Shown here: positions 1-64,000 of the stretch, in pieces | How positions within the stretch are numbered: the first letter of the stretch is position 1 | How the letters are laid out: every line of letters begins with the position of its first letter | Origin: Bacillota bacterium | GTDB taxonomy: Bacteria > Bacillota > Limnochordia > Limnochordales > DUMU01 | Direction: 5' to 3' | Length of the DNA: 64,000 nucleotides | Assembly: GCA_012839805.1 (NCBI GenBank) | Contig: DUMU01000045.1 | Coordinates: forward strand, 1 to 64,000 | Position numbers and translations under genes: made by a program | The notes under the pieces: generated by a model | The model's input: only the letters and a program-made list of their open reading frames with translations | Databases searched by the model: none | What the model was told of the DNA's origin: nothing

Positions 1-112
1 CTGCAGATAGGTTTGGGCAGTTGGGTAAAGGCCTGCCAGGGGTGAGCCCCGAGGGCTGACACACATCTATACGGGTTATACCCAGATTGGTGGGTCGAGG
101 GGGCGGCCAAAC

Positions 113-1579
113 ATGACGGCGGGCTCGCTTGGCCCATACTGTACTCGGCCGCCCTTCACCCTCTGCCCAGTTGCTGAGGCCCCTCATAGACCGCACAGTG
201 CGGACATTAAACGAGACGCCCCCGCAACACCCTCTTCATACCAACATGATGCACTGGGCAACCGGATCAAGGAGGCCTGGACGGATGCCCGGGGTGCCAT
301 CGACTACAGCTACCTGCCCGGCAATTACCTGGTCGAACGGGGGAGCACAAGCTACAGCTGGGGCACCTACGGCCAACTCATCCTCAAGGATGACCAGCCC
401 AATGCCCTTGGCGGTGAGACGAACTACGACTACAACGCCCGCCGGCTCATGGCCCAGGTCCGGGTAGATGGTTCACCCGTTGCCCAGTTCTTCTACGATC
501 CCTACGGTCGGCGGGTGAAGATCGTCGAAGGCGACACCACCACCACCACCATTACCCTCTACTCGGGCAATGACATCGTTTACGAGGTCAAGACCAAACC
601 CGGCCAGCCGACGCTGACCACGAAGTATCTGGCGATCAACGGGAAGTATCTGGCGAAGGTGGTTCAGGAAGGGACAAACCCACCGGAGACCTACTTCTAC
701 CACACCGACCTGGTGGGCTCGGTGCGGGCGATCACGGACGGCCACGGCCAGGTGGTGGCAAGGTTTGAGTATGAGCTGTTTGGGGTGACGGTGCAGGCGA
801 GCGGCACCCTGGCAGACGAGGTTCACAAGTTCACTGGGAAGCCTGAGGATGCAGCGATTGGGCTGTATTACTTTAACGTCCGCTATTGCGATGCAGGTAC
901 AGGAAGATTCACCAGTAAGGATCCGAAGGAGGATACGGTTAACTCGTATGCTTACCCTAGATGGAATCCTCTGGTTACGAGTGACCCTACCGGAGAGTGG
1001 GGGAAAGACGATCATTCTGGACTGACTGCTGCACTCGCTCAGAAAGCAGGTTTCGCAGAGCGGGCGGCCTCTATTCTGGGTACAGCTGCGGCCTGTCCCG
1101 ACGAACTGGCTAGTGGTATCAGCCCGGTTCCGGTAATTGGAGATCCGTCCTGGCATTTCAACACAAGCCGTCCAGGATTACCTGACTCCAGACTACAACA
1201 CTTCTTGGAAAGCAAGGACCAAGCGTTGGACTTAGCCGCGCAAGGCAAGTGGGACGAAGCCTTATTCGCCTTTGGAAAAGGTTTACATGCACTGCAAGAT
1301 TATTACGCGCATGGGAACCAGACTCCGGGTACCCACTTTGCAGGGGATATCGGGGAAACTTTGTGGAAGTATGTGACCGAGAGAAAGCTCGTTGTCTACT
1401 TTTGGGCAGATGATCCACTCGTCGACGTACCGTTCGGGCCGCCTGCTGACAGTGTCACTATAGGAGGATGGAGACCGATGTCGAGACGGGAAAAGAGTGA
1501 GTTTATTAGCCTGCAAGAGTTGTTGGCCTTCCAACGCAGGCTGCGAGACCTTGGATGTCCTTCCACCTATTTCGAGTAG
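113..1579 (+). CDS. RHS-repeat protein fragment with C-terminal phospholipase-C-like toxin domain
   Basis: Carboxy-terminal part of an RHS/YD-repeat polymorphic toxin. Recognisable RHS sequence begins near nt 236 (residues YQHDALGNR), continues through YD-like repeats, and reaches the RHS core hallmark GRFTSKDP with the DPTGEW boundary near nt 1000. The last ~190 residues are the variable toxin tip. It contains DHSGLT near its start, a WHFNTS segment and the motif FGKGLHALQDYYAHGN, which resembles the metal-binding helices of zinc-dependent phospholipase C/S1-P1 nuclease folds; that activity is an inference. The gene is truncated: an in-frame TAA at 26-28 closes the frame and the first ~40 residues are not RHS-like, so the long upstream shell is missing. 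A small membrane protein follows at once, as expected for an immunity partner. The start is uncertain and the fragment may not be expressed. Confidence 0.75.
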   Translation: MTAGSLGPYCTRPPFTLCPVAEAPHRPHSADIKRDAPATPSSYQHDALGNRIKEAWTDARGAIDYSYLPGNYLVERGSTSYSWGTYGQLILKDDQPNALGGETNYDYNARRLMAQVRVDGSPVAQFFYDPYGRRVKIVEGDTTTTTITLYSGNDIVYEVKTKPGQPTLTTKYLAINGKYLAKVVQEGTNPPETYFYHTDLVGSVRAITDGHGQVVARFEYELFGVTVQASGTLADEVHKFTGKPEDAAIGLYYFNVRYCDAGTGRFTSKDPKEDTVNSYAYPRWNPLVTSDPTGEWGKDDHSGLTAALAQKAGFAERAASILGTAAACPDELASGISPVPVIGDPSWHFNTSRPGLPDSRLQHFLESKDQALDLAAQGKWDEALFAFGKGLHALQDYYAHGNQTPGTHFAGDIGETLWKYVTERKLVVYFWADDPLVDVPFGPPADSVTIGGWRPMSRREKSEFISLQELLAFQRRLRDLGCPSTYFE

Positions 1580-1593
1580 GGGGGACCAAGACG

Positions 1594-1866
1594 GTGTTTT
1601 ATATTCTAGTCCCATTTCTGGTGGGTCTGGCTACGGTAGTTGTAATTGCTTCTTTGAGGATACCAGGTATGAGGAGGAGTGATTATGTAGTGTTGTCAAG
1701 TATTCCACCAATCTTGCTGGGTATTCCGGCTGCTATTGATCATGGCCATCGGTCGGACATGTCACTTCCAATATTATGGTTCTGTGTATTGTGGATCGTC
1801 GCTAACATAGTCATAACGAGTTTGCTATGGCGGCTATGGCTTCGTGACACGAATAGGGCTGAATAA
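1594..1866 (+). CDS. Small membrane protein, candidate immunity protein for the upstream RHS tip
   Basis: About 90 residues with three predicted hydrophobic helices (FYILVPFLVGLATVVVIASL, then a segment near residues 38-52, then one near 60-78). I chose the GTG at 1594 because AGGGGGGA lies 8 nt upstream at 1578-1585 and because it starts just after the RHS stop at 1579; an ATG at 1555 would overlap the RHS gene and lacks a ribosome site. Immunity proteins are normally encoded directly downstream of RHS toxin tips, so position and size suggest that role. I do not recognise the family. A membrane immunity protein fits a toxin tip that attacks phospholipid, but that link is inference. Confidence 0.55.
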   Translation: MFYILVPFLVGLATVVVIASLRIPGMRRSDYVVLSSIPPILLGIPAAIDHGHRSDMSLPILWFCVLWIVANIVITSLLWRLWLRDTNRAE

Positions 1867-1881
1867 ACTGTACCGATCTAG

Positions 1882-2727
1882 TTGGCCTCGGTGCGTGCGA
1901 TCACGGACAGCCAGGGCCAGGTGGTGGCGAGGTTCGAGTATGAGCCGTTTGGGGTGACGGTCCAGGCGAGTGGGCCACTGGCTGGCGATGAGGTGCACAA
2001 GTTCACCGGAAAGCCCGAGGATGCCGCCATTCACCTGTACTACTTCAACGCCCGGTACTACGACCCGGTCCCTGGCAGGTTTACCTCTCGGGATCCAGCA
2101 GCTTCCGGTCTAAATTGGTACCTATACTGCGGCAATCGACCACTTGCCTATTTAGACCCGAACGGGCTATGGGAAAAGGACGGCAAAGGAAGTTGGATAG
2201 CTGAAGAAAACGACACGTTGTGGGGTCTGGCAGTCATCGTATATGGAGACGGGCGGCGATGGGATGAGATACCGTACGCTGGAGACCCTGAAGAGCTACA
2301 AGTCGGAGAACGAGTCATGGACCCGATCGTGTGGCATGAGATGATGAAAGCCGTGAACGACTCTCAGTGGCAAGATTACGATTTTCAGCACGAGGAAGGT
2401 GGCTGGATCATCGACGTGGAGAATGGCGGCTACACCGTAATGCGATGGCCTACAGGCCTGAAGAGTGAGATTAGGGCAGCCCCCATGCAACCGGGAACGG
2501 TTGCTGGTTTCCATGTTCACCCTCACTCTGCCGAGCAAGGAGCGGTTTATGGTCCGAGTCTGCAGGATATAGCATTCGTTAAGACAGAGGCAAAACACCA
2601 TTACGTACTGTGGCGTTGGAACCAAACGATTTACGAGATAGCGCCAACCGGGGAGGTATCGCTAGCCAACGACCTCTCAGGGCCGTTTCGTAGTGCCTTA
2701 GCAAAGGGGAGGATCAGGCTTGACTAA
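1882..2727 (+). CDS. Orphan RHS C-terminal tip with LysM segment and JAB/JAMM-like toxin domain
   Basis: A displaced RHS cassette. Residues 2-95 repeat the RHS core already seen at nt 717-1000 (same GQVVARFEYE, HKFTGKPEDAA and RFTSRDP blocks), then the sequence switches after LDPNGLW to a different tip. Residues ~105-148 look like a LysM fold (NDTLWGLAVIVYGDG...LQVGERV). The C-terminal domain has HVHPHS at residues 211-216 and SLQD at 226-229, matching the JAMM pattern HxHPx(n)SxxD of JAB-type metallopeptidase toxins (DUF4329/Tox-JAB-like). The frame opens with TTG in the middle of RHS core and has no ribosome site, so it is probably a silent reserve tip that would be expressed after recombination into an intact RHS gene. 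The next gene overlaps it by 8 nt. Confidence 0.7.
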   Translation: MASVRAITDSQGQVVARFEYEPFGVTVQASGPLAGDEVHKFTGKPEDAAIHLYYFNARYYDPVPGRFTSRDPAASGLNWYLYCGNRPLAYLDPNGLWEKDGKGSWIAEENDTLWGLAVIVYGDGRRWDEIPYAGDPEELQVGERVMDPIVWHEMMKAVNDSQWQDYDFQHEEGGWIIDVENGGYTVMRWPTGLKSEIRAAPMQPGTVAGFHVHPHSAEQGAVYGPSLQDIAFVKTEAKHHYVLWRWNQTIYEIAPTGEVSLANDLSGPFRSALAKGRIRLD

Positions 2728-3040
2728 CAGGTTGATAGCGTTGTTTATCATCTCCGTCCTTGCGGCTTTCGTACTTGGATATACTGTGGCAACGAAAATA
2801 CCTCGTATCTCGAAACTCGAGGCAGCAATTAAATCTGCTGAACAGGAGATCGCGAATATGCACCAGCTGAACGGATACCGATATGAAATAGAATACGTGA
2901 TCAGAGGGAACAAACTGTTTGCCAGATCTTTGCCAACAAGTACTCGCTTGCCAGATGAAAGCTTAGTTTTCGGCGGGGGTGGTGAGGTAACAGTGGATTT
3001 AGAGACCGGCAGTATTATTGAGCGACGGTTTTATCAGTAA
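2720..3040 (+). CDS. Membrane-anchored small protein, candidate immunity protein for the orphan RHS tip
   Basis: A 106-residue protein with one N-terminal transmembrane helix (residues ~4-24), a short charged helix (~30-48) and a beta-rich C-terminal part ending in ETGSIIERRFYQ. The TTG start at 2720 is supported by AAGGGGAGG at 2704-2712, 7 nt upstream, and overlaps the end of the toxin tip by 8 nt, the tight coupling typical of toxin-immunity pairs. I do not recognise the family. If active, it would sit on the outer face of the membrane and bind the incoming JAB-like toxin; this role comes only from context. Confidence 0.55.
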   Translation: MTNRLIALFIISVLAAFVLGYTVATKIPRISKLEAAIKSAEQEIANMHQLNGYRYEIEYVIRGNKLFARSLPTSTRLPDESLVFGGGGEVTVDLETGSIIERRFYQ

Positions 3041-3151
3041 AATCGACGGTAACGTTATTACACCGTAAGCGTCAAACCGCGCCCACCTGATTACTGCCCC
3101 TGGTCTCGGCGATAATCTCCCCGGAATTTCCACAGGGGAGGATGACGGCGA

Positions 3152-3472
3152 ATGACAAGGGCCGTACGACGGGAAGAGTGGCGGGCACGGGTAGCGGCGT
3201 TCCTGGCCAGTGCGCAGAACATGAGGGCCTGGTGTGCAGCCCAAGGGGTCAAACTCCATCAGTTGCAGTGTTGGCTCCCGAGAGTAGCGCCTGTGGAACC
3301 ACCCGCAACCAGGTCACCGCAATAGCTTCCGGTGGCAGTAGAGGAGCAGTAGTCTCCCCTTGGTGGCAACAAGCTGCTCGTAAGAGTCGGGCCTGCCGTC
3401 ATCGAGGTACAGCCGGGATTCGACCCCGGGTTACTAACCGCGGCGGTAAAGGCACTGAGGGCGTTATGCTGA
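3152..3472 (+). pseudogene. IS66 ORF1-like accessory protein, interrupted by two amber codons
   Basis: Reading from the ATG at 3152, the frame gives an N-terminus like IS66 TnpA (REEWRARVAAFLASAQ...LHQLQCWL). It then meets TAG at 3323-3325, runs eight codons, meets a second TAG and continues in the same frame with a typical IS66 ORF1 tail (VGPAVIEVQPGFDPGLLTAA) to TGA at 3470-3472. There is no frameshift, only two nonsense codons, both TAG. The protein would be non-functional unless read through. Confidence 0.6.
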
Positions 3473-3963
3473 CGGATGCCGGTCCCGATCAAGTCTATCT
3501 GCCCTGCGGGAGCACGGACCTGCGCAAGTGGATCGACGGCCAAGGAGTATTCCAACCAGCGCTATGCTGCTTTGGAGCAGTAGAATGCTCTCGGCCGGTG
3601 CTGGACGAGTTCCATGCCTGGCTGGAGCAACAAGCGGCCCATGCCTTGCCGAAAAGCCTCCTTGGCCGGGCGGTTCAGTACTGCCTCAACCAGTGGGAGA
3701 AACTGACGGCGTTCCTAAAGGATGGCCGCTTGGAACTGGACAACAACCGCAGCGAACGGTAGATCAAGCCGTTCGTCATCGGGCGCAAGAACTGGCTGTT
3801 TGCCAACACCCCGCGCGGGGCACGCTCTAGCTCCATCATCTACAGCGTCGTGGAGACGGAAAAGGAGAACGGGCTCAATCCCTTCGCCTACCTCACGTAC
3901 CTATTCGAGCAGCTTCCCAACGTGGACGTCACGAACCGAGAGGACAGCCCTGGGCCGAGATTG
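3466..3963 (+). pseudogene. IS66 ORF2 N-terminus joined to transposase C-terminus
   Basis: The first ~24 residues match the start of IS66 ORF2 (TnpB). After an unrelated junction the frame continues with the conserved transposase tail: RPVLDEFHAWLEQQ, AVQYCLNQWEKL, DGRLELDNNRSER. A TAG at 3760-3762 breaks the expected DNNRAERAIKPF motif, after which the same frame goes on with IKPFVIGRKNWLFANTPRGA and ENGLNPFAYLTYLFEQLPN. The piece is the product of the internal IS66 deletion plus a nonsense mutation and is not expected to encode an active transposase. Confidence 0.7.
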
Positions 3964-3979
3964 CCCCCGACCCTACCCC

Positions 3980-4141
3980 CGGCTGAAGGCCGGAGCGGGG
4001 AACCTGCCCCGAGAATCCGTAGTCCTGCTTGACCAGCTCCGGGTCGTGGACGCCGATAGGGTAGCAATGATTGTGGGGCAATTAAACGAGTCCGAGTATG
4101 CCCCGGTTCGGGATGGCCTGAAAGACATGTTGGGGATATAG
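3980..4141 (+). pseudogene. MazF/PemK endoribonuclease toxin, C-terminal remnant
   Basis: The last 53 codons of an open frame read GAGNLPRESVVLLDQLRVVD followed by a short helix and end DGLKDMLGI-stop. This is the conserved end of MazF-type toxins (…LP.eSvvl.dQlR.vD.…al..sLGi). The N-terminal half with the RNA-binding and catalytic residues is gone, apparently replaced by the IS66 remnant, and no MazE antitoxin gene is present upstream. It marks a toxin-antitoxin locus destroyed by the insertion and deletion. Confidence 0.6.
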
Positions 4142-4425
4142 GCGTTGATGGGGGAGATGAACCAGACCCGGATCGTCTTCTTCCATATGCTGTTCGACCA
4201 GAGCCTTCCTCCGAGCTTCGGCACGTTCTTCACCTGTCCCCCCCCGGTGGGCGAGAACGTACAGGTCTGGCGACGAGTTCAGGTCCAGGTGAAGGTGAGC
4301 CGGCGCACGTCCAGGACCGGGTTCAGAGCTAATAGCTGGCCGTGCAGGCTTTGGTGTTTCTGGTACTGCTCTCGATTGCTGCCCGGCTCTATCCCCCGGC
4401 GTGGTCAATTGGTCCCGAAGGCCCA

Positions 4426-5988
4426 CTACCCGCCTGCGCGGCGTTGAGAGCTGCGAGGCAAGCGGAGCGGCTGCACGGCCCGGGGCAGGATGCCCGTGAG
4501 GTAGGCCAGGATCACGCCATAGTTGACGACCGGCACTCCGGCTTGCCGGAGCAGCTGCAGCCGGCTTTGCATCTCCCGCCGGTTGAGCATGCAGCCACCG
4601 CAGTGGATCACGAGGCAGTAGGGCTGCAGTTCAGCGGGGAAATCGTACCCGGTGAACCACGTCCACTCGAGCTTTCCCCCGACCCTGGCTTCCAGCAGGC
4701 GGGGGATCTTTACCCGGCCAATGTCCACCTCGGTGGGCGGGCTGTGGGTGCAGGCCTCGGCAACCAGCACGCGATCGCCGGGCTTCAGGCGGGCAACGGC
4801 CTCGACGCCGGCGAGGAGCTGCTCCAGATCGCCCTTGTAACGGGCAAAGAGGATGGAGAACGAGGTGAGCGGTACGTCTGCCGGCAGCACCTGGGCCACC
4901 TGGGCGAAGGCCTGCGAGTCGGTGATGACCAGGGAGGGCGGATGGCACAAGCAGTTGAGGGCCGCGGCCAGTTCCGTTTCGCGCACCACCAGGGTTACCA
5001 CCCCGTGATCGAGGAGAGCCCGCAGCACCTGCTGCTGGGGCAGGATCAGACGTCCGGCCGGCGCCTCGCTGTCGATAGGGGTCACCAGGATGACCGTATC
5101 ACCCGGGGCGACCAGATCTTCTACGAGCGGCACGGACTCGGCCGAACCGCCTTCTTGGGCGGCCGCGATGATCAGCTGCTTGAGCTGATCGATGCCCTGG
5201 CCCGTGCGGGCGCTGACGGCGACGTAGCGCAGGGGCGATCGGGAGCTGGAGCTGCCCTGCCCCCCGTCTTGCAGGAATGCCGTCGCGGCGGCGAGGATCT
5301 GGGCGAACTCCGGCGGGAGGAGATTGCCCTTGCCATCGCGGCCGTTGCCGGCCACTGCCTCCAGGGCAAGGCGCTCCGGTTCGAGCCGGTCGATCTTGTT
5401 CCAAACCACCACTACCGGGGCGTTGGGATGGCGGCGGCGAAACTCGGTGAGAATCGCCCGCTCCTCGCCAAGGAACTGCTCGTAGTCGTCCCCCTCGTAG
5501 TTGTCCCCGTTGCCGGGCTGCCCGCCGCCCGCCGCTGCTACCGGTCTGGCTCCCGTTTCCTGCGTTTCCGGCGCCCGAGCCGCCGTTTGCCGGGTTAAAG
5601 CCTTCCGCGACAAGGCCGCGGCGTCAATGACCAGGAGGGCCACGTCCAGTCGCCGCAGCACCTTGCGGGTCCTTTCCACCCGCAACGTGCCCACCTCGCC
5701 TTCGTCGTCGAGCCCGGCCGTGTCCACGAAGACCACCGGCCCGAGCGGCTGCAGCTCCATCGCCTTGAAGACGGGGTCGGTAGTGGTGCCCGGCGTAGCG
5801 GAGACCACGGCCGCCTCCTGCCCGGCGAGGGCGTTCAGCAAGCTAGACTTGCCGGCATTTCGGCGGCCCAGGAGGCCGATGTGGATCCGTTCCGAGCGGG
5901 GCACGGCGGGCCGGCGAGGAACGCCGTCAACCCCCGTTACGGTCGGGTGCGTGCGATCAGCCGGATTAGAAGTAAAGATCTCTTTCAC
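4426..5988 (-). CDS. hydF: [FeFe]-hydrogenase maturation GTPase HydF
   Basis: Scaffold GTPase that assembles and delivers the 2Fe subcluster of [FeFe] hydrogenase. The GTPase domain shows the G1 loop GRRNAGKSS (residues ~41-49), G2 TPGTT, G3 DTAG and G4 NKID. The C-terminal cluster domain has CTH followed 46 residues later by HCGGC, exactly the CxHx(46-53)HCxxC pattern of HydF. A Gly/Pro/Ala-rich insert lies between the G3 and G4 motifs. I chose the GTG at 5988 because GGAGG lies 10 nt upstream; the TTG at 5997 would have only 1 nt of spacing. It overlaps the end of hydG, so translation is probably coupled. It is the last gene of the maturation operon. No hydrogenase structural gene is in the window. 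Confidence 0.95.
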   Translation of the reverse strand: MKEIFTSNPADRTHPTVTGVDGVPRRPAVPRSERIHIGLLGRRNAGKSSLLNALAGQEAAVVSATPGTTTDPVFKAMELQPLGPVVFVDTAGLDDEGEVGTLRVERTRKVLRRLDVALLVIDAAALSRKALTRQTAARAPETQETGARPVAAAGGGQPGNGDNYEGDDYEQFLGEERAILTEFRRRHPNAPVVVVWNKIDRLEPERLALEAVAGNGRDGKGNLLPPEFAQILAAATAFLQDGGQGSSSSRSPLRYVAVSARTGQGIDQLKQLIIAAAQEGGSAESVPLVEDLVAPGDTVILVTPIDSEAPAGRLILPQQQVLRALLDHGVVTLVVRETELAAALNCLCHPPSLVITDSQAFAQVAQVLPADVPLTSFSILFARYKGDLEQLLAGVEAVARLKPGDRVLVAEACTHSPPTEVDIGRVKIPRLLEARVGGKLEWTWFTGYDFPAELQPYCLVIHCGGCMLNRREMQSRLQLLRQAGVPVVNYGVILAYLTGILPRAVQPLRLPRSSQRRAGG

Positions 5989-7498
5989 CTTGCTCAAGCC
6001 TCCGCAGCCGGCGTAGGGTTTCCTCTTTGACTCGTTGGTTACCGATCTCCTGCAGGTGGGTGGCTATAACTTGCTCACCCAGTTCACGAGTCTCCGCTGA
6101 AGCGTAATCCAGCAGATACTCTTTGAAGGTCAGAATGGCGTTGGGCTGGCAGATGTTCTGGATCTGGCCAGTCTTCGCCAGCCGCATGAACCGGTCGCCG
6201 GTGCGCCCCCGCCGGTAGCAGGCCGTGCAGAAACTGGGCAGAAAGCCCCCCTGGCAAAGGCTCCTGATCATCTCGTCCGGGCTGCGCCGGTCTTCCACGG
6301 TGAACTGCGCTGCCTCTTCGCTCCGCGCGGCGCAGGTGCCGGTGCCGTTCGTCGCCGTCCCCGGTATGGCCGCCGTAGCCGCCGGTGCTGCCAGGTCGCG
6401 GTCCTGCAGGTGCTCCAGCAAGGGTTCCGCCCGATGATCATGCCCGTACTCCTGCCGGTAGCCGCCCACCCCGGTGCACGAACCAGCGCTCAGCTGCGAA
6501 ATGCCCAGGGCGAGCACCTCGTCTCGGTAACCGGGCCGTTCACGGGTGGAGAGAATCATACCGGTATAGGGGACGGCGAGCCGCAATACCGCCACCACCT
6601 TCTTGAACTGTTCGTCACCCACGAGGTAGGGGAACTTGTCCAGCGTGACGCCCCTCGCCGGACGCAGCCGGGGGACCGAGATGGTGTGCGGACCGACGCC
6701 AAACCGTTCTTCCAGGTGGCGGGCATGCAGGAGCAGCGCGAGGACTTCGAACCGGTAGTCGTACAGCCCGAAGAGCACCCCCAGCCCCACGTCATCGATA
6801 CCGGCCTCCATGGCCCGGTCCATGGCCGTTAAGTGCCAGGCATAGTTAGATTTCGGCCCGGAGGGGTGCATCCGGCGGTAGGTCTCCGGATGATAGGTCT
6901 CCTGGAAGAGGACATACGTACCGATTTTGGCTGCTTTTAAGAGACGATACTCGGCGACCGTAGTTGCGGCAATGTTTACGTTGACCCGGCGAATCTCGCC
7001 ATGGTCCTCGGTGGTCTCATAGATCGCGCCGATGACGTCCAGTACATAGTCGATGGGACAATGAACGGGGTCTTCGCCCGCCTCCAGCGCCAGCCGCTTG
7101 TGGCCGAGTGACTCGAGAATCCTGACCTCCTGCCGCACCTCGTCCAAAGTGAGACGGCGGCGGGGGAACTCGTTTCTGTGCCGGTAGCCGCAGTAGACGC
7201 AGTTATTCACGCAATAGTCGCTGATATAGAGCGGGGCGAAGAAGACCATCCGCTTGCCGTAGATCCGTTCCTTCACGAGCCGGGCGGTGGCGTACACCTC
7301 GGCGAGCAGTTCCGGATCTTCCAAAAGAAGCAGCTGCGCCGCTTCCGACAGGGAGATTCCCTTGGCTTCGCGCGCGTGGGCGAGGATGCCGGCCACCTCG
7401 GGGGCGCTAGGCGGTTTCGCCTCTCGCAGCAAATCGTCGATGAGGGCGGTATCAATGAAGTCGGCGGGATACCGCTCCAGTTCAACTGCATCAATCAT
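5966..7498 (-). CDS. hydG: [FeFe]-hydrogenase maturation radical-SAM enzyme HydG
   Basis: Radical SAM tyrosine lyase that makes the CO and CN ligands of the hydrogenase H-cluster. The radical-SAM cluster motif is CVNNCVYC (C96, C100, C103; Cx3Cx2C). The C-terminal auxiliary cluster motif Cx2Cx22C is present at C424, C427 and C450. Length (510 aa) is slightly above the family norm because of an Ala/Thr/Gly-rich insert near residues 365-385. The start ATG at 7498 has AAAGGAG 9 nt upstream. It overlaps hydE by 8 nt and hydF by ~23 nt, in a compact operon. Confidence 0.96.
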   Translation of the reverse strand: MIDAVELERYPADFIDTALIDDLLREAKPPSAPEVAGILAHAREAKGISLSEAAQLLLLEDPELLAEVYATARLVKERIYGKRMVFFAPLYISDYCVNNCVYCGYRHRNEFPRRRLTLDEVRQEVRILESLGHKRLALEAGEDPVHCPIDYVLDVIGAIYETTEDHGEIRRVNVNIAATTVAEYRLLKAAKIGTYVLFQETYHPETYRRMHPSGPKSNYAWHLTAMDRAMEAGIDDVGLGVLFGLYDYRFEVLALLLHARHLEERFGVGPHTISVPRLRPARGVTLDKFPYLVGDEQFKKVVAVLRLAVPYTGMILSTRERPGYRDEVLALGISQLSAGSCTGVGGYRQEYGHDHRAEPLLEHLQDRDLAAPAATAAIPGTATNGTGTCAARSEEAAQFTVEDRRSPDEMIRSLCQGGFLPSFCTACYRRGRTGDRFMRLAKTGQIQNICQPNAILTFKEYLLDYASAETRELGEQVIATHLQEIGNQRVKEETLRRLRRLEQGERDLYF

Positions 7499-8882
7499 GA
7501 GAGTGTTCTCCTTTCGACATTGCCGGGGACGGCAACGGCGGGTTCGTCATGGCCGGGTTTGGCAAGGCCGGGGCGGGGTTGCCTTGTCCCGCGTCGTCCC
7601 CGCCCTGCAACGGCCACTTCGGGCTGTGGCCGGGATCGGTGGCGACGTACCGGCCCAGGCCGGTGATCATGCGGCTCAGGCAGCTGAAACAACTGCTTGG
7701 GTCTTCGAAGAGGCAAATCTTGTTGGGGTAGATCTCGTAGTGACGCCGGTAGCGCGGGGGCGTCAGGTCGGGCATGACTACGTTTGCTCCGGCCTGCAGC
7801 GCCCGCTGGCGGCCCTGGGGATCGGCCGTGCCCAGGGCCGAGGTGGCCGGCAGGTGGGCCAGAGGCAAAAGCAGCCGCGTTACTGCTACCGTACGCAGCG
7901 TCATCGTTACCGGATCGGCCGGCAACCGGGCGTCCTTCATCGCATCGGCCGTCAGGCCGCTGCCTTTGCCGTAACCGTATCCAGAATTAGCGTTGCTTCT
8001 CCTGGCTTCGTTTCTTTTGGCAAGCTTGCCGAGGGGCGTCTCCGGGTGAACGATGAGCGGCCCGATGCCGGCCATCTCCACGTCCAGCTCGGCCAGGAAA
8101 GCTAGGTCCGCGGCCAGTGTGGAAACAGTCTGGCCCGGGAGCCCCACGATGTTGCCGGAGCCCACCTGGTAGCCGAGTTCCCGCAGCCAGTGCAAGCATT
8201 GCTTGCGGTTGGTGAACGACATGCCGGGATGCAGCCGCCGGTACAGGTCGGGGTCGGCCGTCTCGTGCTTGAGAAGGTAGCGATCCGCGCCCGCCTCCCG
8301 GAAGGCCGCATATTCGGCCCGCGGCCTCTCTCCCAGGGAAAGGGTGATAGCTACCTGGCCGGCGGGGGAGGACGGAGTCGGGATCCCTTTGATCCGGCGG
8401 ACCATGGTGCAGATGGTCCTCTCGTCGTACCAGGAATCTTCGCCCGACTGCAGCACTACCGTGCGGAAACCGAGGGCGATGGCCGCCCGGGCTGCCTCCA
8501 CCACTTCGTCCACCGTCATGCGGTAGCGAGGCAGCTTGCGGTTGAACCGCCGCAGCCCGCAGTACCAGCAGCTCCGTTCACAATGGTTGGAGAACTCGAT
8601 GATCGCCCGCAGGTGAACGGCATCCCCCACGGCCGCTCGCCGCACCCGGTTGGCGGTGGCAAACAGCGCCCGTTCGGCAGCGAGGGTGGGCGGGGTGAGG
8701 AGCGAGGCTATCTCTTCCGGGTCCGCTGCGATGGCCGTGGCGGCAAACCCGTCGCTCGTACGTACCCGGCCGGTGCGTCGACTGCCCTTCTCCCCGAGGC
8801 CGACGCCGGTCAGAAGGGCGGCCGCCCGTCCTGTGATGTCGTGAAGAAGCTCGCAATACTCGCATTCGTCGCTAACCTGCAT
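7491..8882 (-). CDS. hydE: [FeFe]-hydrogenase maturation radical-SAM enzyme HydE
   Basis: Radical SAM enzyme that acts on the iron synthon in H-cluster assembly. The SAM cluster motif is HCERSCWYC (C101, C105, C108). The optional second cluster motif of HydE is visible near the C-terminus as CLFEDPSSCFSC (Cx7Cx2C). Other family blocks are VVLQSGED, KHETADPDLYRRLHPGMSF and GNIVGLPGQT. A Gly/Ser/Tyr-rich insert follows the conserved PLGKLAKR segment. The ATG at 8882 has GAGGAG upstream. It lies 14 nt after the TM1266-type gene and overlaps hydG. Confidence 0.95.
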   Translation of the reverse strand: MQVSDECEYCELLHDITGRAAALLTGVGLGEKGSRRTGRVRTSDGFAATAIAADPEEIASLLTPPTLAAERALFATANRVRRAAVGDAVHLRAIIEFSNHCERSCWYCGLRRFNRKLPRYRMTVDEVVEAARAAIALGFRTVVLQSGEDSWYDERTICTMVRRIKGIPTPSSPAGQVAITLSLGERPRAEYAAFREAGADRYLLKHETADPDLYRRLHPGMSFTNRKQCLHWLRELGYQVGSGNIVGLPGQTVSTLAADLAFLAELDVEMAGIGPLIVHPETPLGKLAKRNEARRSNANSGYGYGKGSGLTADAMKDARLPADPVTMTLRTVAVTRLLLPLAHLPATSALGTADPQGRQRALQAGANVVMPDLTPPRYRRHYEIYPNKICLFEDPSSCFSCLSRMITGLGRYVATDPGHSPKWPLQGGDDAGQGNPAPALPNPAMTNPPLPSPAMSKGEHSHD

Positions 8883-8896
8883 GGGGTGCCGGCTCC

Positions 8897-9244
8897 TCAG
8901 TGGTGGGAGTACCGGGTCAGGGCCGACTTGACGATGACCCCCCGGATCTGGCCGAGCCGTCCGGTCAAGGCGCCGATTTCATCGGTCGTACCGTCAACGA
9001 TCAGGGCGATCACGGAAACTCCCGCTTCCCGGTACGGTACGCCGAGACGTCCGACAATGATCTCGCCGAACTCGGTGAGCAGCTGGTTCACCAGAGGTGC
9101 GGTCTCCTTGCGGCGCTCGACGACGATTCCCACGACTCCCAGCCGCCGTTCGGGCGGCATGGAAGGAGGAACTGGGCAAGATTCGGCCCCGCCGTTCGCT
9201 GGGGGCTGGTAACCGGATTCCGCGCTCTTCTTTGGGCCGTTCAC
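8897..9244 (-). CDS. TM1266-family protein (putative iron-only hydrogenase system regulator)
   Basis: Small ACT-like protein of the TM1266 family, usually annotated as a putative iron-only hydrogenase system regulator. The conserved part starts at RRLGVVGIVVE (about residue 33) and runs to GVIVKSALTRYSHH; the first ~32 residues are a Pro/Ser-rich extension. In many anaerobes this gene sits beside hydE/hydG/hydF, as here. The start GTG at 9244 is preceded by GGTGA. It is the first gene of the operon and is transcribed from the promoter near 9550 through a structured leader. The molecular function of the family is not firmly established. Confidence 0.88.
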   Translation of the reverse strand: MNGPKKSAESGYQPPANGGAESCPVPPSMPPERRLGVVGIVVERRKETAPLVNQLLTEFGEIIVGRLGVPYREAGVSVIALIVDGTTDEIGALTGRLGQIRGVIVKSALTRYSHH

Positions 9245-9355
9245 GGCGATTCACCATCCTTCTTTTCGCTCGTCTATTAATCTTTCGTGTCTCCTGTGAT
9301 TGGCTCACCTTGCTTCGCGGTTTTCCGGGGCGTCCGGGGGAGGCGGCGGGCAAGC

Positions 9356-9381
9356 AAAAAAGCCGTCCCGGCGGGAACGGC
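9356..9381 (-). terminator. Intrinsic terminator in the leader of the hydrogenase maturation operon
   Basis: On the minus strand, GCCGT and ACGGC pair around an inner CCC/GGG, and the hairpin is followed directly by six T residues (9361-9356). It lies ~110 nt upstream of the first gene, so it is an attenuator if the transcript starts at the 9570 promoter. It could also end transcription arriving from vapBC. Confidence 0.75.
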
Positions 9382-9540
9382 AAAGATGGCCATACACCTT
9401 AGCTGCCCCGCCCTTCGTCGGGTAACCCCTTCGTCAGGCTGCCGGCTTGTCTGCTGGTCTCCGCGAGCCCTCCGGCCTGGCCCCAGCGGGGAGTTAGCCC
9501 GCCTCGGCCGCAGCCGTCCTGGCCACGTGCATGTGAACCC
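9382..9540 (-). ncRNA. Unassigned structured leader RNA upstream of TM1266-hydEGF
   Basis: About 160 nt lie between a strong promoter (9547-9575) and the intrinsic terminator (9356-9381). The RNA can form a closing helix between CATGCAC near its 5' end and GTGTATG near its 3' end (one G-U pair), an inner GCTGC/GCAGC helix and a GCCGG/CCGGC hairpin. No protein-coding frame in it looks real. I compared it by eye with TPP, cobalamin, SAM, FMN, lysine, M-box, c-di-GMP, c-di-AMP, Moco, T-box, 6S and SRP consensus elements and found no convincing match. A metabolite- or protein-controlled attenuator, or an independent small RNA, are both possible. Confidence 0.45.
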
Positions 9541-9546
9541 ACTCAC

Positions 9547-9575
9547 AAGTTACTCCGGCTTGGCGACTGTGTCAA
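9547..9575 (-). promoter_or_regulatory. Sigma-A-type promoter for the hydrogenase maturation operon
   Basis: TTGACA (-35, 9575-9570), 17-nt spacer, TAACTT (-10, 9552-9547) on the minus strand. Transcription would start near 9540, giving a ~300-nt 5' leader before the GTG at 9244. Confidence 0.6.
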
Positions 9576-9747
9576 TACCACGCAGGGGCAGGGGTAACCA
9601 GGACAATCCGACGCTGCGACTATGGCTTTGCCGAAGTGGTGGCGAAGGCCGTTCTCACTACGGGCGGGCGCGGCAGCCGGGTTACTGCAGCGCCCGGGAT
9701 CACGAATACCTGCTCCTAACGGGCCTTCGTTGGGGCTGGCGTGCCGT

Positions 9748-10176
9748 TCAAACTTGGCCTGGCCTGCACGGTTCCGTTGGAACATTCAGTCTTCCCCCGG
9801 CCCGGATGAGGGCTCGATCTACCGTCCACAAAGGGCTGCCGGTATCGACGGCGACTTGAAGATATGCGGCATCGTAGACCGAGATCTCGTGTTGAAGGGC
9901 CGTGTTGAGACAAGCACCCGGATCAGGGCCCACCTCTTCAAAGAGAAAGTCGCGCAAGACGCCGAGCGCTTGCTCTGCCACTTCCTGCGAGAGTCTTTGG
10001 CGACGAACTGCTACCCAGAGCGCGTTCGCGACCTCGTACCAGAAGGTCGAGGGTACGAGGAGTACCATCCCGGGCTGATCGACGGCTCGGTCCCGCAGCG
10101 CGATGAGATCCGCGGTGTCTTCCCCGGGTAGTACCCATGATAATGCTACGGAGGCGTCCACTACCACCGATGCCAT
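9748..10176 (-). CDS. vapC: PIN-domain toxin VapC
   Basis: Ribonuclease toxin of a type II VapBC pair, predicted to cleave RNA using Mg2+ held by four acidic residues. The acidic motifs are visible in order: VVVDASV (D near residue 7), WYEVANAL (E), VYDAAYLQVA (D) and TVDRAL (D). Length (142 aa) is normal for VapC. Its ATG shares one base with the TGA of vapB (TGATG), so translation is coupled to the antitoxin. The VapB-VapC complex probably binds the repeats in the promoter upstream. Confidence 0.92.
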   Translation of the reverse strand: MASVVVDASVALSWVLPGEDTADLIALRDRAVDQPGMVLLVPSTFWYEVANALWVAVRRQRLSQEVAEQALGVLRDFLFEEVGPDPGACLNTALQHEISVYDAAYLQVAVDTGSPLWTVDRALIRAGGRLNVPTEPCRPGQV

Positions 10177-10412
10177 CAGTTGCGGCGTCCCTCCTCCCGC
10201 ATGGCTCTGAGTTCATTAGCTGAGAACTTGCCGGCAATTTGGGCGCGAATGGAATCCATCCTGGCGGCGGCGGCCCGGCGGTTGGGACTCTTTAGAGCAA
10301 GGAGTGTAGCGCGCAACACGAACTCGGACAAGGACAAGCCCTGCAGGCTTGCTGCGGCTTTGATGGTTCTATGCAGTTCCTCATCGACGTACACACTTAT
10401 CTTTCGAGCCAC
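10176..10412 (-). CDS. vapB: Ribbon-helix-helix antitoxin VapB
   Basis: DNA-binding antitoxin that neutralises VapC and represses its own operon. The N-terminus ARKISVYVDEELHRTIKAAA is a ribbon-helix-helix motif, and GLSLSEFVLRA forms the second helix. The rest is a charged tail that would wrap the toxin. I chose GTG at 10412 (78 aa): GGGGGTGAT lies 8 nt upstream and the promoter -10 box is at 10440-10445, so the longer frame from 10502 would start upstream of the transcript. Confidence 0.9.
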   Translation of the reverse strand: MARKISVYVDEELHRTIKAAASLQGLSLSEFVLRATLLALKSPNRRAAAARMDSIRAQIAGKFSANELRAMREEGRRN

Positions 10413-10439
10413 GACCGGATCACCCCCATGGCTCGCGCC

Positions 10440-10468
10440 ATCATAGCGCTTTAGCGCTTTAGAGTCAA
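10440..10468 (-). promoter_or_regulatory. vapBC promoter with embedded direct-repeat operator
   Basis: TTGACT (-35, 10468-10463), exactly 17 nt, TATGAT (-10, 10445-10440) on the minus strand. The spacer is almost entirely two copies of an 8-bp direct repeat (CTAAAGCG twice), which is well placed to be the VapBC operator. The 5' UTR would be only ~20 nt. Confidence 0.75.
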
Positions 10469-10580
10469 CAGCTCCGCAAACCCCGGCTGACAGGCGGGTC
10501 ACGGGAACGGGTGCTCCGGCGTGCTCTGGGATGCGGTTTCACGGAAAGGGCCGGGCGGACGGGAGAACCCGCTCTCCCTC

Positions 10581-10609
10581 TTTACAACCGGCCGGATCGT
10601 TGATAGTAT
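10581..10609 (+). promoter_or_regulatory. Promoter of the flavoprotein gene
   Basis: TTTACA (10581-10586), 17-nt spacer, TAGTAT (10604-10609). A 7-bp leader hairpin (GGCGTGT at 10630-10636 with ACACGCC at 10651-10657) follows in the ~65-nt untranslated leader. Confidence 0.6.
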
Positions 10610-10680
10610 TAGTTCGCAGTACTATTTCGGGCGTGTGGGGGGAAGAAACTACACGCCTATAATAAAGGGAGCCTGACCAG

Positions 10681-11430
10681 ATGGATTCCATGGGTAACAA
10701 CGGATATCAGCAGGAACGCAGCACCGCTTATCAGGAACATGAAGATCGCCGTGCAACCCGCGTGCATGAAGTATACGACGTGGCGATCGTCGGAGCCGGG
10801 GCGGCAGGGACGAGTGCCGCAATTTTCACGGCCAGGTCGGGTCAGAAGACGCTCGTCGTGGACGCCGGAGAGACCGGAGTTCTCAAAGCTAAGCTCTATA
10901 ACCACGTGGGCTTCGACAAGGTGTACGGGCCGGAGTTCTTCCGGCTGGCGAGGGAGCAGGCGGCGAACGCCGGGGCAGAGGTCGTACAGGCTAAAGTGGT
11001 GGCTCTGAGACGGGACGGCGGCTCGGCCGGATGTGATAGCGGCGAAGTCCAGAGTGATGATCCGGGCACGTACGTGCTTCAGGCCGAAGACGGGCGGGAG
11101 TTTCGGGCTCGTTGGGTGATTCTCTGCACGGGCCGGTGGCTCGAGCTTGCCCGGCAGGCAGGAATTGTGACCGTACCGGGGAGGGAGCACCGGTATCCCG
11201 AAGTCATCCAGGTCGACGCAGAGGGTCGAACCAACCTCCCGCGAGTCTGGGCGGCCGGCGCGGTGGCCGGCGCCAGCCCGCATACCATTGTGGTGGCAGG
11301 TGATGGGGCACGGGTCGCGCTCAACTTGCTCAGCGACATTAGGGGTGAACGGGTGATAGACCACGACGTGCTGCCGGCCAAGGAGGCGGCAAGACTCGAA
11401 GCCGGGGCGGCGGAGCCGGCAAATCGGTAG
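10681..11430 (+). CDS. Thioredoxin-reductase-like FAD protein lacking the CxxC/NADPH domain
   Basis: Flavoprotein related to the thioredoxin reductase/AhpF family. The N-terminal dinucleotide fold is clear (YDVAIVGAGAAGTSAA, residues ~32-47), as is the C-terminal FAD signature around RVWAAGAVAGASPHTIVVAGDGARVA (in place of the usual AAGD). Between them about 100 residues expected for the NADPH-binding domain with its redox-active CxxC are missing: the chain goes straight from VILCTGRW to the late-FAD segment. At 249 aa it is well short of the ~310 aa of true reductases. It therefore probably binds FAD but cannot act as a standard disulfide reductase. The ATG at 10681 has GGGAG upstream. Its substrate or partner is unknown. 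Confidence 0.75.
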   Translation: MDSMGNNGYQQERSTAYQEHEDRRATRVHEVYDVAIVGAGAAGTSAAIFTARSGQKTLVVDAGETGVLKAKLYNHVGFDKVYGPEFFRLAREQAANAGAEVVQAKVVALRRDGGSAGCDSGEVQSDDPGTYVLQAEDGREFRARWVILCTGRWLELARQAGIVTVPGREHRYPEVIQVDAEGRTNLPRVWAAGAVAGASPHTIVVAGDGARVALNLLSDIRGERVIDHDVLPAKEAARLEAGAAEPANR

Positions 11431-11455
11431 CGGGCTACGCTTGTCTCCGGCAGGG

Positions 11456-12163
11456 TCAGGTACGGCGGCGGGCGCGGGTGGGGTTGGGTGGTTCACCGCC
11501 GACCTCGAGCCCGGTACCGTCGACCCGCACCACCCCCTCCTGGTTACTGGCGATCTCGATGGCTGCTTCGTAGGCTGTCTTATCTTTGACCCAGCCCTTG
11601 AGGTTGACCACGCCGCCTTTTACCTGAACGTCGATGTAGGCCGCATCGACTCCGGGCACCACGGCCACGGAGAGGGCGTGTTCGACCCGATTGACCAGGG
11701 TGGCGTCATCAACTTCGGCCCGCTTGTCCAGGGTCACGTGGGAGACGACGTCCCGCACTCCCCGGGCTCTCGCCGCCGCTTCGACGGCGGCCCGCACCAT
11801 GCCCTGGTAGGGAGCACGTCCTTCCAGGTGCACGACGCCACCTTCCACCCTTGCGCCTATCTGGCGCGGATCGACCCGGGGGTCAGCAGCCAGTTCCTCG
11901 GCGACCTCCATTTGCACGTCGGCATCATCGATGGTTCCGTCGGTCGACAGGGTGATGGCGTCCTCCACACTCCGCACTCCGGGAACTTCGGCGGCGAGCT
12001 TGCGCGCCCGTTTTTTGTCGGCCAGCACGTCCACGACGCCTTGTAGCGTAACCTTGCCCTGGTGAACGCTGACCTTTAACCCGTAACTGCCCAGCCCGCG
12101 GTCTTCACGGAGTTTGGCTTCCACCTGACGGGCCAGCTTCTCATCCGGGTTGGACTTATCCAC
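11456..12163 (-). CDS. Triple BON-domain protein
   Basis: Protein of three consecutive BON domains (roughly residues 8-70, 80-145 and 155-225), each with the alternating strand pattern and conserved Gly (VHQGKVTLQGVV, VEGGVVHLEGRA, VKGGVVNLKGWV). BON domains bind lipids or help stabilise membranes and periplasmic proteins. There is no signal peptide in the chosen start, so it may act inside the cell. GTG at 12163 was chosen because GGAGGAG lies 5 nt upstream; ATG codons further upstream lack a ribosome site. It follows nth on the same strand, 120 nt downstream. Confidence 0.85.
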   Translation of the reverse strand: MDKSNPDEKLARQVEAKLREDRGLGSYGLKVSVHQGKVTLQGVVDVLADKKRARKLAAEVPGVRSVEDAITLSTDGTIDDADVQMEVAEELAADPRVDPRQIGARVEGGVVHLEGRAPYQGMVRAAVEAAARARGVRDVVSHVTLDKRAEVDDATLVNRVEHALSVAVVPGVDAAYIDVQVKGGVVNLKGWVKDKTAYEAAIEIASNQEGVVRVDGTGLEVGGEPPNPTRARRRT

Positions 12164-12283
12164 GGCGCTCCTCCTACCGGCCATCGATTGTCGCCAACGA
12201 TGGCGCCGCGAGAAGTATGCGCCCGCCGGCCCGGGTTCAAACGCGAACCTGCCCACCCCGCCCTTCTGGCTGGCGCCAGCGGG

Positions 12284-13138
12284 TCAACGAGCCCGCGGGG
12301 TAAGCCAGGCTAAGGTGCCCTGGTGCTTTCCGGCCGGGCACATGACAAAGAGCGGGCAGCTGGGACAGCGCGGCTTGCGGCTGGTGCACACCTGCCGGCC
12401 GAAGTAGATCAAGCGTAGCGGGAACGTGGCCCGTTCCCCCTCGGGAAGAAGGGCCAAGAGGTCCTGTTCGATCCGGGCCGGATCCCGGGCCAAGGTAAGG
12501 CCAAGGCGCTGGGCGATGCGTGCCACGTGAGTGTCGACTACCACGCCGAGCCCGCCGGCCGCCCGGGGCTCCCAGCCCGGCCACTTTTCTAGTTCGGCTG
12601 CCGATAAGATCACGTTGGCGGTCTTGCGCCCGACGCCGGGCAGCTTGACCAATTCCTCCAACCGGCGCGGCAGTTCTCCGCCGTACTCGAGCAGGATCTG
12701 ACGGGCTGCCCCCTGGAGGGCACGGGCCTTGGCCCGGAAAAAACCGGTGGGGCGGATCAACTCCTCGATCTCTGCTAGCGACGCTCCGGCCATTTCGGCC
12801 GGGCCGGGGAACCGGCGAAAAAGCTCGGGCGTCACCTGGTTGACCTTGGCGTCAGTACACTGGGCCGACAGGATGGTAGCTACCAATAGCTGCCAGGGCG
12901 TTTCATGCCGGAGTGGCACGGAGACGGTGGGGTAACGCTCGCGCAGGATTCTCACCACGTGGGCCAGGCGCCGGCGACGGTGGGCCATCTTCTCCTGGCG
13001 CGGATATCGGGGGGCCGCGGGCAACCGCAGTGGTCGGGCCGGTGGCCGGGCCGGTCGAGACGGTGCGGCGGCCGGCGAGGGAAGGGAGTGCCCCTCGGCC
13101 GGGTCATCCGGGTTACCGGCCCTTTGCTTGCTGCGCAT
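12284..13138 (-). CDS. nth: Endonuclease III (DNA glycosylase/AP lyase)
   Basis: Base-excision repair enzyme that removes oxidised pyrimidines and nicks abasic sites. The helix-hairpin-helix LPGVGRKTANVIL carries the catalytic Lys, and VDTHVARIAQRLG carries the catalytic Asp. The C-terminal 4Fe-4S loop Cx6Cx2Cx5C is complete (CTSRKPRCPSCPLFVMC). Two departures from the family are a ~50-residue Pro/Arg/Ala-rich N-terminal extension and a short insert (WPGWEPRAAGGLG) between the HhH motif and the Asp strand. ATG at 13138 has GGGAGGAG 4 nt upstream. Confidence 0.95.
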   Translation of the reverse strand: MRSKQRAGNPDDPAEGHSLPSPAAAPSRPARPPARPLRLPAAPRYPRQEKMAHRRRRLAHVVRILRERYPTVSVPLRHETPWQLLVATILSAQCTDAKVNQVTPELFRRFPGPAEMAGASLAEIEELIRPTGFFRAKARALQGAARQILLEYGGELPRRLEELVKLPGVGRKTANVILSAAELEKWPGWEPRAAGGLGVVVDTHVARIAQRLGLTLARDPARIEQDLLALLPEGERATFPLRLIYFGRQVCTSRKPRCPSCPLFVMCPAGKHQGTLAWLTPRAR

Positions 13139-13454
13139 GCTACTCCTCCCTTTCATTCCCATCTTCGTTTCCATGCGGACAGGGCGGGGGATGGCACCCG
13201 GATCGCTCTGCCCTCAACCCGGGGATGGGGCACGAGGAACGGAGCGGCAATCCGGTCGAAAACTCCGAGCCTGCAAAAGCCCAGGATGAGTATAGACTAT
13301 CTCCACGATCTCAACGAGGAACGCCTAAGCGCCTGAACTAGCGCTAGAGACGACAGATCGGACCTAGCGAGGCAGGGTACAAAGAACCGGCCGGGCCCAA
13401 CCCGGCCGGTTCGCTTCGAAAGGTGCAGTCGAAAAGATCCGGTTGCTCTGTTCT
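13139..13454. other. Intergenic region between nth and the sugar-binding protein gene
   Basis: No gene is evident. Apart from the nth ribosome site and the hairpin at 13385-13411 I see nothing recognisable. Confidence 0.5.
13385..13411 (-). terminator. Strong GC-rich hairpin after the sugar-binding protein gene
   Basis: Perfect 11-bp stem (AACCGGCCGGG / CCCGGCCGGTT) with a 5-nt loop, 44 nt after the stop of the gene at 13455. No T-run follows on the minus strand, so it may be a weak terminator or an mRNA 3'-end stabiliser. Confidence 0.5.
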
Positions 13455-14795
13455 TTACTTCTTCCCTGCCAGCCGGGCGGTGATGGCGGCTACGTGTTCG
13501 GCAAAGGTGGCAATGGCCTGGTCGATCGAAACCCGCCCCCCGAAGTACGCGCCGATGTCGGACGACAGGTAACCCGAAACCTCTGACCAGCGGGGGTGCT
13601 TGGGTTGGCTGCGAGCATAGTCGCGCGCGGCAATCGCGTAGGGCAGGCGGTTCTTGGGCGGAGTCTGCCCTTTGAGGAACGCTTCCGAGAAGAGGACCGA
13701 GACCGTTACCGGCTGCTGGTTCAGTTTGACGGAGTTGGTCGACTGGACTTCTTTCGAAGTCAGGAAGAGTATGAACCGGAACGCTTCCTGCTTGTGCTTG
13801 CTGCCCACGATGATAGACAGCCCCTGGCCGCTCATGAAGGTCGCCCGCTTACCTGCTGGCGACAGCGGCATTTCGACCGCATCGACCGTGAAGGCTACTT
13901 TAGCATCGGCCAGGTTACTGCCGAACCATGCCCCCGAGGGTTGCATGGCAACCTTACCCTGGATGAAGAGGGTCCAGGGATAGACGCCTGCGCCGGTCTC
14001 GGCTGGGTAGTCCGGCATCAGGTGGAGCCGGGCCGGATAATACTTGCCCCAGTACTCGATGGCCTGGCGAGCGGCAGGTGTGTTGAGGGCAGAAGCCTTC
14101 AGATCGGGGGTCAGGATATCCCCTCCGTTTGCCCAAATGAGGCTGTACCAGTCGAAGAACCAGCTGCTGAACCCCCACTGTTCCAGTTTCCCGTCATTGT
14201 TGAAATCCCTGGTCAAGCGCTGGGCTGCGCTGAGCATGTCATCCCAGTTCCACCTGGCGTCGGGGGGCCGCAAACCGTACTGGTCGAATAGATCGGCGTT
14301 GTACATCAACTGCTGGATGTCGAGGTCGTGGGGAAACGCGCGAAGGACTCCTTCTGCGTCCTTCCACATCTGCACTGCCGGAGCAGCTACATCCCCGTAA
14401 TCGAACCCGCTCCTGTCGGCCTTGATGAGGGGCATGAGGTCGTCGAGCAGGCCCTTTTCCACCAGCCCGTTGAACCAGGCAGGGTCGACGCTGGCGAGAT
14501 CCGGGCCCGTTCCCCCGGCCACTGCCGTAGCCAGCTTGGTTGGGATTTGCTCCCAGGGCACGGATTGGATGTCGACGTCGATATCCGGGTTGAGCTTCTC
14601 GAATTGCTCGGCGTATCGCTGGTACTCTTCCAACCGGAACCCCGCATTCCAGGTCATCCAGACGATTTTGGTCTTGGCGGCGGCTGCTGCTCCAGGTGTT
14701 GCCGGCACTACGGACAGGGCGAGTGCAGTGACTACCGCCACAAGAAGCACACCCACCATTGACCGAACACGACCGCTGCTCTTCCTTCTTCGCAT
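13455..14795 (-). CDS. Extracellular solute-binding protein, sugar ABC type (family 1)
   Basis: Periplasmic-type binding protein of a carbohydrate ABC importer. The N-terminus is a classic signal peptide (Arg/Lys-rich start, hydrophobic residues ~13-31, cleavage near the Ala run at 36-40); no lipobox Cys is present. The mature part has the family 1 pattern (VWMTWNAGF, EQFEKLNPDIDV, LATAVAGGTGPDLASVD). ATG at 14795 is preceded by GGAGG 8 nt upstream. No permease or ATPase gene is next to it, which is unusual: the partner subunits must be elsewhere. Confidence 0.85.
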   Translation of the reverse strand: MRRRKSSGRVRSMVGVLLVAVVTALALSVVPATPGAAAAAKTKIVWMTWNAGFRLEEYQRYAEQFEKLNPDIDVDIQSVPWEQIPTKLATAVAGGTGPDLASVDPAWFNGLVEKGLLDDLMPLIKADRSGFDYGDVAAPAVQMWKDAEGVLRAFPHDLDIQQLMYNADLFDQYGLRPPDARWNWDDMLSAAQRLTRDFNNDGKLEQWGFSSWFFDWYSLIWANGGDILTPDLKASALNTPAARQAIEYWGKYYPARLHLMPDYPAETGAGVYPWTLFIQGKVAMQPSGAWFGSNLADAKVAFTVDAVEMPLSPAGKRATFMSGQGLSIIVGSKHKQEAFRFILFLTSKEVQSTNSVKLNQQPVTVSVLFSEAFLKGQTPPKNRLPYAIAARDYARSQPKHPRWSEVSGYLSSDIGAYFGGRVSIDQAIATFAEHVAAITARLAGKK

Positions 14796-15259
14796 GGATA
14801 TAACCTCCTGTCAACCGGACGATTTGAAGGAAAGCATGGCAAGCACTGGATGCCGGTCTGGCGTGCTTGCCGGCGATAGGGGTGGCGGCTCTATCAAGAT
14901 AAACACCTGGTACGGGCCGATGCCTGCTGGTGCTCTTGCTCTGCCTGGTTTCTGCCTCACCTCCCCAGAGCTCATGGCTCTCAACAGGACGAATCGGGTA
15001 ATAGGCAAAGACCCTTTCCCGCAAGGGATGGGAGATGCAGTTACTTTTCATTTAGGCACCATCTGCGTCGTTCCTCTGAGAAACCTCCCGTACTCAAAAC
15101 TTCAGGGTTTGAGAAGATTGCCGACCCGGCTGCCTCGCAAACTGCTTGATCTTCTCGTAGACCGCCGGAAAACGGAACGACGGCGGGGGAAAGGGCCGAG
15201 GAGCAGGTATCCGGCGATAGGAGCCGTATAGCAGAACGGCGAAGGGATGGATCTCAGGA
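14796..15259. other. Intergenic region between the binding protein gene and the ABC exporter
   Basis: A 464-nt divergent spacer. It contains the ribosome sites of both flanking genes. No promoter pair, tRNA or conserved RNA could be assigned with confidence; small frames in it are not gene-like. Confidence 0.4.
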
Positions 15260-16246
15260 ATGAACGTAATCACGGTGGAGCACCTGTTCAAGGCTTACGG
15301 ACCGGTCGTTGCGGTCGACGACATCTCTTTCCAGGTAGAAGAAGGCGAGATCTTCGGCATAGTCGGTCCGAACGGTGCAGGAAAGACGACGACTGTGGAA
15401 TGCATAGAGGGGCTGCGGTTTCCTGACCGGGGGACGGTTACCGTTTTGGGGCTCGACCCCAGGACCGAGGGGGACAGGCTCCGGCAGGAGATCGGGGTTC
15501 AGCTGCAGGAGGCGGCACTGCCAGACCGGATCAAAGTCTGGGAGGCTTTGGACCTCTATGCTTCCTTCTACCCCCGGACGGTGGCTTGGGCGGAGTTGCT
15601 GGAGCAGTTCAGCCTGGCGGAAAAGAAGGAGGCGTACTTCGCCCGGCTCTCGGGGGGACAGAAACAACGGCTGTTCATCGCTTTGGCGTTACTCAACGAC
15701 CCAAGGATCGTGTTTCTCGACGAGCTCACCACCGGCCTCGACCCGCAGGCCCGGCGCGCCATGTGGGATCTGGTGCGACAGGTTCGTGACCGGGGCAAAA
15801 CCGTAGTCCTCATCACGCACTTCATGGAGGAAGCAGAACGGCTGTGCGATCGGGTGGCCGTCATCGATCGCGGGAGGATCATCGCGCTCGACACGCCACG
15901 GAACCTCATCCGCAGGCTCGGTGGGGAGGTCCGGGCAATCTTCACCGTCGCGGAGGTTGCCTTTACGACGCCAGCTTCAATGGTGATGTCAACGGCACCT
16001 GCGATCGCAGCGCCGTCTCCGGCGGTGGTCGACAGGGTTCGACAAGCCCTGGCAGGAGTGCCGCAGGTTACGAAGGTCGAGAGCGCGGAAGGTGAGGTCG
16101 TCGTTCACGGGCAGGGAACAGACTTTATCGTAGCGGTGGTAACCAGGCTGGGGGCAGCAGGCATCTACCCTCAAAACCTGCGCACGGAGCAGGCCACGCT
16201 GGACGACGTTTTCTTGGCCCTGACCGGCCGTAAAATGCGGGATTGA
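15260..16246 (+). CDS. ABC transporter ATP-binding protein (drug-exporter type)
   Basis: ATPase of a DrrA-like ABC-2 export system. Walker A GPNGAGKTT is at residues 36-44, the signature LSGGQKQRL near 134, Walker B IVFLDEL near 155 and the switch His in VLITHF. The C-terminal third is the extra domain typical of DrrA-type ATPases, with an Ala/Pro/Ser-rich linker around residues 235-255 and ending DDVFLALTGRKMRD. The permease begins 16 nt downstream, so the two form an exporter. The cargo is unknown. Confidence 0.92.
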   Translation: MNVITVEHLFKAYGPVVAVDDISFQVEEGEIFGIVGPNGAGKTTTVECIEGLRFPDRGTVTVLGLDPRTEGDRLRQEIGVQLQEAALPDRIKVWEALDLYASFYPRTVAWAELLEQFSLAEKKEAYFARLSGGQKQRLFIALALLNDPRIVFLDELTTGLDPQARRAMWDLVRQVRDRGKTVVLITHFMEEAERLCDRVAVIDRGRIIALDTPRNLIRRLGGEVRAIFTVAEVAFTTPASMVMSTAPAIAAPSPAVVDRVRQALAGVPQVTKVESAEGEVVVHGQGTDFIVAVVTRLGAAGIYPQNLRTEQATLDDVFLALTGRKMRD

Positions 16247-16262
16247 CGCAGGAAGGAGCGCA

Positions 16263-17015
16263 TTGGAAGTGATGCGTGCCTGGTGGAAGCTATCAGTAAT
16301 CCAGCTGAAGCTGTTCTTGCGGGAGCCAGAAGGAGTTTTCTTCACCGTCGTTTTCCCGCTGGTACTCCTCATCACCTTTGGGAGCATCTTTGGCAATGAA
16401 CCCGTTCCCGAGTTCGGCGGCCGGGGTACGATCGACGTCTCCGTCCCCGCGTACATCGGGCTGGTCGTTGCCATCTCGGGGCTGATGAGCATCCCGGTGT
16501 CGGCGGCCAGCGACCGGGAGAAAGGGGTGCTGCGACGGCTGCGGTCGACGCCGGTGCGACCACATGCGGTGCTCGCGGCCTGGGTAGGCGTGTTCTTCAT
16601 CGTCACCGCGTTGGGCTCGCTGCTCCTGGTGCTGGTGGGAAGGCTGTTTTACGGGTTGCGGTTCGGCGGAAGCCTGTTCAACATGGTAATGGCTTTTACT
16701 CTCAGTACACTCAGTTTGTTTGCTTTGGGATTCATTATTGCGAGCGTCGCCCGCAGCGGCCGGGTTGCTACCGTTATTGGCATGGCCACGTACTTCCCCA
16801 TGGTCTTCCTCTCCGGAGCGACTTTCCCCTGGGAGATGATCCCCAAGAAGGTTCAAACGGTGGCGATGGTGCTGCCGCTGACGCACGGTGTTCAGCTGCT
16901 GAAAGGCTTATGGTTTGGTGAACCATGGTCGGCCCACCTGGTGAACGTGGCGGTGCTGCTCGGAACTCTCATCGGTGGAGTGGTCATCTCGGCCGCCTTG
17001 TTCCGCTGGGAATGA
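16263..17015 (+). CDS. ABC-2 type transporter permease
   Basis: Membrane subunit of the drug-type ABC exporter with the ATPase just upstream. The 250-residue protein has six hydrophobic segments, a cytoplasmic start (LFLREPEGVFFTVVFP) and the ABC-2 loop DREKGVLRRLRSTPVRP near residues 84-99. The TTG at 16263 follows AAGGAG by 4 nt; GTG at 16269 and ATG at 16272 in the same frame are also possible starts. A long hairpin (17107-17152) lies after the stop. Confidence 0.92.
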   Translation: MEVMRAWWKLSVIQLKLFLREPEGVFFTVVFPLVLLITFGSIFGNEPVPEFGGRGTIDVSVPAYIGLVVAISGLMSIPVSAASDREKGVLRRLRSTPVRPHAVLAAWVGVFFIVTALGSLLLVLVGRLFYGLRFGGSLFNMVMAFTLSTLSLFALGFIIASVARSGRVATVIGMATYFPMVFLSGATFPWEMIPKKVQTVAMVLPLTHGVQLLKGLWFGEPWSAHLVNVAVLLGTLIGGVVISAALFRWE

Positions 17016-17106
17016 GCACGGAGCCCAGCGCAGCCACAGCGAAGCCACACCAAGTGTGAAGGAATCCCAAGCCTGCTGCCGAACCGGTAGCGGACGAGCA
17101 ATGATG

Positions 17107-17152
17107 GCACGGCCCCACGATCGGGCCGCCCGGTCCGGTCGTGGGGCCGTGC
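17107..17152. terminator. Long perfect hairpin after the ABC exporter genes
   Basis: A 14-bp perfect stem (GCACGGCCCCACGA at 17107-17120 with its complement at 17139-17152) around an 18-nt GC-rich loop that can pair further. No T-run follows, so it may work with Rho or as an mRNA end stabiliser. Confidence 0.5.
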
Positions 17153-17243
17153 TGCCTGGAAACTGCTAGCGTAAGCCAAGGCCGAGAGTAAGCGTAGCTG
17201 CGGGTTGTGGAGGTTGGCCGAGGAGGAGCGGGTATTTAAGGAT

Positions 17244-20200
17244 ATGGAACGTGCAACGAGCAAAATCAGCGCCGAAGCGATCCGGGGAAAAGACTGGCTG
17301 GCCCGGTGGATCTGGAGCGAGGGTGAACCGCAACCCCGTAATGCGTACTTGTATGCACGGCGCAGTTTCCAGGTGCCGGCGGACCTGGGAGAGGCGCTGG
17401 CGAGAGGGCTAAGCCTAGCCTGCCTGCGCATAAGCGCCGATTCCCGCTATGTGCTCTACCTGAACGGGGTTCGTATTGGCCAGGGGCCGGCACGGAGCTG
17501 GCCGTTCGATCAGCAATACGATGTATACGACGTTGGCAGGCATTTGCGACCGGGCGAGAACGTGGTGGCGGTGCTCGTTCAGCATTACGGGGAGGAGACG
17601 TTCCAGTATGTGCTGGGCCGGGCCGGTTTGCTACTACAAGTGGACGCCGGGGTGCGTCCCGGGAACGCCGATCCGGCTGCGGGCGGGAGCGCCGGTATGC
17701 TCACGCTGGTGGCTACGGACAGGACATGGAAGGTACAGATGGCTTCTGCCTACGATCGCCGCACTCCCCGCATTTCCTGCCAACAGGCCTGGGTGGAGCA
17801 TTTCGACAGCCGGCTCGAGCCCCGAGGCTGGACTGCTCCCGGCTTCGATGATGCCGACTGGGCCGACGCGGTCGAAATCGGTCCCGTGGGTACGACGCCC
17901 TGGACGAGCATGAGCCCGCGTACGATCCCGTTCTTGACCGAGGAGCCCGTGTATCCAGCGCGGCTGGTGCGCGCCCGCACGGTACGCTCACCCCACACTA
18001 TCTGGTCGTTCGACCTCAGGCCGTCACTTCTGCCGGGAGATCGATCGGCTAATCCCTCGGTGCTGCACGGGCTGGTGACCGCCGCCTGGGTGAACCGGGC
18101 CGGAGTTGAACTCGACGTCGAGTTACGTAGATTCTGGGGCGTCGGGCGGCGACTCCGGGTGAACGGCGAGGAGGTGGCCTTTGCGGATGACGTGGCCCGC
18201 GTCGGGCTTCATCCGGGGGCTAACCTCTTCGTCCTGGATGTGAGCGGGTGGAATCACAGCTTCTTTTGCACCTTTGGGTTCAAGATCGTGTCCGGTCCGG
18301 GGCCAAGCCCGGGCACGGGAGACGAGGCCATAACCGGCTTTGAACCGCTTGCCGCCGGGGAAGGGTCACCCTGGACGGTGCTTGGCCCTTGCCCGGAGGA
18401 GCGACCGGAGTTCCAGCGCCTGTGGGAGGCCCGGGACGTGGAGACGGCCCGGCAGGTGTTGGGCGCGGTTCAGGGCCGGGAAGCGGGAACGGAGCAGTCG
18501 CCGGAGCCGGCAGGGGAGGCCGTGCCTTTTTCCCGCGTGGCCTGGGAACACGTGGTGTCAGACCATGTCTGGGCGAGGACGGTAGCTCAGGAGGAAGTGC
18601 CCGAAGTCGGGCCACGGGTGCTCGAGCCGGAAGGTTTCTTGCACGCCGGTCAAAACTGCACCGTGGTCGAGCCCACCGGACACGATGTCGAGCTCTGGCT
18701 AGATTTCGGCAGAGAGATCGCCGGATTCGTCGAGTTCGAGCTGGACGCTCCCGCCGGCACGATCCTGGACTGGAACTTCTTCGAAGGCGTCCAGGAGGGG
18801 CGCATCCTCTTCACCGACGGGCTGAACAACGTTCTTCGTTACATCTGCAGTGAAGGCCACCAGTTCTATCACTCCATCGTGCGGCGAGGCTTTCGCTATG
18901 CCCTCCTGACCTTGCGGAACTTCCACCGCCCCGTGCGTCTGTACACCGTTCGCTGCCTGCTCAATACTTATCCGTTTGCTCAACGAGGTGAGTTCACCTG
19001 TAGCGATAGCCGGCTGAACGAGATTTGGAAGATGGGCGCCTGGACAACCCGCTTGTGCTCGGAAGATACGTTCGTGGATTGTCCTGCATATGAACAGACG
19101 TTCTGGGTGGGAGATTCTCGCAATGAGGCGCTGGTGGCACAGGTGGCATTTGGCGACAGTCGCCTGGCGGACCGGTGCCTCCGGCTGGTGGCGCAGTCAC
19201 TGGCCCGTTCACCATTGCCCGAATCGCAGGTGCCAAGCGGCTGGCGCAACGTACTGCCGGCCTGGAGTCTCCTTTGGATGCTGGCCTGCCACGAGCATTA
19301 CCAGTTCACCGGGGACATTGATTTCCTTTCGGCCATCTACCCGGCGCTGGCCATTACCGGCCGCAACTTCGAGAAGTACCTCAACCAAGACGGTCTGTTC
19401 GAGATCGAAGCATGGAATATGCTCGACTGGGCGCCCATGGATACCCCGGGAGCGGGCGTCGTAACCCATCAGAACGGATGGTTGGTGGAGGCCTGGCGGC
19501 GTACGGCAGCCCTCGCAGAGGCGCTGGCCGAGAGATGGGAGGAGCAACGGCAACCGCAAGGCTGCCGTGACACCTTCCGCACGGCCATCCGGGGTGTGCC
19601 CCCGTATCCGGCTGATCCTCCGTACCCGACCGGCCGGCCGCTTACCCGCGACCTCCTGCTGGCCGACGCCGGCCATTTTCGGGAACTGGCCGCCCGGCTC
19701 AAGGAAGCGATCAACCGCCACCTCTGGTCGGAGGAGCACCAGGCGTTTATTGACTCCATCCACGCGGATGGCACTCGCTCGAGTACCATCAGCCAGCAGA
19801 CCAACACCGTCATGTATCTTTGCGACGTCGCCTGGCCGGACCGCCGGCCCCTGCTGGAACGTTATCTAAAGGAACCGCCGGAAGGATGGGTGCGGGTGGG
19901 AAGCCCGTTCATGATGTTTTTTACGTTTGAAGCACTGGCGCGATCAGGCGACTTTGAGGCCATCTTGGACCTAACGCGAGAGCACTGGGGATTCATGCTG
20001 GACCACGGGGCGACCACCTGCTGGGAAGTGTTCCCGGCTCCGACGGGTGATCGGTGGACCCGGAGCTGGTGTCATGCCTGGTCGGCCGGCCCCACCTATT
20101 TCCTGTCCGCCTACCAGCTGGGAGTGCGGCCGCTGGCGGCAGGCTGCCGGGAGGTACTGGTCGCTCCGGAGCCGGCGGGCCTGCGTTGGGCCAAAGGGCG

Positions 20201-20480
20201 GGTGCCCACACCCCGCGGAGAAGTGGAAGTCAGCTGGGAGTGGGAAACGGAGACGGAATGGCGGCTTCACGTCAGCTTGCCCGCCGGCGTGCAAGCCAAG
20301 GTGGTACTGCCCCAGGGGCTGTTGCCCGATCCGGCGGCCCCGGCGGCCTTGGCCTTGCCGGCCCGGGACGGCTGGCGGCAAGAAGGCGGGCGGTGGGTGA
20401 CGATGCTGCCGGGGGGCGATGATCGGGCGCTGCGGACCGTTAAAGCACGGAAGGCCCGGCTCGGGGGTGCGCCTGAATGA
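17244..20480 (+). CDS. Alpha-L-rhamnosidase-like glycoside hydrolase (GH78)
   Basis: Large glycosidase expected to release terminal alpha-L-rhamnose from plant or bacterial glycans. The N-terminal half contains two jelly-roll-like beta domains (ARRSFQVPADL..., LNGVRIGQGPARSWPF; a second from about residue 180). The catalytic (alpha/alpha)6 barrel starts near residue 580 and contains VDCPAYEQTFWVGDSRNEA, the characteristic GH78 acidic segment. A C-terminal beta domain closes the protein. A Glu/Gly/Pro-rich linker lies near residues 385-435. No signal peptide is seen, so it may act inside on imported oligosaccharides. The start is uncertain: ATG 17244 is preferred, but in-frame TTG codons at 17205 and 17214 exist. 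It ends 8 nt before the convergent SDR gene. Confidence 0.85.
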   Translation: MERATSKISAEAIRGKDWLARWIWSEGEPQPRNAYLYARRSFQVPADLGEALARGLSLACLRISADSRYVLYLNGVRIGQGPARSWPFDQQYDVYDVGRHLRPGENVVAVLVQHYGEETFQYVLGRAGLLLQVDAGVRPGNADPAAGGSAGMLTLVATDRTWKVQMASAYDRRTPRISCQQAWVEHFDSRLEPRGWTAPGFDDADWADAVEIGPVGTTPWTSMSPRTIPFLTEEPVYPARLVRARTVRSPHTIWSFDLRPSLLPGDRSANPSVLHGLVTAAWVNRAGVELDVELRRFWGVGRRLRVNGEEVAFADDVARVGLHPGANLFVLDVSGWNHSFFCTFGFKIVSGPGPSPGTGDEAITGFEPLAAGEGSPWTVLGPCPEERPEFQRLWEARDVETARQVLGAVQGREAGTEQSPEPAGEAVPFSRVAWEHVVSDHVWARTVAQEEVPEVGPRVLEPEGFLHAGQNCTVVEPTGHDVELWLDFGREIAGFVEFELDAPAGTILDWNFFEGVQEGRILFTDGLNNVLRYICSEGHQFYHSIVRRGFRYALLTLRNFHRPVRLYTVRCLLNTYPFAQRGEFTCSDSRLNEIWKMGAWTTRLCSEDTFVDCPAYEQTFWVGDSRNEALVAQVAFGDSRLADRCLRLVAQSLARSPLPESQVPSGWRNVLPAWSLLWMLACHEHYQFTGDIDFLSAIYPALAITGRNFEKYLNQDGLFEIEAWNMLDWAPMDTPGAGVVTHQNGWLVEAWRRTAALAEALAERWEEQRQPQGCRDTFRTAIRGVPPYPADPPYPTGRPLTRDLLLADAGHFRELAARLKEAINRHLWSEEHQAFIDSIHADGTRSSTISQQTNTVMYLCDVAWPDRRPLLERYLKEPPEGWVRVGSPFMMFFTFEALARSGDFEAILDLTREHWGFMLDHGATTCWEVFPAPTGDRWTRSWCHAWSAGPTYFLSAYQLGVRPLAAGCREVLVAPEPAGLRWAKGRVPTPRGEVEVSWEWETETEWRLHVSLPAGVQAKVVLPQGLLPDPAAPAALALPARDGWRQEGGRWVTMLPGGDDRALRTVKARKARLGGAPE

Positions 20481-20488
20481 GGGGCACA

Positions 20489-21439
20489 TCAGGAAGACAA
20501 GAAACCACCGTCGACGGGGATGAGCGCACCCTGCACGTAGCTGGCCAGGTCTGACGCCAAAAAAAGGGCCACCCGGGCCACTTCGTCGGGATCTCCCCAG
20601 CGCCCCAGGGCCAGACGGTTCTGGAAATGATAGCCGGTGCGCCAGAGGTCTACCTTGAGCTTGCGGAGGGCAAGGCGGACGAGTGCCTTGGTTCCTGGCG
20701 TTCGGATTGCACCGGGCAGGATGGCGTTCACCCGGAATCCGCGTCGCCCATAGTCTCGGGCAAGCCCTCGGGTGAGGGCGATCACCCCTGCCTTACTGAC
20801 CGTGTAAGGAATCATGTCACTTTTAAATGGCAGCACGGCCTCAATGGACGACACGTTGATAATGACTCCGCCCCGGTTGAGGCGCCTGGCCACGAACTTC
20901 TGGCACATCCACAGCACCGCCTCCAGATTGACGCTGAGAGTGCGGCGAAGCAGGGCTTCGTCAGTCTGCAGGAAGTCCCGCATCGGGTAGATGCCCGCGT
21001 TGTTGATCAGAGTGTCTGGGAGCTGTTCGTCGGGGAGCGACTGCCAGAACCTGGTGATCTCGTTGGTGGCGGCAAGATCGAGGACGTAAGTGGTTATCGC
21101 TGGGGATGGTCCTGGGGCCGTGGGTGCCGGGACAAGCGTGGTGGCAGCTCCTGCGGCAGGTGTTGGGGAGTCCTGGGTGGATATCAACCGGGCGACTTGC
21201 TCAAGGCGGTGGCGGTCACGGTCAACTAGAATCAGTGCCGCACCGGCTTCGGCGAAACGACATGCCATGGCCTGGCCAATGCCCGACGCGGCTCCGGTTA
21301 TAAGAACCCGGCGTCCTGCCAGAGAGACCATTGAGCTCGTAGAGGGCAGGGAGGCCGCGGCCCGTGCAGGCCGCGATGCTCTCAGCAGCGTGCCCGCCGG
21401 TGATCCTGATGCCGGCTGCCGGTGAACTCGTTTCGGCAT
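20489..21439 (-). CDS. Short-chain dehydrogenase/reductase
   Basis: NAD(P)-dependent oxidoreductase of the classical SDR family. The cofactor motif is TGAASGIG, followed by NNAGI; the catalytic residues are the Ser in INVSSIEA and YTVSK. The C-terminal signature is VDGGFLSS. A ~25-residue Thr/Ala/Pro-rich insert (after LISTQDS) interrupts the usual link to the next strand. ATG at 21439 was chosen because GGAGGTGA lies 5 nt upstream. It follows the TetR gene by 82 nt on the same strand and probably forms one operon with it. The substrate is unknown. Confidence 0.92.
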   Translation of the reverse strand: MPKRVHRQPASGSPAGTLLRASRPARAAASLPSTSSMVSLAGRRVLITGAASGIGQAMACRFAEAGAALILVDRDRHRLEQVARLISTQDSPTPAAGAATTLVPAPTAPGPSPAITTYVLDLAATNEITRFWQSLPDEQLPDTLINNAGIYPMRDFLQTDEALLRRTLSVNLEAVLWMCQKFVARRLNRGGVIINVSSIEAVLPFKSDMIPYTVSKAGVIALTRGLARDYGRRGFRVNAILPGAIRTPGTKALVRLALRKLKVDLWRTGYHFQNRLALGRWGDPDEVARVALFLASDLASYVQGALIPVDGGFLSS

Positions 21440-21521
21440 TACGGTCACCTCCGCTTTCCGCGCCGCGTTGGGAGGGGCGGGGCAGGAATGGCCGCCCGTG
21501 AAATGAGCAGCTAGTCCTGTC

Positions 21522-22229
21522 CTAGGGCACCCGGACCGCCCCGGTCCAAAAGAGCTGGAAAACCGACTCTGCTGCCTCATCGGGTGGCAGGTTGTTCTGC
21601 CCGACTGCCCAGTCAAAGGCGACAGCATGGATCATGCCCTGGAGGGCCAGGGTTAGGGTGCGGGGATCGACCGGGCGCAGGACACCACAGGCTACTCCCT
21701 TCGTGAGCACCCCAGTGATCAGTTGCGTTATTTCCTCTGCCGAACATTTGGCAGGAGCTTCCATGTTGCGAGCAATCTTGCCGAGTTGGCCGTAAAGTAT
21801 GGCTATAAACTCCTGGTGTTCACGGTAGAACGTAAAGTGGGCGTCGATGATCCGGCGGATACTCTCACGGACCTCGATCTTCTTGTCCAGATCGAAGGCG
21901 GGAGCCTGGTCGGAGGCGGAGGGGAAAGGCGGTTGGCTTGAGTCGGACGTTAGCAGGAGTTTGTTCCGGATCAGGGTGCGTAGCCGGGCAAAGCGGTCCT
22001 CTATCAGGGCGACCAGTATTTCTTCTTTGCTGCGGAAGTAAAGGTAGATGGTGCCCTTGGCAATCCCGGCGAGCCGCGCAATGGCTTCCATCTTGGCGAC
22101 GTGAAAACCCTCTTCCGCAAAAACGTGCTGAGCAGCATTCAGAATCAGCTCACGCTTGGCTGTCGAGGGAGTGGTGGTGCCGGTGGGCGATAATCGGCGA
22201 GGCGCAGGCGATGTCGTCGACGTCTGTAT
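21522..22229 (-). CDS. TetR-family transcriptional regulator (no canonical start codon)
   Basis: Repressor with an N-terminal TetR helix-turn-helix: ELILNAAQHVFAEEGFHVAK continues into MEAIARLAGIAKGTIYLYF and SKEEIL. The first ATG in frame (22091) falls inside the DNA-binding domain, and no ATG, GTG or TTG occurs upstream before the stop. The best ribosome site, AAAGGGAGG at 22247-22239, is followed 9 nt later by ATA (22229), so I place the start there; a start-codon mutation or a sequencing error (ATG to ATA) would also explain it. A perfect palindromic operator lies just downstream of its promoter, suggesting autorepression and control of the SDR gene. The C-terminal ligand-binding domain includes an acidic/Pro/Ser-rich insert. 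Confidence 0.8.
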   Translation of the reverse strand: MQTSTTSPAPRRLSPTGTTTPSTAKRELILNAAQHVFAEEGFHVAKMEAIARLAGIAKGTIYLYFRSKEEILVALIEDRFARLRTLIRNKLLLTSDSSQPPFPSASDQAPAFDLDKKIEVRESIRRIIDAHFTFYREHQEFIAILYGQLGKIARNMEAPAKCSAEEITQLITGVLTKGVACGVLRPVDPRTLTLALQGMIHAVAFDWAVGQNNLPPDEAAESVFQLFWTGAVRVP

Positions 22230-22328
22230 TTTCGCTAGCCTCCCTTTCTGAAGTGTTGGGGTGGCGGCTTGTGCACCCGCGGCGGTTGGGATGGTTGTGG
22301 TAGCAGGAGGTAGCCTCAGCCTTGCTGG

Positions 22329-22346
22329 TGACTGACCAGTCAGTCA
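22329..22346. promoter_or_regulatory. TetR-type operator palindrome
   Basis: Perfect 8-bp inverted repeat TGACTGAC / GTCAGTCA with a 2-nt spacer. It lies just downstream of the -10 box of the tetR promoter and is similar in layout to FadR(TetR)-type operators. It is the expected binding site of the adjacent regulator. Confidence 0.75.
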
Positions 22347-22358
22347 GTGCCCGGGTCA

Positions 22359-22387
22359 AGCATACCGGGATGGGGAGACGATGTCAA
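22359..22387 (-). promoter_or_regulatory. Promoter of the tetR-SDR operon
   Basis: Minus strand: TTGACA (-35, 22387-22382), 17-nt spacer, TATGCT (-10, 22364-22359). The operator at 22329-22346 covers the predicted start site region. Confidence 0.7.
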
Positions 22388-22455
22388 CCCAGAAGCAGGC
22401 AAGGAATGACCCCAACAGGGTGCAAGGCGTGCTTCAAAGAAGGTTGCGGCCGGGT

Positions 22456-23328
22456 CTAAGCCTGGATTCTGGGGTCGAGGATGTCCCGGAACGCGTCGCC
22501 GATGAGATTCCAGGCCAGGACGAAGAGGACGATGGCGGCGGCCGGGTAAGCAACCACGTACCAGTAGGCCAGCGGGTTGCCGGGCGTTCCCATGAGCCAG
22601 TTGCGGGCGAAACTCAGCATCTGGCCCCAGTCCGCATACCCCGGTTCGGCACCAAGGCCCAGGAAGCTCAGGCCGGCCACGGTGAGTACGACACTACCGA
22701 GGCTCATCGATGCCTGAATCAAGACAGGGAAGATGCTATTCGGCAGTAGATGCCGCAGGATGATCTTGAAGTGGCTGACACCTGAGGCCCGAGCGGCCAT
22801 CACGTATTCTTCCTGTTTGACCTGGAGGATGTTGCCCCTGATGAGCCGGGCGTAGTTCATCCAAGAGAAAAAGATGAGAGCCACCATGACGTTGGTAAGG
22901 CTCTTGCCAAAGACTGACGTGACCACGATGGCGGCTATGATGAAGGGGAAGCTCATGAAGATGTCGACTACCCTCATCAGGAATTCGTCGACTCTGCCAC
23001 CAACGTAGGCGGATATGGAACCCACCACGACGCCGATGAGGCAGCTAATACCTGCCACGAGGATACCCACTCTGAATGCCGTTCTGGTACCCCAGACGAT
23101 GCCGTAGAAGATATCATGCTGACCCTGGGTGAGGCCGAAGGGATGTTCGGAAGATGGCGGTGTCGGGGTCGCCCGGTACCCGTACCGCGGGATGCGGTAC
23201 GGTTCATCTTTGTACCGTTCGGGGGTCGGGGCAATCCACGGTGCGAAAACGGCGAGAATGACAAACCCGAGCAAGATGATGAGCCCCAACATGGAAATGG
23301 GGTTTCTCAGGAGCTTCTTTGTCACCAT
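22456..23328 (-). CDS. Oligopeptide/dipeptide ABC transporter permease (DppC/OppC type)
   Basis: Inner-membrane permease, last gene of the peptide importer cluster. It has an N-terminal anchor (MLGLIILLGFVILAVFAPWIAPTP) and five further membrane segments. The EAA loop is seen as VMAARASGVSHFKIILRHLLPN, where the ATPase docks. It starts 7 nt after the partner permease on the minus strand. Together with the two ATPases and the binding protein upstream it forms a full importer for peptides or related solutes. Confidence 0.92.
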   Translation of the reverse strand: MVTKKLLRNPISMLGLIILLGFVILAVFAPWIAPTPERYKDEPYRIPRYGYRATPTPPSSEHPFGLTQGQHDIFYGIVWGTRTAFRVGILVAGISCLIGVVVGSISAYVGGRVDEFLMRVVDIFMSFPFIIAAIVVTSVFGKSLTNVMVALIFFSWMNYARLIRGNILQVKQEEYVMAARASGVSHFKIILRHLLPNSIFPVLIQASMSLGSVVLTVAGLSFLGLGAEPGYADWGQMLSFARNWLMGTPGNPLAYWYVVAYPAAAIVLFVLAWNLIGDAFRDILDPRIQA

Positions 23329-23335
23329 GTCTCGG

Positions 23336-24367
23336 TCACTCCAGTCTCACTCGTGGATCAATGATGGCGTACAGAACGTCTACGACGAGATTGCCAATTA
23401 CGAGCAGAACGCCGTAGAAAAGTGCGGTACCGAGCACGAGGGTGTAATCGAGCTGCTGCGCGCCTTGGACGGTAAGGAGCCCGATCCCTTTATAGTCGAA
23501 CACCGTCTCGGTTATTGCCATCCCTCCGAGTAACCCCAGGACCATCAGCCCGGCGACTGTGGTTACGGGGATCATGGCATTACGTTTCGCATGCCGGTTG
23601 ATAACCAATCTTTCCGGAAGGCCCTTGGCCCTGGCCGTGGTAACGTAATCCTTGTTGAGGACATCCAGCATGCTGGAGCGGGTGATCCTCAATATGAAGG
23701 CCCACCACAACCAGGCCAGGGTTATCGTCGGAGCTACCAGGTGGCGCACTGCATCCCAAAATATGGGCCAGTTCCAGTTAAGGATGGCGTCGATCGTATT
23801 CATACCGGTATACTGGCGAAAGCCACCGGAAGCTATGATCTCGTGGGCCCAGGCCGAAAGTCTTCCGGGTGGGAACCACCCGAGGTAGCCGTAGAAGAAC
23901 ATCAGGGCCAGTATTCCCGCTACGAACGAGGGCAGCGACCATCCGATTATGGCAAATATCCTGGTGGCGTGGTCGAGCAGGCGATTATGATGGACCGCCG
24001 AGACCACGCCAAGCCATATACCCCCGAACACTACTGGCACTACTGCGAAGAGGGCCAGTTCCAAACTAGCAGGAAACCTCTGTTTTATTGCATCTAGAAC
24101 ATACATGTTGGCAGATTCGGAATATCCCAAGTTACCATGTAAGACATTACCAAGCCATCGGATATATCGCAGGTGCCAGGGATCATTGAGCCCGTACTTC
24201 TCTACCAGTGCGTCCAGGCTTTGATTCTTTAGCTCCTCCGGGCTCTTGATGTACGTGCTTACAAGCTCATACGGTGAAAGGAACGACATAACCCCAAATA
24301 TGAAGATTGATACTCCGAACAACACCACGGGGAGCAAAAGGAGTCTTCTTGCAATGTAGGTCAACAT
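23336..24367 (-). CDS. Oligopeptide/dipeptide ABC transporter permease (DppB/OppB type)
   Basis: Membrane permease with the family N-terminus LTYIARRLLLLPVVLFGVSI, about six membrane helices and the EAA docking loop TTARAKGLPERLVINRHAKRN. I chose ATG at 24367: GAGGAG lies 9 nt upstream, while the longer frame from 24472 covers an intercistronic hairpin. It pairs with the DppC-type permease just downstream. Confidence 0.93.
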   Translation of the reverse strand: MLTYIARRLLLLPVVLFGVSIFIFGVMSFLSPYELVSTYIKSPEELKNQSLDALVEKYGLNDPWHLRYIRWLGNVLHGNLGYSESANMYVLDAIKQRFPASLELALFAVVPVVFGGIWLGVVSAVHHNRLLDHATRIFAIIGWSLPSFVAGILALMFFYGYLGWFPPGRLSAWAHEIIASGGFRQYTGMNTIDAILNWNWPIFWDAVRHLVAPTITLAWLWWAFILRITRSSMLDVLNKDYVTTARAKGLPERLVINRHAKRNAMIPVTTVAGLMVLGLLGGMAITETVFDYKGIGLLTVQGAQQLDYTLVLGTALFYGVLLVIGNLVVDVLYAIIDPRVRLE

Positions 24368-24434
24368 AGTTATATACTCCTCAATGCCTCCAGGCCAAAG
24401 TGTAGCAAAAGTACCCGCCAAACATAGTGTGACC

Positions 24435-24470
24435 GGGTGGGCCCGGCGGGACTCAGTGCCAGGCCCACCC
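24435..24470 (-). terminator. Intercistronic hairpin between oppA-like and oppB-like genes
   Basis: Nine-base-pair stem GGGTGGGCC / GGCCCACCC, extended by flanking pairs, lying between the binding protein stop and the permease start. Such hairpins commonly protect binding-protein mRNA and lower permease expression. Confidence 0.45.
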
Positions 24471-24563
24471 AACGGTCGGCTTAGCTCACCCCGGTTAGCT
24501 CATCGGAGCGTCAGCAGACCAAATCACAACCATCTTCGACCTGAGCGAAAGCGGCGGCTAGAA

Positions 24564-26405
24564 TCACCTGACTTCCTTGTAGATCGTATAGAAGTCATAG
24601 TTGGCGCTGTAGGCCGGGTTGTAGACCACGCCTTTGACCCAGTCTCTGTAGACCCGGTGCTCTTCGGGCTCGATGTAGAAGACCGCCACCGCGTACTCGT
24701 AGGCGAGATCCTGAAGTTTGTAGTAGAGTTCCTGGCGCTTGGCGTTGTCATAGGTGCTGATGGCCTGTTCGATCAGAGCATCGAACTTGGCCTTGGCAAG
24801 GTCGACCATACCCTGGCCCGTATAACCCGCGAAGGCCCCGGCGGAGTGCATGTAGGGCATGTAGAAGTTATGGGCGTCGGGGAAGTCCATGTGCCAGCCC
24901 ATGAAGAAGACCGGCAGGGCGGAGGCACGCAGCTTGCTAAGATACGTGGACCACTGCATGCCCTGGACGTCGATCTTGAACTTCGGGTTTATAGACTCGA
25001 TGTTGGCCTCGAGGATCTCCGCCGCCGTCTTGCGCTGCTCGTTACCGGTGTTGTAAAGGATCGTGAGCTTGAACCCCTTCTTCCAGAGCTCGCCGCCAAA
25101 AGCTTGCTTGAACTCCTCCTCTGCTTTCTTCAGATCGAAGGAGTACCAAGGCCTATTCTTATTGACGAAGGGGAGAACGGCCGGTGCCGGACCGTAGGGC
25201 TTGCTGCCCGCACCCATCGCAACTTCTTTGATGTAGGTTTCGTAGTCGAACGCGTAGTTGAATGCTTTGCGTACATGAATGTCGGCGAAGAAATCCGGGG
25301 GTACACCGTTGCCATCGAGTTTGCCGCTGCCGACTATGTCTTCATTGCCCTGCACGGGGATGGTGTAGTTGAAGAGCAGCGCGGTGTTGCCGATGTAGGG
25401 CAGATGCTCCTTGACGACGATGCCCTTGACGTTCCTGATCTGGTCGAGATACTGCTGCTGGATGACCGCAGCATCGGCCTCGCCCGTCTGGAGCATCAGC
25501 ATACGTGTGTTGGCCTCTTCAACGTACTTGATGAAGACCGTTTCCAGCTTGGCGGGACCACGCCAGTAGTCATCGAATCTCTTCAGGATGATCTGCCCGG
25601 CGTTCCTATCCCAGGTGAGGAGGCGGAAGGGGCCGGTGCCCATGGCTTTCTGGTAGAGTGTCATCTCTTCCTTGGCCTGATCATACCACTTGGGCCAGGT
25701 AGTGGCCTTGCCATCCCAGGCGCCGTTCTCCACCATCCACTTCTTGTTTACAATCGAGCTCCAGCTGCCGCCCTTGGCCAGGATCTGGAGGAATGCCGGG
25801 TATGGCTTGGCCAGGTGGAACACGACGTAATCGCCTTCGACCTCGACGGTCTTGTCGATTATGTCATAGACCTTTTGAACCACCTTGGCGTCGAGCTTCT
25901 TGGCATCGAAATCCTTCGCGTCCACCCCCGGGCCACCAGCCTTCGCGATGACCTCTCGGAGTGTTTGTACGCCAAGGAGCGGTTCAAAGAACATCCATAC
26001 CGGCCCGCCGGCGGGATCGGCCAGCATGGCCCGCTCGAAGGTATACTCGACGTCGGCGGGGGTGAGGACGTCCCCGTTATGGAACTTGACCCCCTTGCGG
26101 ATCGGGAACTTGACGGTGAGTCCATCCTGGGAGATCAGACCGTTGGCTTTGCTCGGAACCTGCGTGGCTAGCATGGGAATGATCTTGTCGAGGCTGCCGC
26201 CTTCGTAGGCAACCAGGTTGTCGTAGAGCTGATGGATCACTTCGCCGCTAGCCGTGTCGTACGCATAAGCAGGATCAAGGGAGTCTACGTCTCCGAACGT
26301 CACGAACACAAACGTCTTCGGGTCGGTTGCGGCGGCCAAGGCCGGTACCCCCAGCGCGAGCAACAGTAACGCACTGACGACCGCAATGTACAGCTTGAAC
26401 CTCAT
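24564..26405 (-). CDS. Peptide ABC transporter substrate-binding protein (family 5)
   Basis: Extracytoplasmic binding protein of the peptide importer. It has a signal peptide (residues 1-~25, LLLLALGVPALAAA) without a lipobox Cys, and the SBP_bac_5 pattern: DVDSLDPAYAYDTASGEV, then KGVKFHNGDVLTPADVEYTFERA. The C-terminus carries the usual DLAYEYAVAVFYIEPEEHRV segment. Length (613 aa) is normal to slightly long. Its start ATG (26405) follows AAGGAGGTAGT. It lies between the ATPase and permease genes. Confidence 0.93.
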   Translation of the reverse strand: MRFKLYIAVVSALLLLALGVPALAAATDPKTFVFVTFGDVDSLDPAYAYDTASGEVIHQLYDNLVAYEGGSLDKIIPMLATQVPSKANGLISQDGLTVKFPIRKGVKFHNGDVLTPADVEYTFERAMLADPAGGPVWMFFEPLLGVQTLREVIAKAGGPGVDAKDFDAKKLDAKVVQKVYDIIDKTVEVEGDYVVFHLAKPYPAFLQILAKGGSWSSIVNKKWMVENGAWDGKATTWPKWYDQAKEEMTLYQKAMGTGPFRLLTWDRNAGQIILKRFDDYWRGPAKLETVFIKYVEEANTRMLMLQTGEADAAVIQQQYLDQIRNVKGIVVKEHLPYIGNTALLFNYTIPVQGNEDIVGSGKLDGNGVPPDFFADIHVRKAFNYAFDYETYIKEVAMGAGSKPYGPAPAVLPFVNKNRPWYSFDLKKAEEEFKQAFGGELWKKGFKLTILYNTGNEQRKTAAEILEANIESINPKFKIDVQGMQWSTYLSKLRASALPVFFMGWHMDFPDAHNFYMPYMHSAGAFAGYTGQGMVDLAKAKFDALIEQAISTYDNAKRQELYYKLQDLAYEYAVAVFYIEPEEHRVYRDWVKGVVYNPAYSANYDFYTIYKEVR

Positions 26406-26460
26406 ACTACTACCTCCTTCTTCTTCCAGGCTTTCCGCCCAGATATCGCTAACCTACCGG

Positions 26461-27555
26461 TCATGCCCCCTTTTCCACGGGTATACCGGCCAGGCTTAGC
26501 TCCGCAGCACGGTGGCAAGCGACCAGATGATCGTTGCCGTTGATAGGGGCAAGAGTAGGGGCCACATGTATACAGACATCCCGAGCGTATCGGCATCGGG
26601 GATGGAAAGAACAACCAGGAGGCGGGTTGGCCGGACTTGGCACATCACCTTCGAGGATAATCTGCTCGAACTTGATATCGGGGTCGGGTACGGGTATAGC
26701 GGAAAGGAGTGCCTCCGTATAGGGATGTCTAGGGCTGTCGAATATAGCGTCCACGTCTGCTATCTCTACGATCTTACCGAGATACATCACGGCCACTCTA
26801 TCGCTTATGTGCTGGACGACCGAGAGGTCGTGGGCGATGAAGAGGTACGTAAGCCCGAATTGCTCTTGGAGGTCGTCGAGAAGATTCAGCACCTGGGCTT
26901 GGATGGACACGTCCAGAGCTGAAACAGGCTCGTCGCATATCACCAATGAGGGGTTAAGAGCCAGAGCCCTGGCGATGCCTATCCGCTGTCGCTGGCCACC
27001 GCTGAATTCGTGGGGGAACCTGTTCATATGGTGCGATCCGAGTCCGACTGCCTTGAGGAGTTCTTCGACGCGGTCATACCTCTCGCGCTTGCTCTTCATT
27101 CCTTGAGCTTCCAGGGGTTCGGCAACGATATCGCGGATTCGCATGCGCGGATTGAGCGAGGAGTAGGGATCCTGGAAGATTATCTGCATGTAACGGCGCA
27201 GGCGGGGTACGGTTCGCGAGTTCACCTCGACCCACTCATCGCCCAGGTTGAGCCAGATCTGTCCGGCGGTGGGGGTGATCAGGTGCAAAATTGCCTGGCC
27301 GGTAGTGGTTTTCCCGCACCCGCTCTCCCCCACGAGGCCTAGGGTCTCGCCTTTACGGAGAAAGAAGTCCACTCCATCCACGGCTTTGACCCAACCCATC
27401 GGCCTGCGAAAGATTCCCTTGAGAATGGGGAAATACTTCTTGAGGCCTTTGACCTCAAGCAAGATATCCGACTCAGACGCAGGGATACGACTTGCCAGCA
27501 TCGTGGATGCAACTGAGGCTGACGTATCGGCTTTCGCGTTACAATCTTCGGCCAT
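26461..27555 (-). CDS. Peptide ABC transporter ATP-binding protein (OppF/DppF type)
   Basis: One of the two ATPases of the importer. Walker A GESGCGKTT, signature FSGGQRQRIGIARAL, Walker B LVICDEPVSALD and switch His LFIAHDLSVV are all present. The C-terminal oligopeptide domain has CSFHPRCRYARDVCIHV with Cys residues of the type that can hold an iron-sulfur cluster. A short Ala/Ser-rich N-terminal extension precedes the ATPase core. Confidence 0.94.
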   Translation of the reverse strand: MAEDCNAKADTSASVASTMLASRIPASESDILLEVKGLKKYFPILKGIFRRPMGWVKAVDGVDFFLRKGETLGLVGESGCGKTTTGQAILHLITPTAGQIWLNLGDEWVEVNSRTVPRLRRYMQIIFQDPYSSLNPRMRIRDIVAEPLEAQGMKSKRERYDRVEELLKAVGLGSHHMNRFPHEFSGGQRQRIGIARALALNPSLVICDEPVSALDVSIQAQVLNLLDDLQEQFGLTYLFIAHDLSVVQHISDRVAVMYLGKIVEIADVDAIFDSPRHPYTEALLSAIPVPDPDIKFEQIILEGDVPSPANPPPGCSFHPRCRYARDVCIHVAPTLAPINGNDHLVACHRAAELSLAGIPVEKGA

Positions 27556-27610
27556 TCGAAGTATCCCTTCCTAACATAACATACCTTCTCAGGGGCTTTC
27601 AAAACAGTCT

Positions 27611-28687
27611 TCAAGTGTAAAGCCAGCATCTGACCTCATGTTGGCCGTTCAACTTGACGACCGGGGGCGCCTCCCGGCACCGATCGTGAAATCGCGGGCA
27701 CCTTGGGCCAAAGCTACAACCTGGCGGCAGGTCGGCAGGGTTAGGGACGACACCTTCGATGGGAACGAGCCGCGTTCGGCGGGCACCCAACCGGGGGATG
27801 GAGTTGAGGAGCCCGATCGTGTACGGGTGGGCCGGCTCGCGGAAGACGGTACGGACATCAGCGTATTCCACTATCTTGCCCATATACATGACTGCCACAT
27901 GGTCGCACATTCGAGCGACGATGCCCAGGTTGTGGGTGATCATGATAATGGACATGTGATACTGCTGCTGGAGCTTGCGCATAAGGTCGAGGATCTGGGC
28001 CTGGATCGTCACGTCCAGGGCGGTAGTGGGTTCATCGGCTATCAGGAGCGTCGGGTTGCATGAGAGTGCCGTCGCGATCATCGCCCGCTGCCGCATACCG
28101 CCGCTCATCTGATGCGGGTATTCCCTGGCCCGTTGTTCGGGGCTGGGTATGCCTACCTTGTCGAGCATCGCGACGGCAATCTCCCAGGCCTGCTTTTTGC
28201 TCACCTTTTGGTGGAGGATGATGGCTTCGGCGATCTGGAACCCCACGGTGAGCGTGGGGTTGAGGGAGGTCATCGGCTCCTGAAAGATCATTGCGATCTC
28301 ATTTCCCCTGATGTTGCGCATCACCAAACCTTTGGGGTCTTGACGGGCAATATCGATGATCCCCTTCTCACCGCGGTTATACAGAATTCGTCCCGAATGG
28401 ATCTTCCCCTTGGGCCCCGGCACCAGTTGCATGATGGAAAGGGCAGTAACGCTCTTACCGCACCCGCTTTCGCCCACCAGGCCAAGCACGCGCTGGCGGC
28501 CGACCGTAAACGACACTCCATCCACGGCACGCACTACCCCTCCGTCAAGGGTAAAGTACGTCCGCAAGTCATCCACCTTGAGGAGGGTATCCGCGTCCAC
28601 GGCCGGCAGATTGCCCTCTGCCTTGCTTCGTTCGGCACGCTCCAGCGCATTCTTTTCGTTAGCTTTAGCTTTCAACCGCACTGCCAT
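27611..28687 (-). CDS. Peptide ABC transporter ATP-binding protein (OppD/DppD type)
   Basis: First gene of the importer cluster and the partner ATPase of the OppF-type protein. Walker A GESGCGKS, signature MSGGMRQRAMIATAL, Walker B LLIADEPTTALD and switch His IMITHNLGIV are present. The C-terminal oligopeptide domain ends with CSFGPRCPRFHDRCREAP. A Lys/Glu-rich stretch (residues 1-30) precedes the core. The ribosome site GGAGG is unusually far (14 nt) from the ATG. Confidence 0.94.
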   Translation of the reverse strand: MAVRLKAKANEKNALERAERSKAEGNLPAVDADTLLKVDDLRTYFTLDGGVVRAVDGVSFTVGRQRVLGLVGESGCGKSVTALSIMQLVPGPKGKIHSGRILYNRGEKGIIDIARQDPKGLVMRNIRGNEIAMIFQEPMTSLNPTLTVGFQIAEAIILHQKVSKKQAWEIAVAMLDKVGIPSPEQRAREYPHQMSGGMRQRAMIATALSCNPTLLIADEPTTALDVTIQAQILDLMRKLQQQYHMSIIMITHNLGIVARMCDHVAVMYMGKIVEYADVRTVFREPAHPYTIGLLNSIPRLGARRTRLVPIEGVVPNPADLPPGCSFGPRCPRFHDRCREAPPVVKLNGQHEVRCWLYT

Positions 28688-28882
28688 CGTGGTCGTTCAA
28701 ACCTCCACTGCAAGGCCTCGTACCAGAATGCTGCGGGTGCTCGGATGAATTAACCACAGAAATACTCTATCGTCATGCCAGAGTCCTGCACGACCCGCCG
28801 GGAAGTTAGCAGGTTTTTCTGCCCGCCCGGGCCAGAAGATCCCTCCCGGCGGGGCCGACATCAGCGGTACCCGCGTTGAACT

Positions 28883-28900
28883 GCTCAGCTTCTGCTGAGC
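28883..28900. terminator. Small hairpin at the 3' end of the secreted-protein gene
   Basis: Perfect 7-bp stem GCTCAGC / GCTGAGC with a TTCT loop, overlapping the last codons of the gene at 28885. No T-run, so its role in termination is uncertain. Confidence 0.35.
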
Positions 28901-29718
28901 TCGTACTGGCGAAGGCGAACCGAGAGGCGGTCAAGGCCGATCAGGCGCTGTATCTTGCCCGGCAGGCCCCCCCAGAGCAACTCGCCCTCGGCGGCGATCA
29001 CGCCAATTTCTGGATTGACCCAAAGATCGATCACCTCTTGCGTGCCGAATTCGTCGCCTCTCTCGAGGTGAACGTGATACGCCTGGAAGCGACCGGCGGG
29101 GACTTCCAGCGTCTCCAGGCCGACGACGTATCCAGAAGCGGCGGCCCACCCGGTGTTCGGGTCGTTAGCCTGGCGGGGGCTCGGGTTGGCAGCCCCAGGG
29201 GACTTCAGGTCGCCGGACGGGAGCGGGGGAGACCCTCCTGCTGGAGACGGGGGAAGCCCTGGCGGTGGCGGTGGCCACGGTGCGGGCATAGTGTGGGGCG
29301 CGACCCCGAGCGGGCCGTCCCGAACCAGGCCCTCCCACGCCCAACGACCGGCTTTCGGCAGCGGTGAGGGCATGGTGTATTCGGGCCTGGGATACGAGTA
29401 AGTGGTCCGCATGACCCCAAAAGCGGCGAATGAACGCTCCCAGGTGAAAAGGTGGCCGGGAACGAGCTCGAGCAACTCCTCATAGGCAAGCCCTTTGACC
29501 TTGAGACGCCACCGGTAGAAGGTTCGGCAAGAGCCCCCCTCCATCGGGATCTCCGTCCTTTCCAGCATCTCCACGACCACTCGACCGAGGTTCGAGTCAT
29601 ATTCCCAGCGGCTTCCGGCTCCGATACTTGTATTGCCGGGGACCAGGAAGGCAGAACAGGGGGTGGCGAAGACGAGAGGAGCGAAAAAAGCGGCCAGAAG
29701 TAGAAAAACCGCCGGCAT
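28885..29718 (-). CDS. Secreted protein with DUF3108-like C-terminal part
   Basis: Predicted exported protein of unknown function. The ATG at 29718 gives a signal peptide (PAVFLLLAAFFAPLVFATPC) with cleavage near residue 22; starts at GTG or TTG ~35 nt upstream are also possible because AGGA lies before them. The mature protein has a beta-rich front half, a long Pro/Gly-rich linker (PPPPPGLPPSPAGGSPP, about residues 150-190), and a C-terminal part with SGYVVGLETLEVPAGRFQAY and VIDLWVNPEIGVI. That pattern recalls DUF3108/TapB-like lipid-associated beta proteins; the assignment is tentative. It lies between coaX and the peptide importer on the same strand. Confidence 0.6.
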   Translation of the reverse strand: MPAVFLLLAAFFAPLVFATPCSAFLVPGNTSIGAGSRWEYDSNLGRVVVEMLERTEIPMEGGSCRTFYRWRLKVKGLAYEELLELVPGHLFTWERSFAAFGVMRTTYSYPRPEYTMPSPLPKAGRWAWEGLVRDGPLGVAPHTMPAPWPPPPPGLPPSPAGGSPPLPSGDLKSPGAANPSPRQANDPNTGWAAASGYVVGLETLEVPAGRFQAYHVHLERGDEFGTQEVIDLWVNPEIGVIAAEGELLWGGLPGKIQRLIGLDRLSVRLRQYELSRS

Positions 29719-29785
29719 TGGCGGACCGGTGATCGGTGTCTCGGCGTGCTCCACCAAATTCGTCCTGCCCCTCCCGGTTATCCGG

Positions 29786-30736
29786 CTACTGGCCACCGGT
29801 CGCCTGGTTGACCAGGTGAACCAAGTACAATCCCTCAAGGGTAAGGAACGGTTCAACCGTGTCGATGACACCGGTATGTGCAGCTACCAGCGACGCCAGG
29901 CCCCCGGTTGCAATCACCCGCAGGCGGGCCGCGTGGTTTAGTCCCAGCGCCCGGGCGATCCGAGCCACTATGCCTTCGACCTGGGCGGCCGCCCCCAGCA
30001 CTATTCCGGCCTGGATGGCTTCCACCGTCGAGCGGCCGATGGGGCCGGGGGGAGCAGAAAGTTCAACTTTGGGGAGACGGGCGGTTTTGTGGAAGAGCGC
30101 TTCCACCCCGGAAACCAACCCCGGGGCGATCACGCCGCCAACGAACGCTCCTTCCCGCCCCTTACCCGCCACGACGTCGAAAGTGATCGCCGTTCCAAAA
30201 TCAACCACCACCGCCGGTGCGCCGAAGCGATGGAGCACCGCCACGCTATTGAGCAGCCGGTCGATGCCGATCTCGTTGGGATGCGGGTAATCGATCCGCA
30301 CCCCCGCCCGCAACACGTGTTCGGCCCGTACCATGAGGGGCGCGGACGCTTCGGTGAAAAGCTCACGACAGGCGGCGGCAAAGGCCGGCTCAACGGGGGG
30401 AACGACGCTCCCGATGGCGACGGCCCGCACCCGGGCCGGATCAAGGTGACGTAGGGAGAACAGCGAGTGCAGGAGCGCTACGGTTTCGTCCACCGTGCGT
30501 GAACTGCTGGTGGCAATGCGCCAGCTTACTATCGGTTGCCCTTCGGATGGAGGCCTGCTGTGCTCCAGTGAAGCAGCCCGGCCTTCTTCTTCTGAACGCG
30601 ACGAACCGTGCGCCGACGAGCGGGGACCCGGGTAAACGGCCAAAACCGTTTGCGAGTTACCTATGTCGACTGCAAGGACGTACGAGGTTGAACTCTCCAT
30701 AGACTTCGTTGAACTCTCCATAGACTTCTCCAGCAT
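29786..30736 (-). CDS. coaX: Type III pantothenate kinase
   Basis: First enzyme of coenzyme A biosynthesis, phosphorylating pantothenate; type III enzymes use monovalent cations and are not feedback-inhibited by CoA. The ASKHA fold is shown by DIGNSQT near the N-terminus, PNEIGIDRLLNSVAV, the phosphate motif VVDFGTAITFD, GGVIAPGL and RVIATGG. A ~30-residue Ser/Glu/Pro-rich insert lies after AVYPG. I chose ATG 30736, which has TAGGAG 5 nt upstream. The N-terminus holds a duplicated MESST segment caused by a 21-bp tandem repeat, offering two further in-frame ATG codons. Confidence 0.93.
   Translation of the reverse strand: MLEKSMESSTKSMESSTSYVLAVDIGNSQTVLAVYPGPRSSAHGSSRSEEEGRAASLEHSRPPSEGQPIVSWRIATSSSRTVDETVALLHSLFSLRHLDPARVRAVAIGSVVPPVEPAFAAACRELFTEASAPLMVRAEHVLRAGVRIDYPHPNEIGIDRLLNSVAVLHRFGAPAVVVDFGTAITFDVVAGKGREGAFVGGVIAPGLVSGVEALFHKTARLPKVELSAPPGPIGRSTVEAIQAGIVLGAAAQVEGIVARIARALGLNHAARLRVIATGGLASLVAAHTGVIDTVEPFLTLEGLYLVHLVNQATGGQ
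30687..30728. repeat. 21-bp perfect tandem duplication at the coaX start
   Basis: Two adjacent identical 21-bp copies (30687-30707 and 30708-30728). The unit encodes an in-frame MESSTKS-like heptapeptide, so the duplication adds seven residues and a spare ATG without shifting the frame. Confidence 0.85.
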
Positions 30737-30955
30737 TTCCGCTCCTAATGAAGGCCCGGTGGCACCCCGTGTATAGTTCCTGCTGAACGGGCGGACTCCT
30801 CTCGCCTTGAACTCGAGGTGTCCCACCTCCGTGCGTAATGACGTACTCCTCAAGGCCCAGTTCGAACGCTTGCATTCCGCCCCCCGTTCTACGTGTCCAC
30901 CGCTAGTGAGGGTGTCGGAAGCCCCCGTGAGCCCAGCCATGTCGCCCCGACCGAC

Positions 30956-32170
30956 CTATCTCGCTCCGACGAGGAGCACTGGTGCGCCCTGGACGCGGGC
31001 CTGCTTCAGGGCCAGCAATGCCTCCGGAAGAGCTTCGAAGGGGAATACTTCGACCTCGGCACGCAGATGAGCAGTGCGTACCAGCTCGATGAACTCATAG
31101 GCATCCTGCCGGGTGACGTTCGCCACCGAGCGCAAGGTACGTTCTCGCCACAGGAGCGGGTACGGAAACTCCGGCACTTTGTCCAGGTGAACTGCATTTA
31201 TGGCCACCGTGCCCCCCGGCCTGGTCAAAGCCAGCGCCCGAGGGATGACCGCCCCTACCGGTGCGAAGCTGATGACCCGGTCACAGATACCGGCGTCAAG
31301 CCCGCCGCCCCGCCGATCGCCCGCCGGCCGATCGCGCGCCGGCCGGTCGCCACCCGGCCACCCCGGCCGCCCGCCAGCCGGCCAGGCGCTGCCGGGCCGA
31401 TCGGCGGGGGTTTCGTCCAACCCGCCGGCCCAGGCGGCTCCTAAGCGTCTTGCCAGCTGCCGGTGCTTTTCGCTGCGGGTGAAGACGAAGACAGTACAGC
31501 CCCAATGGCGAAGCACCTGTATCACCAGGTGGGCGGAGGCGCCGAAGCCGATGAGTCCTATGGTTTCCCCGGGCCGGACTCCGGCCACCTTCAGCGAGCG
31601 GTACCCAATCATGCCCGCGCAGAGCAAGGGGGCCACCTCGGGGGCCGCCCCAAGCTCCGGAGGCAGCGGGATTACAAAATCCACGGGTGCGATCACGTAC
31701 TCGGCAAAGCCGCCATCGACGTGAAGACCGGTAAAACGGGCGTTCTGGCACAGATTTTCCAGCCCCGAGCGGCAGAACCGGCACCCGCCACAGGCCGAGT
31801 AAAGCCAGGTCAGCCCGACCCGCCGGCCTATTTCCAGCCCGCCAGCGGTCTCAGTAAGCGAGGCCGCGGCCGGTGCACCGGTGAGCGCAGCGCCCGGTGC
31901 GGCGGCCGGTGCACCGCCCCCTGCAGCGGCCGGCGTTCTTGGGCCGATCGCGTCGATGATGCCGACTACCTGGTGACCGGGAGTTAGGGGGAGGTGGGCG
32001 GCCGGCAGTTCACCTTCGGCGATGTGAAGGTCGGTGTGGCAGACACCGCAAGCTTCGACCCGTAGCCTGACTTCACCGGGGCCGGGCACAGGTAGCGGCA
32101 CTTCTTCAAGGCGGAGCGGCACCTTCTCCTCTCCCAGCGGCTGCTGGCTATGTAACCTCCAGGCCCTCAT
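30956..32170 (-). CDS. Zinc-dependent alcohol dehydrogenase (MDR family)
   Basis: NAD(P)-dependent dehydrogenase of the medium-chain family. The catalytic zinc site is seen in EACGVCHTDLH and GHQVVG. The structural zinc site is CGGCRFCRSGLENLC (four Cys). The Rossmann fold has IGLIGFGASAHLVIQ in place of the usual GxGxxG. Two low-complexity inserts are notable: an Ala/Gly/Pro run after the catalytic segment (about residues 75-105) and an Arg/Pro/Gly/Asp repeat (about residues 275-305) inside the nucleotide-binding domain. ATG at 32170 has GAGGTGA 7 nt upstream. It is most like the class annotated as zinc-binding alcohol dehydrogenase, substrate unknown. Confidence 0.9.
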   Translation of the reverse strand: MRAWRLHSQQPLGEEKVPLRLEEVPLPVPGPGEVRLRVEACGVCHTDLHIAEGELPAAHLPLTPGHQVVGIIDAIGPRTPAAAGGGAPAAAPGAALTGAPAAASLTETAGGLEIGRRVGLTWLYSACGGCRFCRSGLENLCQNARFTGLHVDGGFAEYVIAPVDFVIPLPPELGAAPEVAPLLCAGMIGYRSLKVAGVRPGETIGLIGFGASAHLVIQVLRHWGCTVFVFTRSEKHRQLARRLGAAWAGGLDETPADRPGSAWPAGGRPGWPGGDRPARDRPAGDRRGGGLDAGICDRVISFAPVGAVIPRALALTRPGGTVAINAVHLDKVPEFPYPLLWRERTLRSVANVTRQDAYEFIELVRTAHLRAEVEVFPFEALPEALLALKQARVQGAPVLLVGAR

Positions 32171-32344
32171 TCGGGCGTCACCTCGGTCTGCCTTGCGCCG
32201 CCCGTTCTCGGTACGGGCGCGGCCCCGGGCGCCGGCGCCTGTACCGGCCGCCGGAGTCCGTACCGTCGGCCGGCTTCTCGGGGCGGTCACAGGCGATTAT
32301 GCCCCCTCGCCCTGAGAGAGGTGAGTGCAAGGGGACGAGAGTTT

Positions 32345-33112
32345 CTACTGGCCCTGTTCGGCGGCAAGAGCTCTCGGGAAGAGGATGTTATTCTCTTTAT
32401 GTATGTGCATGTGCAAGTCCTGCTCGAGCCAGGCCAGGGCGGTGAGCAAGGCGCGGTAGGAGTTGCAGGCATCTGCCGGAGGCGCATAGCCGCCGGTCAA
32501 CTCTCTCATCTTTGCCAGAGCCTGACCGGCGGACTCATGTTCCATCTCCATGACCCGGATCGGATTGACGAGCGAACCTAAACGGAATCCCGAAGATTCC
32601 TGGCCCCTCGTCTCCAGCTCCCGGATGGTGGGGAAGAGGACTTGTTCCTCTTTCATCAGATGGCTCACCAGTTCGTCCCGTAAGCCGCCGAAAACCCCCT
32701 GTACCTCGAGCAGTTCAGGATGTCTCTCCTCGTGGACTTCCACCACCCTGGCGAGGAGGGCTTCAAGACGCGGTAGCTCCTCGTAAAGGTACCGGTGGTG
32801 CGTGGCTACGATGTGGTCACAAAGCTCGGCTAGGGAAGCCGCGGTCCAGCCGGTGGCGCCGGCCTCTGCTTCTGCCTCTGTCTCCGCCTCTGCCCCTACT
32901 CCTGCCCTTGTCTGCGCCTCGGCTGCTTCTTCCACGGCCTGCAACGTTGCTACCACCGTGCGAACGTCCAGTCCCTTCTCCTGGCAAGCCTGCGCCAGCG
33001 TCTTGCGGCCGCCGCAACAGTAATCGATGCCCAGCCGCTCGAAGATACGGGTGCGGTCGGGCCGTTCGGTGACCAGCTCCGCTACGGTCTTCTGTTCATT
33101 TATGGTGCTCAT
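32345..33112 (-). CDS. ric: Iron-sulfur cluster repair di-iron protein (RIC/ScdA/YtfE)
   Basis: Protein that repairs iron-sulfur clusters damaged by nitric oxide or oxidants. The ScdA N-terminal domain shows GIDYCCGG at residues 28-35. The hemerythrin-like domain supplies the di-iron ligands: HIVATHHRYLYEELP, HEERHP, HLMKEEQVLFP, MEMEHES and HMHIHKENNILFP. Between the two domains is a Glu/Ala repeat (about residues 75-92) coded by a hexanucleotide repeat. ATG at 33112 has GAGGAGG 7 nt upstream. It is divergent from an Rrf2/NsrR-like gene, and a palindrome lies between them, consistent with NO-responsive control. Confidence 0.93.
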   Translation of the reverse strand: MSTINEQKTVAELVTERPDRTRIFERLGIDYCCGGRKTLAQACQEKGLDVRTVVATLQAVEEAAEAQTRAGVGAEAETEAEAEAGATGWTAASLAELCDHIVATHHRYLYEELPRLEALLARVVEVHEERHPELLEVQGVFGGLRDELVSHLMKEEQVLFPTIRELETRGQESSGFRLGSLVNPIRVMEMEHESAGQALAKMRELTGGYAPPADACNSYRALLTALAWLEQDLHMHIHKENNILFPRALAAEQGQ

Positions 33113-33230
33113 GGCTTGACCTCCTCCTCATCCTCATCGGATGTGGCAACGGCCCGTGCCCGGCGCCTCCGGCGACCGCCCGCTGCGCGGTGCAGGCCCT
33201 TGACCCCGATTGAGGGTAGTAGGGTATTAA

Positions 33231-33252
33231 GGACAAGAAGAGTTTCTTATCC
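33231..33252. promoter_or_regulatory. Palindrome between ric and the Rrf2 gene (candidate operator)
   Basis: Inverted repeat GGACAAGAA - 4 nt - TTCTTATCC (8 of 9 positions pair). It ends 2 nt before the -35 box of the Rrf2 promoter and lies upstream of ric, so one site could control both genes. Confidence 0.6.
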
Positions 33253-33254
33253 GG

Positions 33255-33283
33255 TTTACAAGAGCATACCGCGCGGGTAAAAT
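33255..33283 (+). promoter_or_regulatory. Promoter of the Rrf2-family regulator gene
   Basis: TTTACA (33255-33260), 17-nt spacer, TAAAAT (33278-33283). The predicted start is ~50 nt upstream of the ATG at 33340. Confidence 0.65.
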
Positions 33284-33339
33284 GGACGTCAAGATCCAAT
33301 TTGTACTTCGCCCTCCCGCGGGCAGACAAAGGTGGGCTC

Positions 33340-34529
<1,190 letters not shown>

Positions 34530-34579
34530 ACGGTGACCCGGCAGAAATGGCAGCGCAAGGACGAGATGGAGAAAAGCAG

Positions 34580-34693
34580 TCCCTTTACCTTTAAGTCCGG
34601 TCCTGTGAGGCTGGAAAGGGAAGAGGGCAAACATGAACCGAAACCTCATGTATGCTTTCTACCGCCAGCCTCCTACGAAGAAGGAGGCTTTTT
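34580..34693 (+). promoter_or_regulatory. PyrR-responsive attenuator upstream of uraA
   Basis: The PyrR-binding stem-loop spans 34580-34621: TCCCTTT pairs with AAAGGGA around the conserved AAGTCC...GTGAGGCTGG core. It is followed by an intrinsic terminator at 34667-34693 (AGCCTCCT / AGGAGGCT, then five T). The 3' arm of the terminator contains the AAGGAGG ribosome site of uraA, so the same hairpin can stop transcription and hide the start of translation. Confidence 0.85.
34667..34693 (+). terminator. Intrinsic terminator of the pyr attenuator
   Basis: Eight-base-pair stem AGCCTCCT / AGGAGGCT with a short loop and a T5 run, 3 nt before the uraA ATG. Confidence 0.85.
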
Positions 34694-34695
34694 CA

Positions 34696-36069
34696 ATGGG
34701 TAAAAAGAAAGCAGCCATTGCGGCGAACGACCGGCGGCGGGCAATGCCGGCGACTCCTGCCGGGCGGGCCAGGCGGGCAGTTTATGACGTTAATGAACGG
34801 CCGCCGGTTCGGCGGTTGATTCCCCTCGGCTTACAGCACCTCTTCGCCATGTTTGGCGCCACAGTCCTCGTTCCCATCCTGACGGGCCTGAACACGCAAG
34901 TAGCCCTCTTCACGGCCGGAGCTGGCACCCTTCTCTTCATCCTGATCACGCAGGGGAAGGTGCCGGCCTATCTCGGTTCATCCTTCGCCTTCATTGCTCC
35001 CATCATCGCCGTATCGCAGGCGTATGGCGCAGCGTACGCCCTGGGAGGGGCGGTCGCCGTCGGCCTCGTTTACGCCCTGGTGGCCGCCGTCATCCGGTTC
35101 GTGGGGACCGGCTGGCTGCAGCGGGTTCTCCCCCCGGTGGTCGTGGGCCCGATCATCATGGTCATCGGGCTCGGGCTCGCGGGCAGCGTGATTGCCGCCG
35201 CCGGGCTCAACCGGCCGGGACTCAGTCTCGCCGACGTCAACGTTCAGATCACGCTCTTTACTGTGGCCGCGACGGCGGTGGCCACCGGATTCTTGCGGGG
35301 CTTCTTCGGCCTGATCCCGGTCCTCATCGGAATCGTGAGCGGATACACCTTTGCTCTCCTGCGGGGAGCGGTTGACTTCACGCCCGTCCTGAACGCCCGG
35401 TGGTTGATGGTTCCGGCGTTCCAATTCCCGCAGTTCAGCTGGGCCGCCGTGGCGGCCATCGTCCCGGTGAGCATCGTCACCCTGGCGGAGCACCTGGGTG
35501 ATGTTCTGGTGCTTTCCAACGTCACGGGCCGGGACTTCACCCGTGACCCCGGGCTTCACCGCACGATCCTGGGCGACGGCCTGGCCACCTCCCTCGCCGG
35601 TCTGCTCGGCGGGCCGCCCAACACGACCTACGGGGAGAACATCGGCGTCATGGCGGTCACCCGGGTATATTCGGTGTGGGCGGTGGGTACGGCCGCCATC
35701 ATGGCCATTGCCCTGGCTTTCATCGGCAAGATGGGGGCGATCCTGAGCACCATCCCCAGTCCGGTGATCACGGGGATGAGCATCGTCCTCTTTGGTACGA
35801 TCGCGGCCTCCGGCATGCGCAACCTTATTCACAACCAGGTCGATTTCGGTGAACGCCGGAATCTCATCATAGCTTCCGTCATCCTGGTGCTCGGTATCGG
35901 CGGGGCGAAGCTCACCATCGGTAGCGTTCATCTTGAGGGCATGGCGCTGGCCGCTCTGGCCGGGGTACTGCTCAACCTGCTGATGCCCGGGGAGAAGACG
36001 AAGGAAGGGACCTCCGGTCAAGTGCAGCCGGAGTCACCGCCGCCGCAGGTCCAGGCGGTAGAAGCGTAA
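34696..36069 (+). CDS. uraA: Uracil/xanthine permease (NCS2 family), UraA/PyrP
   Basis: Membrane transporter for uracil uptake, placed under PyrR control. About 14 hydrophobic segments follow a basic 30-residue tail; family motifs include [17 protein letters not shown] near the first helix and [16 protein letters not shown] near the substrate site. ATG at 34696 was chosen because AAGGAGG lies 8 nt upstream; the open frame from 34633 starts inside the attenuator and cannot be the start. The C-terminal tail is Pro/Gln-rich, and a hexanucleotide repeat continues past its stop codon. Confidence 0.94.
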
Positions 36070-36073
36070 GGAC

Positions 36074-36180
36074 AGGCGCACGTCCAGGTGCAGGCCAATG
36101 CCAAGGCCGGGCGCAGGTACAGGTCCGGGCACAGGCCCGGGCACGGGCGCAGGCGCAGGTGCAAGCGCAGGTGCGGGTGT
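36074..36180. repeat. Degenerate hexanucleotide tandem repeat between uraA and pyrB
   Basis: About 18 six-base units of the GGGCRC / AGGYGC type run in phase across this stretch. It has no unit long enough for a CRISPR and no coding sense that I trust. The first units read as an in-frame Gln/Ala/Val continuation of the uraA tail after its stop codon. Confidence 0.6.
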
Positions 36181-36227
36181 GAAGGGCGGGGGCGGGTGGA
36201 CGGACAAGGCTGGGGGAGGACGATGAA

Positions 36228-37196
36228 ATGCCCTTTCAACGGAAGGACTTGCTCGGTCTGGAGGATCTGACGCGATCCGAGATCGAAGAGATACTCGACA
36301 CTGCCCGGCCGATGCTGGAGGTCTTCAGCCGGCCGGTAAAGAAGTACCCCACCCTGCGGGGACGCATCATGGTCAACCTCTTCTACGAGCCGAGTACCCG
36401 CACCCGTACTTCTTTTGAACTGGCTGCCAAAGCCCTCAGTGCTGACGTAGTGAATATCGCCGTGTCGACTTCCTCGGTCACCAAGGGGGAAAGCCTGGCG
36501 GACACGGCCCACACTCTGGAGGCGCTGGGGGCCGATTGGATCGTCCTGCGGCACAGCTCCTCGGGAGCACCCGCGTGGCTTGCCCGCCGGGTGCGGGCGG
36601 GGGTCATCAACGCCGGAGACGGTTCACACGAACACCCAACCCAGGGACTTCTTGACCTGTTCACCCTTCGGCAGCGCAAGGGCCGGATCGAGGGGTTGCG
36701 GGTTGGAATCGTCGGCGACGTGCTTCACAGCCGGGTCGCCCGTTCTGATATCTGGGGCTTAACCAAACTTGGGGCGCAGGTAGTACTCATCGGACCGCCG
36801 ACCCTGGTGCCTCCCGGTATCGAGCGGATTTTGGATAAAAACCCGGTCCACGCTGCCGAGCCCCCCATAACGGTCGCTTACGACCTGAAGGAAGTGCTGC
36901 CGGTGCTGGACGCGGTGGTGGTACTCCGGCTGCAACTCGAACGGCAAAAGCGGGGTCTTTTCCCCAGCGTCGAGGAGTACAGCCGGCTCTACCGCCTCGA
37001 CTCCGAGCGACTGCGAGAGTGGGGGGCGAAACCGGACCTGGTGGTCATGCACCCCGGGCCGGCCAACCTGGGCCTTGAAATCAGCGAAGAGCTCGCCAAC
37101 TCGGACCGTTCCGCCATTCGTGAACAGGTTCGCAATGGGGTGGCGGTGCGGATGGCGGTGCTATATCTGCTGGCCGGGGGGACGGTTACGGGGTGA
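36228..37196 (+). CDS. pyrB: Aspartate carbamoyltransferase catalytic subunit
   Basis: Second step of UMP synthesis: carbamoyl phosphate plus aspartate to carbamoyl aspartate. The carbamoyl phosphate loop is [11 protein letters not shown], followed by [19 protein letters not shown] and the C-terminal MHPGPAN (with the expected Arg-containing segment before it). Length (322 aa) is normal. ATG at 36228 has GGAGG 8 nt upstream. No pyrI regulatory subunit is present, as usual in Gram-positive bacteria. Confidence 0.96.
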
Positions 37197-37314
37197 GCCG
37201 CACGGACGGCTCTGACTCGGCCGGGGCGAAGGCGTCAGAACGGCATGGTGCATGCAACAGGACCTGGACAAAAAACCCCGAAGGGTGTACCGGGGGGCTT
37301 AAGGAAGATGAGCG

Positions 37315-38787
37315 ATGAAAGAAACTAACTCCCCGCGCAACTGGTGGCTGCGGGGCGGGCGAGTGATCGACCCGGCTCACGACCGGGACGAGCGGGCCGA
37401 CGTTTGGATCGTGGACGGTCGCATCGCCGCCATCCGCCCGGTGGAGGAAGCCCGGCGCGGGGGTCCCGGCGGTGCTTCGGCCGGTGCGATCTCTGATAAC
37501 GAGGACGGTGGAGGCAGGTCCGGCCACGAGGCCGGGAGTGCCGGTGACGAAGAACTCCGGGCCGCCCTGGGCGCGGCCGTCGGGACTTTAGCCGGCCTCC
37601 AGACGCTGGACGCAGATGGTCTCCTCGTCTTGCCGGGGCTGGTCGACATGCACGTTCACCTGCGCGAACCCGGGCAGGAGCGTAAGGAGACCATCGCCAC
37701 CGGGGCCCGGGCGGCCCTCGCCGGCGGGTTCACCTCCGTGGCTTGCATGCCCAACACGGAACCTGCCCTGGATAACGCCGCCGCCATCCGCTTCGTTCGG
37801 GAACGCGCCGCCGCGGCCCGAGCTGCTCGCGTCTACCCCATCGGCGCCATCACCAAAGGGCGCCGGGGTGAGGAGCTTGCGCCCGTCGGAGAGATGGTCG
37901 AGGCCGGCGCGGTGGCCATCTCCGACGACGGTAACCCGGTGGCCGACGCGGCGCTCCTTCGCCATGCCCTGGAATACAGCCTGCGCTTCGGCATCCCCGT
38001 GATCGAGCACTGCGATGACCCGACCCTCTCCGCGGGCGGTGTGATGAACGAAGGCCCCACGGCCCTTCGCCTTGGCCTGCGGGGCATCCCCGCCGCCGGG
38101 GAGGTGAGCTGCGTCTTCCGAGATTGCCTCCTGGCCGAGCTCGCCGGCACGGGAGCCCGGCTTCACATCGCCCATGTTTCCACCGCGGGGGCGGTGGAGG
38201 TACTGCGGTGGGCACGTTCCCGGGGCATTCAAGTTACGGCGGAAGTCACTCCCCACCATCTACTGCTTACCGAAGAGGCGGTAGCCAGTTCCGGATACGA
38301 TCCCGACACCAAGGTGAACCCTCCGCTGCGCACGGAAGCCGACCGCCGTGCGCTTCTGGCCGCCCTGCGGGAAGGCCTGATCGACTGTATTGCCAGCGAT
38401 CACGCTCCGCACATGTCCGAGGAGAAGAACGTAGAGTACGATCTGGCTCCCTTCGGCATAGTGGGCCTGGAAACCACCCTGGGCCTGGTCGTGACCGACC
38501 TCATCGCCCCCGGCCTGTTGACCTGGAGCGATGCGGTGTGGCGCCTGGCCGCCGCCCCGGCCCGGGTCCTCGGCCTTCCTGGGGGAGCCGGCACCCTGGG
38601 CCCGGGCGCCGTCGCCGACGTGGTGCTGGTCGACCCCGAGGCCGAATGGGTGGTCGAACCCGGCACATTCTACTCCCGCGGTCGCAACACTCCGTTCCGG
38701 GGGCGGGAGTTGAAGGGGCAGGTAATCTACGCTTTCGTCGGCGGTGAACTGCGTTTCGACCGCACTCGCGGCGGTTTTTTAACCTGA
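37315..38787 (+). CDS. pyrC: Dihydroorotase
   Basis: Third step of UMP synthesis, cyclising carbamoyl aspartate. It is a metal-dependent amidohydrolase of the class found in Gram-positive bacteria: metal motif VDMHVHLREPGQE, substrate motif CMPNTEPALDN, second metal ligands in IEHCDD and IAHVSTAG, and catalytic Asp in SDHAPHMSEEK. At 490 aa it is ~60 longer than usual owing to an Ala/Gly/Ser-rich insert (about residues 48-90) before the metal motif. ATG 37315 follows AAGGAAGATGAGCG. Confidence 0.95.
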   Translation: MKETNSPRNWWLRGGRVIDPAHDRDERADVWIVDGRIAAIRPVEEARRGGPGGASAGAISDNEDGGGRSGHEAGSAGDEELRAALGAAVGTLAGLQTLDADGLLVLPGLVDMHVHLREPGQERKETIATGARAALAGGFTSVACMPNTEPALDNAAAIRFVRERAAAARAARVYPIGAITKGRRGEELAPVGEMVEAGAVAISDDGNPVADAALLRHALEYSLRFGIPVIEHCDDPTLSAGGVMNEGPTALRLGLRGIPAAGEVSCVFRDCLLAELAGTGARLHIAHVSTAGAVEVLRWARSRGIQVTAEVTPHHLLLTEEAVASSGYDPDTKVNPPLRTEADRRALLAALREGLIDCIASDHAPHMSEEKNVEYDLAPFGIVGLETTLGLVVTDLIAPGLLTWSDAVWRLAAAPARVLGLPGGAGTLGPGAVADVVLVDPEAEWVVEPGTFYSRGRNTPFRGRELKGQVIYAFVGGELRFDRTRGGFLT

Positions 38788-38817
38788 AGTCGGCGCTGCC
38801 AACGGGGGCTGGTCAAG

Positions 38818-39915
38818 CTGAACTCGAGTGAGCTGAACTTCGGTGAACGGTTAGCGGCTGCCGTAACCCGGAAAGGCAGCTTCCTGGTGGTGGGAATCGA
38901 TCCCCGGCTGGATCGGCTTCCCTCGCCGGTACTGGATGCCAGCCGGCGGTTGTACGGGCACTGGTGGGAAGGGGCGGCCAACGCGCTCCTGCGGTTCGGC
39001 CGGGGCGTGGTGGAGGCGGTGGCCCCCTTTGCCGTCGCGGTGAAGCTGCAGATAGCATTCTATGAGATGTACGGTTGGTGGGGGCTTGAGGCCTACTCGC
39101 AAATCGCGGCCTACGCCCGGGAACTCGGGCTCATGGTGATCGGCGACGTCAAGCGGGGTGATATCGCGTCCACCGCCGAGGCTTATGCCGCCGCTCACCT
39201 GGGAGAAGTGGTATTGCCGGGCGGCGAGAAAACCGCGGGGCTGTTCAATGTGGATGCAATCACCATCAACCCCTATCTCGGTAGCGACGGAGTGCTGCCG
39301 TTCGTGCGGCAGGCAGTTCAACATGGCCGGGGTGTGTTCGTGCTGGTTCGCACCTCCAACCCTTCCGCCGGTGAACTGCAGGATCTCACCGTCCAGCCAC
39401 CGGATTCTGCTGCCCGGCCGCCGGGTCTCCCCGCCCGGCCGCGGGCGGTGCGCCTGTGGGAGCAGGTGGCGGCGTTGGTCCGCCAATGGGGTGAGCTGGC
39501 CGGCACCCCGGGCGGGGAGGTAGACGACGCGGGCGTCCGGCGGGCCGGGGCGGGAACCGGAGGGCAGGCCTTGAACCGGGGGAGCGGAGAGCAGCCCTTC
39601 GGGCCGGTGGGGGCGGTGGTGGGGGCGACTTACCCCGAGGACCTGGCCCGGGCTCGAGAACTCCTGCCCAACCAGTGGATACTCGTGCCCGGATACGGGA
39701 CGCAAGGAGCTACGGCCCGGGATGCGGTTCAGGCGTGCTGCCCGGGTACCCGGCTGGGAGCGCTGGTCAACGCCGGCCGGAGCATCATCTATGCCTTCTC
39801 TGAGCCCCGGTGGATGGAGGGCCGCAAACCTTCACAGTGGGCCAAAGCCGTAGCTGCCGCGGCCCGCCACGCCCGTGACGAACTGCTCGCGGCCGCGGAC
39901 ACAAGACATGCGTAG
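38818..39915 (+). CDS. pyrF: Orotidine 5'-phosphate decarboxylase (type 2), no canonical start codon
   Basis: Last step of UMP synthesis. The catalytic core DVKRGDIASTAEAYA (D-x-K-x2-D type) and NVDAITINPYLGSDG identify the PyrF subfamily 2. The first in-frame ATG/GTG/TTG is GTG 38887, but it would cut off the conserved FGERLAAAVTRKGSFL segment that the enzyme needs. The frame is open upstream to a stop at 38785-38787 (the pyrC stop region) with no ATG, GTG or TTG. I place the start at CTG 38818, 9 nt after GGGGG. A ~60-residue Pro/Arg/Gly-rich insert lies in the middle, so the protein is longer than the usual ~270-310 aa. Confidence 0.88.
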   Translation: MNSSELNFGERLAAAVTRKGSFLVVGIDPRLDRLPSPVLDASRRLYGHWWEGAANALLRFGRGVVEAVAPFAVAVKLQIAFYEMYGWWGLEAYSQIAAYARELGLMVIGDVKRGDIASTAEAYAAAHLGEVVLPGGEKTAGLFNVDAITINPYLGSDGVLPFVRQAVQHGRGVFVLVRTSNPSAGELQDLTVQPPDSAARPPGLPARPRAVRLWEQVAALVRQWGELAGTPGGEVDDAGVRRAGAGTGGQALNRGSGEQPFGPVGAVVGATYPEDLARARELLPNQWILVPGYGTQGATARDAVQACCPGTRLGALVNAGRSIIYAFSEPRWMEGRKPSQWAKAVAAAARHARDELLAAADTRHA

Positions 39916-39942
39916 CGCTTACTAGAGGAACGGGGTGGTTAC

Positions 39943-40014
39943 ATGCGTTGGTGGACGTGGTTGCCGGCACCATGGTCGGATACGAGGACGGTCTGGGAAA
40001 TCGATGGCGTATAG
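39943..40014 (+). CDS. Tryptophan-rich 23-residue peptide
   Basis: A short frame with five Trp in 23 residues (MRWWTWLPAPW...), preceded by GGGGTGG 4 nt upstream and followed 9 nt later by the SHOCT gene. It could be a leader peptide that couples translation of the SHOCT gene to Trp supply or ribosome stalling, or a chance frame. SHOCT proteins often have Trp/Met-rich N-termini, so it might also be a detached front part of that gene. Confidence 0.3.
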   Translation: MRWWTWLPAPWSDTRTVWEIDGV

Positions 40015-40023
40015 GGTTGGATC

Positions 40024-40281
40024 ATGGGCATCATGATGCTGCTTTGGATGGCCTTGCCGTTGATACTGATCGCGATCGGCATCTACCTCCTGGTACGGGT
40101 CTCGCCAGGCCGGTCGGGCCAGGTTCAGTCACCGCCCCCGCCATCACGACCCACTTCGACCGCTCTTGCGATTCTTGCTGAACGGTACGCCCGGGGTGAG
40201 ATCAGCACCGAGGAGTACCGGGCGATGCGCGCTGAGCTTGAAGGCGCGGACAGAGCAGGTACTGGAGGAGTACAGTCATAG
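40024..40281 (+). CDS. Small membrane protein with C-terminal SHOCT domain
   Basis: An 85-residue protein with one N-terminal membrane helix (LLWMALPLILIAIGIYLLV), a Pro/Ser linker and a SHOCT motif (LAERYARGEISTEEYRAMRAELE) near residues 50-72. SHOCT motifs are short oligomerisation or interaction elements often found at the ends of small membrane proteins. Its role is unknown. It follows pyrF and the Trp-rich peptide. Confidence 0.75.
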   Translation: MGIMMLLWMALPLILIAIGIYLLVRVSPGRSGQVQSPPPPSRPTSTALAILAERYARGEISTEEYRAMRAELEGADRAGTGGVQS

Positions 40282-40363
40282 GCCCCATTGGGTAGTGTTC
40301 AGTTCGAAAGCAACGGAGGTTTGCCCGGCAAGTACTTGACAGCCATGGCGGTAAGATAACCTG

Positions 40364-40392
40364 TTGACTTCCCCAGCCTGCGGTGGTAATCT
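40364..40392 (+). promoter_or_regulatory. Promoter upstream of the second sugar-binding protein gene
   Basis: TTGACT (40364-40369), 17-nt spacer, TAATCT (40387-40392). The -10 box is the left arm of a small inverted repeat TAATCT / AGATTA. Confidence 0.65.
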
Positions 40393-40404
40393 AATGGAAG
40401 ATTA

Positions 40405-40416
40405 GCAATCGTTTTC
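40405..40416. promoter_or_regulatory. LacI/CcpA-type operator
   Basis: GCAATCGTTTTC matches the LacI-family core GNAANCGNTTNC at every fixed position and is close to a catabolite response element. It lies ~12 nt after the -10 box, a blocking position, ~220 nt upstream of the sugar-binding protein gene. No LacI-family gene is in the window. Confidence 0.55.
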
Positions 40417-40636
40417 CACACGCACGCAGGACATCATGCCATCCCGGTGAGCCGCGCCTGCTAAACAACGCCGTCCGGTTACCCGTGTCCGTTCGGCAAA
40501 CGATTACTACCGCCGGGACGCCCGAGATAACGCCGAGGAGGGAGGGGATACAAGTCGCGTGCACCTGTACGAGGGTAGCTGAAAGGATGGTGAGGTTTGC
40601 CGTCCGGATTCCGAGAACATCTGAGGAGGGAGCGGA

Positions 40637-41926
40637 ATGCTTCGGCGAGGTTGTTGGCGGACCGCTTTGGCTCGCGGATTGGCGACAGGACTCCTGCTCT
40701 CCGGCATGCTCTGGTCGGCACAGGATGCCGAGGCCAGGAAAGTCACTCTGGAAGGCTGGGACTACGTCAAAGAACGCGTGGACCTCTACCAGAAAAAGGC
40801 CGACGAGTACCACAAGCTGCACCCGGATGTGGAGATCAAATTCACCACGGTGCCGTTTGGCGAGTACTTCAGCAAGATCCTCACGTCCATGGCGGGTGGA
40901 AGTCCGCCGGATATGTTCATCCACCACCCGTCGCAGGTCTCAAGCTTTGAAGGAATGTTGAGTCCGTTCCCGAAGGATCTGTTTCCGCTCGATAAGATGG
41001 ACGATAATCTTGCTTTTACGGCCGGGTTCGTAGTAAACGGCGAGTTCTACCTCTATCCGGTTGGGCTCCTTTCGGCGCTGGTCTTCTACAACAAGGATCT
41101 CTGGGAAGAGGCCGGCATGGGGAATGTTCCTCAGACTTGGGCCGAGTTGCGTACGGCTGCTCGGAAGCTCACCCAGAAAGACGGCGGGGTGCTGAAGGTA
41201 GCCGGCTTCTCGTTTGCCAAGGAGATCAAGTACCTCTGGCCTGACCTGAACTACCAGATGGGCGGCTACCTGTTCAACGAGAAGAAGACAGGCGTGACGT
41301 GGGACACGCCGGAGGGTCAGAAGGCCATCGACCTGATCGACGCCATGTTGAGAGACGGGATCAGCGATCTGCCCAACCACCTGCTGGACTTCGCGGCGGG
41401 AAAGGCGGCTATGGAGTACGGTTGGGGCTGGAAGCGCGTTGGCTATTCGAAAGTCAAGGGACTCAGATGGGACGTATTCCAACTGCCCACGACAGACGGC
41501 GACAACTTCCCGGCGCGGGCCCGCAGCGCGGTCGCACTGGGTTTCTCGGTGCCGTACAATGTCCCGGCGGCCGACAAGGCGGAGACGTTCAAGTTCCTCC
41601 AATGGTTGTATTCCAGCGATGACTTCCTCGTCCAGCTAAACGAGCTCATGGGTACCGTCCCGACTCGTCGCAGCCTCTGGTCGCACTCGACCATCTTGAA
41701 GGACAACGTCTTCCGCACAACCGTGAAGCAACTGCCGTACACAGTCCTGCCAGGCGAGTTCCCCTCCTGGGTCGAGAGCATCCTGGACGAGATGCAGACG
41801 GCGATCACGGTGAAGGGAGTTGCCGCGCGGTTGGCTTTGAAGCAGGCGCAGGAGAAAGGTGACGCCTGGCTGAAGAAGGAACCGGCGGGTTGGGTCATCG
41901 AACGGGTGACAAGGCCGAGGAAGTAA
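40637..41926 (+). CDS. Extracellular solute-binding protein, sugar ABC type (family 1)
   Basis: Binding protein of a carbohydrate ABC importer. A signal peptide covers residues 1-~33 (ALARGLATGLLLSGMLWSAQDAEA). The mature protein shows ADEYHKLHPDVEIKFTTVPFGEY, SMAGGSPPDMFIHH and a C-terminal family pattern. ATG at 40637 follows GAGGAGGGAG. A long 355-nt leader with promoter and LacI-type operator precedes it. It has no permease or ATPase neighbours. A strong hairpin follows at 41945-41997. Confidence 0.87.
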   Translation: MLRRGCWRTALARGLATGLLLSGMLWSAQDAEARKVTLEGWDYVKERVDLYQKKADEYHKLHPDVEIKFTTVPFGEYFSKILTSMAGGSPPDMFIHHPSQVSSFEGMLSPFPKDLFPLDKMDDNLAFTAGFVVNGEFYLYPVGLLSALVFYNKDLWEEAGMGNVPQTWAELRTAARKLTQKDGGVLKVAGFSFAKEIKYLWPDLNYQMGGYLFNEKKTGVTWDTPEGQKAIDLIDAMLRDGISDLPNHLLDFAAGKAAMEYGWGWKRVGYSKVKGLRWDVFQLPTTDGDNFPARARSAVALGFSVPYNVPAADKAETFKFLQWLYSSDDFLVQLNELMGTVPTRRSLWSHSTILKDNVFRTTVKQLPYTVLPGEFPSWVESILDEMQTAITVKGVAARLALKQAQEKGDAWLKKEPAGWVIERVTRPRK

Positions 41927-41944
41927 CCAAGCTTAGCAAGCGAC

Positions 41945-41997
41945 GGCGGGTCGAACCGGGGCTGAGCTGCTCCGAGCAGGCTTACGGTTGACCCGCC
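41945..41997 (+). terminator. Long hairpin after the sugar-binding protein gene
   Basis: GGCGGGTC plus AACCG pair with CGGTT plus GACCCGCC across a ~25-nt loop with a single bulged base. No clear T-run follows. It probably ends or stabilises the transcript. Confidence 0.5.
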
Positions 41998-42184
41998 ATC
42001 CTTCGCGCTGCAATTGCGCCAGCTACTCAGCCAGTGTTCTTCCACGGAAGCACCGTGGCGAAATTATCCAGCGCCTAAAACGGCCCGGTTCGGTGCCCGG
42101 TTCTCCGGGTCCACTTTATTACTCAAGCCGGGAGGAAAGTGGGGCTCGATGCCGAACCCATGTTTGCGACAGAGGGGTGAGGGA

Positions 42185-43876
42185 ATGCGGTTCGTTCACG
42201 CAGCCGATCTGCACCTCGACAGTCCCGTGGAAGGGGTTACAGCCGGCATGCCGGCCGAGCTCGCCCGGGAGGTACGGGAGGCAACCCTCACCACTCTGGA
42301 CCGGCTGGTGCAACTGTGCAAGGAGGAGAGAGTTGACTTCCTGCTTTTGGCAGGCGACGTCTACGACCAGGCAGACCGGGGACTACGGGCCCAGATCCGC
42401 TTTCGCCGGGCGGTGGAGGAGCTGGAGCGGGTGGGGATTCCAGTGTTCCTGGTTCATGGCAATCACGACGACCTGGGCCATGATCAGCTACCGCTGGAAT
42501 GGCCCTCCAACCTTCACGTCTTTCCTGCCGGCCAGGCGGACGCCCGGACGGTAAGCCCTGCGCCAGAGCAAGGTAAAGGAGCTGGATACACCGGGACGAT
42601 TGCTCGAGTGTTCGGGATCAGCTACCCCCACCGGCAGGTTCGCGAGGATTATGCCGAGCGCCTGATCAGGTATCAACGGGCTGCTGGCCGGGCGGGTAGC
42701 CCGGCGGCGGAAGGCGAGCCGCGGGGTGGGCTCGCTACTGCACGCGGGGGCGAGCCGGTCGAGCCGGACGACGCCGCGGGGAGTTCTACCTGGGACATTG
42801 CTTTGTTGCACGCGAACGTAGACGGTTCACCGGAGGCGGACCCGTATTCCCCCTGCCGGCTGAGCGAGCTGGTGGCAGCCGGCGGGAAGCGCGGCTTCCA
42901 ATACTGGGCCTTGGGGCACGTTCACGAGCGGCGCATCCTGCACCCCGGTGAACCGGTGGTGGCCTATCCGGGTAATCCCCAGGGCCGTGGGTTTGCCGAG
43001 CCGGGATGGCGAGGCGTCTATCTGGTATACGTGGGCGAGGAGTCCGGGAGCGACTGGAATAGTGCAGGCAGCCGCCAGGGCGGGGCGGGCGGGGTGAGGA
43101 TCGACTTCGTCCCGTTACAGGCCGTGGTCTGGCACGTCGAGAGGATCAACCTGGAAAGCCCGCCGGGATGGCCCGGGGAAAAAGAGGCGGGTGGGGAAGC
43201 CGATGCGGAAGCGGTCACTCGTTACCTGGAAGAAGTAGTCCGGTTGGTGCGTGCTTCCTATTCCTTGCTACCGGCTTCGGCGCAGGGCAGGATCGGATAC
43301 CTGCCAATCGGCGTGATCCTCGAGATCGAGCTCACCGGGCGAACACCTCTTTATGGCTGGTTGCGACGGCCCGACACCCAGGAAGAGCTCTTGCGGGTGA
43401 CCCGAGACCTGCACAGCTCCAGTGGCCGGGAGGGTGCCGGGCCGTGGGTATGGCCAGCAAGGCTTCAGGTAAAGGTGAGGCCTCCCATCGATAAGGCGGA
43501 GCTGGCACAGGAGGATAGCTTTGCCGGCGAACTCGTGCGTTTGGCCGGGGCGCTGAAAGCCGCCCTTGCCGGCGGCCGGGAAGCGGCGCCGGGAGTACTC
43601 ACCGTACGGCGCGGGCGCGAGGAGGCGGCTGCGGCGGCGAGTGATACCCTCTTCGAGCCGGGCGTGGCAGAGTCCGCCGGGGTCGAGATGGGCCGGGCCA
43701 GGGTTTCGCCTCGGGCTCTCCTGGACGACTGGCTGAGTGCCCTGCGGGGCAAGCCGGAAGCAGCCGAGATTTTGGCTTCAGTGACTCCCGAGGAGCTGCA
43801 GGCCTGGATCGAAGCGGCAGAAGATCGGCTCCTGGATCTGCTGGAAGAGGCCGCGCCGGCGGCGGGTAAGGATTGA
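42185..43876 (+). CDS. DNA repair metallophosphoesterase, YhaO/SbcD-like
   Basis: Exonuclease subunit of the Mre11/SbcD type. The metal-binding motifs appear in order: AADLHLDSP (D-x-H), LLAGDVYDQ (GD), VHGNHDD (GNHD) and ALGHVHERR (GHxH). A Gly/Ala/Glu-rich insert sits near residues 160-195. The C-terminal part of ~200 residues is charged. ATG at 42185 is preceded by GAGGGGTGAGG. It is followed 37 nt later by the large ATPase, with which it should form a DNA double-strand break processing complex as YhaO-YhaN do in Bacillus. Confidence 0.88.
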   Translation: MRFVHAADLHLDSPVEGVTAGMPAELAREVREATLTTLDRLVQLCKEERVDFLLLAGDVYDQADRGLRAQIRFRRAVEELERVGIPVFLVHGNHDDLGHDQLPLEWPSNLHVFPAGQADARTVSPAPEQGKGAGYTGTIARVFGISYPHRQVREDYAERLIRYQRAAGRAGSPAAEGEPRGGLATARGGEPVEPDDAAGSSTWDIALLHANVDGSPEADPYSPCRLSELVAAGGKRGFQYWALGHVHERRILHPGEPVVAYPGNPQGRGFAEPGWRGVYLVYVGEESGSDWNSAGSRQGGAGGVRIDFVPLQAVVWHVERINLESPPGWPGEKEAGGEADAEAVTRYLEEVVRLVRASYSLLPASAQGRIGYLPIGVILEIELTGRTPLYGWLRRPDTQEELLRVTRDLHSSSGREGAGPWVWPARLQVKVRPPIDKAELAQEDSFAGELVRLAGALKAALAGGREAAPGVLTVRRGREEAAAAASDTLFEPGVAESAGVEMGRARVSPRALLDDWLSALRGKPEAAEILASVTPEELQAWIEAAEDRLLDLLEEAAPAAGKD

Positions 43877-43913
43877 GCCGGAAGGATCAGCCCACGAAGG
43901 AGCGACCGGGAAA

Positions 43914-46900
43914 GTGCGAGTCTTGCGGTTTGGGGTCGAGCGGTTCGGCTTTTTGCGGCAGCTGGTTTCTCCCGAGCTACCGGAGCAGGGGATCGTCGCC
44001 ATTTGGGGGCTGAACGAAGCCGGCAAGAGCAGCCTGCTTCGCTTTTTCCGCCAGATCTTCTTCGGTTTCCAGCGGGACGCTTTGCCTCTCGACGGAAGCC
44101 GGCCGGCCGGATGGGTAGAAGTAAGTTCACCTTCGGGGGCGAGAGTACGGTGGGAACGGGGTGGCGATTCCCGGCGCCGGCGGGAGGAAGCCCGGCTTCT
44201 TTTGATCGAAGGTTCAGGGAGAACCGGCGCCGCCAAGGGCCACGACGGGGCATCGGAAGTCACGCCTGCTGACCTTTTGGGCCGGATTAAGGAGAAGGTC
44301 TACTCTAATGTATTCGCCTTTGGCCTCGACGAGTTGGAAAGGCTGGAAACTCTGAAGGAAATCGAGCTGGGCGCAACCCTGTACACGGCGGCGGGGCTGG
44401 GGGCGCTGGCGCTGAAGCTTCCTGACGTGGAGGAAACCCTGACCGGGGAATTGGAGCGGCTGATCGCTCCCCGGCGAACCAGTGCCCGTATTAACGCTCT
44501 CATCGGAGAGTTGCGACAGGTAGCCGGCTTGCAGAGGGAACTCAGGCAGGAGACGGGCGAATGGCGACGGGGACGGGAGAAGGAAGGGGAGCTGGCCGCG
44601 AGACTGGCTGAATTGCAGGCCGAGGAAGAACGCATCCGGGCGGCCATCGTTCAGGTAGAAAGGCGTATTCAGGCATGGCCCCACTGGCAGGGGCTGCTCC
44701 AGGCTCAGCAGGAAATGGCGGAATGCCCGGATTGGCCGGGTTTTCCGGCCGACGGGGTGGCCAGGCTCGACGCGATGGAGCGGGAGCTTGCCGAATTACA
44801 GGAGGAGTGGGAAAGGAAGGCCAGGACCCGGCAAGAGCTTGAAGAGAAGCTGGCGGCGATTCGGGTAGACGAGGAGATCCTGCGGGCGGCGGAAGGCTGG
44901 GAGCGGTTGCGGCAGGAGCAGGGCCGCTGGCAGGGTCTGCGGGAGGAGAAGGCCCGTCTCCAGCTCGATCTCGCTTCTGCTACCCGGCAAGCGGCAGAGG
45001 AAATGGCGCGGCTCGGCCCGGGGTGGAGCGAAGAGAGAGTCCGAGGGGTAGAGATATCGCTGGAAGTCGAGGAAGAGCTGGAGATCATCCGGAGCGCGAG
45101 CGAGCGGTTGGAGGAGCAGATTCGCGAAGCTAAGCGCCAGCTCCGGCTGTTCGGCACGGAAGGCGAAGATGCTGTTCAAGCTGATCCCGAAGGTCAGGGG
45201 AGTTCCCCCGGGCGGGCGGAGACAGTCGACGCGGCTGCCGGCGTTACGACCGGCGTTGGGGTTGAGAAGGGAGCGGCCGGCGAACCAGGCGAGGAGGACG
45301 CCGAAGGCCGGCTCGAAGCGCGGTACACGTTGCTGCGGCAGGCGAGGCACGCTTGGAAAGCCGCCCGGGCCGCGGCCGGCGAACTGGCTTCGGCCCGGCG
45401 TGACTACGAAGCATGGGAACGGGAGGAGCGTCGTTCCCAGGCGTTGGCGAAGGAGTGGAGCGAGCCGGGAGGGAAGCAGGGCGCGGCCGGCCGGACCGTC
45501 CGGAGCAGTAGCGCCGGCGTGATCGCCAGTACGGTGGTGGCCGGGGCGCTGCTGGCAGTGGCTTTGTTCTTTGCAGGAGTTACGAGCATGGTGGGGGCAA
45601 TCATCCTGGGGAGCGCGCTCTTCCTGGTCCTGTTGACTACCATTCTCTGGACAAGGAAGGCGGGCGCCAGGAAGGAGGAAGAGCTTCGCCGCCACCTGGC
45701 TGCCACCCTCGCCCGGCCGCTCGTTCAGCTCGCAGCCGAAGGTGAACGTCTCCGCGCAGAGGTGCAAAGCGCTTCCGCCTGTTACGGCCAGCTGAGAGCC
45801 GAAGCTCTCCGGCTACTGGAGCAGGCAGGGATCGCCGGGGGACCGGGCGGGGCGCAGGAATCGACGGACGAAGCGATCGAGGACTGGGTCGAGTCTGAGC
45901 TGGAGAAGACCATAGCCGAGCTGCACCGGGTACGGGAGGCGAAACAGCGCCGGGGACAGGCCTACTCGGCGCTGCGGCTGGCGGAGCAGGAGGCGGCGCA
46001 AGTACGCCGGCGATGGCAGGCATTGGCGGAGCGCACTGGCCTGGATGCCTCCCTCTCTCCGGCTACGGCAGGACGCGTCCTGAATCAGGTCAAGGCGGTT
46101 CAGGGGGCGCTACGCAAGCGAGACGATGCCCGGGCCCGCCTGGACCAGGTGGAGGCGGAACTTGAGGGTTTCGTTCGCCGGTTCCAGCAAGCGGTGGTCG
46201 CGTCCCTACCCGCCAACGAGTCCGGGGTGGCCGGGACTGAGGATGCTTGCTGGGAGGAGCTCCCACGCTGGCTCCAACGCCTGGAGTCCGCCCGGCAGGC
46301 GGCTGCCGAACGGGACAGGCTCGGGGCTTTGCTCGACCAGGCCAAGGAGGCCGAGGAAGAAGTCAAGGTACGTCGGGATCGGATGGTCGAGGCGCGAGGA
46401 AAGCTTCTGGCGGCCGGGGGAACGGACGAGCCCGAGGTCTTCAGGCTCCGGGCCGAGACGGTGGAGCGGCACCGGCGCGCCGCCCAGAGGGCCCGCGAAG
46501 AGGCCCTGGCTTTGGGCGCCGCGTTGGGGTTGACCAGCCTGCCAGGGCTATCGAACGCAGGCGAGGAGGAGGTTGGGGCCGGACCGTTGGCGGCGGCTGG
46601 GGAATGGCCGGCATCGGGCATCGATATGGCTGCGATTGCCTCCTACGCCCGGACCGAGTTCGCAGGGGTGGCGCTGGCGGACCTGGTAGCAAGCAAAAGG
46701 GAACTGGAGGAGCGGCTGCAGTCCGTAAAGCAAGAACGGGAAGGGGTTCACGGTGAACTGGTGGCGCTCCAGCAACGCCTCGCGGCTTTGGAGGTTGCCG
46801 CCAACCGGGTCGAGCTGCGCCAGCGGGAGCAGGATCTGCGCGAAGAGCTGAAGCAGGCGGTGGCGGAGGCGAGTATCATTGCCATCGCCCGCGGGCTCCT

Positions 46901-47438
46901 TTCGGAATGCCGGCGCCGGTATGAGGCAGAAAGACAGCCGGCGGTCCTGCGCCGGGCCGGGGCCTACCTGGAGTCCATTACCTGCGGCCGCTACCGGCGG
47001 GTGTTCCTGCCCCTCGAGCAAGGGCCGCATGGGAGAACGGGTGACGTTCCCTTGCAAGTCGAGCGGGACGACGGGCAGCTTCGTCCTCCGGAAACGCTAA
47101 GCCGCGGCACGGCCGAGCAACTTTATCTGGCATTACGCCTGGCGCTGATAGAAGAGTATGTCGAGCGGAATGGGGCGCTGCCGGTCCTATTTGACGACGT
47201 TTTCGTCAACTTCGATCCGGTGCGGCTGAAAGGGGCACTGACCGCCCTTCACCGGCTGGCCCGGGAGGTGCAGGTCTTTCTATTTACCTGTCATCCCCAC
47301 GTGGTTCGGGCAGCCGTTCAGTCTGCTTCCGACCTTACGGTGCTGGTCCTTGAGAACGGCCACACTCTGGTTCCGGCCGCACCACCAGAGATCGAGGAAA
47401 TGGTGGCTCGGGCCTCTCGCGGGGGAGGTTTTGCGTAG
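43914..47438 (+). CDS. Large SMC-like AAA ATPase, YhaN family
   Basis: Rad50/SbcC-like partner of the upstream nuclease. Walker A GLNEAGKSS lies near residue 33. Long coiled coils fill residues ~200-480 and ~600-1010. Between them is a double hydrophobic segment (about residues 535-585) that matches the membrane segment reported in YhaN-type proteins. The ABC-like signature LSRGTAEQLYLALRLAL and Walker B VLFDDVFVNFDP are at the C-terminus. GTG at 43914 starts the conserved VRVLRFGVERFG segment; AAGGAG lies 11 nt upstream. A terminator follows at 47477. Confidence 0.88.
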   Translation: MRVLRFGVERFGFLRQLVSPELPEQGIVAIWGLNEAGKSSLLRFFRQIFFGFQRDALPLDGSRPAGWVEVSSPSGARVRWERGGDSRRRREEARLLLIEGSGRTGAAKGHDGASEVTPADLLGRIKEKVYSNVFAFGLDELERLETLKEIELGATLYTAAGLGALALKLPDVEETLTGELERLIAPRRTSARINALIGELRQVAGLQRELRQETGEWRRGREKEGELAARLAELQAEEERIRAAIVQVERRIQAWPHWQGLLQAQQEMAECPDWPGFPADGVARLDAMERELAELQEEWERKARTRQELEEKLAAIRVDEEILRAAEGWERLRQEQGRWQGLREEKARLQLDLASATRQAAEEMARLGPGWSEERVRGVEISLEVEEELEIIRSASERLEEQIREAKRQLRLFGTEGEDAVQADPEGQGSSPGRAETVDAAAGVTTGVGVEKGAAGEPGEEDAEGRLEARYTLLRQARHAWKAARAAAGELASARRDYEAWEREERRSQALAKEWSEPGGKQGAAGRTVRSSSAGVIASTVVAGALLAVALFFAGVTSMVGAIILGSALFLVLLTTILWTRKAGARKEEELRRHLAATLARPLVQLAAEGERLRAEVQSASACYGQLRAEALRLLEQAGIAGGPGGAQESTDEAIEDWVESELEKTIAELHRVREAKQRRGQAYSALRLAEQEAAQVRRRWQALAERTGLDASLSPATAGRVLNQVKAVQGALRKRDDARARLDQVEAELEGFVRRFQQAVVASLPANESGVAGTEDACWEELPRWLQRLESARQAAAERDRLGALLDQAKEAEEEVKVRRDRMVEARGKLLAAGGTDEPEVFRLRAETVERHRRAAQRAREEALALGAALGLTSLPGLSNAGEEEVGAGPLAAAGEWPASGIDMAAIASYARTEFAGVALADLVASKRELEERLQSVKQEREGVHGELVALQQRLAALEVAANRVELRQREQDLREELKQAVAEASIIAIARGLLSECRRRYEAERQPAVLRRAGAYLESITCGRYRRVFLPLEQGPHGRTGDVPLQVERDDGQLRPPETLSRGTAEQLYLALRLALIEEYVERNGALPVLFDDVFVNFDPVRLKGALTALHRLAREVQVFLFTCHPHVVRAAVQSASDLTVLVLENGHTLVPAAPPEIEEMVARASRGGGFA

Positions 47439-47476
47439 ACGATACCCAGGTTATAGGCTGGTAGGCCGGCTTCGAT

Positions 47477-47499
47477 CCTGCGGCCCGGGCAGGTTTTTT
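47477..47499 (+). terminator. Intrinsic terminator after yhaN-like gene
   Basis: CCTGC / GCAGG stem with a GC-rich loop followed by six T residues (47494-47499), 38 nt after the stop codon. Confidence 0.75.
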
Positions 47500-47566
47500 A
47501 CTCGACGAACTCGTGATACGATCGGTAGACGTGACCGGCAAGTCAAGGAGGGCAGACACGCCAGAC

Positions 47567-49240
47567 ATGCCAAACGGAGTCAACAGGGCAGGCAAAGCAG
47601 ACGTGGCGGAGTGGGACCGGCTCTATGACGAAGCCATAGCGGCGGGGTCGGGGCGCATTCGGAGCCTTCCCGGCGTGGTAGTGGGCTTTCATTCCACCAT
47701 CGACGGGCTAAAGAGGGTGACCGGGGAGGAGTTGCGCCGGTGGCTCGATTCTGAACCGGGGCTGACCGCGGAGGTGGCCAGGCTTCTTGACCCGGAGGCC
47801 GGCCACCGGGAGGCGCCGGTTGTCTCCTTGAAGGAGATCCGTACCCCAGCTGAACTCCTTGCTGCTCTTCTCGATTGCATGGCGCGAGGAAAAGCTCGCC
47901 AGCTGATGATCAGAAACGAGGGCACTTTCGAGTGGGCTCTCAGGAGGATCGGCTACGACCGGCTGCGAATGGGCGGCACTTCGGGCAACATGGCGAACGC
48001 TCTGGCTCCTTTGGGACTGGAGCGGGTCCTGGTATACGCGCATCCCCTCTCCATGCAACTGGCAAACCTATTCGTGGACCGGCCGAACCTTTTCGTCCTC
48101 GACCGGGGCAGGTTGGTTTCCCCTCGCCAGGCCGCCGCCGAGAACGGCAAGACGACCATTCGAGCCCTCCACTGGGTATTGGAGTTCGGCCGTGAAGAAG
48201 GGTTCTTACGTCCGACCTTGTCCGGGGCGGAGGGGTTGGCGCAGTCCCCTCCCGACCAAGAGGTGGAGCCTATGCCTCTTGGGCGGGTACGTTGGGAGAA
48301 AAGCGCGACGCCCCGGGCCAATCGCTTCATCGCCGCGTGGAACCCCGAGAACAACCGGTTGCGGGTCAATCAGGAGTTTGCCGCCGGTCTCCTCGAACTC
48401 GGGGAGCTCTTCAGCCACTTCATAGTCTCGGGTTTCCACCTTCTCTCAGAAACCTACCCGGACGGCACGACCTACGAGGAATGCTTGGCCGGTGTGGCCT
48501 CATTGCTTTGCCAATTGCGGGCACGGCATCCCCATCTCCTGCTTCACTACGAATTCGCTTCCATCGCCAGCCCGGCCATCCGCCGCGGCGTCGTGGAGGA
48601 AATCCTGCCGCGAGTGGATAGCCTGGGGCTCAATGAGGTCGAGCTGGTCGCGATCTTGCACGATCTAGGCGAAGATGAACTGGCGCAGGGACTGGAGGCA
48701 GCGGATGCCGAGGCGGGAAAGGCGGCCGCGGCCGGACAGGTGGCCGCGCCCCCGGTCGAGCTGCTCTTACCAGCTCTGGCCCGGGTAGCGGAGGTTGCGG
48801 GGCTGCGGCGTATCCACCTTCACAACCTCGGCTACTACCTGGCTTTGGTCCGGCCAAAGGCGCAGGAGAGGCCGGGGACGGGCAAGGCTGCCGAGCTCCT
48901 GGAAATCGCCCGGCAGACCCGGGAGGGTCTCCTGTTTGCCGCGGCCCTGGCGGCGGTACGGGCAACGCGCGGTGAAGTAAAAGATCCCGGGGAGGCAACG
49001 GCGGCGCTCGAGGTACCCATATCTCCAGTGGGACTGCATGGCGTCAACCATCTCACCGATCTGGTCGACGCCGGGTTGGTTGAGACTCTGGCCGGCGGCG
49101 ATGTGGGCGAAGGCCTATTCTCATACCACGAGTTTGCCGGGGCGTTCGTTCCGACCCGGGTGGTAGCGGAGCCGCTGTTTACCGTCGGCCTGGGCGACCT
49201 GATCTCAGCCGTCGCCTTTATCACCGGCATGGCGGGATGA
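47567..49240 (+). CDS. ADP-dependent sugar kinase (phosphofructokinase/glucokinase family)
   Basis: Ribokinase-fold kinase of the ADP-dependent glucokinase/phosphofructokinase family known mainly from archaea and some bacteria and animals. Visible blocks are VVGFHSTIDGLKRV, RMGGTSGNMANAL, WNPENNRLRVNQ, LGLNEVELVAIL and the C-terminal TVGLGDLISAVAF, whose Asp is the catalytic base. The phosphate acceptor could be glucose or fructose-6-phosphate; sequence alone does not decide. Two Ala/Glu-rich inserts occur in the second half. The start is uncertain: ATG 47567 has AAGGAGG but 15 nt away, and GTG 47513 is also in frame. It follows a terminator, so it is its own unit. Confidence 0.82.
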   Translation: MPNGVNRAGKADVAEWDRLYDEAIAAGSGRIRSLPGVVVGFHSTIDGLKRVTGEELRRWLDSEPGLTAEVARLLDPEAGHREAPVVSLKEIRTPAELLAALLDCMARGKARQLMIRNEGTFEWALRRIGYDRLRMGGTSGNMANALAPLGLERVLVYAHPLSMQLANLFVDRPNLFVLDRGRLVSPRQAAAENGKTTIRALHWVLEFGREEGFLRPTLSGAEGLAQSPPDQEVEPMPLGRVRWEKSATPRANRFIAAWNPENNRLRVNQEFAAGLLELGELFSHFIVSGFHLLSETYPDGTTYEECLAGVASLLCQLRARHPHLLLHYEFASIASPAIRRGVVEEILPRVDSLGLNEVELVAILHDLGEDELAQGLEAADAEAGKAAAAGQVAAPPVELLLPALARVAEVAGLRRIHLHNLGYYLALVRPKAQERPGTGKAAELLEIARQTREGLLFAAALAAVRATRGEVKDPGEATAALEVPISPVGLHGVNHLTDLVDAGLVETLAGGDVGEGLFSYHEFAGAFVPTRVVAEPLFTVGLGDLISAVAFITGMAG

Positions 49241-49410
49241 GACGCGAGAACTCATCCCTTCCCGGGCCAGGGCGGTCGAGCGATTCCGAAAGACCGGCCG
49301 TTACGGTGAGCGTGACTCGATCCTCAGAACGACCGGCGGTTAAGAGCCCGCCGGGTCTTCCGGCGCACCCTGGTAGGCCTCACGCTGGGTCTCTGCTTGA
49401 CCCGGTCGGT

Positions 49411-51831
49411 TCAACAACGCCTCGGGCAGAAGCAAACCGTCAAGTGGTCGGCTATCGCTGCGTGTTTGCGTGAGACCACGAGCCATTTATCGCCATCTCT
49501 CTCGACGGTATATTCCTCGCTTGGGTCGATCTCGCGTTCAGTTTCCAACGCGATGACGTCTTCGCTTTGTGTTAGGCGGAACTCGATTGCGTTGATGTCG
49601 ACTCTGGCGATTTCAGCGGTAGAATAAGCAATCTTCACGTCTCCAAGCAAAACGTTCACCGGCAGCATAAGGCCATCTCTGGCCTTCAGTATGAGCTTGC
49701 GTCCGCCGAAAAGCACCTGTCCGTTGTCATATATGTGCAACTCTTTGTCAAACCCATCGAGGTTGAGTATGTGCAGAAAGCGCTCGCCATTGTCAGTGGC
49801 GGTGGACGTCATGAATATACCATGATAAGGACAGTCATGGTACAGGCCTGGCTTTGCACCCAGCATTTCCAAAGCGGTCTTGAAAAAGGGGATATCACAT
49901 ATGTAGGCAGTGGCTATCACGATGGCTCTACCCTTGCCGACCCTAGAGTCAAAGCCGCATACTTCACCAGTACCATGGAGGGTTAGGAGAGGTACCCCTC
50001 TGCAGAGTTCGAAGACTTGTGCGAAATGTGTACGAACTTCAGGGCGAGGCGCAGCCCATCCCTCAGCACGCAAGGTTGGATAGAAATCCCTGGATTCGCG
50101 ACGAACTCCCACTGGCTTGACACCTAGAGCATCTGCAAGAATCGTACAGGGTCTGCCTTCCATATCCAAAGTCGGAATCTCTCCGTACAGAAGGATACCA
50201 CCCCCTGCCTCCAGGTAGTTGACGAGCTTCCGTTGCAGATAGCTGTCCATATAGCGTGCCGACCCGAGTGCCAACACGGGAGTCCTCTTCGCATCGATGG
50301 TCTTGTTCTGGACATCTACGGAGCCAAAGCGGTAGCCCGACAGCAGCATGGCGCGTGCCATGACCTCCCAGGCTCCGGTTCGCCTTGCCTCGAGGTTCTT
50401 GACGATCTCTTTCCACCTCGTACTACCGGGATAGCAATACTCGGTCATGTAATAGTCGGGGATGAACGCGAAGGCAACGCTATCATGCTCCTCCTCCATG
50501 ACTGCAAGTTTATCGGAGACCGCCATCATGGTCTTGATAGCATGAGCCATCCGTGGATAGGTGTAGTTCAACTCCCCCTCGGGACTGACCGGGGCCGCGA
50601 AACCGTGCCTCTCGCCGGTAAGGGCAATGCGGTCGTTCCCGTCGTTTGGCTTCGGATCGAGCAGGTAGTTGATTCCACCGGCGAAGAGATAGTAGTTGAG
50701 CATACGGTTGCCTTGGGCGATACACATCCTCGTTTTGAAGTCAGCTGCGGACGGGTCGTAACGGTTGCCGTAAGTACAATTGTAGTCACCGTCGCCACAT
50801 TCGAATTCTACCGACGTTGTAGGCTGATCGGGGCCGTTAACGGCGTCCATGAAGCAGTTGATCAAGTAGAGATCTTGGAAGTTGCCCATCGTCAGATTGC
50901 CGAGGTATATATCAGACCCGGCGATGTATCCCGGCGCTTGCGTGTAGGATTCATAGAGCTGGCTGATGCCTATGGGAAAAGTCAACCCGCGCCCACCGCT
51001 CGTACCGTGAATATTGATCACGAAGGGGACGCCTTTAACGCCAAACTCCTCAGCGTATGAGCGAAGCGTCTCCACATAGCGGGCAAAACGATTCCTCATG
51101 TACTGCCCGAGATCACGCATCAGTTCAACATCATACTCCTCCCGCGGCGAGCGGAGTCCCACCTTGCAGTCTTCTACATCGTCCAAGTCAAAGGGGTAAC
51201 GTTTTTTCAAATCTTCGGGGCTATAGTGCTCCTTTAACCACGCGGTAAAGTCAACCAGGACGTTATCCGTAAGATCCGGACAGTTGCTCACCCACGAGAG
51301 CATCCCGACCTCGTTATCCAGTTGAACAGCAATGATGTTGCCACCCTTCGTGTACAGGCGGGGTGCAATCACGCCCATGACGGCAGCGTACCACTTGCGC
51401 ACTTCCTGGAGGAAGCCTGGGGCGAGATAGTCGATGGTCTTCGTTGGTACCGGTTTACCGTCCCAAGAGACGGGAACAATCTCAGGATGTTTCTTGTACA
51501 CCCAGTAAGGTATTCCCTCGTTTTTCATCTCGGCCATAATGAAAGGCCCTGGCCGCACAAAGAAATAGAGGTCGTTTTGCTTACACAAGTCAATGAAGGC
51601 GCCAAGATCAAGTTCGGGACGGGTTTTGCCCTCTAAGTCGAGTTGGTCCTCGACCGGTTCGTGACAGAGCCAAGGTACATAGGTGGCCACCGCGTTGCCC
51701 CCGGCGGCTTTCAACTTAGCGATGCGGTCCTGCCAGTCCTCGCGCCTGAGCCGATAGTAATGGATCTCACCGGCCATGATGAGTTGGGGTTTTCCATCAA
51801 TGAGGATCTGCCTGCGTTTGACTTCGATCAT
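49411..51831 (-). CDS. Beta-galactosidase (GH35-like)
   Basis: Retaining glycosidase of the GH35 type. The N-terminal TIM barrel starts with the family hallmark GKPQLIMAGEIHYYRL; the acid/base Glu is in AVQLDNEVG (E174), and the nucleophile candidate is in SVEFECGDG (E342 or E344). A second half of beta-sandwich domains completes 806 aa, a normal length. No signal peptide is present, so it should act on imported oligosaccharides. It is the last gene of the ROK regulator, binding protein, GH35 set. Confidence 0.88.
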   Translation of the reverse strand: MIEVKRRQILIDGKPQLIMAGEIHYYRLRREDWQDRIAKLKAAGGNAVATYVPWLCHEPVEDQLDLEGKTRPELDLGAFIDLCKQNDLYFFVRPGPFIMAEMKNEGIPYWVYKKHPEIVPVSWDGKPVPTKTIDYLAPGFLQEVRKWYAAVMGVIAPRLYTKGGNIIAVQLDNEVGMLSWVSNCPDLTDNVLVDFTAWLKEHYSPEDLKKRYPFDLDDVEDCKVGLRSPREEYDVELMRDLGQYMRNRFARYVETLRSYAEEFGVKGVPFVINIHGTSGGRGLTFPIGISQLYESYTQAPGYIAGSDIYLGNLTMGNFQDLYLINCFMDAVNGPDQPTTSVEFECGDGDYNCTYGNRYDPSAADFKTRMCIAQGNRMLNYYLFAGGINYLLDPKPNDGNDRIALTGERHGFAAPVSPEGELNYTYPRMAHAIKTMMAVSDKLAVMEEEHDSVAFAFIPDYYMTEYCYPGSTRWKEIVKNLEARRTGAWEVMARAMLLSGYRFGSVDVQNKTIDAKRTPVLALGSARYMDSYLQRKLVNYLEAGGGILLYGEIPTLDMEGRPCTILADALGVKPVGVRRESRDFYPTLRAEGWAAPRPEVRTHFAQVFELCRGVPLLTLHGTGEVCGFDSRVGKGRAIVIATAYICDIPFFKTALEMLGAKPGLYHDCPYHGIFMTSTATDNGERFLHILNLDGFDKELHIYDNGQVLFGGRKLILKARDGLMLPVNVLLGDVKIAYSTAEIARVDINAIEFRLTQSEDVIALETEREIDPSEEYTVERDGDKWLVVSRKHAAIADHLTVCFCPRRC

Positions 51832-51895
51832 CTGATCTCCCCCGGATCGCCATCTGTAAGAGCGCTCGGTCGGAGTTCGTGCCTCCTTTGATGTT

Positions 51896-51950
51896 GCGGG
51901 GATGACGCTTCGCGCCCCTCGTTACAGTTTGGCTGAGTCGTCATCCCCGC
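51896..51950 (-). terminator. Intercistronic hairpin between the binding protein and GH35 genes
   Basis: Perfect 11-bp stem GCGGGGATGAC / GTCATCCCCGC around a 33-nt loop in the 160-nt gap. As in other binding-protein operons, it may protect the upstream mRNA and reduce read-through. Confidence 0.5.
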
Positions 51951-51992
51951 CTGACATGGGAAGATTACACCAGTGCTACTCTGTTACAGCCA

Positions 51993-53285
51993 CTATGACC
52001 GGGATTCTCGCAGCACCTGGTTCACCTTATCCACCTGAGTTGCTACTGCCTGCGCCAGGCTCGCTTTTCCTTCGGTCACCGACACGACTATCTGCTGTAT
52101 TGAACTGAGCACTTCCCCGAGTTTGGCGATGGAAGGTAAGGGCACTGTGTCGATGGCCGCGGCCAGGAAGGTTGCCCACCGGACATCATCTTTCCAAGGC
52201 GCGAAACCCTTGACCACCGAGAAACGTGCGGGTAGGTGCCCGTTGAGACGCGAGATCTCAGCCATGTTCTCTGCCTTGGTGACAAATTCGACGAACCGCC
52301 AGGCTGCGTCTGGATGCCTGGAAGTACTGGAAATACCCCATTTGTTGACGTATAGCCAGCCAGACCGGTTGACTTTCTTGGGTGGCAGTGCTGCACCCAA
52401 AGAGCGTTGGTCGGTAAGAAGAGCAAGTGTGGAAGGAGACAAGACCCATGCACCGGCGTACTCCATGGCCGATGCACCGGTTATCACCGAATTGGCACCT
52501 TTCCATGGTGAACCTGCCGGACTGCCGATCTGGTAACGCTGAGATAGGTCGATGACGAATTGGATTGCTTCGACGGCCGGACGAGAGTCGAAGGCTGCCT
52601 TCATTCCGTCCGGTGTGACGAGACGTCCCCCGTTTTGGAAGATGAAGATTCCAACGAAGTCACCGGCCGGATACAGATTCAGGGCATCCCGTTTGAACTC
52701 CCCATTGCTATCCCGAATGACTAGCTTCTTTCCGTACTGGACCAACTCATCCCAGGTGGCAGGCGGGTGATTGGGGTCGAGCCCTACGACCTCGAAAAAG
52801 TCTTTGCGGTATAGCAGGGTTCGCTGGTCCAACCGATAAGGTATGGCGTACAGCTTGCCGTTGACCGTAACATCGCGCAAAGCGGCGGCAGGATAGTCAT
52901 CGCGGTCCTCCCACCCAGCTGCCCATTGGTCGAGGGGCTGAACCATGTTCGCTTGCACGTAGCTGCTGAGGAGTTCTCCCCCTATGGTAAAGACATCCGG
53001 TGCCTTGCCGGAAGCAAAGAGCACGGCGAGTTTATCGACGTACCCTTCCCAGGAAGTGACTTGCATATCGAGTTTGATGCCCGTGGCCTGCTCAAAAGCA
53101 GGCTTTAGCACCTTCTGGTACCATTCGATCGCCTGCGGATTTTCTGCTTCAGGAGTCAACACCGTAATCGCCGTTTCTGCCCACACTCCGGAAGACCAAG
53201 AGCCGATGACAAGCAGCCCCGTGACCATTCCCACTAGCAACCCTTTGAGTGCAAGTCGAACCGATCGCAACCTTGGCAGCGACAT
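51993..53285 (-). CDS. Extracellular solute-binding protein, sugar ABC type (family 1)
   Basis: Carbohydrate-binding protein for import. The signal peptide runs to about residue 36 (ALKGLLVGMVTGLLVIGSWSSGVWA). Mature motifs are LDMQVTSWEGYVDKLAVLFASGKAPDVF and AIPYRLDQRTLLYRKDFF. ATG at 53285 has GAGGAGGGG 5 nt upstream, so the long frame from 53483 is not used. It lies between the ROK regulator and the GH35 enzyme, suggesting uptake of a galactoside-like sugar; permeases are missing here as well. Confidence 0.88.
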   Translation of the reverse strand: MSLPRLRSVRLALKGLLVGMVTGLLVIGSWSSGVWAETAITVLTPEAENPQAIEWYQKVLKPAFEQATGIKLDMQVTSWEGYVDKLAVLFASGKAPDVFTIGGELLSSYVQANMVQPLDQWAAGWEDRDDYPAAALRDVTVNGKLYAIPYRLDQRTLLYRKDFFEVVGLDPNHPPATWDELVQYGKKLVIRDSNGEFKRDALNLYPAGDFVGIFIFQNGGRLVTPDGMKAAFDSRPAVEAIQFVIDLSQRYQIGSPAGSPWKGANSVITGASAMEYAGAWVLSPSTLALLTDQRSLGAALPPKKVNRSGWLYVNKWGISSTSRHPDAAWRFVEFVTKAENMAEISRLNGHLPARFSVVKGFAPWKDDVRWATFLAAAIDTVPLPSIAKLGEVLSSIQQIVVSVTEGKASLAQAVATQVDKVNQVLRESRS

Positions 53286-53500
53286 TCTATCCCCTCCTCG
53301 GTTCTTGAGTATGGTCGGGAACACGTGTGCACAAAAGCGTGCGGCTAGGCTTTTATTTCTCACCTCCTTCTGCCTATCACATCTCGTCAGTGTCTTGCCC
53401 CGTCCGGGGCGTAGACCCTGACACCGGACCGGGTTGCAAAAGCCCGAAGAGGTCTCTCCACCCAACCCTGCCAGCTTGGACAACGGTAGTCACGGCGAGT

Positions 53501-54754
53501 TCAGCGAACGCGGCCGAGTTGCTCCATCCAGCCCGTCTCACCTCCTTGTGCCCGCGTCCTTGCTCGTGTCCCGGCCGCGGCTAGGGGAGCGCGGAAGAAA
53601 CGTTGCAGCGCCAGGACGGTGGCTCCAATCAGCCACACCTCATCGCCGAGGGCGGCCGGGACGATGCGTACCCGGTCGGCGAGGGACGGGAAAACATGAC
53701 GCTGGAGGCTTGAGCGTATCGGGTCCAGCAGCAGTTCACCGGCCTGGGTGGCTGCTTCTCCCCCGACGACGATGAAATCAGTACTAACCGTATTGACGAG
53801 GTTGGCGAGCCCCAGTCCGATCCACTCGCCGGCCTCTGCCAGGGAGTGACGGGCGTGCGGGTCTTGAGCTATGGCTGCTCTTACCACGTCCTCCCGACCC
53901 CCCGGGTAGGCGGCCGGCTCCCCTTTGTAGAGGCGGGCGTATTGAACAATGGCTGCATCACCGGCCACCGCCTCCAAACAACCATGGCGGCCGCAAGCAC
54001 AACCAGGGCCGTCCCGCTGTACGATCATGTGCCCGATCTCTCCGGCCCCGAACAACGGGCCGCGATAGATCCGGCCATCCAGTATCAGACCTGCCCCAAT
54101 GCCGATGCCAACGGTGACCCCAAGAAGCGAGGAGGCTCCCCGTCCGGCCCCGTACCAGTACTCACCGAGAGCAAAGCAGTTCGCATCATTCTCGGGGTAT
54201 ACGGACAGACCCAGGCGTTCTTCCAGCAGGCGCTTGATGGGAACGTCTTGCCAGTGCAGGAAGTGCGAAGATATGGAGGAACCCGTAGCAGGGTCAACGA
54301 TTCCCGGGAGACCTACACCTACGCCAAGGAGACGATCGGGAGAGAAGGCAAAGCCGGCGTCGTTGACTACGCGCCGCACGAGCCGGTCTGTAGTGGTCAC
54401 GATCTCGGCTACCCGGTCGGGAAGGGGCTCGACCTCTTTATTCAAGATCTGACCGGTGAGGGAAATGAGGGCCGCGGTTACCTGCTGGGGCGCGATCTTT
54501 ACCCCCACCACCAGGCGGGCCGTGGGGTTCAGTTGGAGGAGAGTCGGGCGGCGGCCGCCACGCGAATTGCCACTGCCTGTCTCCCGGACTAGGTCGGCGT
54601 CGAGAAGAAGCTGGGTGATGGCGGTAACAGTCGACTTGCTGAGGCCGGTAAGTTCAGCGATGCCGACCCGGGAGATCGGCTGGTGTTCACGGATCGCGGT
54701 GATCACGGCGGTGACATTAAGCTCTTTAATAAGCTGGCGATCTCCGGTCAACAT
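53501..54754 (-). CDS. ROK-family transcriptional regulator (NagC/XylR type)
   Basis: Sugar-responsive repressor. The N-terminal winged helix includes ISRVGIAELTGLSKSTVTAITQLLLDADLV. The ROK domain has a nucleotide-type loop VGVTVGIGIGAGLI, EIGHMIV and the zinc motif CACGRHGCLEAVAG. The C-terminal part contains NLVNTVSTDFIVVGG. ATG at 54754 was preferred (AGGAAGTGAG upstream); the frame also extends to GTG 54856 through a stretch holding a palindrome. It probably controls the binding protein and GH35 genes downstream. Confidence 0.9.
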   Translation of the reverse strand: MLTGDRQLIKELNVTAVITAIREHQPISRVGIAELTGLSKSTVTAITQLLLDADLVRETGSGNSRGGRRPTLLQLNPTARLVVGVKIAPQQVTAALISLTGQILNKEVEPLPDRVAEIVTTTDRLVRRVVNDAGFAFSPDRLLGVGVGLPGIVDPATGSSISSHFLHWQDVPIKRLLEERLGLSVYPENDANCFALGEYWYGAGRGASSLLGVTVGIGIGAGLILDGRIYRGPLFGAGEIGHMIVQRDGPGCACGRHGCLEAVAGDAAIVQYARLYKGEPAAYPGGREDVVRAAIAQDPHARHSLAEAGEWIGLGLANLVNTVSTDFIVVGGEAATQAGELLLDPIRSSLQRHVFPSLADRVRIVPAALGDEVWLIGATVLALQRFFRAPLAAAGTRARTRAQGGETGWMEQLGRVR

Positions 54755-54812
54755 GCTTCTCACTTCCTTGCCTCCCGGGGCGGCTCGTGCACCGGAACTT
54801 GCCCGGCCGGTA

Positions 54813-54840
54813 GTTCGGTCGGCGACCGAACTAAGTTCGG
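54813..54840. promoter_or_regulatory. Overlapping palindromes upstream of the ROK regulator gene
   Basis: GTTCGGTC-GGC-GACCGAAC (8-bp arms) overlaps CCGAAC-TAA-GTTCGG (6-bp arms), 60-85 nt upstream of the regulator start. The layout suggests a double operator for autoregulation. Confidence 0.45.
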
Positions 54841-54934
54841 AATCTTGATTCGCCACGCTCTGTACAATTCCTTCCGCTCTGCCCGCAAGTTGAGGATTTT
54901 GTTTTGGGGCCGCCTCCGCGCCGTTAGTGTCAGT

Positions 54935-56113
54935 CTATCCCTGCGGACTCCCAGGCGGTGGAGCGGGACCGGCCGGTACCGCTCCCGCGCGTGCCACCCT
55001 TCCGGCGAGCTCGGGCGGGATGTCGCGCAGGTGAAGATCCCGTTGCGGGAAGGGAATCTCGATCCCCTCTTCGTCGAACCGCTTCTTGACCGCCGTGTTG
55101 AGCTCGTCTTGAACGCTGAATCGGTCCCGGTAATCCTCGACCCAGCAAATGGCGAGGAGATTGAGCGAGGAGTCGCCGAAGTCGGTAAAATAGACGCCCG
55201 GGGCGGGGTCCTTTAGCACTTTGGGATGGGCGAGACAGGTCTCGAGGAGCACCTGTTTGGCGCGATCTATATCCGTTGCGTACGAAACGCCGACCCGTAT
55301 GCGGACCTTTACTCTAAGGTCCGGGTAAGTCTGGTTGATGATGCGGGAGGCGACCATCTCCCGGTTGGGAATGATGATCAGCTCGTTGTCGAACGAGAGG
55401 ATCTTGGTGGCACGCAATCCTATGTCATATACGTCGCCCATAGTGCCGTCGGGCAGTTGTATGCGGTCACCCACCCGGTAGGAGCGGTCGATCATGATGG
55501 TGAACCCGGCGAACATATTGGATAATGTTGCCTGGGCCGCGAGAGCTATGGCAAGAGATGCTACCCCGGCGGTGGTCACCAGAGCGGTGACATTGATGTT
55601 GAAGCGGGCAAGTACCACCGTCGCCCCGATGAAATAGATGACGAGAACCAGTACCTTGCTGATAATGGGTACGAATTGCTCGTCCAGCGGGGAGCGGGTG
55701 CGCCGGGCCACCTCGGCCAGGTACCACCGGGTGAGGCCGCCGGCAGCTGCCACCGCAAGCCGGCTGGTCGCCGCAACGACCAGGGCGAAGAAGACCCCAT
55801 CGAGTATGCGCCCGAAAACACTCCCGGCCAGCGGGGGCTCGACCGCCAAGCGACCGGCCGCCACGTAGAGCGCGAGGTAAAAGACGGCACGGCTGAGTGG
55901 CACTTCGGTGGCGGAGAGCAAGGTTATGTCGAGCTGGGTGGGCGTCTTGCGTGCTACCGGTAGAAGGACGCGACGCCACAGCCCTCGGACCAGGCGGGCC
56001 AGGGCGAAGGCCATCACCACGAGCAACACGGTGATAACCGTCTCCCGCACCCACCCCGATAGCCATGAGAACTGCTCGCTGAACCACAGGTTTACCGGAG
56101 TACTTGCGGGCAT
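54935..56113 (-). CDS. Small-conductance mechanosensitive channel, MscS family
   Basis: Membrane channel that opens under hypo-osmotic tension. There are five predicted membrane helices; the pore-lining helix and following beta domain are clear (TTAGVASLAIALAAQATLSNMFAGF and YRVGDRIQLPDGTMGDVYDIGLRATKI, IIIPNREMV). The C-terminal domain ends with FPQRDLHLRDIPPEL and a Pro/Ala-rich tail. ATG at 56113 has AGGAGGAGAATA upstream. No operon partner is obvious. Confidence 0.93.
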   Translation of the reverse strand: MPASTPVNLWFSEQFSWLSGWVRETVITVLLVVMAFALARLVRGLWRRVLLPVARKTPTQLDITLLSATEVPLSRAVFYLALYVAAGRLAVEPPLAGSVFGRILDGVFFALVVAATSRLAVAAAGGLTRWYLAEVARRTRSPLDEQFVPIISKVLVLVIYFIGATVVLARFNINVTALVTTAGVASLAIALAAQATLSNMFAGFTIMIDRSYRVGDRIQLPDGTMGDVYDIGLRATKILSFDNELIIIPNREMVASRIINQTYPDLRVKVRIRVGVSYATDIDRAKQVLLETCLAHPKVLKDPAPGVYFTDFGDSSLNLLAICWVEDYRDRFSVQDELNTAVKKRFDEEGIEIPFPQRDLHLRDIPPELAGRVARAGAVPAGPAPPPGSPQG

Positions 56114-56218
56114 TATTCTCCTCCTGAGAGCGGCGTGGGATACTCAGTTCCTTCGACACGCAGCAGCGCGGTCCTGCGAGGCGAGTTGAAGGACCGGCCC
56201 GGGCAGGCGCGGGCGTTT

Positions 56219-56692
56219 CTAGGCCCAGAAGTTCCCCGCCCCTACTCGGACTTGTTCGAGATAGTACTCAAACTTTGCCCTCATGCGAACGGAAAAGGTC
56301 TTGTCATGGCAGAGCCGTTCGAAGCCGTCTTCCACCAGTGATGGCGGAAACTCGGCCAGACTCTTGAGCACCGTGTTAAGGTAGCGCCGGGTGGTATTGG
56401 AACTCTTGACGCGGTAAAATTCCTCAAATAGCAGCTGTGCCGTCTGGCGGTTCTTCGGGAGGACTTTCACGACCTCGCTCAGCCGCTCGAGGTCATCCCG
56501 GACGTAATGGAATAGCCCTACCAGGTACACACCTGCTTCCGTCCGCCCGTTAACCTCCATCGCGCCCAGCACCCCGCAGGCGCTCCTCATTTCGCTAAAG
56601 TCCTCGGATAGACTTCTCCGCAGCAGATCGTCGATGGGCACCTTACGCCAATCGAGATAGCCGTCTTTCGTGATCCACGGCAGCCTGGGCAT
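56219..56692 (-). CDS. Uncharacterised helical protein
   Basis: A 157-residue protein that I do not recognise. It begins PRLPWITKDGYLDWRKVPIDDLL and is otherwise almost entirely helical, with paired helices reminiscent of HEAT-like repeats (AGVYLVGLFHYVRDDLERL, SLAEFPPSLVEDGFERL). It is rich in charged residues and has no membrane segment, signal peptide or metal motif. ATG at 56692 has AAAGGAGC 6 nt upstream, so it looks genuinely translated. It stands between mscS and a long non-coding stretch. Confidence 0.6.
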   Translation of the reverse strand: MPRLPWITKDGYLDWRKVPIDDLLRRSLSEDFSEMRSACGVLGAMEVNGRTEAGVYLVGLFHYVRDDLERLSEVVKVLPKNRQTAQLLFEEFYRVKSSNTTRRYLNTVLKSLAEFPPSLVEDGFERLCHDKTFSVRMRAKFEYYLEQVRVGAGNFWA

Positions 56693-56777
56693 GGAAATGC
56701 TCCTTTGGGACGGCGTTCCACCCGTCACCGATTACTTGCCCTCAAGTGTAACCCTGCCATAGGCTAAGTCAAGACTG

Positions 56778-56853
56778 GAACGATTCGGGTTCGAACTGCC
56801 GATGTTCCGGCCGCCCGGAGATAACGAGTTCAGCAGACAGCTCCGAATCGTTC
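56778..56853. repeat. 76-bp segment bounded by 11-bp perfect inverted repeats
   Basis: GAACGATTCGG at 56778-56788 and its exact complement at 56843-56853. Inside, on the minus strand, is a further hairpin TCCGG-GCGG-CCGGA. It could be a miniature inverted-repeat element or a structured RNA. I tested it as a tRNA and it fails (see rejected list). Confidence 0.55.
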
Positions 56854-57662
56854 TGGGTGCCCCAACCAGGCGGTCTGCCGTGGGGGGTTGGCCAAAACGT
56901 GAGATCACTTTGGGCTGAGCAACCGGGGGCTTTCATTCCAGGACGGCTTGCATCAAGCAGCTTTCGTTCCTCCGACCGAGCAGAGCAGGTCCTGATTATC
57001 GCGATGTTTCCTGAACGGGCCGAACCATCTCTCTAGAGTTCCGCCAACGGTCTTCACCGTGTTTTCACCTCGGCGCCGATGCCGGAATAGCGATCCGCCG
57101 GCACCGGGTTGCTTCGGCGCGCCAGGCTGGTCCTGCGGGGCGGCCGGACACACCCCGTGCGGCTGCCGTGCCGCGCCCGCATGCGTGCGCGGGCGGTACC
57201 GGGAGGAATGCGGCCGAAAGCGGAGATAACAAGGGATAAACGATTGAGCAAGGCCGGCATGAGTGCCGGTGGACCGGCAATGGGTTTTGAGGGGTTCGGC
57301 AAAGGTTGGGGAAGGGTGTAAACTGCGCGCAGGCTGGTCATCCGAAAACCCCGAGCAGGTGGGGGGGTCCTAAGGTGTACCAGGAAGCGATCCGCGAGAA
57401 AACCATGCTCTGCCTTCTCCGCACTTTCGCGTTCTGCCCCACTCCCGTGTGATACCCGTCTGCATGTAGAGTCCTGCTGGCTTAACGGCCGGGCCACGGT
57501 CGCGCCCCGGGCCAGCCCTTGCCTTGCACCGGGGTCAGGCGAGGCGAACCCAGGGCGAGACCGGCGGAGACCGGAGTCCGGCGAGACGAGCGGGCTTCGC
57601 ACCGGCGGTCCGCGTTGTACGGGAGGTTTCACACCAGAGGGTTCAGGCGGGAGGTTATCCCA
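56854..57662. other. Long intergenic region upstream of the ABC exporter
   Basis: About 800 nt without a convincing gene. On the minus strand around 56953-57066 a frame ends with TLERWFGPFRKHRDNQDLL, which resembles the tail of some transposases and may be a fragment of one; I cannot name a family. The exporter ribosome site GGGAGG is at the right end. Otherwise I see nothing. Confidence 0.3.
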
Positions 57663-60080
57663 ATGAATATTCTGGCACGCATGGGCTCAGGACGGCGAAG
57701 AAACCGGGCGGAACGGGGTCGAGTTGCAGCACCCTTCTCCGCATTCTCCATCGTGGACGGTCCGGCGGGCGTTTCCGTGCCGGCTGCAGTTCATAAGTAT
57801 CTGAAGGGTCGGTTCCCGGACGAAGAAGTCCAGCTGGCGGTACGTTCTGACCTGAGCCTGGACGGCAGGTATGCCGACCACTGGCTGGTGGTGACCAACC
57901 GCCAGATCCTGCTCCTAGGCAGTTCCGACGGCTTTACCGAGTCTGTCACTCCTGTCCTCAACGTCGCCCTGGCCGATGTTCGCAACGTCGAGGTCCGCCA
58001 CTTCTACGGCAGCGGCACCCTGGAGGTCCGAACCAGCGGCTGCGCCTTCGATCTGGCCCGGTTCTCCCGTACCCTGGCCCCCGACTTCGAACGCGCCGCC
58101 GTCGCGATCAACACCCTCGCTAGCGCCGCCTGCGAGGCTAACCGGACTTTGCCCGGCCCCACCCCGTTCGCCGGCGAAGCTCGCTCCCGCACCGGTCCGG
58201 CTTCCGATTACGCCAAGTGCCCTCGTTGCGGAAGGAGCCTGCCGTCCGGGAGTGACAGGTGTCCTTTCTGTACTGAGAAAAAGAAGGTTGTGGTGCGACT
58301 CCTCGGTTATCTTCGCCCGTACACGCTCGTCGCGATCACGAGCTTCGCCCTCTCCCTGGCCGTGACCGGCCTTGGCCTTATCGATCCGCTCCTTCAAAAA
58401 GTCCTGGTCGACGAAGCCATCGGGAAGGGGAACCTCCGGCTCCTTGCCTGGATCGTGGTGGCCATACTGGCAGTCCATGGGGCCAACGCCGTGTTTGGCG
58501 CGCTGCGTTGGTACCTGATGTCCTATATGGGCCAGAAAATCACGTACGACCTGAGTACCGAGGTGTATGCGCACCTGCAAAAACTCTCGATGAGCTTTTA
58601 TGACAAGCGCCAGACCGGGGCGATCATGACCAGGGTAACGAGCGACGTCGGGCGTCTGCAGGGGTTCATCGTCTCCGGTTTGCAGGATACCATCCTGCAG
58701 ATCCTCACCATTGTCTTCATCACCGTCATCGTTCTCCTCATGAACTGGCGGCTGGCCCTCCTCGCCCTCTTTCCCGGTCCGATCGTTGCTTACGCCACCG
58801 TCCGCTTCATCGCCCGGGCCCGGCCCGTCTACCGCCGCATCTGGCGCCGGGTCTCGGAGGCGAACGCGATTCTCGGGGATACGATTCCGGGCGTGCGGGT
58901 GGTCAGGGCTTTTGGGCGGGAGGAGGCAGAAGTGGAGAGATTCGCTGCCAAGCAGGCCGAGGTGGTCGACAGTCACCTGGCCGCCACCCGCCTCGCCACC
59001 CGCTTCTACCCTGCGATGGGCTACATCATGATCCTGGGCTCCGCCGTGATTTGGGGCTACGGCGGCTACCAGGTGATCCGGGCTACGGCGCTTTCCTCGG
59101 CACTCTCTTCGGGGGCGGCGGGGTTGCCCCCGGCGGCCTCCCTGGGTCTCACGCTCGGCGATCTTCTGGCCTTCATCGGCTACATGTGGCGGCTGTACGG
59201 GCCGGTTCAGCAGCTGAGCCACCTGAGCGGGATGTTCCAGGAGGCCATCACCTCCGCGGAACGAGTGTTCGAAGTGCTCGACACGCAGCCGGAAGTGCGC
59301 GAGGCGGCGCAGCCGGTTCAACTGGAAATCAAGGGTAATATCGAGTTCGACCACGTGAGCTTCGAATATGAAAAGGGCGAGCCGGTCTTGCGAGATGTCT
59401 CCCTTACCATCGAGGCGGGGGAGATGATCGGAGTAGTAGGGGCAAGCGGCGCCGGCAAGACCACGCTCATCAACCTGCTCGCCCGCTTCTACGACGTGAC
59501 CTGCGGGGCGATCCGGATCGACGGCGTCGACATTCGGCAGATCTCTTTGCGGGCGCTGCGCGAGCAGGTAAGCATCGTACCGCAGGAGCCCTTCCTCTTC
59601 CATGCGACCATCGCCGAAAACATCGCCTACGGGCGGCCCGGCGCTACGATGGAGGAGATCATCTGGGCGGCGAAGATGGCGAACGCCCATGAGTTCATCA
59701 TGGGATTCCCGGACGGCTACGATACCCGCCTCGGCGAGCGGGGGGTAGGCTTGTCCGGAGGCCAGAAACAGCGCATTTCCATTGCTCGCGCGATCCTGAT
59801 GAACCCCCGGATCCTCATCCTGGACGAGGCGACGTCGGCGGTGGACACGGAGACGGAGCGCCTGATCCAGGAGGCCATCAACCGCCTGGTCAAAGGCCGA
59901 ACCACCATCGCCATCGCCCACCGGCTGTCAACCCTGAAGAACGCCGACCGCATCGTCGTGCTGGAGGAAGGGCGGATAGTAGAGATCGGGACCCATGATG
60001 AACTGCTTGCCAAAGAAGACGGGGTGTTCGCGCGCCTGGTGCGGATGCAGTCGGAGATCGCGAAGATCCACGCGGTGTGA
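57663..60080 (+). CDS. ABC exporter (fused membrane and ATPase domains) with N-terminal extra domain and zinc ribbon
   Basis: Exporter half-transporter of unusual layout. Residues ~35-155 form a beta-rich domain that resembles a PH-like fold (HWLVVTNRQILLLG, VALADVRNVEVRHFYGSGTLEVRT). A zinc ribbon follows (CPRC...CPFC; C186, C189, C200, C203). Residues ~210-510 are six membrane helices, and ~525-800 the ATPase with Walker A GASGAGKTT, signature LSGGQKQRISIARAI and Walker B ILILDEATSAVD. ATG at 57663 has GGGAGG upstream; the frame before it is not conserved-looking. The DUF1854 gene follows 41 nt later. Such ABC/DUF1854 pairs are described in cyanophycin-associated clusters; no cyanophycin synthetase is present here. 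Confidence 0.88.
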   Translation: MNILARMGSGRRRNRAERGRVAAPFSAFSIVDGPAGVSVPAAVHKYLKGRFPDEEVQLAVRSDLSLDGRYADHWLVVTNRQILLLGSSDGFTESVTPVLNVALADVRNVEVRHFYGSGTLEVRTSGCAFDLARFSRTLAPDFERAAVAINTLASAACEANRTLPGPTPFAGEARSRTGPASDYAKCPRCGRSLPSGSDRCPFCTEKKKVVVRLLGYLRPYTLVAITSFALSLAVTGLGLIDPLLQKVLVDEAIGKGNLRLLAWIVVAILAVHGANAVFGALRWYLMSYMGQKITYDLSTEVYAHLQKLSMSFYDKRQTGAIMTRVTSDVGRLQGFIVSGLQDTILQILTIVFITVIVLLMNWRLALLALFPGPIVAYATVRFIARARPVYRRIWRRVSEANAILGDTIPGVRVVRAFGREEAEVERFAAKQAEVVDSHLAATRLATRFYPAMGYIMILGSAVIWGYGGYQVIRATALSSALSSGAAGLPPAASLGLTLGDLLAFIGYMWRLYGPVQQLSHLSGMFQEAITSAERVFEVLDTQPEVREAAQPVQLEIKGNIEFDHVSFEYEKGEPVLRDVSLTIEAGEMIGVVGASGAGKTTLINLLARFYDVTCGAIRIDGVDIRQISLRALREQVSIVPQEPFLFHATIAENIAYGRPGATMEEIIWAAKMANAHEFIMGFPDGYDTRLGERGVGLSGGQKQRISIARAILMNPRILILDEATSAVDTETERLIQEAINRLVKGRTTIAIAHRLSTLKNADRIVVLEEGRIVEIGTHDELLAKEDGVFARLVRMQSEIAKIHAV

Positions 60081-60121
60081 ATGGAAGTACGGGTTGTCCC
60101 GTTTACGAGGGTGGTTCGCGA

Positions 60122-60631
60122 ATGTGCGATGTCGAGGCCATAGATACGCTCCGGCTCAATCTTCTCGATCCGCGGGCGGTCTTCTTCTACCAAGACCCGG
60201 CGGCGGGCCTTAGCTTGCGGTATGGGTTCGAGGAATGGAAGGGAGTGAAGATCGCGCTTGCGATGCCCCTCACCCGGCGACGCCAGTATCTCGTGCTCTC
60301 GGACGCCGAGGGGCACGAGATCGGCATCATTAAGGATCTAGACGAGCTTGAGAGCCACTCCCGCCGGCTGGCGGAAGAGTATCTGGCCAGGGCGTATTTC
60401 ATTCCCCGGATTACTCGGGTCCTGGCCATCGAAGAGCAGTTCGGAATCACCACCTGGCGGGTGGAGACCGATCGGGGACCGCGCGCGTTCGAGGTGCGGG
60501 ACCGGCGGGACATGCGGTTCATAGGGCGGAATCACCTCGTGATCAAGGACGTGGACGGCAACCGGTACGAAATCGAGGATTACCGGGCGCTGGATGCGAG
60601 AAGCACGGCCCTGATCGAGACGCAGATCTGA
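60122..60631 (+). CDS. DUF1854 protein
   Basis: A 169-residue member of DUF1854, a family found next to ABC exporters of this type. Visible blocks are LRYGFEEWKGVKIALAMPLTRRRQYLVLSDAEGHEIGIIKDL, shown here only in part as EIGIIKDL, then YFIPRITRVL, WRVETDRGPRAFEVRDRRD and DVDGNRYEI. It has no membrane helix, so it probably acts in the cytoplasm with the exporter. ATG at 60122 has GAGGGTGG 7 nt upstream; the earlier in-frame start at 60077 would overlap the exporter stop. Confidence 0.85.
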   Translation: MCDVEAIDTLRLNLLDPRAVFFYQDPAAGLSLRYGFEEWKGVKIALAMPLTRRRQYLVLSDAEGHEIGIIKDLDELESHSRRLAEEYLARAYFIPRITRVLAIEEQFGITTWRVETDRGPRAFEVRDRRDMRFIGRNHLVIKDVDGNRYEIEDYRALDARSTALIETQI

Positions 60632-60665
60632 GTCGGGAAGTCGGGTTGCATCCCGGCCGGAGCGG

Positions 60666-60686
60666 GACGGTAACAACTGTACCGTC
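60666..60686. terminator. Hairpin between convergent genes
   Basis: GACGGTA / TACCGTC, 7-bp perfect stem with a 7-nt loop, between the stop codons of the DUF1854 and YdcZ genes. It may serve as a bidirectional end, though no T-run is present. Confidence 0.4.
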
Positions 60687-60710
60687 AGCCATCAGCTCCT
60701 CCGGCTCGGG

Positions 60711-61178
60711 CTAACGACGAAGCAGAAGCCACGCGCCGGCGACGAGCAGGGCGGCGCCGGCTGCCTTCGTCCAGTCAAAGGGTGCTCGATCCAGGCCGAG
60801 CAGGCCGAAGTGATCCAGCACGGCCGCGGTGGTGACCTGGGCGACCAGGATGCCGGTGGTGGCGGCCACCATACCCAGCGGGGCGACGGCAGAGGCGACG
60901 AGCCAGGTTATGGCGACACCCATCAGGCCGCCCAGGAGTGCCGGAAGGGGGGAGTGAAGAAGGGCCCGCCAGGCGGGGAGATGGCGGGCGGAGGGGAGAA
61001 ACAGGAGGGTGAGTCCCATGGCTACCACCGCCGTGGCGTGCACCCAGAAGGTGGCCAGGGCCAGGCTGCTGCGGCGGGCGAGCCACGAATTGGCCGCCCC
61101 CTGAACCGGCATCAACGCCCCCGCCAGGCCGGCCCCGAGGAGCGGGAGCAACCAGTCCCAGTTCCAGCGGAATGACAT
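60711..61178 (-). CDS. DMT-family transporter, YdcZ/DUF606 type
   Basis: Small membrane protein of 155 residues with five hydrophobic helices (WNWDWLLPLLGAGLAGALMP, ATFWVHATAVVAMGLTLLFL, LLGGLMGVAITWLV, VAATTGILVAQVTTAAVL, AGAALLVAGAWLLL). It matches the half-size YdcZ family, which are putative drug/metabolite exporters. ATG 61178 is chosen (GGTGG upstream), as the long frame from 61397 runs through a GGCCAG repeat and is not gene-like. Substrate unknown. Confidence 0.85.
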   Translation of the reverse strand: MSFRWNWDWLLPLLGAGLAGALMPVQGAANSWLARRSSLALATFWVHATAVVAMGLTLLFLPSARHLPAWRALLHSPLPALLGGLMGVAITWLVASAVAPLGMVAATTGILVAQVTTAAVLDHFGLLGLDRAPFDWTKAAGAALLVAGAWLLLRR

Positions 61179-61227
61179 AAAACCACCGGCGATAGTGTGC
61201 CCCAGCATGGTCGTGCCGTGCCCGGTG

Positions 61228-61258
61228 AGGGCCAGGGCCAGGGCCAAGGCCAGGGCTA
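61228..61258. repeat. Short hexanucleotide repeat (GGGCCA)n
   Basis: Four to five near-identical GGGCCA/AGGCCA units in a row upstream of the YdcZ gene, the same period as the larger repeat at 36074-36180. Confidence 0.6.
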
Positions 61259-61423
61259 GGTACGGCAGCCTGACCGGCCCGGCCTGGCCGGTGCGGGCTT
61301 GCCCGCGCGGCCTTCCTTGCCGATCCGGTCCGGACCGGCGCGCCGGGCGTGTCGGGCACGCCTCAGGAGATCGGGATGAGCGTGGTAAGATAGTCACAAG
61401 CTAACCAGGGAGGGGATTCAGGG

Positions 61424-62611
61424 ATGATGCAGGCAGCCCAGGTGGAATGGGAAGAGAAATGGAAACGAGTACGTCACCTTCTTGAACGCCAGGAAGCAGA
61501 TGCCTTGTTACTTGCCCGGCGTGTCAATGTGTCCTGGTTTACAGGCGGTGCTGATGTCCATGTAGCCAAGGAGGAGAACGGGGTTGCCGCTCTCCTCATT
61601 TCCCATGACCGCATCGCGGTGTTGACCACGGCCATCGAGGCCCCGCGTCTCGAGCGGGAAGAGTTCGCACCGGTAGCCGGTTCGCCCGCCTGGCAGCTGG
61701 TGGCACGCCCGTGGACCCAGGGTTTGCCCCAGCAGGTGGCCTCGCTCAACCCCAAGGCGAAGCTGATCACGGACGACGCCGCTCTGGCCGAAGCGATGGG
61801 CTCGGCGGACCAGGCGGGTGGGGGAAGCCCGGCGGGCTCAGCGGGCTGGCCGGGGGCGGCCGTCAGGTATGCCGGCAATGAGGTAGACGAGCTCCGCTAC
61901 GAGCTTACTCCGGCCGAGGTAGAACGGTATCGGCAAGCGGGCCGGCTGGTCGGGCGGGCCCTGGAAGAGGCGGCCCGAGCGGTCCGCCGGGGTCAAAGCG
62001 AACTCGAGATCGCGGCCGACCTGGACCGGCGTCTCGAGGAGCGGGGGCTCGAACCAACCGTCACCCTGGTGGCGGTGGACGATCGGATCCGGCTGTTCCG
62101 CCATCCCATCCCCACGGGTTTGCGCATGCTCACCCGTGCCATGCTGGTCACCTGCGCCCGCTACTTCGGGCTCACCATTGCGGCCACCCGGCTGGTACAA
62201 CTCGGGCGTCCTCCCGCCGATCTGGAATCCCGCCACCAGGCCGTCGTGCAGGTTGAAGCCGCCCTGCTGGCTGCCTCTCGTCCCGGCGTCACCATGGGGG
62301 AGCTTTACCAGACGGCAGTTCAAGCGTATGCGGCCCAGGGGTACCCCGGTGAAGAGAAGCTACATCACCAGGGCGGCGCCATCGGCTACCTGAACCGTGA
62401 CTACCTGGCCTTGCCTGGCAGTTCTCAGGTGCTCCACTCCATGCAAGCCGTAGCGTGGAATCCGAGCATCACCGGGACTAAAACCGAGGACACTTTCCTC
62501 CTCACCGCCGGCGGCCTGGAGCTCCTGAGTGCCGGGGGTACCGGCTGGCCCACCATCAACGTTCAGGTGAACGGCCAGTCGATTCCTCGCCCGGCCATCC
62601 TGGTTCTTTGA
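61424..62611 (+). CDS. M24-family peptidase homologue with degenerate metal site
   Basis: Protein of the Xaa-Pro aminopeptidase type: an N-terminal creatinase-like domain (residues ~15-140, LLERQEADALLLARRVNVSWFTGG) and a pita-bread domain. In active M24 enzymes two Asp, a His and two Glu bind metals. Here the strand that should carry the first Asp pair reads RAMLVTCARYFGLTIAATR with no Asp, while the HHQGGAIGY His segment remains. The C-terminal Glu ligands are also not obvious. It therefore is probably not a standard metallopeptidase. A Gly/Ala/Ser-rich insert joins the two domains. Start ATG 61424 has GGAGGGG upstream. Confidence 0.8.
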   Translation: MMQAAQVEWEEKWKRVRHLLERQEADALLLARRVNVSWFTGGADVHVAKEENGVAALLISHDRIAVLTTAIEAPRLEREEFAPVAGSPAWQLVARPWTQGLPQQVASLNPKAKLITDDAALAEAMGSADQAGGGSPAGSAGWPGAAVRYAGNEVDELRYELTPAEVERYRQAGRLVGRALEEAARAVRRGQSELEIAADLDRRLEERGLEPTVTLVAVDDRIRLFRHPIPTGLRMLTRAMLVTCARYFGLTIAATRLVQLGRPPADLESRHQAVVQVEAALLAASRPGVTMGELYQTAVQAYAAQGYPGEEKLHHQGGAIGYLNRDYLALPGSSQVLHSMQAVAWNPSITGTKTEDTFLLTAGGLELLSAGGTGWPTINVQVNGQSIPRPAILVL

Positions 62612-62640
62612 GGCCGGAAGGCTTATGTTCCCCAGAGCAT

Positions 62641-62679
62641 GCCCGCCGGCAGGCGCCGGCCAACGCCGATCCGGCGGGC
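62641..62679. terminator. GC-rich hairpin after the M24 homologue
   Basis: GCCCGCCGG / CCGGCGGGC, 9-bp perfect stem with a 21-nt loop, 30 nt after the stop; no T-run. Confidence 0.4.
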
Positions 62680-62799
62680 GTCCAGCGTTCAAAGGGCAAC
62701 TGTTATCCATGCGGCTGCTACTGTGCACGCTTGGATCACAATGGATTTCTCTTGCGTTGCGGTACAGGGCTAGTACTTAGCGCCGAGGCGACGGATCGG

Positions 62800-63387
62800 T
62801 TACAGGGAGGTGTCATGGACTGTTGCCAAGACCCACCAAAACGCGGCCACTTCGCGCAAGAGCCCTGCTGTCTCTGCGGTCCAGTATTCGGGGGCGTAAG
62901 TCCCGGAGAAGGTGGCGTCTAACCCGAACCTCGCCGCCAGTATCGCCACGCGGGCCAGGTGGAACCGATTGGACACTATGACCGCGCTCTGCAGGCCGTG
63001 CTCCTGCATCTTTTCCAGCGAATACCTCAAGTTAGTGGCGGTGGAGGTCGACCGGTCCTCGATGACGATGTCCGCCGGCGGCACTCCGTTGCGAAGCAGG
63101 AATCTCTGCATGGCTTCCGCTTCGGTTATGGTCTCACCAGGTCCCTGGCCACCGGATACGATGATCTTTGCACCATAGCCTTCCCGATAGAGCTGCAGTC
63201 CCCGTTCGAGCCGGTCACGTAAGAAAGGGCTGGGAAAGGAGCCATACAATCCGCAGCCGAGTATGAGGATACAATCGGACGGTTTGGGCTGCGCGACAGC
63301 TCCGAAGTGGTAAATCCAGGCCGCCGTGCCGACGACCAGGACACTGCCAACAACCCCAAGAGTAACCGCTACCCGGGCCCATCTCAT
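62800..63387 (-). CDS. YdcF/SanA-like DUF218 membrane-anchored protein
   Basis: Protein of the DUF218 family, some members of which affect cell-wall integrity; the function is not settled. An N-terminal helix (VAVTLGVVGSVLVVGTAAWIY) anchors it outside the membrane. The DUF218 core includes CILILGCGLYGS, IIVSGGQGPGETITEAEAM, IVIEDRSTSTATNLRYS and VIVSNRFHLARVAILA, with conserved Asp/Arg/Ser/Glu/His residues. ATG 63387 or the GTG just before it may start it; GAGGTGG lies upstream. Confidence 0.88.
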   Translation of the reverse strand: MRWARVAVTLGVVGSVLVVGTAAWIYHFGAVAQPKPSDCILILGCGLYGSFPSPFLRDRLERGLQLYREGYGAKIIVSGGQGPGETITEAEAMQRFLLRNGVPPADIVIEDRSTSTATNLRYSLEKMQEHGLQSAVIVSNRFHLARVAILAARFGLDATFSGTYAPEYWTAETAGLLREVAAFWWVLATVHDTSL

Positions 63388-63428
63388 CACTGCTATCCAC
63401 CTCGTCCGTGCTTAGAGCAATCCGCCGT

Positions 63429-63551
63429 ATGGTCATTGCTGTAGGGGACTACGTTACCGGCAAGCGCCGGCTAAAGCTGCAGCTATACGAGTCGCACCGC
63501 AAGATAATTGACGCTATAGAGCGAGCACTAGCCGAACTCGCCGCGGCTTAG
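63429..63551 (+). CDS. Small basic helical protein of unknown function
   Basis: A 40-residue frame: VIAVGDYVTGKRRLKLQLY followed by SHRKIIDAIERALAELAAA. It is strongly amphipathic and basic. There is no good ribosome site; GTG at 63408 in the same frame is another possible start. It precedes another small frame by 37 nt and may be co-transcribed. Confidence that it is a gene is modest. Confidence 0.35.
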   Translation: MVIAVGDYVTGKRRLKLQLYESHRKIIDAIERALAELAAA

Positions 63552-63588
63552 GCGGGATGGCAAATAATGGCGCGCAACAAGGATCAAG

Positions 63589-63807
63589 ATGACAGCGGCG
63601 GAGGCGCTCAAGCACCTCTCTCGGATCAGGTCAGCCCATATCGAGATCAAGGGAGCGACGTATCGCCTGCGCTCCGAGGCGTCGCCGGAGGCGGTCACCA
63701 TCTTCCAGGCCCTGGGATACCGCATTCCACCACGCCTCGAACCCTTGGCGAAGGACGACCGTGATGCCAAAACGGGGGCTTCGCGCGCCCAAAACGCCCT
63801 TACATAG
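63589..63807 (+). CDS. Small protein of unknown function beside the RHS remnant
   Basis: A 72-residue frame with AAGGA 5 nt before its ATG. The first 50 residues look like a small helix-strand domain (AEALKHLSRIRSAHIEIKG, YRLRSEASPEAVTIFQALG), the rest is a polar tail. I do not recognise the family. It sits at the point where the minus-strand RHS sequence breaks off, so it may belong to a mobile insertion. Confidence 0.45.
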   Translation: MTAAEALKHLSRIRSAHIEIKGATYRLRSEASPEAVTIFQALGYRIPPRLEPLAKDDRDAKTGASRAQNALT

Positions 63808-63836
63808 CCACTTCTTTGCATTACAGGTGTCAAAGT

Positions 63837-64000
63837 GCTGCCCGGCTGGAACGTCGTCTCGATCCCGTTCACCGAGCGCATGCCGATCAGGAAGCCGTTG
63901 GCGTCGTAACGGAAGCCCGCATTGTCCGTCCAAGCCCCTGCCACCGGGCCTTCGGAAAAGCCCGGAATCCGGACGAGCCGGTTGCGTTCGTTGTATCCAA
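63837..64000 (-). pseudogene. RHS/YD-repeat remnant, cut by the window end and truncated at its 3' side
   Basis: Minus-strand sequence reads YNERNRLVRIPGFSEGP and then WTDNAGFRYDANGFLIG, MRSVNGIETTFQPGS: typical RHS repeat. Similarity stops near 63837, where the frame runs into unrelated sequence and small plus-strand genes. The 5' part of the gene lies beyond the window. It is probably a broken RHS gene; no toxin tip is seen. Confidence 0.65.

Follow-up and report, generated by a model that had tools for sequence, protein, structure and literature searches.

The assembly of the H-cluster by HydE, HydF and HydG has been much studied. To our knowledge no control of this assembly beyond Rex has been described, and we know of no mechanism for TM1266, which bears the name of a putative regulator. 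Two kinds of antiterminator RNA are relevant for comparison. The LicT/BglG RAT, which goes with a CAT-domain (PF03123) protein, is a short hairpin of pseudo-two-fold symmetry in which two similar internal loops occur; as an antiterminator it pairs into the terminator stem. The antiterminator bound by ANTAR proteins has a pair of hairpins with hexaloops that carry A1 and G4, and comes with an ANTAR protein. Rex sites are reported to lie before hydG and a TM1266 homologue in C. thermocellum and C. bescii, and the C. thermocellum Rex regulon also lists an ECF transport protein (PMC8457756).

The window, i.e., the whole analysed stretch of 64,000 nucleotides from a Bacillota bacterium, contains the operon TM1266-hydE-hydG-hydF, with promoter, leader and terminator all on the minus strand (Table 1). 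We consider it probable that the operon is controlled by a promoter set by Rex and by an OFF-type attenuator RNA of a widespread family, placed in front of TM1266-hydEGF. The leader spans about 180 nt between promoter and terminator (a 181-nt RNA was folded), and TM1266 starts with GTG about 110 nt beyond the end of the T6 run at 9356. Plus-strand folding was set aside, the genes being on the minus strand. The first-pass annotation had proposed a structured leader with terminator behind a textbook promoter, TTGACA-17-TAACTT. The coordinates were exact, and in two relatives the promoter/operator block retains 68-86% identity, but "textbook" is too strong since the -10 hexamer agrees with TATAAT at only three of six positions. 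The leader itself, with its terminator and the alternative folds treated below, was borne out by conservation. Indeed, the weight of the leader comes from conservation and not from stability: the terminator is stable (dG -12.9, z -2.9), whereas the 181-nt leader, taken as a whole, does not exceed its shuffles in stability (z -1.16), so its overall stability is no evidence.

A DNA search of relatives recovered the leader from G001 and G002, both of the same family, and there too it precedes TM1266. Among the three genomes the 3' half of the leader is 91-93% identical, compared with 78-82% for the core coding DNA of TM1266, 27-38% for the region upstream of the promoter and 27-42% for the spacer 3' of the terminator; for the 5' half of the leader the identity is 57-70%. 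An exact-pattern scan of genomes gave, among the matches listed, mostly chance occurrences and one real one, Limnochordaceae bacterium Bu26 (JADBKQ010000012), which is G002. No two-sided compensatory change was found in the tested structure across the three family leaders, which are too few to show covariation by themselves. A 12-codon AUG...UAA reading frame in the window was rejected as a leader peptide; its start codon is lost in both relatives. The same comparison bears on the proposal that the terminator serves to end vapBC transcription and that the leader is incidental. Although vapBC does lie upstream on the same strand, a conserved promoter stands between it and the terminator, and both relatives have unrelated sequence upstream while retaining promoter, leader and terminator. 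As the flank on the vapBC side is not conserved and promoter, leader and terminator are, the terminator is not merely the end of vapBC, and this explanation, which the first-pass annotation had named as a possible refutation, is refuted by the relatives and can be given hardly any weight.

Table 1. Features of the hydrogenase-maturation locus in the window; the four gene products each scored above NCBIfam cut-offs.
Feature	Position	Strand	Basis
hydF	4426-5997	-	TIGR03918, above cut-off
hydG	5966-7498	-	TIGR03955, above cut-off
hydE	7491-8882	-	TIGR03956, above cut-off
TM1266, "iron-only hydrogenase system putative regulator"	8897-9244	-	TIGR03959 E=4e-31; PF21699; PDB 2nzc E=4.5e-14
Intrinsic terminator, GCCGTTCC-cgcc-GGGACGGC (9381-9362) and T6 (9361-9356)	9356-9381	-	paired in both relatives
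Antiterminator hairpin, GGGGCAGCUAAGGUG/CAUCUUUGCCGUUCC	9374-9409	-	exclusive with terminator; folds; conserved in three genomes
Core element, GCCUGA-CG-AAGGG-GUUA-CCCGA-CG-AAGGGC	9410-9439	-	GA/AA internal loops, 2-bp inner helix
Possible degenerate first copy, GGCUGC-GGCC-GAGGCGGG-CUAACU-CCCCGCUGG-GGCC-AGGCC	9474-9515	-	tentative; R2 only 3.8 bits
Rex-type operator TTGTGAGTGGGTTCACAT, palindrome TTGTGA-N6-TCACA (9548-9532)	9531-9548	-	over -10 and start site
-10 hexamer TAACTT, 17-nt spacer	9547-9552	-	3/6 to TATAAT; TAAYTT in both relatives
-35 hexamer TTGACA	9570-9575	-	sequence; aligned in G001 and G002

The operator over the start site was missed in the first-pass annotation. The word TTGTGAN6TCACA has its only exact occurrence in the window's genome (G000) here, and it is kept at the same place in G001 and G002. 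In these two relatives the same word, or a form with one mismatch, is also found between PFL-like and AdhE-like genes (pflB/adhE) and before RnfC-like genes and a HydC/NuoE-like operon, gene names which were assigned by eye from the translations. Each of the three family genomes has two genes with a Rex domain (PF06971). A predicted site over the promoter, a Rex gene in the genome and typical co-targets are all present, and this pattern points to membership in the Rex regulon, with Rex as the probable protein of the operator. Genes for CRP-type HTH proteins are also present, and a protein of this type could use the same half-sites.

TM1266 was present in 213 of the 398 sampled genomes, and its upstream regions in other Bacillota contained terminators and a recurring YCUGA-N4-RAGGR motif. 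The consensus of the element is YCUGA-N4-RAGGR-loop-YCUGA-N4'-RAGGGG, a pseudo-two-fold hairpin that is often in tandem. Both halves follow one consensus, in which N4 is preceded by C, U, G, A and followed by R, A, G, G; thus the hairpin is pseudo-two-fold symmetric and has two like internal loops (G.A/A.R). Covariation in regions upstream of TM1266 operons, suggested earlier as a check, turned out to be strong. In elements selected by their letters only, with pairing not required, N4 and N4' were complementary at 105 of 124 positions, versus 52.5 +/- 5.7 with shuffled partners (0 of 10,000), and the distinct N4 combinations included 10 perfect pairs where 1.4 were expected. Two-sided changes occurred in 7 of 10 pairs of a 15-member alignment, with a covariation score of 0.729 vs 0.248. 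A 62-member alignment, which was fitted to the model and hence is biased towards it, scored 0.656 vs 0.230. Eight leaders had at least two copies of the element at E<=0.05, and in some (e.g., L238 and L243) each arm appears, judged by eye, to hold additional hairpins. The first-pass annotation had missed both the repeat with its two-fold symmetry and the wide spread of the family, members of which also precede hydG, hydE and transporter genes.

The covariance models R2 and R3 were built without any sequence of the window's family. R2 matched 60 of 127 TM1266 upstream regions sampled from Bacillota and gave 62 matches in 45 kb of such regions, whereas a search of unrelated loci preselected for a similar motif (482 kb) produced a single match, of 15.3 bits. 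At the core element the R3 scores were 27.8 bits in the window (E 7e-6, 9.7 kb searched), 26.2 bits for G001 and 25.6 bits for G002; when the complete G001 genome was scanned, the hydrogenase-maturation leader came out as the top match. R2 gave 19.6 bits at the window's element with filters off; it missed the element when the full window was scanned with default filters (70 kb searched), and the R3 scan of the window's genome did not report it either. The fold of the core element has a z of -3.7. The window's copy is thus recognized by a model trained outside its family, and it stands where members of the family stand, before TM1266 with a terminator behind. Its inner helix has just two base pairs (CG/CG), likewise in both relatives, whereas the family has 4 bp as a rule and 3 in some members, and we therefore regard it as an atypical member. 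A weak second copy may precede the core element; its fold and pairing are retained in the relatives.

Genome-wide, R2 matches preceded TM1266, or hydG directly, or hydE directly, as well as transporter genes. Three further HydE-bearing genomes from the class (G027, G035 and G032) had matches before TM1266-hydE. Two types of expression platform were observed. In five genomes (L382-L385, L405) the 3' end of the element, AAGGGAAGGAG or AAGGGAGGAG, overlaps the Shine-Dalgarno sequence of hydG, which makes it a translational platform, while elsewhere the element is followed by a terminator. The transporter contexts come from single genomes each. The element stands before an ECF S-component gene (L379, G337), before a gene that is of ECF type by resemblance only and has no Pfam match (L390, G092), and, in at least one copy and seemingly in two tandem ones, before an operon with an SsuC/TauC-type ABC permease and an NMT1-like binding protein (L387, G215:C32). 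In L395 (G124:C1:94800-97800) a TM1266-FecCD-ATPase-hydE cluster has its own element and terminator, and its FecE/BtuD-type ABC ATPase has a TM1266-like domain (PF21699, E=6e-17) fused at its C-terminal end. TM1266 was present in every genome with a convincing element, except for one incomplete MAG. A part of the candidates was scored in the genome scans, and the distribution given here is therefore a lower bound. Of the R2 genome matches looked at in detail, four look like chance: L391, L393, L394 and L381, the last of which lies inside the reading frame of an ABC transporter. The leader-wide covariance model R1 had no true match outside the three same-family genomes; its weak matches L037, L038, L165 and L166 were rejected as they lack the element, the latter two lying within coding sequence. 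A TwoAYGGAY RNA (RF01731, 46 bits) was found just downstream of TM1266 at L238:1841-1906, plus strand.

In the window, the P5 antiterminator (-13.1 kcal/mol) and the terminator (-12.9 kcal/mol) have GCCGUUCC in common and are mutually exclusive, as in a transcription attenuator, and in the folds an extended antiterminator can invade the last GGGC of the element. Across 35 leaders, the 3' strand of the element and the next few bases pair with the 5' arm of the terminator at -12.2 kcal/mol, compared with -9.9 +/- 0.4 when partners were swapped between leaders (0 of 20,000) and -10.2 for dinucleotide-shuffled sequences (0 of 300); for the window alone this duplex was no better than shuffles. Because the 3' strand complements the terminator arm, folding of the element should keep the antiterminator from forming and favour termination, and we infer from this an OFF direction, with a putative effector to set it. 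For the window the OFF logic is less certain, as folds with the element and with the antiterminator partly coexist. Of the transcription-attenuating riboswitch layout proposed earlier, the conserved leader with alternative antiterminator and terminator folds stands, whereas a protein-bound attenuator fits the layout equally well. For the suggested ligand linked to iron, H2 or SAM metabolism it is the gene context that speaks. The mechanism we propose is as follows. A Rex-type operator would set the firing of the hydrogenase-maturation promoter by NADH/NAD+, and the transcript would carry a cis-regulatory RNA in which two YCUGA-N4-RAGGR halves are paired with each other. The effector would stabilise this hairpin and hold its 3' strand, so that the antiterminator could not fully form; the intrinsic terminator would then fold and transcription would stop before TM1266-hydEGF. 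Without the effector, the antiterminator would form and the operon would be read.

The nature of the effector may be approached from the gene contexts and from the shape of the RNA. If the element is a riboswitch for a small molecule or a metal, its two internal loops would be paired ligand sites, and the ligand would report the supply for the H-cluster; it could be an iron species, a product of maturation or a precursor that the cell takes up. The copies before transporters (the ECF S-component, SsuC/TauC-type and FecCD contexts) fit such a role, and tandem copies and the use of both terminator and Shine-Dalgarno platforms are common in riboswitches. YCUGA and RAGGR are, on the other hand, few invariant bases for an aptamer, and the presence of TM1266 in all but one of the genomes with a convincing element also speaks against it; we give this reading somewhat less than an even chance. 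Alternatively, the element may bind a symmetric protein, most plausibly TM1266, which would then be an autoregulatory RNA-binding attenuation protein controlling also hydE, hydG and the transporters. The pseudo-two-fold RNA, with like loops in opposite orientation, would suit such a protein, and TM1266 is a named regulator, is usually the first gene behind the element and co-occurs with it. It is a single domain of about 76 residues in which NCBIfam and Pfam searches found no DNA-binding domain. Its motifs GRMGxPY, TGKLG and VK are conserved, and as it has no conserved Cys or His, a classical metal site is unlikely. TM1266 is, however, found in more genomes than the element was (213 of 398), and the ABC ATPase with its fused TM1266-like domain fits a role in ligand sensing equally. 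We hold an RNA-binding TM1266, or another symmetric protein, to be a serious candidate, though clearly short of even odds.

There is also the simpler account of a constitutive partial terminator without effector, with Rex at the promoter as sole regulation. The operator, the known Rex control of these genes (PMC8457756), and the degenerate element of the window agree with it. The element nevertheless covaries across many genera and precedes separate genes on both termination and translation platforms, which requires selection on the RNA, and we find this account improbable. A more far-reaching reading, to which we give somewhat less than even odds, is a new and widespread class of regulatory RNA that serves [FeFe]-hydrogenase assembly specifically; TM1266, or whatever ligand TM1266 senses, would act on the symmetric hairpins and switch maturation and transport genes.

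The leader had initially been left without a match to known RNA classes, and a search with Rfam 15 (4227 families) agrees: the window gave no match at the gathering threshold and only weak unrelated ones in a permissive search, and the leaders of twenty homologous TM1266 loci gave none, with only sRNA/snoRNA noise at E<=5. T-box, mini-ykkC and NiCo were thereby rejected. For ANTAR, a search with PF03861 matched nothing, control genomes included, and by eye the loops do not fit. Elsewhere in the window, at 34584-34697 on the plus strand, a PyrR binding site (RF00515) scored 53.7 bits against a gathering score of 54 and is probably a real pyrimidine attenuator. Literature on TM1266, hydE/hydG or hydrogenase maturation together with riboswitches or structured RNA gave no description of the element in a search that covered few subscription-only papers. 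Since the hairpin recurs before these genes in many anaerobes yet matches no catalogued RNA family, it appears to be a cis-acting attenuator of an undescribed family. Its presence in many Bacillota families, before TM1266, hydE, hydG and a few transporters, provides a cis-element of about 30 nt with which one can ask which signal is read and whether TM1266 binds RNA, and the transporter genes that follow it may give a hint of a precursor or metal on which hydrogenase maturation depends.

The locus shares with the Rex regulon of Clostridia a Rex-type palindrome before TM1266/hydG genes, whereas the consulted passages on that regulon describe control at the DNA level and do not mention an RNA element (PMC8457756). 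Guanidine-II (mini-ykkC, RF01068) is likewise very small and pseudo-symmetric, and GACGA-like letters occur in the halves of the window's element; it forms, however, two hairpins with ACGR loops, while the halves of the element pair with each other via the covarying N4 helix, and Rfam gave no match. For NiCo (czcD, RF02683) a metal context is conceivable and a four-way junction is a possible fold of the long-armed L238 and L243, but consensus and genes differ, and Rfam gave no match at either the gathering or the permissive threshold. The LicT/BglG RAT, compared by its architecture, differs in sequence and lacks the hydrogenase context, and in our element it is the 3' strand that, once unfolded, pairs with the arm of the terminator; the RAT nevertheless resembles the element in being a pseudo-two-fold hairpin suited to a symmetric protein and linked to a terminator.
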